Source of the DNA: a virus | Virus record (IMG/VR): IMGVR_UViG_3300028666_000113 | Span: 1-21,685 of that record | Strand: one strand, 5' to 3' | DNA: 21,685 nt | In this document: positions 1 through 21,685 of the stretch, in pieces | Numbering within the stretch: the stretch's first letter is position 1 | How the letters are laid out: the number at the start of each line of letters is the position of its first letter | Translations under genes and position numbers: made by a program | Notes under the pieces: generated by a model | What the model was told of the DNA's origin: nothing | The model's database searches: none | What the model saw: only the letters and a program-made list of their open reading frames with translations

Positions 1-72
1 CTCACGCAGAGATTTTTTTTGGCTAGCGGAATCCTGGGCGTTATTGCCGGGTAATTACCTACTAGGAGCGCC
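1..72. other. Leader upstream of the small terminase gene
   Basis: No gene fits here. A run of eight T at 13-20 could be the tail of a terminator whose hairpin lies left of the window, but only 12 bases precede it and no stem can be seen. An AGGAG Shine-Dalgarno at 64-68 serves the ATG at 73. I see no convincing -35/-10 pair. A packaging (cos or pac) site often lies near the small terminase gene, but nothing here identifies one. Confidence 0.4.
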
Positions 73-651
73 ATGGGCCGGCCATCTTTCAAGCCATCAG
101 ACGATCAGCGCGAGCAAGTCGTGCAGTGGGTCAAGGCCAAGGTTTCCATAGAGAAAATGGCATTGCGCATGGAGTTGGCGCCCAAGACTTTCCGCAAGCA
201 TTTTGCAGCAGAACTCGGCCTCATCCCGGCAGAAACGGTAAATACCGTTCTTGCCGCCGCGCGGCCGCGCACGGAAGTGTTCCGGCCGACCGATGAGCAG
301 CGCGAGATGGCGCTTATTCTGGCCGGCGCGCGGCTATCGCGTCACGAGATCGCTAGAAAGATCGGCGTGACTGTCGAGGTTCTGATCGAACATTTCGCCG
401 CTGAACTGGAGAATGGACCCGCGAAGTGCAAGTCCGACATCCTTTCGTCGATGTTCTATGCCGGCAAAGGCGGAAACGTCGCCGCCGGGAAGGTGTACCT
501 CCTTTTCAACGGCCAGGAAGAGCCGAACCCTGATCAGCAACCCGCAAAGGTCGGGCTCCTCGGCAAGAAGGAGCAGGCGTCAATCGCGGCCCGCAATGCC
601 GAGGCCGGCACCGGGTGGGACGATCTGGTTTCATCGAACAAGCCGAACTAG
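73..651 (+). CDS. Small terminase subunit-like protein with duplicated HTH
   Basis: Probable small terminase subunit (192 aa), the DNA-recognition part of the packaging motor, inferred from its helix-turn-helix content and its place 3 bases before the large subunit gene. It holds two HTH units in tandem: residues 6-48 and 70-112 align without gaps at an offset of exactly 64 residues. Both begin F-[KR]-P-[ST]-D-[DE]-Q-R-E and end H-F-A-A-E-L. The second unit continues into a helical tail (about 113-145, with A-G-K-G-G-N-V-A-A-G-K) typical of one-unit relatives I recall, so the N-terminal unit looks like an added copy. The C-terminus is polar and ends with W-D-D-L. Start ATG has AGGAG 4 bases upstream. 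A plain HTH regulator is the alternative. Confidence 0.75.
   Translation: MGRPSFKPSDDQREQVVQWVKAKVSIEKMALRMELAPKTFRKHFAAELGLIPAETVNTVLAAARPRTEVFRPTDEQREMALILAGARLSRHEIARKIGVTVEVLIEHFAAELENGPAKCKSDILSSMFYAGKGGNVAAGKVYLLFNGQEEPNPDQQPAKVGLLGKKEQASIAARNAEAGTGWDDLVSSNKPN
88..411 (+). repeat. Tandem duplication of an HTH unit within the small terminase gene
   Basis: Two copies, 88-216 and 280-408, encode aligned HTH units with a fixed 192-base offset. The protein similarity is clear at both ends of the unit (F-x-P-x-D-x-Q-R-E and H-F-A-A-E-L) and weaker in the middle. The DNA copies have diverged, so the duplication is old and unlikely to be unstable. Confidence 0.7.
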
Positions 652-654
652 CAG

Positions 655-2379
655 ATGCCGCCGCCGCTCGCGGTTCCTGATTGGGAAGACAGAATACGTC
701 GCGGCCTTTCTCTTGTGCCGGCGATCAATGTCAATCCGACGGAGCAGCGCCGCGCCATTAAGATGTTCGAGCGGCTTCGGCTGCCCGACGTGCCGGGCCA
801 GCCGACGCTGGAAGATGGGTGCGGCGACTGGTTCAAGGAGATCGTCGGCGGGGTGTTGGGGTCGATCGATCCCATAACGTTGGCGCGGATCATTCGGGGC
901 CTATTTCTGCTCGCGCCGAAGAAGAGCAGCAAGACGACGTACGGCGCCGGCATGATGATGACGGCGCTTCTGATGAACAGGCGCCCCAATGGCGGCTTTC
1001 TTCTGACTGGACCGACGCACGACATCTCGGAGATCGCGTACGGCGCCGCCTATGGCATGATCGAGGCCGATGACGAATGGCAGCGGCAGGAAAATGGCCA
1101 GGAGGGTTATCTCAAGAAGGTACTGCACTCGCGTGATCATCTGAAGACGATCGAACATCGCAACACTGGCGCAAGCCTCGAGATCAAGACCTTCGACATG
1201 GATGTGGCGACGGGCGTGAAGCCGGTCGGCGTTCTGGTCGATGAGTTGCACATCATCGCCAAGAACAAGAACGCCTCGCGTGTGCTCGGACAGCTGCGCG
1301 GCGGCCGGATTTCAAATCCAGAGGCGTTCTTCGCGATCATCACGACACAATCGGATGAACGGCCGGTTGGCGTCATGGCGACGGAACTGCAAAAGGCACG
1401 CGACATCCGCGATGGGAAGGTTCAGGGCAACACGCTCAGCGTGCTGTATGAATTCCCGCCGGAGATTGTGAAGCCGGTGCCCTCCGGCGTTCAGCCGGCG
1501 TGGTACGAATCCAAACTGTGGCCGATGGTGACGCCGAATCTCGGGCGCTCCGTCACCATCAAGGTCCTCGAAGAAGAATTCGAGGAAGCCAAGCAATCCG
1601 GCGACGCCGAAATCCGGCGCTGGGCAAGCCAGCATCTTAATATCGAGATCGGCGTCGCCCTGCGTTCCGATGGCTGGGCAGGTGCCCTCCTGTGGATGCG
1701 CGGCGCCGAGCCGAATTTGACGCTCGATTCACTTCTTGAGCGGTGCGAAATCGTCACCGTCGGGATCGACGGCGGCGGTCTGGACGATCTTCTCGGACTC
1801 GCCGTGGTCGGACGTGAGAAGGTAACAAAGCGCTGGCTTGGTTGGATGCGGGCGTTCATTTCGCCTGAAGGACTTGAACGCCGCCAGGCCAACCGCTCGG
1901 CCTATGATGGGTTCAAGGATGACGGCGATCTCGTCTATGTCGACGAATTGCCGGATGACGTCACTGCGCTGGTCTCGGTCGTCGCGGAGGTGAAGGCATC
2001 CGGCCTTCTCGCCAAGGTCGGCGTCGATACCGCGGGCCTGGGCGTAATTGTCGATACATTAGCCGAAATCGGCGTGACGGAAGAGAACGAGAATCTCGTT
2101 GGCGTACGCCAGGGCTTTGGCCTCATGGGTGCGATCAAGACGATCGAACGCAAGCTTGCGGACGGATCGTTCAAGCACTCCGGTCAACCCATGATGAGCT
2201 GGTGCGCCGGCAATGCGATCGTTCAGCCGACGCCGACTGGCATGCGCATCGTCCGCGATGCCTCTGGGTTCGGAAAGATCGATCCACTGATGGCGCTGTT
2301 CGACGCCGCCGCACTGATGGCGATGAACCCGGATTCTGCCATCTCGATCTACGAGGAGCGCGGGCTCCTGGTCTTGTGA
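655..2379 (+). CDS. terL: Large terminase subunit (packaging ATPase and nuclease)
   Basis: Large terminase subunit, 574 aa, Terminase_1-like. It powers DNA translocation into the procapsid through the portal and cuts the concatemer. The ATPase half has a Walker A-like P-K-K-S-S-K-T at 88-94 followed by T-Y-G-A-G, and a Walker B with V-L-V-D196-E197. The C-terminal RNase H-like nuclease shows the expected spaced acidic residues: D372 in V-G-I-D-G, D458 in V-G-V-D-T-A, and D543 or D550 near K-I-D-P-L-M-A-L-F-D-A. Length is normal for the family. The start ATG lies 3 bases after the upstream stop with only a weak Shine-Dalgarno, which suggests translational coupling to the small subunit. Confidence 0.95.
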   Translation: MPPPLAVPDWEDRIRRGLSLVPAINVNPTEQRRAIKMFERLRLPDVPGQPTLEDGCGDWFKEIVGGVLGSIDPITLARIIRGLFLLAPKKSSKTTYGAGMMMTALLMNRRPNGGFLLTGPTHDISEIAYGAAYGMIEADDEWQRQENGQEGYLKKVLHSRDHLKTIEHRNTGASLEIKTFDMDVATGVKPVGVLVDELHIIAKNKNASRVLGQLRGGRISNPEAFFAIITTQSDERPVGVMATELQKARDIRDGKVQGNTLSVLYEFPPEIVKPVPSGVQPAWYESKLWPMVTPNLGRSVTIKVLEEEFEEAKQSGDAEIRRWASQHLNIEIGVALRSDGWAGALLWMRGAEPNLTLDSLLERCEIVTVGIDGGGLDDLLGLAVVGREKVTKRWLGWMRAFISPEGLERRQANRSAYDGFKDDGDLVYVDELPDDVTALVSVVAEVKASGLLAKVGVDTAGLGVIVDTLAEIGVTEENENLVGVRQGFGLMGAIKTIERKLADGSFKHSGQPMMSWCAGNAIVQPTPTGMRIVRDASGFGKIDPLMALFDAAALMAMNPDSAISIYEERGLLVL

Positions 2380-2387
2380 GGTCGCGC

Positions 2388-2564
2388 ATGAACTGGAAGG
2401 TTGTCGGCGGCGTGATCGCATCGCTCGCGCGCGACGCGATCGGTCTCGTCGGCATCGGCTTGGTCTCGTATGGGGCGTGGCTCGCTTTCAGGCCTATCGG
2501 CTTCATCGTCCTCGGCGTCTTGCTGCTGACCGGCGTTTGGCTGCTGAGCAAGGGTGCCAATTGA
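2388..2564 (+). CDS. Small two-helix membrane protein
   Basis: A 58-aa protein starting M-N-W-K-V-V-G-G. Two hydrophobic helices, about residues 17-34 and 38-54, are joined by a short W-L-A-F-R-P turn, giving a hairpin in the inner membrane; the C-terminus ends S-K-G-A-N. Function unknown. Small membrane proteins are often found between terminase and portal genes in alphaproteobacterial phages. The same frame stays open upstream inside the terminase gene, but the ATG at 2388, 8 bases after the terminase stop, gives a clean product. The stop overlaps the portal start in a TGATG, so it is probably translated with the portal. It could be a minor virion membrane effector or an exclusion factor; nothing in the sequence decides. 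Confidence 0.7.
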   Translation: MNWKVVGGVIASLARDAIGLVGIGLVSYGAWLAFRPIGFIVLGVLLLTGVWLLSKGAN

Positions 2565-3919
2565 TGCGCGGCTTGTTCGGAAGCATCGCGTCGGCCGCGT
2601 CGCCACCAATGACGCGCGCATCCGCCGGCGTGCCGTCCTATGGCATGATCCCGCCGTTGGGCAGCGTGCAATCGTCGTCGGGGCTGCTGATCAGCCAGGC
2701 TACGTCGATGGGCGTGTCGACGGTCTATGCCTGCGTCAATCGCCTGGCGACCGATCTCGCCCGTTGCACGCCGCGCCTCTACAAGCTCAATTCGGACGGC
2801 ATCAAGGAATATGTCACCGATCACTGGCTGCTCGACCTGCTGCGGAAACCGAATATCCAGCAGACGTGGTTCGAGTTCGCTTGGCAGATGTGGGTCGGCA
2901 TTCTGCTGCGCGGCAATGGATATGCGGCGGTCAAGCGTGACCGAAAATACAATCCGTCACAACTGATCCCGATCAATCCGGATGCCGTGTTCGTTCTGGA
3001 ATCGGCGCAGGGAAACATCTTCTACAACGTCAATCGCATCGGCCTGTGGCAGATCGCGATGCTGGCGGAGTTTCCGACCGCGCTCGCACAGAGCGACATG
3101 CTTCACCTCCGCGGCCTGACGTTCAATTCATTGGTCGGCGTGTCGACCATCGGACTTGCGCGCGACGCCATCGGCTTGGCGATGGGCCTCGAACAGCAGG
3201 CATCGCGCTGGATGGCGAACGGCGCGCGGCCTGCAACGTGGCTCAAATCGCCGAAGCAGTTGAGCGAGACGTCGATCACGCGGCTGAAGATGCAATTCCA
3301 GAATTTTTATGCCGGCGTCCAGAATACCGGCCAGACCGTCGTTCTGGAGGAAGGTCTCGAACCGCACGCGCTGCAATTGGATGGAGTCCAACTCGAATTC
3401 ATCAAGCAGCGCGACGGGCAGATCGAGGAAATCTGCCGGTTCTTTGGCGTGCCGCCGCACAAGGTCGGCCTGGTCGATCGCGGCACCGTACAGAACATCG
3501 CCCAGCAAGATCAGGACTACGTCAACAGCGCCATCATGCAGCGCCTCGTGCTCGCGGAACAGAAGTTCGACGCGACCTTCCTTGAGGGTGAACCGGAACT
3601 GCATATGGAGTTCGATCACGGCCAATTGCTGCGCGCTGACATCCTGACGCGCCGCAATGCCGCCCGCCTGGGCATCATCAGCAGCCTCACGACATCGAAC
3701 GAGGAACGTGCCGGTGAGGGACTTAAACCCCTCCCGGGCGGCGACAAGCTTCTGGCGCCGTCGAATACCGCCGCGCTCGGCAGTGAAGCGACGGGGCTGG
3801 GCGCCGATGGCGGTGGCCGCCCCGCGGAAGGCCAGCAGCCGAATCCCGGCGTCGCGACCGGCGGCAATGGCCCATACGCCGATGGCAGCGGCAGCGAACA
3901 AGCGCCCCCCGAAAACTGA
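2564..3919 (+). CDS. Phage portal protein, HK97 gp3-like
   Basis: Portal protein, 451 aa. It forms the dodecameric channel at the capsid vertex where terminase docks and DNA passes. Recognisable family features: an N-terminal stretch with T-V-Y-A-C-V-N-R-L-A, the W-V-G-I-L-L-R-G-N-G-Y-A segment, R-W-M-A-N-G-A-R-P, and the strongly conserved I-C-R-F-F-G-V-P-P-H-K-V-G followed by Q-N-I-A-Q-Q-D-Q-D-Y-V. The last 50 residues are rich in Gly, Pro and Ala and probably disordered. I chose ATG 2564, overlapping the upstream stop in TGATG, rather than the start at 2477: the extra 29 residues are Arg-rich out-of-frame translation of the membrane-protein gene. Confidence 0.95.
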   Translation: MRGLFGSIASAASPPMTRASAGVPSYGMIPPLGSVQSSSGLLISQATSMGVSTVYACVNRLATDLARCTPRLYKLNSDGIKEYVTDHWLLDLLRKPNIQQTWFEFAWQMWVGILLRGNGYAAVKRDRKYNPSQLIPINPDAVFVLESAQGNIFYNVNRIGLWQIAMLAEFPTALAQSDMLHLRGLTFNSLVGVSTIGLARDAIGLAMGLEQQASRWMANGARPATWLKSPKQLSETSITRLKMQFQNFYAGVQNTGQTVVLEEGLEPHALQLDGVQLEFIKQRDGQIEEICRFFGVPPHKVGLVDRGTVQNIAQQDQDYVNSAIMQRLVLAEQKFDATFLEGEPELHMEFDHGQLLRADILTRRNAARLGIISSLTTSNEERAGEGLKPLPGGDKLLAPSNTAALGSEATGLGADGGGRPAEGQQPNPGVATGGNGPYADGSGSEQAPPEN

Positions 3920-3930
3920 AAGGCAGCGCA

Positions 3931-5079
3931 ATGACGATGCAGCGCAAGGTCGTGCCGGCGCGGATAACCGCGCTTGGCGACGACGAAGTCGAAATCATCA
4001 TGTCGACAGCGGCGTTGGCCCGCGACGGTCACATCTTGGAGCCGATGGGCTGCGTACTGGACAACTATCGGCTGAACCCGATCCAGTTGTGGCAGCACGA
4101 TCCCGATCACCCGGTCGGCAACAATGAGAACATCGCCGTCTCGAACGACGGTATCCGGGCGCTGACCCGCTTTGCGCCGCTCGGCATTTCGGCCAAGGCC
4201 GACGAAATCCGCGGCTTGGTCAAGGCGGGCGTGATCCGTGCGGTGAGCGTTTCGTTCGACCCGATCGAAGGCACGCCGCTGGACCCCAAGAAGCCGAAGG
4301 GCGGCCAACGCTACGTCAAATGGGAATTGCTGGAATGCTCGTTCGTGAGCGTGCCGGCCGATACGACCGCCATCGTGGCGGCCCGCGCCCTCAAGGAGAG
4401 CACGATGAACAAAGACGAACGCGCGGCCGCGATCGCGACGCTGCGCAAAGGCGAGAATGCGGTGATCGCCGGGGCTCCGAAGCCGAAGTTCCGCGGTCTC
4501 TACGAGGTCGCGAGCTTGGCCTACATGGTCGAGCAGCTCGGCTACTGCAAGAACTCGGCGGACTGGGAATCGGCTGTCGAAGGCGACGACAGCGCCGTGC
4601 CGGAAATGCTCGGCAACAGCCTCGTCGCGCTGGGCGAGGCACTGATCGCGATGACCGCCGAAGAGGTCCATGAACTGTTCGAGACGGTCGGCGTCGACGG
4701 TGAGCCCGACGTTGAAGGCGCCGCAGACATAACCGCGCGCAGCCGCGCCTGGCGCGCCGGTCTCAAGCTCGGCGTCTTCTTCCGCGCCTCGAGCAAGACG
4801 CTCGAAGATATGGGCATCGCGTGCCGGTCGGCGCTGGCCACACACGAAGAGGGCATGACCCATCACCGCAGCGCGATGCGCTCGCACAAGCGCGCGATGA
4901 AGGATCTCGGCGAGGCGATGGAGCGCGCCGGCATTCCGACTGTGGAGCCGACCGGCGACGACGCCGACAGCCATAAAGTCCAGAAGTCGAACGGCACCGA
5001 GGAAGACGAAGGCTCACGCGCCGCCGACATCGATCAGCGCCGCCGCGACGCGGACGGCCTGTCGCTCGTCCACCACTGA
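3931..5079 (+). CDS. HK97-family prohead protease with C-terminal extension
   Basis: Serine protease (U35/HK97 gp4 type) that matures the procapsid, fused to a long C-terminal region; 382 aa. Likely catalytic residues: H56 in L-W-Q-H-D-P-D-H, S106 in A-V-S-V-S-F-D-P (aligned to the usual S-[IV]-G-F), and E135 in L-L-E-C-S-F-V-S-V-P-A. The protease domain ends near residue 150. The remaining 224 residues are mostly helical and charged, with a His/Arg/Ala-rich helix at about 300-335 and an acidic tail. This part begins at an in-frame ATG (4405) with its own Shine-Dalgarno and is listed separately as a nested scaffold candidate. The gene lies 11 bases after portal and upstream of capsid, the standard head-gene order. 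Confidence 0.92.
   Translation: MTMQRKVVPARITALGDDEVEIIMSTAALARDGHILEPMGCVLDNYRLNPIQLWQHDPDHPVGNNENIAVSNDGIRALTRFAPLGISAKADEIRGLVKAGVIRAVSVSFDPIEGTPLDPKKPKGGQRYVKWELLECSFVSVPADTTAIVAARALKESTMNKDERAAAIATLRKGENAVIAGAPKPKFRGLYEVASLAYMVEQLGYCKNSADWESAVEGDDSAVPEMLGNSLVALGEALIAMTAEEVHELFETVGVDGEPDVEGAADITARSRAWRAGLKLGVFFRASSKTLEDMGIACRSALATHEEGMTHHRSAMRSHKRAMKDLGEAMERAGIPTVEPTGDDADSHKVQKSNGTEEDEGSRAADIDQRRRDADGLSLVHH
4393..4398 (+). promoter_or_regulatory. Internal Shine-Dalgarno inside the protease gene
   Basis: AAGGAG, six bases before an in-frame ATG at 4405. It is as strong as the site before the decoration gene (6705-6710) and stronger than those of most window genes. Its position exactly at the end of the protease domain suggests it is used to start the nested product. 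Confidence 0.6.
4405..5079 (+). CDS. Putative nested scaffolding protein (internal start in protease gene)
   Basis: An in-frame product of 224 aa made from the C-terminal part of the protease gene, starting M-N-K-D-E-R-A-A-A. The arrangement resembles lambda Nu3 within gene C, where a scaffold is translated from an internal start in the protease gene. Seen: ATG in frame (158 codons after the protease start), AAGGAG six bases upstream, a domain boundary at the same place, and helical, charged composition with a final acidic stretch and H-H end. Inferred: scaffold function. The capsid also has its own N-terminal helical delta-like region, so the nested product could instead be an assembly cofactor or simply a protease targeting domain. 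Confidence 0.5.
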   Translation: MNKDERAAAIATLRKGENAVIAGAPKPKFRGLYEVASLAYMVEQLGYCKNSADWESAVEGDDSAVPEMLGNSLVALGEALIAMTAEEVHELFETVGVDGEPDVEGAADITARSRAWRAGLKLGVFFRASSKTLEDMGIACRSALATHEEGMTHHRSAMRSHKRAMKDLGEAMERAGIPTVEPTGDDADSHKVQKSNGTEEDEGSRAADIDQRRRDADGLSLVHH

Positions 5080-5180
5080 TTTTCAGAAATCCGCCGCCAA
5101 AACCGCGGATGCCCTAACGCCCTTGGGCAAGGCTTTGGTCGCAGCGTCCCGAGCCGTTGCATATTCTCAGGAGAAAGCAC
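5080..5180. other. Gap between protease and capsid genes
   Basis: A 101-base gap, the largest in the head region. It holds a weak 6-bp stem (ATCCGC at 5089-5094 with GCGGAT at 5105-5110, loop 10) and a short GCCC/GGGC element near 5119-5128, neither with a T run. CAGGAG at 5168-5173 serves the capsid start. I see no clear promoter, though extra capsid expression from a promoter or RNA-processing site here would make sense. Confidence 0.4.
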
Positions 5181-6659
5181 ATGGACAAGCTCGCAGAGCT
5201 GGTCAAGAAGCGTGCGGCGGCGCATGAGGCGTTCACCGCGCTTGCCAACAAGGAAACGCTCACGGACGATGAGCGCACGAACTATCCGAAGCTGCGAGCC
5301 GCGGTCACGGATTTCGACGATCAGATCAAGCGCTTCAAGGATGCCCAGACGCTCGAGAGCGAGCGCGCTGTTCCGGTGCGCGAGCAGCTCGACGGCGGCC
5401 CGCGCGTCGTGGTTGAGGGCGATGACCCCTATACCGACGACAAGGTTGCTCAGGCCCGCGGCCTCACAACGTCGAAGGGCTTGCGCGCCATCGCGTCGCT
5501 CAAGATGTTTTCCGCCGCCGGCGGCAATCTGCGTCAGGCCGCAGTGCTCTCATCGGAACATTTCGGCGAACAGCATCCGATCACCCGCGGCTTCGCGGGC
5601 AATCTGCGCGCCGCCGCATCGGATCGCGCGCTGATCGCCGGTGTCGGCGCGTCCGGCGGCTACATCGTTCCGCCCGACTATGTCGCGGAGATCATCGAAC
5701 TGCTGCGCCCGTTGGCCGTCGTTCGCGGCTCGAACCCGCGCGTTCTGCCCATGCCGCGCGGCACGCTGACGCTTCCGGGCCAGGCATCGGCCGCGACCGC
5801 GTCGTATAGCGGTGAAGTCTCCCCCATCGGCGCCTCGCAGGAGACGCTCAACGAGATCATCGCCAGTTACAAGAAGCTGACGGCGCTCGTGCCGGTGTCG
5901 AACGATCTGATGCGCTACTCCGATCCGGCCGTCGACGCCTTCGTGCGTGACGACCTGGTGAAGGTGCTGGCGCTGCGCGAGGATCTCGCATTCCTGCTCG
6001 GAGACGGCACGGCATCGACGCCGCGTGGCTATCTCAGCTTCGCCAACGGCTGGGTGGCGGCGAACGGCGGCACGGTCGGCAAGTGGTCGACCACCGCGAA
6101 TTCGGTCTATGCGGTCAATGCCGCCGATCCGGCAAACACCACTGGCGGCAACTTCATCACGTCGACGGAGTCGTACAATCTGACGACGGTGACGAACGAG
6201 TTGGGCGGCCTCCAGAACCGTCTCGACACGGCCAACGTGGCGGAGTCGCGCCGCATGTGGTTCTTCCATCCGCGCGTGAAGAACTACCTCTACAACGTGC
6301 AGAACTCGCTTGGCGTCTATGTCTTCCGCGAGGAAATGACGGCGGGCAAGCTGCTGGGCTATCCGTTCAAGTGCACGACCCAGATCGGTACGAACTACTG
6401 GGACACGAACGGCGCGAACAAGACCTGCACGTTCATCTTCCTCGCGGAGATGGACGAGTCGATGATCCTCGACTCGATGCAACTCGAGCTCTTCGTGTCG
6501 CGCGAAGGCTCGTATGTCGACTCGAGCGGCAATACGGTGTCGGCGGTCCAGACGGATCAGACGATCATCCGCGCCATCGCCGAGCACGACTTCCAGCTGC
6601 GTCATATGCAGTCGGTCGCCATCGACCAGGGCGTTCTCTGGGCTCCGGCGATCTCGTAA
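5181..6659 (+). CDS. Major capsid protein, HK97 fold
   Basis: Major capsid protein, 492 aa, Phage_capsid (HK97 gp5) family. Residues 1 to about 60 form a charged helical region (L-V-K-K-R-A-A-A-H-E-A-F) like the HK97 delta domain, which is removed by the protease after assembly. The shell domain begins near G-A-S-G-G-Y-I-V-P-P (156-165), followed by the N-arm/E-loop region and the typical Y-K-K-L-T-A-L-V-P-V-S-N-D-L segment and R-E-D-L-A-F-L-L-G-D-G. I chose ATG 5181 with CAGGAG seven bases upstream; the upstream start at 5157 would add eight residues with no Shine-Dalgarno and would bury this site. The exact cleavage point cannot be told by eye but should lie between about 60 and 150. Confidence 0.96.
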   Translation: MDKLAELVKKRAAAHEAFTALANKETLTDDERTNYPKLRAAVTDFDDQIKRFKDAQTLESERAVPVREQLDGGPRVVVEGDDPYTDDKVAQARGLTTSKGLRAIASLKMFSAAGGNLRQAAVLSSEHFGEQHPITRGFAGNLRAAASDRALIAGVGASGGYIVPPDYVAEIIELLRPLAVVRGSNPRVLPMPRGTLTLPGQASAATASYSGEVSPIGASQETLNEIIASYKKLTALVPVSNDLMRYSDPAVDAFVRDDLVKVLALREDLAFLLGDGTASTPRGYLSFANGWVAANGGTVGKWSTTANSVYAVNAADPANTTGGNFITSTESYNLTTVTNELGGLQNRLDTANVAESRRMWFFHPRVKNYLYNVQNSLGVYVFREEMTAGKLLGYPFKCTTQIGTNYWDTNGANKTCTFIFLAEMDESMILDSMQLELFVSREGSYVDSSGNTVSAVQTDQTIIRAIAEHDFQLRHMQSVAIDQGVLWAPAIS

Positions 6660-6669
6660 CCGCCTGAAA

Positions 6670-6689
6670 ATCCCGGCCCGAGCCGGGAT
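6670..6689 (+). terminator. Hairpin after the capsid gene
   Basis: A perfect 8-bp stem, ATCCCGGC (6670-6677) and GCCGGGAT (6682-6689), with a CCGA loop, 11 bases after the capsid stop. No T run follows, so it is better seen as an attenuator or mRNA-stabilising hairpin than a full terminator. It would set capsid expression apart from downstream genes. Confidence 0.65.
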
Positions 6690-6718
6690 CGTTCCAACTT
6701 CCTGAAGGAGCCATCGCA

Positions 6719-7189
6719 ATGGCAGACATTGTCGAAGTCAAGAATATCGCCGCATATCTCAATCCGATCGCGGCGTTTGCATCCACCGCGCTGTCGGCGA
6801 GCCTTTCCAACGGCAGCACGCTCACCGGCATCACCATCAACCGCCTCGCCACCCAGGGCCTCTATCGCTCCGTCGACGTGGTCGCGCTCGTCCGTTCCAG
6901 CGGATCGAGCAAGTACAAGAACAAGGTCAACCTGCGTGTGCAGGACAGCCCGGATGGCAGCACCTGGTCCTCGTTCGGATCGGCGTCGGGCAGCACGCTC
7001 GTGTTCGGTTCGACGTCGGCAACCGGCAAGCAGAAGGTCAAGACCGCCCGCGGCATCGGCCTCGATCTCAACGGCGCCCGCCAGTATGTCCGCGTGAATA
7101 CCGTGCTGGGCTGGTCGGGCACGAACAAGTCCACGCCGGCGAACGTTTCCGGCGTGGCTGTTCTGGGTGGCGCGGACTTCAACAGATAG
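6719..7189 (+). CDS. Probable head decoration / minor virion protein
   Basis: A 156-aa protein, rich in Ser, Thr, Gly and Val, with alternating hydrophobic residues suggesting a beta-sandwich. It resembles a widespread phage family placed directly after the capsid gene, with motifs of the kind V-Q-D-S-P-D-G-S-T-W, then G-A-R-Q-Y-V-R-V and V-A-V-L-G-G-A near the end. That family is usually thought to decorate the capsid; I do not know an assigned function. Start ATG has GAAGGAG eight bases upstream, one of the strongest ribosome sites here, in keeping with a protein needed in many copies. It sits alone between two hairpins (6670-6689 and 7231-7262). Confidence 0.7.
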   Translation: MADIVEVKNIAAYLNPIAAFASTALSASLSNGSTLTGITINRLATQGLYRSVDVVALVRSSGSSKYKNKVNLRVQDSPDGSTWSSFGSASGSTLVFGSTSATGKQKVKTARGIGLDLNGARQYVRVNTVLGWSGTNKSTPANVSGVAVLGGADFNR

Positions 7190-7194
7190 CCGTC

Positions 7195-7212
7195 TTCCGC
7201 CCGGCAGCGGAA
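7195..7212 (+). terminator. Small hairpin after the decoration gene
   Basis: A 6-bp stem, TTCCGC (7195-7200) with GCGGAA (7207-7212), loop CCGGCA, just after the stop at 7187-7189. Weak on its own, but it stands 18 bases before a much stronger hairpin and may protect the 3' end of the mRNA. Confidence 0.4.
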
Positions 7213-7230
7213 TGTGAGTTGCGCGCGACA

Positions 7231-7262
7231 GGAGCCCCGGCGTCTGCCGGCGCCGGGGCTCC
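7231..7262 (+). terminator. Strong GC-rich hairpin after the decoration gene
   Basis: A perfect 12-bp stem, GGAGCCCCGGCG (7231-7242) and CGCCGGGGCTCC (7251-7262), with an 8-base loop, followed by GCTTTCC, a poor T run. It is the most stable hairpin I found and looks like a rho-independent terminator with partial read-through. Only 21 bases separate it from the next start at 7284, too few for a promoter, so downstream genes probably depend on read-through or antitermination. Confidence 0.75.
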
Positions 7263-7283
7263 GCTTTCCGGCAGAGAGATGAC

Positions 7284-8030
7284 ATGAAGATCGCAATTGT
7301 CGGCAGTGGGCCGACTGGTGAACTCGCGCCGTTCGGCGATGAGTCGTGGAGCATGTGGACGCTGGCGTTTCGCGACGCGCCGCGCAGCGACGCGATGTTC
7401 GAGATGCACGCCCGGCCGAAGTGGGTGTTCCATACCGCCGATGGATATATCGAGAAGCTCGCGCGCGCTTCGATGCCTATCTATACGCTCGAGCCTCACG
7501 GCGATATTCCGCACTGCGTCGTCTATCCGCTGGCGGACGTGAAGGCTTCGCTCGCGCCCGCCGGCGCAGAGGCGGATTTCTTTACGTCATCGTTGGCCTA
7601 CATGCTCGCGCTGGCGATCTTTTTCGCGTTTTCCGGCACTGAGCCCGTCGAAGAGATCGGGCTGTTCGGCGCCGATATGTGCGCCGAGGATGAGTATGCC
7701 TACCAGCGTCCGGCGATGAGCTACCTCGTCGCTTTGGCGCGTGGCCGCGGCGTCAAAGTCACGCTGCCGCCGAACTCGCCGCTGCTACGTGCGCACTTCA
7801 CCTATGGCGAGCATCTCGGAGACCATGCGTTCCCGCAGGCGACAGGCGTGACCGCCGACGTGCTTGGTCGCCGCCTCGCGCGCTACCAGAAAGATCGCGC
7901 GGAGACCGAGGTCCGTCTCAACGAGACGATCGCGCGCATGAACACGCTCGACGGCTGCATCGCCGAAGTGAGAGCGCTGATCGAGGCCGTCCGGCACTTC
8001 AACCGCGGCGGAGTGATCGCTGATGCGTAG
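7284..8030 (+). CDS. Rossmann-like phage protein of unknown function
   Basis: A 248-aa protein. The N-terminus M-K-I-A-I-V-G-S-G-P-T-G is a beta strand plus glycine-rich loop like a nucleotide-binding Rossmann start. Further on come F-E-M-H, S-S-L-A-Y-M-L-A-L-A-I-F-F-A-F, I-G-L-F-G-A-D-M and E-Y-A-Y-Q-R-P-A-M-S-Y-L, a pattern I recall from phage proteins of unknown function; a likeness to MptE/DUF115-type or glycosyltransferase-like folds is only a guess. The last 50 residues form a charged helix, possibly a coiled coil. It follows the strong hairpin at 7231-7262, has a weak Shine-Dalgarno (GAGAG), and its end overlaps the next ORF by 8 bases. An enzyme among virion genes suggests modification of a virion or host component, but no substrate can be read from the sequence. 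Confidence 0.7.
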   Translation: MKIAIVGSGPTGELAPFGDESWSMWTLAFRDAPRSDAMFEMHARPKWVFHTADGYIEKLARASMPIYTLEPHGDIPHCVVYPLADVKASLAPAGAEADFFTSSLAYMLALAIFFAFSGTEPVEEIGLFGADMCAEDEYAYQRPAMSYLVALARGRGVKVTLPPNSPLLRAHFTYGEHLGDHAFPQATGVTADVLGRRLARYQKDRAETEVRLNETIARMNTLDGCIAEVRALIEAVRHFNRGGVIADA

Positions 8031-8205
8031 CTTCCTGTTCGCGAAAGCCATGCTCGACGCGGCGCTGAAACGTGAACTCGACGCTGGTCGGCGCGGCAAT
8101 GCCGAATCCTGCGAGCGCGCCATCGCATTGCTCGAACTGCATGAGCAGTTCGAGCCGATCGAAGGAGGACCGGATGACTCTGAGCGCGCACCAGCAGGTC
8201 GTTAG
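8023..8205 (+). CDS. Small hypothetical protein
   Basis: A 60-aa ORF with a helical first half (F-L-F-A-K-A-M-L-D-A-A-L-K-R-E-L) and a second helix C-E-R-A-I-A-L-L-E-L-H-E-Q-F. It starts inside the end of the preceding gene (8-base overlap) with GGAG about ten bases upstream, and ends 32 bases into the following gene, whose AAGGAGG Shine-Dalgarno lies within it. The long downstream overlap lowers confidence, but the sensible composition and coupling favour a real gene. Function unknown. Confidence 0.5.
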   Translation: MRSFLFAKAMLDAALKRELDAGRRGNAESCERAIALLELHEQFEPIEGGPDDSERAPAGR

Positions 8206-8575
8206 CCTCCTCGCGCACCTCAAGCGCGTCGCGTTCAGCGATCCAAAGCGCTTCGACGAGATCAGCGATCAGATCGAAACCATCACGCGGGCGTACATGA
8301 TCCCGACCGTCGGCGATGCGTTCGATGAATTGGATCTGAGCCACTACGAACGGCGTGTGCTTGAGGCGATCGCTGCGCGCGGTGGCCGGACGGTGAACAA
8401 GTCGGGTCTCATGGACGCGGTTTATTTCGACCGACCCCCGTGCGATGTGCCGGACATCAAGGTCATCGATGTATTTGTGCTGAAAATCCGCCGCAAGATG
8501 AGGGGCACCGCGCATTGGATCGCGACCGATTTTGGCGTCGGGTATCGCTATGAACGCCGGGAGATCGCGCAATGA
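8174..8575 (+). CDS. CtrA-like winged-helix DNA-binding protein without receiver domain
   Basis: A 133-aa protein whose C-terminal part (about 53-131) is an OmpR/PhoB-type winged helix. It starts L-S-H-Y-E-R-R-V-L-E, has the recognition-helix stretch D-I-K-V-I-D-V-F-V-L-K-I-R-R-K (94-108), and ends I-A-T-D-F-G-V-G-Y-R-Y. The P-[ED]-[LI]-K-[IV]-I-D-V-F-[IV]-x-K-[LI]-R-[KR]-K pattern is, from memory, the signature of CtrA, the master cell-cycle regulator of alphaproteobacteria, more than of OmpR proteins in general. The phosphoacceptor domain is missing; a helical segment of about 50 residues takes its place. ATG 8174 is chosen because AAGGAGG lies five bases upstream; the frame is open further up but the added residues are Ser/Pro-rich noise. 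It overlaps the next gene by ATGA. Probably binds DNA constitutively; target unknown. Confidence 0.8.
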   Translation: MTLSAHQQVVSLLAHLKRVAFSDPKRFDEISDQIETITRAYMIPTVGDAFDELDLSHYERRVLEAIAARGGRTVNKSGLMDAVYFDRPPCDVPDIKVIDVFVLKIRRKMRGTAHWIATDFGVGYRYERREIAQ

Positions 8576-8784
8576 GAATGATAAAATTCAAGCGCCCAAT
8601 GGCGCCACACGGCATCGGCGACACGCGCGTCGTGCCCGACGTCGTCGCGAAGCGTCTCGTCGAGGATGAGAAAGTCGCGGACTACGAGGCGAGCGTGTTC
8701 GACAAGCCGACTGGCGAGGCCGGCGCCGCGACGCCGCCAATTCCGAAGCGCAAGAGGCCGCTGTTGAAGGGGGCCGGACAATGA
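8572..8784 (+). CDS. Small phage protein of unknown function
   Basis: A 70-aa protein beginning M-R-M-I-K-F-K-R-P-M-A-P. The segment G-D-T-R-V-V-P-D-V-V-A-K-R-L-V resembles a small phage family with a G-[DE]-x-R-x-V-P-x-x-x-A-x-x-L motif often found among head genes. The C-terminus is basic and Pro-rich (P-K-R-K-R-P). It overlaps both neighbours by ATGA (8572-8575 and 8781-8784), so all three are probably made together. A GGAG lies nine bases before the start. Function unknown; a minor head or assembly component is the likeliest. Confidence 0.65.
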   Translation: MRMIKFKRPMAPHGIGDTRVVPDVVAKRLVEDEKVADYEASVFDKPTGEAGAATPPIPKRKRPLLKGAGQ

Positions 8785-9185
8785 GATTCAACTCCTCGGC
8801 CGTCGTAGACGACACCAATCCGCTCCCGGTCAAGACTCTTGATAACGGGCCGGCATGGTCAAGCAACTGGGGTATTGCAGGTGTGCCGTTCACGAGCGCC
8901 GACCAGCACTCTGCACCGGCGAGCGTGACCGACGAGCCCGCACTGGGCCAAATGCTCTGCATCGATGATATTGTCTTCTCCACCGACACGGCGATGAATG
9001 TTACGTTCAAAGAAGAAACCAGCGGCGCGGTGGTGTTCGGGCCTTGGTATGTCGCGGCGAACTCCGTGATCCAGATCACGCCACGCGGCAAGAAGAAATT
9101 GTCGACCGCGAACAGAGCGTTGCAGGTCATTACCAGCATCGCCGGCAATATCACCGTTTCGACGAGCTATCATAGCGAGGCATAG
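8781..9185 (+). CDS. Probable virion protein, unknown
   Basis: A 134-aa protein with strand-rich composition: many Ser, Thr and Val residues, aromatic positions (P-A-W-S-S-N-W-G-I-A-G) and a basic turn P-R-G-K-K-K. No family recognised. Its length, beta character and place between head and connector genes suggest a virion surface or fibre component. Starts in an ATGA overlap with the gene before and ends four bases before the adhesin-like gene at 9190. Confidence 0.6.
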   Translation: MRFNSSAVVDDTNPLPVKTLDNGPAWSSNWGIAGVPFTSADQHSAPASVTDEPALGQMLCIDDIVFSTDTAMNVTFKEETSGAVVFGPWYVAANSVIQITPRGKKKLSTANRALQVITSIAGNITVSTSYHSEA

Positions 9186-9189
9186 ACAT

Positions 9190-9981
9190 ATGCCTGTCGT
9201 CGCCGCCTTCTGGCCGAAGCAGGTGACGTCGTCGTTCGATCCGTCGGCCGTCGCCATCATCGCCGCGCTCACCACGCCGCCGACGCCTATGCGCGCGGCG
9301 ATGATCAATGCAGCGATCGTCGGGTTGAAGAATTCGGGCATCTGGGCGATTACGGACCGCGTATTCTTCCTCGCCGCGGCCAATCAGCAAGCCTCGCTGA
9401 TTGACTGGAAAACCGCAGCAAATCCGATGATGAAGACTGGCTCGTCGGCAAATCCGTCGTTCGTAGCCGACACCGGCTGGACGTCGAACGCAAATTCCTA
9501 TCTTGACACCGGCTTCAATCCGTCGACGGCTGGCGGCAGTTTCGCTCAGAATAGCGCCAGCTTTGTCGTTGGTTCGGCGACTGATATTGCCGAAGCGTCG
9601 AACTCCTATGCGATCGCCGGCAATACTACAACCAAGATCACGACGCGGCGCGCGACGGACGGTCTCTTCAATGCGGTCCCCAATGCCAGCCTGAGTGTGA
9701 ATTATGGCGCGACGGTTAACGGCAAAGGTTTGTTTGGATGGACGCGCACGGTTTCATCCGCCGCGATCGGCTATCGAAACGGCGGCGCCGGCGTTTCTCA
9801 TTCGAGCACATCGACCGCGCTTACCAATGCCACGATCAAAGCTTTGACGGCGGACGGCAGCCTTCTCTCGGCTGATACGCTCAGTTTCCTCTATATCGGC
9901 GGTCCGTTGACAGCGGCCCAACAGGCGGCGCTATGGGCGATTTATAGCGCCTGGCGCGGTGGTCAGGGAGCCACGCCATGA
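9190..9981 (+). CDS. LamG-like adhesin or head-fibre candidate
   Basis: A 263-aa protein. The middle (about 100-240) looks like a LamG/concanavalin-type jelly roll: S-Y-L-D-T-G-F-N-P, then Q-N-S-A-S-F-V-V, several G-x-x-x-K-G-L-F-G-W-type strands, F-L-Y-I-G-G-P-L-T near the end, and a closing helix L-T-A-A-Q-Q-A-A-L-W-A-I-Y-S-A-W. This set is common in phage appendage and minor virion proteins that bind sugars, from my recollection. No signal peptide is expected or seen. The gene is in the accessory block, not with the tail tip, and overlaps the connector gene by ATGA. It could form a capsid- or neck-attached fibre. Confidence 0.6.
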   Translation: MPVVAAFWPKQVTSSFDPSAVAIIAALTTPPTPMRAAMINAAIVGLKNSGIWAITDRVFFLAAANQQASLIDWKTAANPMMKTGSSANPSFVADTGWTSNANSYLDTGFNPSTAGGSFAQNSASFVVGSATDIAEASNSYAIAGNTTTKITTRRATDGLFNAVPNASLSVNYGATVNGKGLFGWTRTVSSAAIGYRNGGAGVSHSSTSTALTNATIKALTADGSLLSADTLSFLYIGGPLTAAQQAALWAIYSAWRGGQGATP

Positions 9982-10889
9982 CGGTTACGATCTCCAAGGT
10001 CATCAACGCGCCGGCGGCTTCGCAGGATCTCACGACACTCGCGATCGTGCGTGACGAACTGAACCTCAAGTCGACCGACACTTCGCAGGACGCATGGCTA
10101 TCGCGATCGATCACTCAGGCCTCAGCGGTCTTCGCGCGCGCCTGCAATCGGGTGTTCTGGCCGGAACTGATCACCGAGACGCAGCAAATTCAGCAGGACC
10201 CCTATCCGCAGCAGACGCCGGGCGGTGTCGCGCCGCTCGTGCTCACGCGCTGGCCGCTCGTCGCCGTGAACTCGGTCGCTCAAATCTATCCGATCAATTT
10301 TAACCAGCCCCTCACTGTCGATCTCGACTACTCGATCAATACTGAGAATGGCGCGCTGACGCGGCTCAACCGCTTCACCGGCGTCGCGGTGACGTGGGAG
10401 GCGGTCCCGACCATCATCAACTATATCGCGGGATATGGGTCGCTCGTTGCAGAGCCGCAGACCGTGCCGGCGTCGCCATACCAGATCGTGCCGGCAAACG
10501 CGTCTGTGTTCTCCTTCGACAATGGCGTGAACTACGCGAGCGGCGGCGCATTTACGAAGGTGACGGGTACGCCGTCCGTCGCCGGCACTTATGCGCTGAG
10601 TCAGGTCAACAATGCCTGGACCTATACGTTTGCGCCGGCGGACCAGGGTGCATCGGTTCTGCCCAACTATGCCTATGCGAATATCCCGGCCGATCTTGTC
10701 GAGGCGTCGCTGCGGTTCATCACCGGACGGTTCTGGAGCAAGGACCGCGATCCGAACTTGATGTCGATCGACCAGCCGAACCTCGGCTCGAAACGTTTCT
10801 GGGTGAACAGCCAGACCGGCGAGAATGGCGCGATCCCGCCTGAGATCATGTCTCTGCTCACGCCATATCGCGTGCCGGCGATCGCCTGA
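9978..10889 (+). CDS. Head-tail connector (gp6-like adaptor) with inserted domain
   Basis: Head completion or adaptor protein, 303 aa, larger than usual for the family. The N-terminal part (L-A-I-V-R-D-E-L-N-L-K, then W-L-S-R-S-I-T-Q-A-S-A-V-F-A-R-A-C-N-R-V-F) and the late I-P-A-D-L-V-E-A-S-L-R-F-I-T-G-R-F match the helical core of gp6-like connectors that bind under the portal. Between them are beta-rich segments, and residues about 165-234 are an inserted module also present in the tail tube protein. The C-terminus contains S-L-L-T-P-Y-R-V-P, typical of the end of the family. Start and stop both overlap neighbours (ATGA, TGATG). Confidence 0.85.
   Translation: MTVTISKVINAPAASQDLTTLAIVRDELNLKSTDTSQDAWLSRSITQASAVFARACNRVFWPELITETQQIQQDPYPQQTPGGVAPLVLTRWPLVAVNSVAQIYPINFNQPLTVDLDYSINTENGALTRLNRFTGVAVTWEAVPTIINYIAGYGSLVAEPQTVPASPYQIVPANASVFSFDNGVNYASGGAFTKVTGTPSVAGTYALSQVNNAWTYTFAPADQGASVLPNYAYANIPADLVEASLRFITGRFWSKDRDPNLMSIDQPNLGSKRFWVNSQTGENGAIPPEIMSLLTPYRVPAIA
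10470..10679 (+). repeat. Passenger domain, copy 1, in the connector gene
   Basis: About 70 codons beginning S-P-Y-Q-I-V-P and ending near Y-A-Y-A-N. Shared landmarks with copy 2 in the tail tube: P-Y-Q-I-x-P, a G-V, P-x-x-G-x-Y, Y-T-F-x-x-A-D-x-G and a final x-Y-x-Y strand. The spacing of the landmarks is nearly the same. The similarity is at protein level; the DNA has diverged. Confidence 0.65.
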
Positions 10890-11380
10890 TGGCCGATACG
10901 ATCGGCGTCAAAATCGACGGCGACCTGAAACTCGGTCTCCGGCTCGATCAGTTTCCCCATGCGCTGCGCGCGCAGCTCAGGACGCGTATCAAGGAGTTGA
11001 TCGAGGCGCTGGCTGCCGCCGTGAGGGCGAAAATCCCCCATAAGAGCGGAAGCCTACAGAGCAAGGTCTCCGTTATCGTCTACAACAACGAGAAGTCTGT
11101 TCGGGGACGGATGTTCTTCTCGGGCGACTGGGCCAAGGCCGCCGCGCTCGAATATGGCGGCGCCGGAAGAGCATTCGAGGTGAAGGGGCATACGATGCGC
11201 CTCGACCATGTCTTCGGGAACAGCTTGACCGCGCCGCTCAATGTCTTCGTGGAGGCACATTCCCGCTCGACGCAGATAGCGGCGCGGCGATTCATCCGCA
11301 ATACGACATCTGCGATGAGCGATGAGGTCGCCGCCGATCTCCAGGCCGTCGTCGATCAGACAGCGAAGAACGATGCATGA
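10889..11380 (+). CDS. Neck / head-tail joining protein, HK97 gp10-like
   Basis: A 163-aa protein of the HK97 gp10-like family, which closes the head and joins it to the tail. Seen: N-terminal strand G-V-K-I-D-G-D-L-K-L-G, a helix, P-H-K-S-G-S-L-Q-S-K-V (the usual P-x-x-[TS]-G-x-L-[KR] motif), A-A-A-L-E-Y-G-G-A-G (the x-x-x-E-[FY]-G motif), and a long C-terminal helix. Length is normal. Start overlaps the connector stop in TGATG, and the stop overlaps the next start by ATGA. Confidence 0.88.
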   Translation: MADTIGVKIDGDLKLGLRLDQFPHALRAQLRTRIKELIEALAAAVRAKIPHKSGSLQSKVSVIVYNNEKSVRGRMFFSGDWAKAAALEYGGAGRAFEVKGHTMRLDHVFGNSLTAPLNVFVEAHSRSTQIAARRFIRNTTSAMSDEVAADLQAVVDQTAKNDA

Positions 11381-12009
11381 ATATCGATCCGGAAACCGTT
11401 CTTTCCGCGCTGTTCGCGCTCATCACGAATTCGGTCGTGGTGAACTTCACGGGACAGGCACATAGCGGTTCGGCCACAATCACGGGTGTGAGTTCTGTTG
11501 CCGGACTGTTCACTGGGCTCCCGGTGTTCGGGTCCGGCGTTCCCAATCTCGCGGTCATCGAGTCTTTCGATCCGATCGCGCTCACCTGCACGCTCGACCA
11601 GAACCTGACGTCGAATAGCGATCCCGGCGCCGCCTTCGCGACCGGGTTTCTGACGTCGAGCCGTCGTCTCAGGCTGTGGGCGGAGACGCCCGAGCAGCCC
11701 GCGATCTTCCTGCGCCATACCGACGACGACGACACCTACAATCAGACCGTCATGCAGAAGACCGTCATCAGCGCCGAAATCTGGATTTATTCGCAGGCCG
11801 GCAAGGATCCGGATGCCGCGCCGGACGTCACGCTGAACAATCTCGCAAAATGCGTCCGCAGCGCGCTCGCAATGGACGTCAGGGGCCGGCCGCAGACGCT
11901 CGGCGGCCTCGTCCAATGGGCGCGCATCGAAGGGCGCAGTGAATACGATCCCGGTGACCTGGATAATCAGAGCAAGGCACTGATCCCGGTCAAGATTTTG
12001 TGTCCTTGA
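11377..12009 (+). CDS. Tail terminator (gpU-like) with inserted domain
   Basis: Tail completion or terminator protein, 210 aa, longer than the roughly 140 aa usual for the family. The core is split: residues 1-23 (V-L-S-A-L-F-A-L-I-T-N-S) and 94-210 (S-S-R-R-L-R-L-W-A-E-T, then Q-P-A-I-F-L-R-H, V-I-S-A-E-I-W-I-Y, and a final K-A-L-I-P-V-K-I-L). Residues 24-93 are a beta-rich module unlike the core. The protein caps the tail tube and sets where it joins the neck. ATGA overlap with the gene before; 24 bases to the tail tube gene. Confidence 0.82.
   Translation: MNIDPETVLSALFALITNSVVVNFTGQAHSGSATITGVSSVAGLFTGLPVFGSGVPNLAVIESFDPIALTCTLDQNLTSNSDPGAAFATGFLTSSRRLRLWAETPEQPAIFLRHTDDDDTYNQTVMQKTVISAEIWIYSQAGKDPDAAPDVTLNNLAKCVRSALAMDVRGRPQTLGGLVQWARIEGRSEYDPGDLDNQSKALIPVKILCP
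11446..11655 (+). other. Inserted beta-rich module in the tail terminator
   Basis: About 70 codons with S-G-S-A-T-I-T-G-V-S-S, then G-L-F-T-G-L-P-V-F-G-S-G-V-P and C-T-L-D-Q-N-L-T-S-N. This matches a module I recall from many phage and surface proteins (G-S-x-x-I-T-x-[LV]-S-S-x-x-G-L-x-x-G-x-x-V-x-G-x-G-[IV]-P). It differs from the passenger shared by connector and tube and lies in a loop of the terminator core. Confidence 0.6.
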
Positions 12010-12033
12010 GCGACCCGCAAACAGGAGAGCAGC

Positions 12034-12813
12034 ATGCCCAACACGAACACCGTCCCGCAGGGTCTCTTCGGGCCCGGCATCCTCTACGTCACGCGCACCG
12101 ACATCGCGAATGCGACGCCGGTCAATATCGGCTACATCAACGAATTCTCGACCGACATGACCTTCTCCACGAAGGAATTGTACGGCCAGAACCAGCTGCC
12201 GCTGCTCGTTGCGCGCGGCACCGCCAAGCTCACCGGCAAAATGAAGGCGGCGACCATGTCAGGCGTCGCCCTCAACAATGTGATGCTCGGCGATACCGTG
12301 ACGAACGGGACGCAGTACGATTTGGCCGCGAGCCCGGCGACGCCGATCCCGACCACGCCCTACCAGATCACGCCGACCGTACCGAGTTCGGGAACTTGGA
12401 ACAGCGATCTCGGCGTCATCAATGCCGCCACCGGCGAACCTCTGACGCTGGTCGCGAGCTCGCCGGCCGCCGGGCAGTATTCGGTCTCTGCTGGCGTCTA
12501 CACGTTTGCCTCGGCCGACCACGGCTCGGGCATCAGCGTGATCATCAATTTCTCCTATTCGTTCACGTCCGGCGCCACCGGCCTGAACATTGCGATCAAC
12601 AACCAGCTGATCGGCTACACGCCGACGTTCCAGCTCGACTATAAGACCGCGCTCTATGGTGCGACCTACTACCTGCGCATCTATCAGGCCATCTGCAACA
12701 AGTGGACGATGGGCCATAAGCTCGAGGACTTCGCCATGCCCGAATTCGATTTCAGTTTCTTCGCGAATGCGCAGCAGCAGATCGGGCTCATCAGCCTGGC
12801 GACGCAGGCGTAA
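12034..12813 (+). CDS. Major tail tube protein with inserted domain
   Basis: Major tail protein, 259 aa, which stacks in rings around the tape measure to form the tube. N-terminus N-T-V-P-Q-G-L-F-G-P-G-I-L-Y-V-T, with I-G-Y-I-N-E-F-S-T-D and A-K-L-T-G-K-M-K-A-A as seen in related siphophage tubes. Residues about 106-178 are the passenger module also found in the connector; afterwards the core resumes with I-A-I-N-N-Q-L-I-G-Y-T-P-T-F-Q-L. The end, F-A-M-P-E-F-D-F-S-F-F-A-N, is the usual closing strand. AGGAG six bases before ATG fits high expression. In a tube this module would point outwards. Confidence 0.88.
   Translation: MPNTNTVPQGLFGPGILYVTRTDIANATPVNIGYINEFSTDMTFSTKELYGQNQLPLLVARGTAKLTGKMKAATMSGVALNNVMLGDTVTNGTQYDLAASPATPIPTTPYQITPTVPSSGTWNSDLGVINAATGEPLTLVASSPAAGQYSVSAGVYTFASADHGSGISVIINFSYSFTSGATGLNIAINNQLIGYTPTFQLDYKTALYGATYYLRIYQAICNKWTMGHKLEDFAMPEFDFSFFANAQQQIGLISLATQA
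12349..12567 (+). repeat. Passenger domain, copy 2, in the tail tube gene
   Basis: About 73 codons beginning near T-P-Y-Q-I-T-P and ending F-S-Y-S-F. It aligns with the copy in the connector through P-Y-Q-I, G-V, P-x-x-G-x-Y-x-[LV]-S and Y-T-F-x-[PS]-A-D-x-G. It looks Ig-like or similar beta-sandwich, from strand pattern alone. Confidence 0.65.
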
Positions 12814-12840
12814 CCACGACCGATCAGGAGGACCATCACC

Positions 12841-13200
12841 GTGTCGAACGATTCCCGAGAAATCGTTCTTGCAGGCAATCCCTACAAGATCACCACACCG
12901 CTCACGCTTGGGCAGCTCATCGACGTCAATGTCGGAATGTCGTTGCCCGACGTGAGCGATCCCGCCGAGCAGGCGCGTGTGTCGTTTCAACGCGCGTTGA
13001 ACGTGTTGGCCGCCGCGCTCGCGCCCGAACATCCGCAATTGACCGTCGAAGCGCTGCGCACCCTGCGCGGCGCGACGGTCAAGGAGTTCAACGCGGCGAC
13101 GCAGCTCGTCTATGAGCTGAGCGGCCTGCTCACCAAGAAGCCGGACGCGGACGTCGGGGAGACAACCGCGCCGGGGGAAGCTGTCGCGGAGGCGCAATAG
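12841..13200 (+). CDS. Tail assembly chaperone, N-terminal frame (gpG-like)
   Basis: A 119-aa protein in the gpG position between tail tube and tape measure, where chaperones that load tube protein on the tape measure are encoded. GTG start with CAGGAGG nine bases upstream. Seen: a short strand start (E-I-V-L-A-G-N-P-Y-K-I), then T-P-L-T-L-G-Q-L and helical V-S-F-Q-R-A-L-N-V-L-A-A-A-L, and a disordered acidic, Ala/Pro tail. The gene's final part overlaps an open -1 frame (from 13116) leading into the next ORF, so a longer fusion of about 239 aa is expected as in lambda G/GT. Confidence 0.8.
   Translation: MSNDSREIVLAGNPYKITTPLTLGQLIDVNVGMSLPDVSDPAEQARVSFQRALNVLAAALAPEHPQLTVEALRTLRGATVKEFNAATQLVYELSGLLTKKPDADVGETTAPGEAVAEAQ
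13173..13179 (+). promoter_or_regulatory. Candidate -1 frameshift site in the tail chaperone
   Basis: The run G-GGG-GAA, read CCG-GGG-GAA in the zero frame, lies inside the overlap where the downstream frame is open (13116-13200). A slip by one base re-pairs the Gly tRNA perfectly (GGG to GGG) but the A-site Glu codon poorly, so it is not a standard slippery heptamer. It is the best site I see in the overlap. Slippage here would give a product of 112 plus 127 residues. Confidence 0.4.
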
Positions 13201-13265
13201 ACTGGAAGTGGCTCATCGGCAGGCTGGCGACGGCACTCAAGAAACTGCCGAGCGAGATCCGGTCG

Positions 13266-13559
13266 ATGACGTTTCCGCAGGTCTACGATCTCTTTGATTA
13301 TTGGGCAGAGAGCCCGCCCGAGCACGAGATACTCGCGATGTTCGCGCGCGTCTACACGACATGGAAGCCGCCGGGCGGCGACTCCACCGGGGTCGCTCAT
13401 CAGAAGTCGCTCGAGCAACGCTGGGCGGCGGGTTATCTCAGTCCGGCGCAGCTGTTCAAGATGCAAGGCGGCGCTGGCTTCGGAATGAAGACCAATGGAG
13501 ACCCGGCAGACATGCCTGGGATCGGGAGATTCCCCGGCGCTCCGCCGCCGGCTCCCTAG
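13266..13559 (+). CDS. Tail assembly chaperone, second frame (GT-like)
   Basis: The T-like part of the tail chaperone. From ATG 13266 it has 97 aa with F-P-Q-V-Y-D-L-F-D-Y-W-A-E-S-P-P-E-H-E-I and a Pro/Gly-rich tail. The protein-like reading extends upstream in frame to about 13197 (D-W-K-W-L-I-G-R-L-A-T-A-L-K-K-L-P-S-E-I-R-S), with no ATG, GTG or TTG between the in-frame stop at 13113 and 13266. That, and the poor Shine-Dalgarno before 13266, favour expression by -1 frameshifting from the gpG-like gene. Whether the ATG is also used is open. Function inferred from position just before tape measure. Confidence 0.7.
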   Translation: MTFPQVYDLFDYWAESPPEHEILAMFARVYTTWKPPGGDSTGVAHQKSLEQRWAAGYLSPAQLFKMQGGAGFGMKTNGDPADMPGIGRFPGAPPPAP

Positions 13560-13592
13560 TGGCTTGCCGACCGTTTCATCTGGAGTTTGCGC

Positions 13593-16076
13593 ATGGCCTC
13601 GAACGTCGACGTCAGAATTACGGCAGACGTCGCCGATCTGACGGCCAAATTCGCTTTGGCAAAGGCTGAGTCGTCGGCGCTCACGTCGGAGCTCAACAAG
13701 CTCGCGCGCGAGGCTGCCGCTGCTGGCGGCCAGATGTCGGCCGAAATGAAGGCCGGCCTACAGGATGCGGCACAGGCAGCAGTCAAGGCCAGGGCCGAGA
13801 TGCAGGCGCTTGGCAACCAGCTGAAGCAGGCGCACGATTCGACGGGCGGCTTTTTGAGCGGCCTGACCGCGGTCAAGGGCGGCCTTGAGGCGCTCGGGCT
13901 TGGCGTGACGATCGGCGGCCTCGAGGCGTTCGGTGAGAGGATTCTCACCAATACCGCGCACCTCCAGCATGAGGCCGACGTTCTGCAACTGCACGTCACG
14001 GCCTATCAAGCCTATATCCAGGCCGCGGTCGACAGCGGCGTCGACACGGACGTCGTCGACGGCGCCATCCGCCGCTTCACGGTCAATGTGGGCAATGCTC
14101 AAGTGGGTATGGGCGCTGCGGCTGGGGCCTTCGTCGAGATGGGCATCAGCGCGAACCAGTCGAACGAGGCGCTGCTCCAGCAGGTCTCCACGTTCATGCT
14201 CACGACCGACGCCGGCAATCGCGCGCGGTTGTCGCAGGAGTTGTTCGGGCGTTCGGGCGCGGAATTGATTCCGCTCTACAAGCAATGGGCGCAGGGCGCT
14301 GCTGACCTCACTGCCAAATACGACGCGATGGGTCGGATCATTGATCCGGGCGTTACCGAGGCCGCCGAGCAGGCGGACATCAAACTCAACCAGTCCTGGG
14401 AGCACTTGAAGGCGGCTGCGGCCGGTCCCGTCACCGATCTCACCCAAGCGCTGGGCGGCATGCTCGACGTCGTACAGGGCGCGCCCGTCGCCGCTGACGG
14501 CTGGGCGGAATTTGGCGCGAACGTCTCGATCTCACTAGAAAGCATCGTAGATCCCGCAGGCGCGGCGATTGATGCGCTCAAGCAGCTCGCCGCCCTTCAG
14601 GCCAAGGGCGAGTGGCATGCCAGCGCCGGCGGTATGAGTAGGCCGCCTCCCGGCGTCAAGCTGGATAAACCACCCGAGGCCGAAGAAGTCGCGGCACTTG
14701 ATGCGATCGACGCGAAGCTGCGCGAGCGCAAAGATCTCGAGGAAAGACTCGCGATCGCGACGAAGACCCGCGACGACGCGACTGCGGCCGGCGATGCCAC
14801 CGGTCACGCCAAGGCAGTCGAAGTCGTCACCGATCTGCAAAAGCAGCTAGATGCGCTCAACCGCGTACCCACCGACACGGGCGTGCATAAAGCGGCGGCC
14901 GCCGCCAGGGCCGAACTGCACGCGCTTGTCGAGGATGCGCGACAGATCAGCACCGAGCTGGACGCCGAGGCGCGCAGCGATGCACAGCGCGACGTCGCGC
15001 TCGCGAAGGATGCGCTCAAGCAGAAGCAGACCGTGCTCGATGAGGAATATCGGGCGCACCGGATCACGGCGCAGCAGAAATACGACGCGACCATCGAAGC
15101 GCTAGACAAGGAGGTCGCGGCGGAGCGCGCCGCGCTTGAACAGATCATTCACTCCGATCTGACGTCCGCGGAGCAGAAACATGATGCGCTCAACCAGGAG
15201 ATCGTGCTCGATGCGACGGCAAACGATGCGATCGCGCAGGCCCATCGGCAACTGACCGAAGAACTCCAGGCCGAGGATCGCAAACGTCTGGAAAGTTGGC
15301 GTGAGGTCAACAGCCAGATCGAGGGCGCCGAGGGCGAACTGGTCAGCGACATCTTCACCAAGCGCCAGGGTCTCGCCACCGATCTCATGCAGATCGGCTT
15401 CAAGATGCTCCAGGAGGAATTGACCAACGATCAGCGCATGCTGACGCAGCGCTGGGAGGTGAACGAAGGCATTCTCGCGTCCGATCGCGCGACGGCGTCG
15501 GGCGGCCTGATCTGGAAGACCCTGGTCGGCACGCAAGAGACGGCGATGGTGGTCACGAACCAGGCGGCGCAGACGGCGGCCGTCACCGCCGGCGCCGCGG
15601 CGCGGCTCGGAATACAGGCGACGGCCGCCGCGACCGGCGCGGCCATCAGCGCCACGACAAACGCCACCGAGATCTCGCACGACGCAGCAAAGGCGGCCGC
15701 TGGTGCCTATGCGGCGCTGGCCGGCATTCCGGTCGTCGGCCCGTTCCTCGCACCCGTCGCGGCGGCAGTCGCCTTCGCCGCGGTGGAGGCCTTCGGCTCG
15801 TTCGATCGCGGTCTCGATGTCGTCCCGCGCGACATGGTGGCGCAAATCCATGCCGGCGAGCGCATCGTGCCGGCGTCCGACAACCGGGCGATGATCAGCG
15901 CGCTCAGCGGCAATGGGGGCCGGGGCGGTTCTGGCGGCGATGTCCACTTGAACTATGCGCCCACGATCAACGCGCCGCAGCAGAAAAGCCTCGCCAAGAT
16001 GCTCGACGACGAGAGCTCGACGATGGTGAGCTGGATCGAGGCGCGGGTGCGCGACGGTGCGTTGAAGGTGGCATAG
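13593..16076 (+). CDS. Tail tape measure protein
   Basis: Tape measure, 827 aa, which fixes tail length and occupies the tube lumen until ejection. At about 0.15 nm per residue the tail would be near 120 nm. Seen: N-terminal Ala/Leu-rich helices (L-T-A-K-F-A-L-A-K-A-E-S), a long charged coiled-coil region about 360-600 (E-L-D-A-E-A-R-S-D-A-Q-R), an Ala-rich hydrophobic segment about 690-735 (P-V-V-G-P-F-L-A-P-V-A-A-A-V), and the end motif F-D-R-G-L-D-V-V-P-R-D-M-V-A-Q-I-H-A-G-E-R-I-V-P, common at tape-measure C-termini. No peptidase domain. ATG 13593 has TGGAG seven bases upstream; the TTG two codons earlier is less likely. Confidence 0.93.
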   Translation: MASNVDVRITADVADLTAKFALAKAESSALTSELNKLAREAAAAGGQMSAEMKAGLQDAAQAAVKARAEMQALGNQLKQAHDSTGGFLSGLTAVKGGLEALGLGVTIGGLEAFGERILTNTAHLQHEADVLQLHVTAYQAYIQAAVDSGVDTDVVDGAIRRFTVNVGNAQVGMGAAAGAFVEMGISANQSNEALLQQVSTFMLTTDAGNRARLSQELFGRSGAELIPLYKQWAQGAADLTAKYDAMGRIIDPGVTEAAEQADIKLNQSWEHLKAAAAGPVTDLTQALGGMLDVVQGAPVAADGWAEFGANVSISLESIVDPAGAAIDALKQLAALQAKGEWHASAGGMSRPPPGVKLDKPPEAEEVAALDAIDAKLRERKDLEERLAIATKTRDDATAAGDATGHAKAVEVVTDLQKQLDALNRVPTDTGVHKAAAAARAELHALVEDARQISTELDAEARSDAQRDVALAKDALKQKQTVLDEEYRAHRITAQQKYDATIEALDKEVAAERAALEQIIHSDLTSAEQKHDALNQEIVLDATANDAIAQAHRQLTEELQAEDRKRLESWREVNSQIEGAEGELVSDIFTKRQGLATDLMQIGFKMLQEELTNDQRMLTQRWEVNEGILASDRATASGGLIWKTLVGTQETAMVVTNQAAQTAAVTAGAAARLGIQATAAATGAAISATTNATEISHDAAKAAAGAYAALAGIPVVGPFLAPVAAAVAFAAVEAFGSFDRGLDVVPRDMVAQIHAGERIVPASDNRAMISALSGNGGRGGSGGDVHLNYAPTINAPQQKSLAKMLDDESSTMVSWIEARVRDGALKVA

Positions 16077-16078
16077 CC

Positions 16079-16741
16079 ATGACGCTTCCCGTCTATCCGG
16101 ACCGCACCGTATTGCCCGGACTCGGTTTCAGCACGAAATGGTCGCCGGTATTTTTCAACATGCCGACTCAGACGGCGGCTGCCGGCGCGGACATCGATCT
16201 GGCGCTGGCCGCGACGCCGCTACACGACTTCGAGTTGACTTACGAAGTCTTGCGCGACGCCGGGCGCAATACGCTCGAGGCGTCCGAATTCAGGACGATG
16301 ATGGGGTTTCACCTTCAGCTGGGCGGCACGGTCGGACGATTCTTTTTCAAGAACATCGATGACTTCTCCGTGTCGCAGCAGCTCATCGGCGTTGGCGACG
16401 GCGTGACGACGGCGTTCGTTCTCACGCGCACCTATGGACTCGGCGGCTACTCAGGCACCGAGCCGGTCGGCGGCGTCAACACCGCCTATCCGTTCAATGT
16501 CTATCTCGGCGACAGCGCGACGCCCGCCGATCCGTCGAGCTACACGCTTTCGACGACGATGCCCTGCCAGCAGATCGTGACGTTCGGTGTCGCGCCGCTG
16601 CTCGGTCAGAACGTCCGCGTGGACATGAACTATTGGTACTATTGCAAGCTCGCGGACAACAGCAACACGTTCGAGAAATTCATGAATCGTCTGTGGCTGC
16701 TGAACAAGGTCAAATTGCATAGCTGCCGGGCGGGCGCTTAA
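16079..16741 (+). CDS. Distal tail protein, DUF2460 (RcGTA g12-like)
   Basis: A 220-aa DUF2460-family protein, the distal tail protein that joins tube to hub in the Rhodobacter gene transfer agent. Markers: F-S-T-K-W-S-P-V-F near the start, R-N-T-L-E-A-S-E-F-R, F-F-F-K-N-I-D-D-F, then G-V-G-D-G-V-T-T-A-F-V-L-T-R-T-Y-G and V-T-F-G-V-A-P-L-L-G-Q-N-V, and N-T-F-E-K-F-M-N-R-L-W close to the end. Starts two bases after the tape measure stop, and its stop is followed at once by the GTG of the next gene, so the tail-tip genes are coupled. Confidence 0.92.
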   Translation: MTLPVYPDRTVLPGLGFSTKWSPVFFNMPTQTAAAGADIDLALAATPLHDFELTYEVLRDAGRNTLEASEFRTMMGFHLQLGGTVGRFFFKNIDDFSVSQQLIGVGDGVTTAFVLTRTYGLGGYSGTEPVGGVNTAYPFNVYLGDSATPADPSSYTLSTTMPCQQIVTFGVAPLLGQNVRVDMNYWYYCKLADNSNTFEKFMNRLWLLNKVKLHSCRAGA

Positions 16742-17626
16742 GTGACGATCCTGCGTGCCGCATCGCCAGCCCTTGCCGCGGCGCTCCAGGGCGGTGTTCC
16801 GTTGTGGTCAGCGGAACTCTTCACCTTCACGCTCGTCGCTGGCGCGCCGACCTTCCGCTGGACGTCGTTCGATGGCGATCTCGTCGCTGGCGGCCAAACC
16901 TACCTATCACGCAAACCCTGGCTGACGCGTTCGAAGTGGAACGTCACCAACACGATGGAAGTTCCCTCTCTGACGGTGAAGCTCGCGGCGCTGAACGATG
17001 GCTTCAACGGTGGCGTGAGCATCAAGGCTCAAATCCACAACGGACTGTTCGATGGCGCATCGTTCTTGCTCTCACGCGCTTACATGACAACGCCCGGAGA
17101 TACGACGGCGCTTGGCACGATCGATCTGTTCGGTGGTGAAGTTGCCGGTCTCACGCTCATCGGCTCGCTGGCCACCATCACGATCAAGGGCAAAGTCAAC
17201 AAACTCAATCAGTATGTCCCGCGCAACGTCTACCAGATCGGATGCAACCATGCGTTCTGCGACCCTGGTTGCACTCTAAGCCGGGCCTCGTTCACTTCAT
17301 CGTATACTGTCGGCTCTTCGCCAAGCGTCTCGTTCATCCCCTGGACTTCCACGCCGTCGAGCCCGGCGCGATATACAGGCGGAACGATCACTTTTACGAG
17401 CGGTCCTGCTTCGGGAGAGTCCCGCAATATCTCGAAAGCCGATGGCACGGGCCTGACGCTCTCCTATCCGCTCTATGTCGCAGCGGCGCCCGGTGACGGC
17501 TTCACTGCCTTTGAAGGCTGCGACAAGACGTTCAACAGCGGGTCCGGTCAGAGTTGCACGGACCGATCGAACACCCAGCACTATCGCGGATTCGAGTTCG
17601 TTCCGCCGCCGAACGCGGCCGTCTGA
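16742..17626 (+). CDS. Tail hub protein, DUF2163 / gpL-like, with Cys cluster
   Basis: A 294-aa hub protein of the DUF2163 family (RcGTA g13-like, related to lambda gpL). N-terminal R-A-A-S-P-A-L-A-A-A-L-Q-G-G-V-P-L-W-S-A-E-L is typical. Five cysteines lie in the C-terminal half: C168, C173 and C177 in G-C-N-H-A-F-C-D-P-G-C, then C260 and C272, followed by the family's R-G-F-E-F-V-P-P-P end. Lambda gpL is known to hold a [4Fe-4S] cluster, so the same is likely here. GTG start immediately after the previous stop; the stop overlaps the peptidase start in TGATG. Confidence 0.92.
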   Translation: MTILRAASPALAAALQGGVPLWSAELFTFTLVAGAPTFRWTSFDGDLVAGGQTYLSRKPWLTRSKWNVTNTMEVPSLTVKLAALNDGFNGGVSIKAQIHNGLFDGASFLLSRAYMTTPGDTTALGTIDLFGGEVAGLTLIGSLATITIKGKVNKLNQYVPRNVYQIGCNHAFCDPGCTLSRASFTSSYTVGSSPSVSFIPWTSTPSSPARYTGGTITFTSGPASGESRNISKADGTGLTLSYPLYVAAAPGDGFTAFEGCDKTFNSGSGQSCTDRSNTQHYRGFEFVPPPNAAV

Positions 17627-18204
17627 TGTACGTGCATGAGACCCTCGCGCGCGACGGCGCGAAGGTGATCGTGTTCCCCACCGGACGCTCGGCCGAGACG
17701 CACATCTTCGGAAGCGAAGAGGAAGCAGAGGCGCGGCTGCGCTTCGTTTCCGAAGGGCTGACGTGGGTGGGGACGCCGTTCGCCGATTGCGCCGATGTCA
17801 AGGGTCCGCGCGGCGCCGTCGATTGCGCAATGCTCCTTGTGCGCTGTTCAGTCGACACCGGGCTTCTGCCGCCGTTCGACCCGCGCCCCTATCGCCCTCG
17901 CCATATGCTGCACCGCACGGAGCAGAAGTTTCTCGGCTGGGTGCAGGACAAGCTTGGTGGCATGGAGGTCGATGCGCCGCGGCTGGGCGACGTCATCGTC
18001 TGGCAGTTCGGCAAGGTGTTTTCGCACGGTGCGATCCTGATCAATGCGACGGAGGTAGTGCACGCCTACGGCACGGCGCGCATGTGCCTGGTTTCGCGGC
18101 GCGACGAGGACCTGCTGAAGCATATGTCGCTTGGCCATCAGAATTTCCCGCGGCCGGTCAAATATTTCGACATTTGGAAGGGACGCAAATGGGCGCGATC
18201 CTAG
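17626..18204 (+). CDS. NlpC/P60-type tail peptidase
   Basis: A 192-aa cysteine peptidase of the tail tip (RcGTA g14-like), expected to cut peptidoglycan peptides during DNA entry. Predicted catalytic residues: C67 in G-A-V-D-C-A-M-L-L, H134 in V-F-S-H-G-A-I-L-I, and H146 in V-V-H-A-Y-G as the third polar residue. All are present, so the enzyme should be active. No signal peptide, as expected for a virion component. ATG 17626 (TGATG with the hub stop) is chosen over an upstream start at 17554 which would overlap the hub's conserved C-terminus. It overlaps the next gene by 16 bases. Confidence 0.92.
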   Translation: MYVHETLARDGAKVIVFPTGRSAETHIFGSEEEAEARLRFVSEGLTWVGTPFADCADVKGPRGAVDCAMLLVRCSVDTGLLPPFDPRPYRPRHMLHRTEQKFLGWVQDKLGGMEVDAPRLGDVIVWQFGKVFSHGAILINATEVVHAYGTARMCLVSRRDEDLLKHMSLGHQNFPRPVKYFDIWKGRKWARS

Positions 18205-20963
18205 GGATCGGAGGCGGCGCCCAGTCGCAGAAGACCATCGTCTATTCCGGGCTCAACGTCAGCTCGTCGCGCATGGACTTGCCGGTCCCGATCTTCTGGG
18301 GCCAACGCCGCATCAGTACCAACGCGATTTGGTACAACAATTTCAAGAAACATCCCGTCAGCGCCAAGGGAAAGGGCGCCAGCAAAGGCACGCAATACGA
18401 TTATACCGCCGCGACGGCGACCGCGCTCAGCGAGGGGCCGATCGACTCGATCGTCAATGTCTGGGCCGCCGGCTCGACGACGACGACGACGACGCTCGCC
18501 AAACTCAATATGACGCTGTTCACCGGGACCGCGGCGCAGTCGCCATGGTCGTTCGTTTCGACGAACTTTCCAGCTCAGGCCCGCTCCTATGGACTGACGG
18601 CCTACCTCGCCTGCTCGAACCAGGATCTCGGGGAGTCGGCAACGATCCCCGACAATGCGTTTGAGTGTGTCCGCTCGAACGGCTTCGCCTACACGCACAC
18701 GACCAACGGCTGGATCGATCCGGCGACGCATATCTCGACCTCCGCGATCGACGTCCTGCTGTCGGATTGCCTCGTCGATCTGGTTACGAATCCCCAATAT
18801 GGCCAACTTCTGGAAGCCGGAGACATCGCGAGTACCACGCAATGGGCGACGTATATGCGGGCGCAGGGGCTCTTCTTCTCGCCGCTGCTGAACTCGCAGG
18901 TGACCGCGACGTCTCTGTTCGATCGCTGGGCGCAGCTATCGAATACGTGGATTTACTGGTCGGGGACCCAGCTTCAGTTCGTGCCGTTGGGCGATTCAAC
19001 AGTCACCGGAAATGGCGTGACATACACGCCGGACAATGCGATCGCCTACGATCTTGGCCCGGGCGACTTCATCGGCGATGAGCCTGTTTCCGTCGCGCGC
19101 ATGGATCCTGCGGACTGCTTCAATCGCACAGTCCTACAGATTACCGACCGAACGATCGGGTATGTCTCGAACCCGATCGAGTTCAAGGACCAAACGCTCG
19201 TCGACACCTACGGTCTGCGCGACCAGTCGAGCACCCAGGCCGACGAGATTTGCGATCCCGTCGTGGGCGCGATCGCGGCGCAGCTCATCGGCCGGCGCGC
19301 GGCCTATGTGCGCAATACCTATTCCTTCAAGACGTCCTATCGCTTTATCCGTTGCCTGCCTGGCACTCCGCTGACGCTGACCGATCCGAATATCGGCATC
19401 AACAAGATGCGCGTGCGCGTGGCGACGATCGAGGAAGCGGACGACGGATCGCTCGCTTTCACTTGCGAGGAATTTCCAAGCCTGGTCGGCACGTTTTCGC
19501 CGACCGGCTCGTCTCTCGCCGGCGCGCCAACCAATCCCAATGAGTATGTCGATCCCGGCAGCGTCAACACGCCGGCAATATTGGAGCCCGATGCATCGTT
19601 CACCGGGGGGTTGCCGCAGATCGTCATTGCAGCATCGGGCGGCCCGAACTGGGGGGGATGTTTCGTCACCATCTCGTTCGATGGGACTGAATATTCGACG
19701 ATCGGAAGGATCGTGGCGCCGGCGGTCCAGGGCGTCCTGACGTCCACTCTGCCGAACCACGCGGATCCCGATACCGTCGATACGCTGGCGGTCGATTGTA
19801 CCGAAAGTCTGTCGCTTCCGACGCCAGTGACCAATGCGGACGCCGACGCGTTGCGCACAATTAGTTGGCTGAGTGCGCAACCGGCGCTCGTGAGCGGTTC
19901 TTATGTCGTACCGACCGTCGGCGAAATGCTGGCGTTCGGCGATGTATCGGCGACCGGCACCTATGCCGCGAACCTCACCTATCTGCGGCGCGGCCAATAT
20001 GGCTTCGCGCCTTCCTCGCATGCATCGGGCGATCAGTTCACGGTCATCGACGTCGTCGGCTCGACCGGCACATCGCTCGTCTACGATTTGCCGCCGCAAT
20101 ACATCGGCCAGCCGATCTATATCAAACTCCTCTCCTATAACGCCTTTGGAAACGAGGTTCAGGATCCGAGCGCGGTGCTCGAATACAAATACACTCCGAC
20201 CGGCCTCGGCTATGGCACTGGAACCGGCGGTGTTCCCAAGACGCCGACCGGCCTCATCGTGGTGTCTGGTAACGGGCAGGACAACATCGCGTGGAACGCG
20301 AACGATGCCGTTGACAACGTCTCGGCGTATCAACTCTATGCCGCCGTCGGGCCCGGCGGTTCTTTCGGATCGGCGTCGCTTATCTTCGACGGCAAGGCCA
20401 CGCATTTCGTATGGCCTGGCCGAACCGACGGCGACGAATGGACTTATTTCGTCGTCGCGGTAAACGCGGTGGGGCCGTCGCCGCACACGTCCGGCGTCGA
20501 CGCGACCGCCGTGGGCATCGTCACTGACCAGATCGTACCTGGAGCGATCTCCTCGGCGACAACGCTTGGGCCGATGGATTGGGTTTCGCCGGCGGTCTCG
20601 CCGGCGGTGGAAACGAACTTCTTCGGCGGCCTCGGCACGACATATCTCGATCTGGGCGCCGTGCCGCCGGCTGGAACCTATGTCATCCTGTCGCTCAACG
20701 GCTATGTTCAGCGCAACACCGGCCGCGACCCGATCGTCACGACGCGCATCTATCGCGGCATCTTCGGCACCGGATCGCCCGTTCTGATCGCCACGGGCGC
20801 CGTCGGCGGCGGCTCCGACAACCACTTCATGCCGATCGTGTGCAGCGGACCCGACTATGCGCCGGGCCGATATTACACCGCGACGATCGAGACCGACTCT
20901 GTGTCGCCGCCGCCGCTTTCGGAGATTTATGGCGCGATGACCGCGCAGGTCTTCAAGCGCTGA
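18189..20963 (+). CDS. Large tail-tip / host-recognition protein with FnIII domain
   Basis: Tip protein of 924 aa in the position of RcGTA g15 and lambda J. The N-terminus is Gly-rich (M-G-A-I-L-G-I-G-G-G-A) with P-I-F-W-G-Q-R-R-I. Residues about 300-428 look like the Phage-tail_3/gpJ core: D-P-A-D-C-F-N-R-T-V, I-E-F-K-D, A-A-Q-L-I-G-R-R-A-A-Y-V-R-N-T-Y, and an A-T-I-E-E-A-D-D-G-S-L end. An FnIII-like domain sits at about 683-785 (P-K-T-P-T-G-L, then Y-F-V-V-A-V-N-A-V-G-P-S). The C-terminal 140 residues are strand-rich and may bind a receptor. Start ATG 18189 has a GGAAGGG upstream; the open frame from 17763 is out-of-frame reading of the peptidase gene. It has a Thr6 run and a G7 tract. Confidence 0.88.
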   Translation: MGAILGIGGGAQSQKTIVYSGLNVSSSRMDLPVPIFWGQRRISTNAIWYNNFKKHPVSAKGKGASKGTQYDYTAATATALSEGPIDSIVNVWAAGSTTTTTTLAKLNMTLFTGTAAQSPWSFVSTNFPAQARSYGLTAYLACSNQDLGESATIPDNAFECVRSNGFAYTHTTNGWIDPATHISTSAIDVLLSDCLVDLVTNPQYGQLLEAGDIASTTQWATYMRAQGLFFSPLLNSQVTATSLFDRWAQLSNTWIYWSGTQLQFVPLGDSTVTGNGVTYTPDNAIAYDLGPGDFIGDEPVSVARMDPADCFNRTVLQITDRTIGYVSNPIEFKDQTLVDTYGLRDQSSTQADEICDPVVGAIAAQLIGRRAAYVRNTYSFKTSYRFIRCLPGTPLTLTDPNIGINKMRVRVATIEEADDGSLAFTCEEFPSLVGTFSPTGSSLAGAPTNPNEYVDPGSVNTPAILEPDASFTGGLPQIVIAASGGPNWGGCFVTISFDGTEYSTIGRIVAPAVQGVLTSTLPNHADPDTVDTLAVDCTESLSLPTPVTNADADALRTISWLSAQPALVSGSYVVPTVGEMLAFGDVSATGTYAANLTYLRRGQYGFAPSSHASGDQFTVIDVVGSTGTSLVYDLPPQYIGQPIYIKLLSYNAFGNEVQDPSAVLEYKYTPTGLGYGTGTGGVPKTPTGLIVVSGNGQDNIAWNANDAVDNVSAYQLYAAVGPGGSFGSASLIFDGKATHFVWPGRTDGDEWTYFVVAVNAVGPSPHTSGVDATAVGIVTDQIVPGAISSATTLGPMDWVSPAVSPAVETNFFGGLGTTYLDLGAVPPAGTYVILSLNGYVQRNTGRDPIVTTRIYRGIFGTGSPVLIATGAVGGGSDNHFMPIVCSGPDYAPGRYYTATIETDSVSPPPLSEIYGAMTAQVFKR
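18477..18494 (+). repeat. Short ACG trinucleotide repeat
   Basis: Six consecutive ACG codons encode Thr6 in the tail-tip protein. Changes in copy number would keep the frame. Short enough to be chance in this GC-rich DNA. Confidence 0.5.
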
Positions 20964-20984
20964 TCACCACAAAGGAAGCAATCG

Positions 20985-21685
20985 ATGGCGATCTACATGC
21001 TCGCGGCCGGTCCCGGAATCACGTTCACCTCGATGCCGTCCGGCACCGTCTATGTCTCGAGTCAAAACAGCCTCGTCGTCATCACCAATGGTTCGGTGGC
21101 CGACCAGGTCGCGCTCGAAAATGTCGGTTGTCAAACGCTCTCGAGCCAAGCGTCGACCGACCCGCTCGTCGTGCAGACGAACACTGTTCAAACGATCACC
21201 GGAAGAAAGACCATGTCGGGAGGCGTCACTGGTCTGCCGTCGCCTAGCGTTCCGTCCGATGCCGCGCGGCTCCAGGACGTCACCGGAAACACCCAGCACT
21301 ACAACCCGGTGACTGGCGGCACGCCGCCAGGCACAGTCGACTTCGCGACAACCGCGGCGCTGCCCGCATGCACCTACGCGAATGGATCTTCGGGCGTTGG
21401 CGCCACACTCACGGCGAACTCCAATGGTGCGCTCGCTTCGCAGGACGGTCAGGCGATCGCGCTCAACAAGCGTATCGCGGTTTGGTGGCAGTCCTCAGCG
21501 CAGCAGAACGGTTTCTACTATGTTTCGCAAGTTGGCGACGCCGGAACGCCGTGGATTCTGACTCGTTGTACCGATGCCGATAGCGCCGGCGAGCTCGGCT
21601 ATGGCACCGCGACCGTTCTGAACGGTACGCTCTATGCTGGCTATACGCTGCAAGTAAACGTCGCCGCGGCGGCCATCACAATGGG
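20985..21685 (+). CDS. Tail fibre-like protein, truncated by the window edge
   Basis: An open frame of 233 complete codons to the right edge with no stop, so the C-terminus is missing. ATG 20985 has AAAGGA eight bases upstream. The start is M-A-I-Y-M-L-A-A-G-P-G-I-T-F; T-G-L-P-S-P-S-V-P-S-D-A-A-R-L-Q-D-V recalls the hinge motif of tail fibres. After that comes a module with N-G-A-L-A, R-I-A-V-W-W-Q, Q-N-G-F-Y-Y-V-S-Q-V-G-D-A-G-T-P-W and L-T-R-C-T-D-A-D, known to me from many phage fibre and appendage proteins. It follows the tip protein by 21 bases and is probably the fibre or side fibre that touches the host. Confidence 0.82.
   Translation, partial: MAIYMLAAGPGITFTSMPSGTVYVSSQNSLVVITNGSVADQVALENVGCQTLSSQASTDPLVVQTNTVQTITGRKTMSGGVTGLPSPSVPSDAARLQDVTGNTQHYNPVTGGTPPGTVDFATTAALPACTYANGSSGVGATLTANSNGALASQDGQAIALNKRIAVWWQSSAQQNGFYYVSQVGDAGTPWILTRCTDADSAGELGYGTATVLNGTLYAGYTLQVNVAAAAITM

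Follow-up and report, generated by a model that had tools for sequence, protein, structure and literature searches.

A receiver-less CtrA-like winged-helix gene in a variable cargo slot among the head genes of a candidate alphaproteobacterial phage

In many alphaproteobacteria, CtrA governs replication as well as flagella, pili, and gene-transfer agents. The chromosomal protein combines a receiver carrying Asp51 with a winged helix, and proteins that retain the latter without the former are encoded by phages. The RDJL Phi1 and Phi2 proteins annotated as "transcriptional regulator CtrA" (ADK73438.1 and AKQ75822.1; 151 aa) have a CtrA-type winged helix at the N-terminus, followed by a C-terminal extension, and their genes adjoin exonuclease and replication genes. 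The winged-helix proteins of the Paracoccus phage vB_PmaS-R3, RDJL3, and Rhodobacter phages, which are annotated as CzcR-like or HTH, are likewise receiver-less and possess a CtrA-type helix. This kind of protein is therefore already known, since annotated examples date back to RDJL Phi1 and the domain is present in PHROGs; a literature search, which reached few subscription journals, found no publications on receiver-less phage CtrA.

Phage copies of host regulators from other protein families have been described in phiCbK, which encodes a homologue of the cell-cycle regulator GcrA (PMC3556154) and, as an early gene, the XRE factor TgrL, a copy of a host developmental regulator (PMC10462132). 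In addition, several phages exploit or need CtrA itself: phage Jorvik requires the host ctrA (PMC10589892), and some alphaproteobacterial phage genomes contain clustered CtrA-type sites that are bound by CtrA in vitro (PMC9437464).

The window, by which we mean the whole stretch analysed here, is a virus record of 21,685 bases (IMGVR_UViG_3300028666_000113, positions 1 to 21,685). It encodes, in this order, the terminase large subunit, the portal, a protease-like protein, the major head protein, a variable region, a connector-like protein, and tail genes (Table 1). The tail end comprises DUF2460, Phage_phiJL001_Gp84_N/Phage_BR0599, and Phage-tail_3/Rcc01698_C proteins, a set known from alphaproteobacterial phages and gene-transfer agents; the window is a candidate alphaproteobacterial phage. 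The variable region holds the gene for a 133-aa winged-helix protein, for which a first-pass annotation had described a strong ribosome site, an ATGA overlap with the next gene, and a position within the structural gene block, and all three descriptions held. No sigma-70-like promoter, as judged by a consensus that may not suit the host, was found in 6500-10200. The lack of a promoter-like site nearby suggests that the winged-helix gene is probably transcribed together with the virion genes.

Table 1. Positions of the winged-helix gene, its parts, and its neighbours in the window.
Feature	Coordinates	Strand	Basis
Major head protein, upstream neighbour	5157..6659	+	phrog_10, E 3.6e-40
156-aa protein downstream of the major head protein, bounding the cargo slot on the left	6719..7189	+	phrog_5707, E 1.7e-6; kept in relatives
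248-aa gene, also paired with the winged-helix gene in the sister	7284..8030	+	L045 homologue, E 1e-70
AAGGAGG ribosome site, separated by 5 nt from the start codon of the winged-helix gene	8162..8168	+	sequence
Receiver-less CtrA-like winged-helix gene, 133 aa	8174..8575	+	PF00486 E 6.2e-10, structure model, sister homologue
N-terminal helical hairpin, residues 3-41, replacing the receiver	8180..8296	+	AlphaFold2 helices; conserved in the sister
Trans_reg_C winged helix, residues 52-125	8327..8548	+	Pfam
Recognition helix DIKVIDVFVLKIRRK, residues 94-108, CtrA-type K96/F101/K104	8453..8497	+	comparison with CtrAs and paralogs
ATGA stop/start overlap of the winged-helix gene with the next gene; also in the sister	8572..8575	+	sequence
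70-aa gene, kept downstream of the slot in several relatives	8572..8784	+	comparison of relatives
Connector-like gene, bounding the variable region on the right	9978..10889	+	conserved in relatives

The 133-aa protein matched a single Pfam family, Trans_reg_C, with a score of 39.5 bits against a gathering cut-off of 26.2 bits. Pfam detected no receiver domain with Asp51 in this protein, which in this respect is unlike CtrA. In the AlphaFold2 model (mean pLDDT 86.8), the winged helix was predicted confidently, in blocks from residue 51 onward (pLDDT 94-97), and the N-terminal helices, comprising residues 3-22 and 24-41, were predicted less confidently (pLDDT 73-82). These results bear out the earlier description of an OmpR-type winged helix in which a helical segment takes the place of an absent receiver. 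A Foldseek search with the model retrieved OmpR-family DNA-binding domains from the PDB, and the best viral match was the "CtrA" of RDJL Phi2; no solved CtrA structure for superposition was recognisable in the PDB by name or close match. A leucine zipper at the N-terminus was rejected by the heptad test for both the window protein (p 0.58) and its sister homologue described below (p 0.26).

The recognition helix was compared with those of chromosomal CtrAs and OmpR-family paralogs only. Its 15-mer is identical to chromosomal CtrA at 8 of 15 positions (BLOSUM 53), whereas the 28 other OmpR-family proteins share a mean of 5.3 and at most 7 residues with it (BLOSUM mean 28, maximum 39), in agreement with the first-pass annotation, which had placed this stretch closer to CtrA than to the rest of the family. 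The residues K96, F101, and K104 occur together in all five chromosomal CtrA representatives, whereas among the 28 paralogs K96 was never found, F101 was found in five, and K104 in two. The window protein fits the CtrA-type helix pattern K-x-x-D-V-F-x-x-K, in which these three positions are presumably DNA-facing, by analogy with PhoB-DNA structures. It differs from CtrA in having L103 in place of Cys and F120 in place of Trp, and in the sister protein the otherwise invariant R106 is replaced by Asn. The helix counts of viral relatives are not independent evidence, because these relatives were fetched by the pattern P[ED]xK[IV][IV]DV[FMY]. The assignment of a CtrA-type reading helix to the window protein is well supported.

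For the protein as a whole, the affinity to CtrA is less clear-cut. The best NCBIfam model was CtrA for both the window protein (35.2 bits; next model, 30.7 bits) and the sister (54.3 bits; next model, 36.8 bits), the window score lying below the 350 bits of the curated CtrA equivalog cut-off, which presumes a full-length protein. In the tree, a starred branch (100/94) separates all 28 paralogs from the window and sister proteins, which are joined to each other (100/92) among the receiver-less phage proteins on the CtrA side. The vB_PmaS-R3, RDJL3, and Rhodobacter phage group is nearest to the window protein, at a fork (86/72) that is not starred. Outside the recognition helix, the window protein is no closer to CtrA (about 26% identity to chromosomal CtrA) than to the paralogs. 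It is conceivable, although we judge it improbable, that an OmpR-family domain of other origin has converged on a CtrA-type helix and recognizes a target that is not the CtrA site. When the helix was masked, the window protein scored 26.3 bits with the paralog profile, compared to 18.5 bits with the profile of receiver-bearing phage CtrAs and 7.9 bits with chromosomal CtrA, which favours convergence, and the AU test did not reject joining the window and sister proteins to the paralogs (p 0.37). Conversely, the masked sister protein scored higher with the phage CtrA profile (31.3 bits) than with the paralogs (28.2 bits), the tree topology places both proteins on the CtrA side, and dropping the helix columns still left CtrA-like phage proteins without receiver as the nearest rows to the window protein. 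The tree with CtrA that had been proposed as a check thus supports the CtrA affiliation in its topology, but weakly, because of the AU result and the helix-masked scores. Descent of the window protein from CtrA is therefore favoured as likely, but is not proven.

Related major head proteins were found in 29 contigs, 18 of which reach the connector gene and therefore span the whole slot; some of the contigs are almost identical to one another. Only one of the 18, the sister phage L045 (the same record as L073), carries the winged-helix gene. The sister copy is full length and lies at the same place, between a homologue of the 248-aa gene (7290-8021 in L045) and the same 70-aa gene, whose start it likewise overlaps by ATGA, so that the reading frame in the window is not a chance ORF. 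The 248-aa protein, which begins with KIAIVGSGPT and appears Rossmann-like by eye, had no family match in Pfam or PHROG. The identity between the two phages is 41% for the winged-helix protein, including the N-terminus, 51% for the 248-aa protein, and about 73-74% for the head protein, and the nucleotide changes fall on the third codon position in 70 cases, compared to 57 and 49 at the first and second positions. In the other relatives (L044-L070), little DNA separates the 156-aa protein from the connector, or different genes occupy this stretch; by eye, these resemble genes for glycosyltransferases, radical-SAM proteins, methyltransferases, and an XRE-type regulator. We take this stretch to be a hypervariable cargo slot. 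The winged-helix gene is evidently not a fixed part of the head operon, as it is missing from 17 of the 18 slot-spanning relatives, and its location in a variable slot indicates an accessory gene outside the morphogenesis programme.

The same rarity might be expected of a passenger that has no selected role. This explanation is very improbable, however, since the frame is intact and preceded by a strong ribosome site, and since the hairpin, the gene order, and the ATGA overlap have been conserved in two phages even though the copies have diverged so far.

A scan of viral contigs with the single sequence, which was also performed with the 248-aa neighbour, gave no confirmed relatives. A profile scan yielded relatives in 112 viral contigs, of which 80 were kept, and most of the representatives lack a receiver. 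Their N-termini are diverse: 14 of 46 representatives pass the heptad test for a zipper-like segment (p at most 0.05) and several more look alike by eye, seven have a zinc-ribbon-like segment with CxxC, as does L083 by eye, and the rest are of other types. The window protein, which matched phrog_31800 (E 2.5e-9), belongs with the RDJL-type class of phage-borne CtrA-type winged helices without receiver. It differs from the RDJL Phi1 and Phi2 proteins, to which its domain is 33-41% identical, in domain placement and in lying among head genes, and from the vB_PmaS-R3, RDJL3, and Rhodobacter phage proteins, which are longer, have other N- and C-terminal parts, and are encoded outside the head gene block. 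Among the 41 records with winged-helix relatives, a portal of the window type is present in eight and lies within 5 kb of the winged-helix gene only in the sister. The novelty is thus the head-operon location together with the N-terminus of its own; among head genes, the protein was found only in the window and the sister.

As to its role, there is in our estimate an even chance that the 133-aa protein is a phosphorylation-independent DNA binder of the CtrA type, probably made late with the virion proteins, that acts mainly on CtrA-controlled genes of the host. Having no receiver, it could not be phosphorylated, and it would bind CtrA-type sites whenever made, provided that the hairpin supplies the subunit contacts otherwise given by the receiver, as it probably does. 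Since the gene is exchangeable cargo, action on the host is likelier than action in virion assembly. The targets would be the CtrA-controlled genes for flagella, pili, capsule, the cell cycle, and gene-transfer agents, on which the protein may act as a competitor, a repressor, or a fixed activator. Against this reading speak the departures from CtrA at L103, F120, and, in the sister, R106, the lack of special affinity to CtrA beyond the recognition helix, and the absence of CtrA sites from the window. If made late, it could bar superinfection or pace lysis.

Alternatively, the protein may regulate late, lysis, or lysogeny promoters of the phage itself, with minor effects on the host, which we consider rather unlikely. 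The clusters of CtrA-bound sites in other phages mentioned above would fit such regulation, as would the many relatives that sit in prophage-like or replication regions, often near a GcrA-domain gene; such genes are present in 12 of the 41 records and, as judged from coordinates, are separated from the winged-helix gene by no more than about 3 kb in seven. In the 21.7-kb window, however, which does not include the phage early region, TTAA-N7-TTAA was absent at 0-1 mismatch, and the matches with two mismatches numbered 10 against 12.4 expected, so that the earlier remark on the lack of paired sites was right for this fragment and nothing exceeds chance. Furthermore, the gene is exchangeable and is missing from all of the other slot-spanning relatives, which indicates that the phage plan can do without it.

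The phosphorylation-independent role on the host is supported by the features of the protein and its gene given above, by the importance of host CtrA to alphaproteobacterial phages, and by the repeated loss of the receiver or Asp51 among CtrA homologues of phages. Of the 17 homologues in viral contigs with an intact or degenerate receiver, 11 have lost Asp51 (5 Glu, 3 Ala, 2 Asn, and 1 Gly), whereas all 25 chromosomal CtrAs have kept it; D51E has been used as a phosphomimetic CtrA in Rhodobacter capsulatus (PMC10589892). We tentatively raise the possibility that alphaproteobacterial phages repeatedly evolve a phosphorylation-free CtrA, in some cases through loss of the receiver, in place of which stands a zipper, zinc ribbon, or helical hairpin, and in others through replacement of Asp51, often with Glu, and so lock the CtrA programme of the host into a single state, the window lineage now being exchangeable late-operon cargo. 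A large set of phage proteins with the CtrA reading head but no phosphorylation switch would represent a simple means of keeping host cells in a given state, and such proteins would offer natural phosphorylation-independent variants for probing CtrA function.

The Asp51 replacements were distributed as follows: Glu in L090, L099, L122, L139, and L146; Ala in L088, L109, and L131; Asn in L124 and L134; and Gly in L141. The genes in L122, L139, L146, and L131 lie near a phage-type DNA polymerase, and three of these also lie near an integrase.

In L076, L080, L082, L084, L086, L087, L096, L140, and L151, a second receiver-less winged helix is encoded in tandem, up to about 0.5 kb upstream of the CtrA-like gene. 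Its recognition helix reads VESHxSKLRKK, together with RFxGY, as in L013, and is presumably of the FtcR/Rem type of flagellar regulator; NCBIfam named no FtcR match for this protein. The tandem helix groups with the phage CtrA-like proteins in the tree and may therefore reflect duplication and convergence. In L002, a region of a Rhizobiaceae MAG with phage-like genes, a CtrA-like domain lies behind a degenerate receiver at about 7560-8267, with a GcrA-like protein encoded upstream at 5101-6099.

Follow-up and report, generated by a model that had tools for sequence, protein, structure and literature searches.

A shared module in the neck connector and tail tube of a phage: a candidate accessory brace of ring-forming virion proteins

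Promiscuous Ig-like domains of phages (Big_1, Big_2, I-set and FN3) were described by Fraser et al. 2006, as relayed in the accessible text of two later articles (PMC9022992, PMC7385642). Domain 2 of the YSD1 tail tube protein, inserted between alpha1 and beta4, is presented in excerpts of its report (PMC7385642) as an Ig-like domain weakly linked to phage and T6SS baseplate proteins, which forms a latch round neighbouring subunits and, once the tube is complete, accounts for about 950 square angstroms of buried surface per subunit. The accessible part of the JBD30 account (PMC11445458) gives an Ig-like decoration domain at residues 88-175, projecting tangentially, and a helix at residues 77-83. 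In the SPR tube protein, domain 2 is reported, in the portion of the source available (PMC10981675), as absent from the density of the DSR2 complex, which suggests flexibility and counts against a rigid brace there. At the neck, the adaptors of RcGTA and 812 have a beta attachment domain that lies externally, against the capsid (excerpts of PMC7296036 and PMC12886913), and the Ig-like attachment domain of the R4C adaptor is assigned a role in local stability, not adsorption, in the available text of PMC10276861.

The window analysed here is the whole 21,685-nucleotide stretch of the IMG/VR virus record IMGVR_UViG_3300028666_000113. The original prediction held that one domain recurs in its head-tail connector and its tail tube, and the features concerned are the following:

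9978..10889, plus strand: head-tail connector (adaptor) gene, 303 amino acids, reading frame open over this span
10461..10682, plus strand: module A, connector copy, residues ~162-235 (BLASTP, profile-profile alignment, empty sites in homologues)
11434..11646, plus strand: module B, lying within ORF 11377-12009, which is terminator-like (found by hmmsearch at E 2.3e-8 using a profile made solely from connector copies of B)
12034..12813, plus strand: major tail tube gene, 259 amino acids, reading frame open over this span
12343..12564, plus strand: module A, tube copy, residues ~104-177 (BLASTP, profile-profile alignment, structural model, position as in YSD1 and JBD30)

The core of the connector belongs to the head-tail adaptor family phrog_442 (profile search, E 1.7e-12); the protein has no Pfam or NCBIfam match at E up to 1, and two of its homologues (L018 and L016) score above the cut-off of Pfam PF05135 (gp6-like). 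Its AlphaFold2 model (overall pLDDT 92.1; 93-98 by tens across residues 161-240) has an adaptor fold, matching the RcGTA adaptor 6toa_D (Z 12.0, 180 residues aligned, rmsd 4.5), 8hqo_P (Z 11.1, 170 aligned, rmsd 3.1) and the T5 portal-complex chain 9ilp_a (Z 10.8), and a Foldseek search with this model against predicted viral proteins returned chiefly adaptors of about 170-220 residues. The tube protein is a member of phrog_8234 (profile search, E 9.2e-57), likewise with no Pfam or NCBIfam match at E up to 1. Its AlphaFold2 model (overall pLDDT 90.4; by tens 91-97 over residues 101-170 and 86 at 171-180) presents the siphophage tube fold with an inserted domain, as in YSD1 and JBD30. It aligned with the SPR-type tail tube protein 8xkn_B (Z 14.6, 228 of 242 residues, rmsd 3.9), the Chi neck chain 8vhx_H (Z 14.1), JBD30 8rk3_f (Z 13.6) and YSD1 6xgr_A (Z 13.6, 237 aligned, rmsd 9.0, so that the domain orientation is different or uncertain relative to the tube model). 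The phage-record loci L020-L024 were excluded from the alignments used for both models.

On sequence comparison, the two segments are copies of one homologous domain of ~75 amino acids (module A), as had been predicted. BLASTP of the whole connector against the whole tube protein gave a single significant segment (156-234 against 97-176, 41% identity, E 5e-9), all remaining segments having E values of 7.5 or worse, and the tube family profile phrog_8234 aligns its positions 112-177 with connector residues 168-236 (E 2.1e-7). The profile-profile alignment that the original prediction had proposed as a check, here of 11 connector against 69 tube modules, reached a probability of 99.6% (E 7.8e-24, score 129.7, 71 columns). 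The rest of the two proteins is indeed unrelated, core against core giving no match (probability 0.13%). Convergence of low-complexity, Gly/Thr/Ser-rich beta sequence might be suspected, module A being rich in small residues and the BLASTP match gapped, but it is extremely unlikely: the top score among 50 column-shuffled controls of unchanged composition was 12.0 against the real 129.7, profile-profile alignment of the module with the other protein's core found nothing, and 25 of 25 diverse modules match phrog_8234. The common motifs (PY/F-q-i/v ... D-x-GV ... P-x-x-GqY ... YtF-x-x-aD) follow each other in the order first noticed; the identical spacing claimed with it does not hold, since BLASTP requires 11 gap positions over 85 columns.

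In the connector, module A is a clean insert between the core strand ending "aGY" and the helix starting "iPaDl". Homologues that lack it align straight through this site, confirming that the core continues on both sides. The median core span is 282 residues in connectors with A versus 189.5 in those without insert, and the flanks of distinct A-bearing connectors show P-x-(x)-[LIV] just downstream (93 of 95) and (A/G)xG[YF] just upstream (84 of 95). In the tube model, a core helix (77-85) precedes the module (104-177) and the core resumes from about residue 184; this site, past the core helix and ahead of the next core strand, corresponds to that of the decoration domain. Structure prediction of each protein yielded the same order of secondary-structure elements in the two modules: a long strand, a hairpin, a short helix (of three residues in the connector) and a second long strand. 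The comparison with the DE-variant Ig-like strand order of tube decoration domains covered this secondary-structure order. The connector module region matched the SPR tail tube 9jgh_E at residues 89-155 (Z 5.4, rmsd 2.5, 65 residues) as well as baseplate wedge and TssF-complex chains (Z 6.9-7.6), all fold matches of the module alone lying below Z 8, a level that the tool terms common. We take module A to be small, rich in beta structure and probably Ig-like. Its profile matched no phage chain among PDB sequences up to E 10, the gelation-factor chains found (E 2.5 and 3.4) being taken as chance, and a search of 25 modules against Pfam-A (E up to 0.1) returned seven stray families, with no Big_1, Big_2, I-set or FN3 among them.

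The two proteins differ in how regularly they carry the module. Tubes have it as a fixture and not as the optional passenger initially supposed: it is present in 72 of 72 distinct tubes of the viral set and is conserved above the tube core, with a majority-residue value of 0.666 against 0.594 there and a pairwise identity of 0.544 against 0.470. In the connector its presence is sporadic: among 110 full-length connectors from loci picked independently of the module, 23 carry A, 14 carry the unrelated module B at another loop, and none carries both, A and B occurring in alternation. The other 73 have no insert at all, an observation that counts against the brace reading given below. The connector copy, which had been thought unusual, is therefore uncommon without being unique. 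Candidate prophage loci with A in both connector and tube lie in Methylobacterium sp. UNC378MF, Methylobacterium terricola 17Sr1-39, Methylobacterium sp. DB0501 and Methylocapsa sp. S129. A search of other phage proteins, also proposed at the outset, found module A in other tail proteins of at least two kinds, namely tail-hub proteins and a DUF2460 tail protein, whose copies are predicted from their sequences to have the same fold. Together with at least eight changes in the presence of A on the connector tree, four of them forced by starred branches, this agrees with the suggestion that the module is movable, presumably through recombination. Grouping all connector copies of A in one clade was not rejected (p-AU 0.326), so that an old gain followed by losses would also fit. 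In tblastn searches of phage records, the connector module alone had no match at E up to 1 and the tube module matched 8 records, two of them copies of Gordonia phage Patio (E 0.9) that were set aside as chance.

The connector copy is very unlikely to have arisen recently from the tube module through duplication within the genome, whether by gene conversion or by tandem copying. One case points in this direction: for the connector copy of L004, its own tube comes second among 77, and in a large module tree this copy stands among tube copies (support 97); a smaller tree, however, places it with the connector copy of L003 (support 82). Across the 77 phages with both copies, the own-tube score was 127.8 versus 125.6 for other tubes, a value reached in 266 of 5000 permutations. 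For the window, recent duplication is largely refuted, since the DNA matches between the two copies are short only (best 24 bases at 83%) and its own tube is not favoured, ranking 24th of 77.

Connector copies of B matched those from other ORFs in profile-profile alignment (probability 99.0%, E 4e-18), B being common to the connector and the terminator-like protein, and relatives whose connector is devoid of A often have B in it. Modules A and B are unrelated (probabilities 0.05% and 0.08%), and the terminator-like ORF matched nothing among PDB sequences at E up to 1. It is conceivable, but quite unlikely, that the neck adaptor draws on a pool of plug-ins tied to its tail neighbours and acting as a head-tail matching code. 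A (the tube module) or B (the terminator-like module), set in two different connector loops and never together, would then act via like-with-like contact or a common assembly partner, and an A-for-B swap would rewire the neck to match a different part of the tail.

We consider, with moderate confidence, that module A is an accessory surface brace reused across ring-forming virion proteins. Phages of a broad group would insert it into surface loops of such proteins. In the tube, A would stand where tubes of the Chi/YSD1, SPR and JBD30 types have their inserted decoration domain (domain 2), and would most likely brace the hexameric ring externally. The connector has it as an optional insert where the attachment domain, which faces the capsid, joins the helix bundle; there it most likely lies outside the 12-subunit neck ring and strengthens subunit-subunit or neck-capsid contacts. 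Both the bracing and the outward placement are suggested by analogy, the latter with solved relatives.

The original prediction had left the choice between stability and weak surface binding; stability fits better, because YSD1 domain 2, the nearest analogue of known structure, latches neighbouring subunits and A shows higher conservation than the core of the tube. Weak binding to host-surface glycans, through many tube copies and twelve more at the neck that would keep the virion near the cell, is possible but unlikely. Ig-like domains on the capsid and tube of mycobacteriophage Douge bind mycobacterial glycans according to the accessible part of PMC13033339, an adsorption role for tube Ig-like domains has been proposed in reviews (excerpts of PMC9022992), and A also occurs in tail-hub and DUF2460 proteins close to the tail end. 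However, presence in every distinct tube of the viral set and conservation above the core are unlike a fast-changing host-recognition surface, and the neck, beside the capsid, is a poor adsorption site, as argued for R4C in the available text of PMC10276861. A role mainly in assembly, A being a built-in chaperone or gauge against early subunit polymerisation and incidental in the virion, would suit both its fixture in tubes and the flexible domain 2 of the DSR2-bound SPR monomer (PMC10981675, in part), but appears distinctly improbable given that A is optional in connectors and that YSD1 domain 2, in the excerpted report, has its buried surface in the finished tube. The brace reading and the host-binding one can be directly set against each other, since natural pairs are on offer in which the same tube family accompanies a connector with A, with B or with nothing. 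In addition, module A is unseen by Pfam and NCBIfam as searched, and by leading the connector to match a tube profile it constitutes a source of misannotation.

Compared with known systems, module A resembles YSD1/Chi domain 2 and the decoration domain of JBD30 in its corresponding tube site, in the fold match of the whole tube and in being a probable beta-sandwich add-on, but shares no detectable sequence similarity with them; furthermore, that domain is described for the tube only in the accessible accounts, whereas A also occurs in the adaptor, the hub and DUF2460 proteins. The tail tube protein of SPR (SPbeta-like), with its domain 2, provides the best tube match (8xkn_B), and residues 89-155 of 9jgh_E match the connector module, but SPR is a phage of Bacillus and there is no match in sequence. 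The adaptors Rcc01688 of RcGTA and p144 of T5 share the core fold of the connector (Z 12.0 and 10.8), but, at about 194 and 170 residues, their chains leave no room for the insert. In the open-licence literature, as far as its accessible text goes, we found no report of one domain common to adaptor and tube; an Ig-like domain on an adaptor already has a precedent in R4C (PMC10276861, in part), which likewise bears it on a dodecameric neck adaptor and outside the named Ig-like Pfam families. There, however, it is the N-terminal attachment domain itself, whereas the present connector retains its attachment domain and has A in addition, inserted behind it. Like the promiscuous Ig-like domains, A is a small beta domain scattered across unrelated virion proteins, but it matches none of the Big_1, Big_2, I-set or FN3 profiles, and the five protein classes with Ig-like domains listed in the available text of the review (PMC9022992) omit the neck adaptor, in which A occurs. 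The Ig-like add-ons already known to be scattered over phage virions are joined by a sequence-recognisable family present in the neck adaptor, the tube, the hub and a DUF2460 protein.

The morphogenesis genes of the 21,685-base window, a viral record fragment, follow a siphophage-like order, and within it the shared domain of about 75 residues (hereafter A, probably Ig-like) is confined to the connector (head-tail adaptor) and tail tube ORFs:

9978-10889, + strand: connector ORF, 303 aa (A at 10461-10682)
11377-12009, + strand: terminator-like ORF, labelled from gene order (profile phrog_8150, function unknown)
11434-11646, + strand: second insert module, B, in the terminator-like ORF
12034-12813, + strand: tail tube ORF, 259 aa (A at 12343-12564)
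16079-16741: DUF2460 protein, without A
18204-20963: hub, without A

Directly 5' of the connector, a 263-aa ORF (9190-9981) matches portions of phrog_26223 and phrog_18498, which are phage proteins of very large size.

The sole significant BLASTP match between connector and tube joins residues 156-234 of the former to 97-176 of the latter (E 5e-9); the tube family profile phrog_8234 also matches the connector (E 2.1e-7), limited to residues 168-236, and a connector query over the 21.7-kb record returned only itself and the tube module. The original prediction, of one passenger domain in two otherwise unrelated proteins, was upheld at the profile level: in alignments of 47 connectors and 69 tubes, drawn from the window and from IMG/VR contigs, the 11 rows of connector modules significantly matched the 69 rows of tube modules with a profile-profile probability of 99.6% (E 7.8e-24, score 129.7), the top score among 50 column-shuffle controls being 12.0. 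By the same method, connector core and tube core gave no match (probability 0.13%), nor did the modules against the other protein's core (0.03-0.05%). The expected agreement of folds was borne out only indirectly, by element order rather than superposition, as both predicted models are confident across the module and place its elements in the same order. We conclude that A is a real, well-supported shared domain.

In tubes, A is a fixture. It was present in 72/72 distinct tubes longer than 200 aa of the viral set (of the viral scans, the first likewise had one pattern inside A, and the larger relied on core patterns alone), in 5/5 tubes of phage records and in 74/74 of the genome set, a count to be read with caution because one of the two search patterns lay within A itself. 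The set found through the module gave 58/59, the exception (locus L192) being a 219-aa ORF. Within tubes, A is also more conserved than the core. An apparent tube without A at locus L173 was rejected, its gene being split by an inverted piece that itself bears A; the inversion (L173:5625-6491) is either genuine or an artefact of assembly. Two other loci (L029, L044) carry two tube-like ORFs in succession, each with A, possibly representing two tube proteins per tail.

The connector is more variable. In a 15-sequence alignment, A follows a core strand that ends in aGY and precedes a helix beginning iPaDl. Exactly this segment is missing from the connectors of loci L016 and L017; seven others (L005, L011-L015, L018) also lack A and have another insert, B, some 65 core residues ahead of the A site, after LxRWPL. 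Counting only full-length connectors, with near-identical C-termini removed, the 59 from viral contigs ascertained by tube or connector comprised 9 with A, 13 with B and 37 with neither, and the 51 from genome contigs comprised 14 with A, one with B and 36 with neither; the 2 from phage records both had A. Pooling the viral and genome sets, leaving out the window's own connector, gives 110 connectors, of which 23 carry A, 14 carry B and 73 carry neither; contigs found via the module, a set biased by design and kept out of this total, held 75 (68 A, 7 neither). No connector in any set carried both A and B, even at a loose threshold for the second. Connector B (14 sequences) and B of other ORFs (21) are homologous by profile (probability 99.0%, E 4e-18). 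The two modules, unrelated to each other, are therefore each found both in the connector and in a second protein of the neck or tail, with at most one of them per connector. The presence of B in the terminator-like ORF despite an A-bearing connector (window, L003, L007, L111) weakens a simple matching code, in which the connector's module would tune the neck to the tube or the terminator-like protein.

The connector-core tree (182 rows, of which 90 carry A, 14 carry B and 78 lack both) required 11 state changes, and 8 for A alone, 4 of them forced by starred branches. It was built by a quick method, many of its forks are weak and some branches long, and it does not separate gain from loss. In the module tree (248 rows), copies group mainly by host protein (9 changes), so moves between proteins appear rare at that scale. 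A single clade of connector copies was not rejected by an AU test on a smaller tree. Connector A is scarcely closer to its own phage's tube than to other tubes, which argues against recent copying between the two, although locus L004 may be an exception.

Large tail proteins carry A as well. Three of the proteins tested, from L104, L046 and L111, match Phage-tail_3, and two of the three match Rcc01698_C too, which marks them as RcGTA-gp15-like hubs; the L046 hub (10963-12726) bears two copies (residues 149-217 and 272-352). A is likewise present in long ORFs of L116, L128, L130, L171 and L177. In Strzyga and Polewnik, two phages of Brevundimonas, an ORF of 856 residues has A inside or beside its DUF2460 part, so that three proteins of these phages bear A, the connector and tube being the other two. 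The 1356-aa hub ORF of L111 (14463-18530), from an uncultured Rhizobiales prophage, shows Hint-type matches at 80-125 and 172-237 that fall short of Pfam's cut-offs and may mark an intein or HINT inserted in the hub.

The connector model (pLDDT 92.1) resembles the RcGTA adaptor (Z 12.0), DT57C neck (11.1), T5 portal-complex (10.8) and Mycofy1 head-to-tail interface (10.4) chains. The module alone (~154-235) matches baseplate chains (9f4a_AM, Z 7.6; phi812 9eui_Q, 7.3; phiKZ 9xqs_A, 7.0), a TssK-TssF-TssG complex chain (6n38_H, 6.9) and residues 89-155 of 9jgh_E (5.4), which we read as SPR tail tube from its likeness to 8xkn/8ygm and the literature, its listed title being just TTP. These are leads, their Z lying in a commonly reached range, and they accord with the weak resemblance to adhesion proteins and to phage/T6SS baseplate proteins that is reported for YSD1 domain 2 (PMC7385642). 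The tube model (pLDDT 90.4) matches 8xkn_B, 8vhx_H (Chi), 6xgr_A (YSD1) and 8rk3_f (JBD30) across most of their length, and its core matches smaller tubes of 130-156 residues (e.g. R4C 8gtb_A). Its insert follows a core helix. The same holds for YSD1, where the domain is placed between alpha1 and beta4, and for JBD30, whose decoration domain (88-175) comes after helix 77-83 (PMC11445458). The best fold match of the tube is an SPR-type tube, whose monomer sets off DSR2 defence via its core domain (PMC10981675); DSR2-like systems might also sense the window tube.

YSD1 domain 2 closes around the subunits next to it "like a latch", with 950 square angstroms buried (PMC7385642), and the tube copy of A would likewise latch its neighbours. 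The argument for the connector takes more steps. The adaptors of RcGTA, T5, 812 and R4C bear a beta attachment domain in addition to helices, reportedly located outside, against the capsid, in RcGTA, 812 and R4C (PMC7296036, PMC12886913, PMC10276861). In the connector model, A sits at the joint between this domain and the next helix (strand 145-151, module, helix 238-254), and would therefore be expected on the neck's outer face, able to touch the next subunit, capsid or stopper. The R4C authors considered an Ig-like domain so near the head likelier structural than adsorptive (PMC10276861), and the conservation of A in tubes also points to a structural role. Douge speaks against it, since its capsid and tube have Ig-like domains that bind host glycans (PMC13033339). 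A bracing role for A appears the more likely reading. The shared A is a variant of the known phage habit of scattering Ig-like add-ons, with partial precedent for an adaptor bearing an Ig-like domain; the alternation of A and B in the connector is the wider and less expected part of the result.
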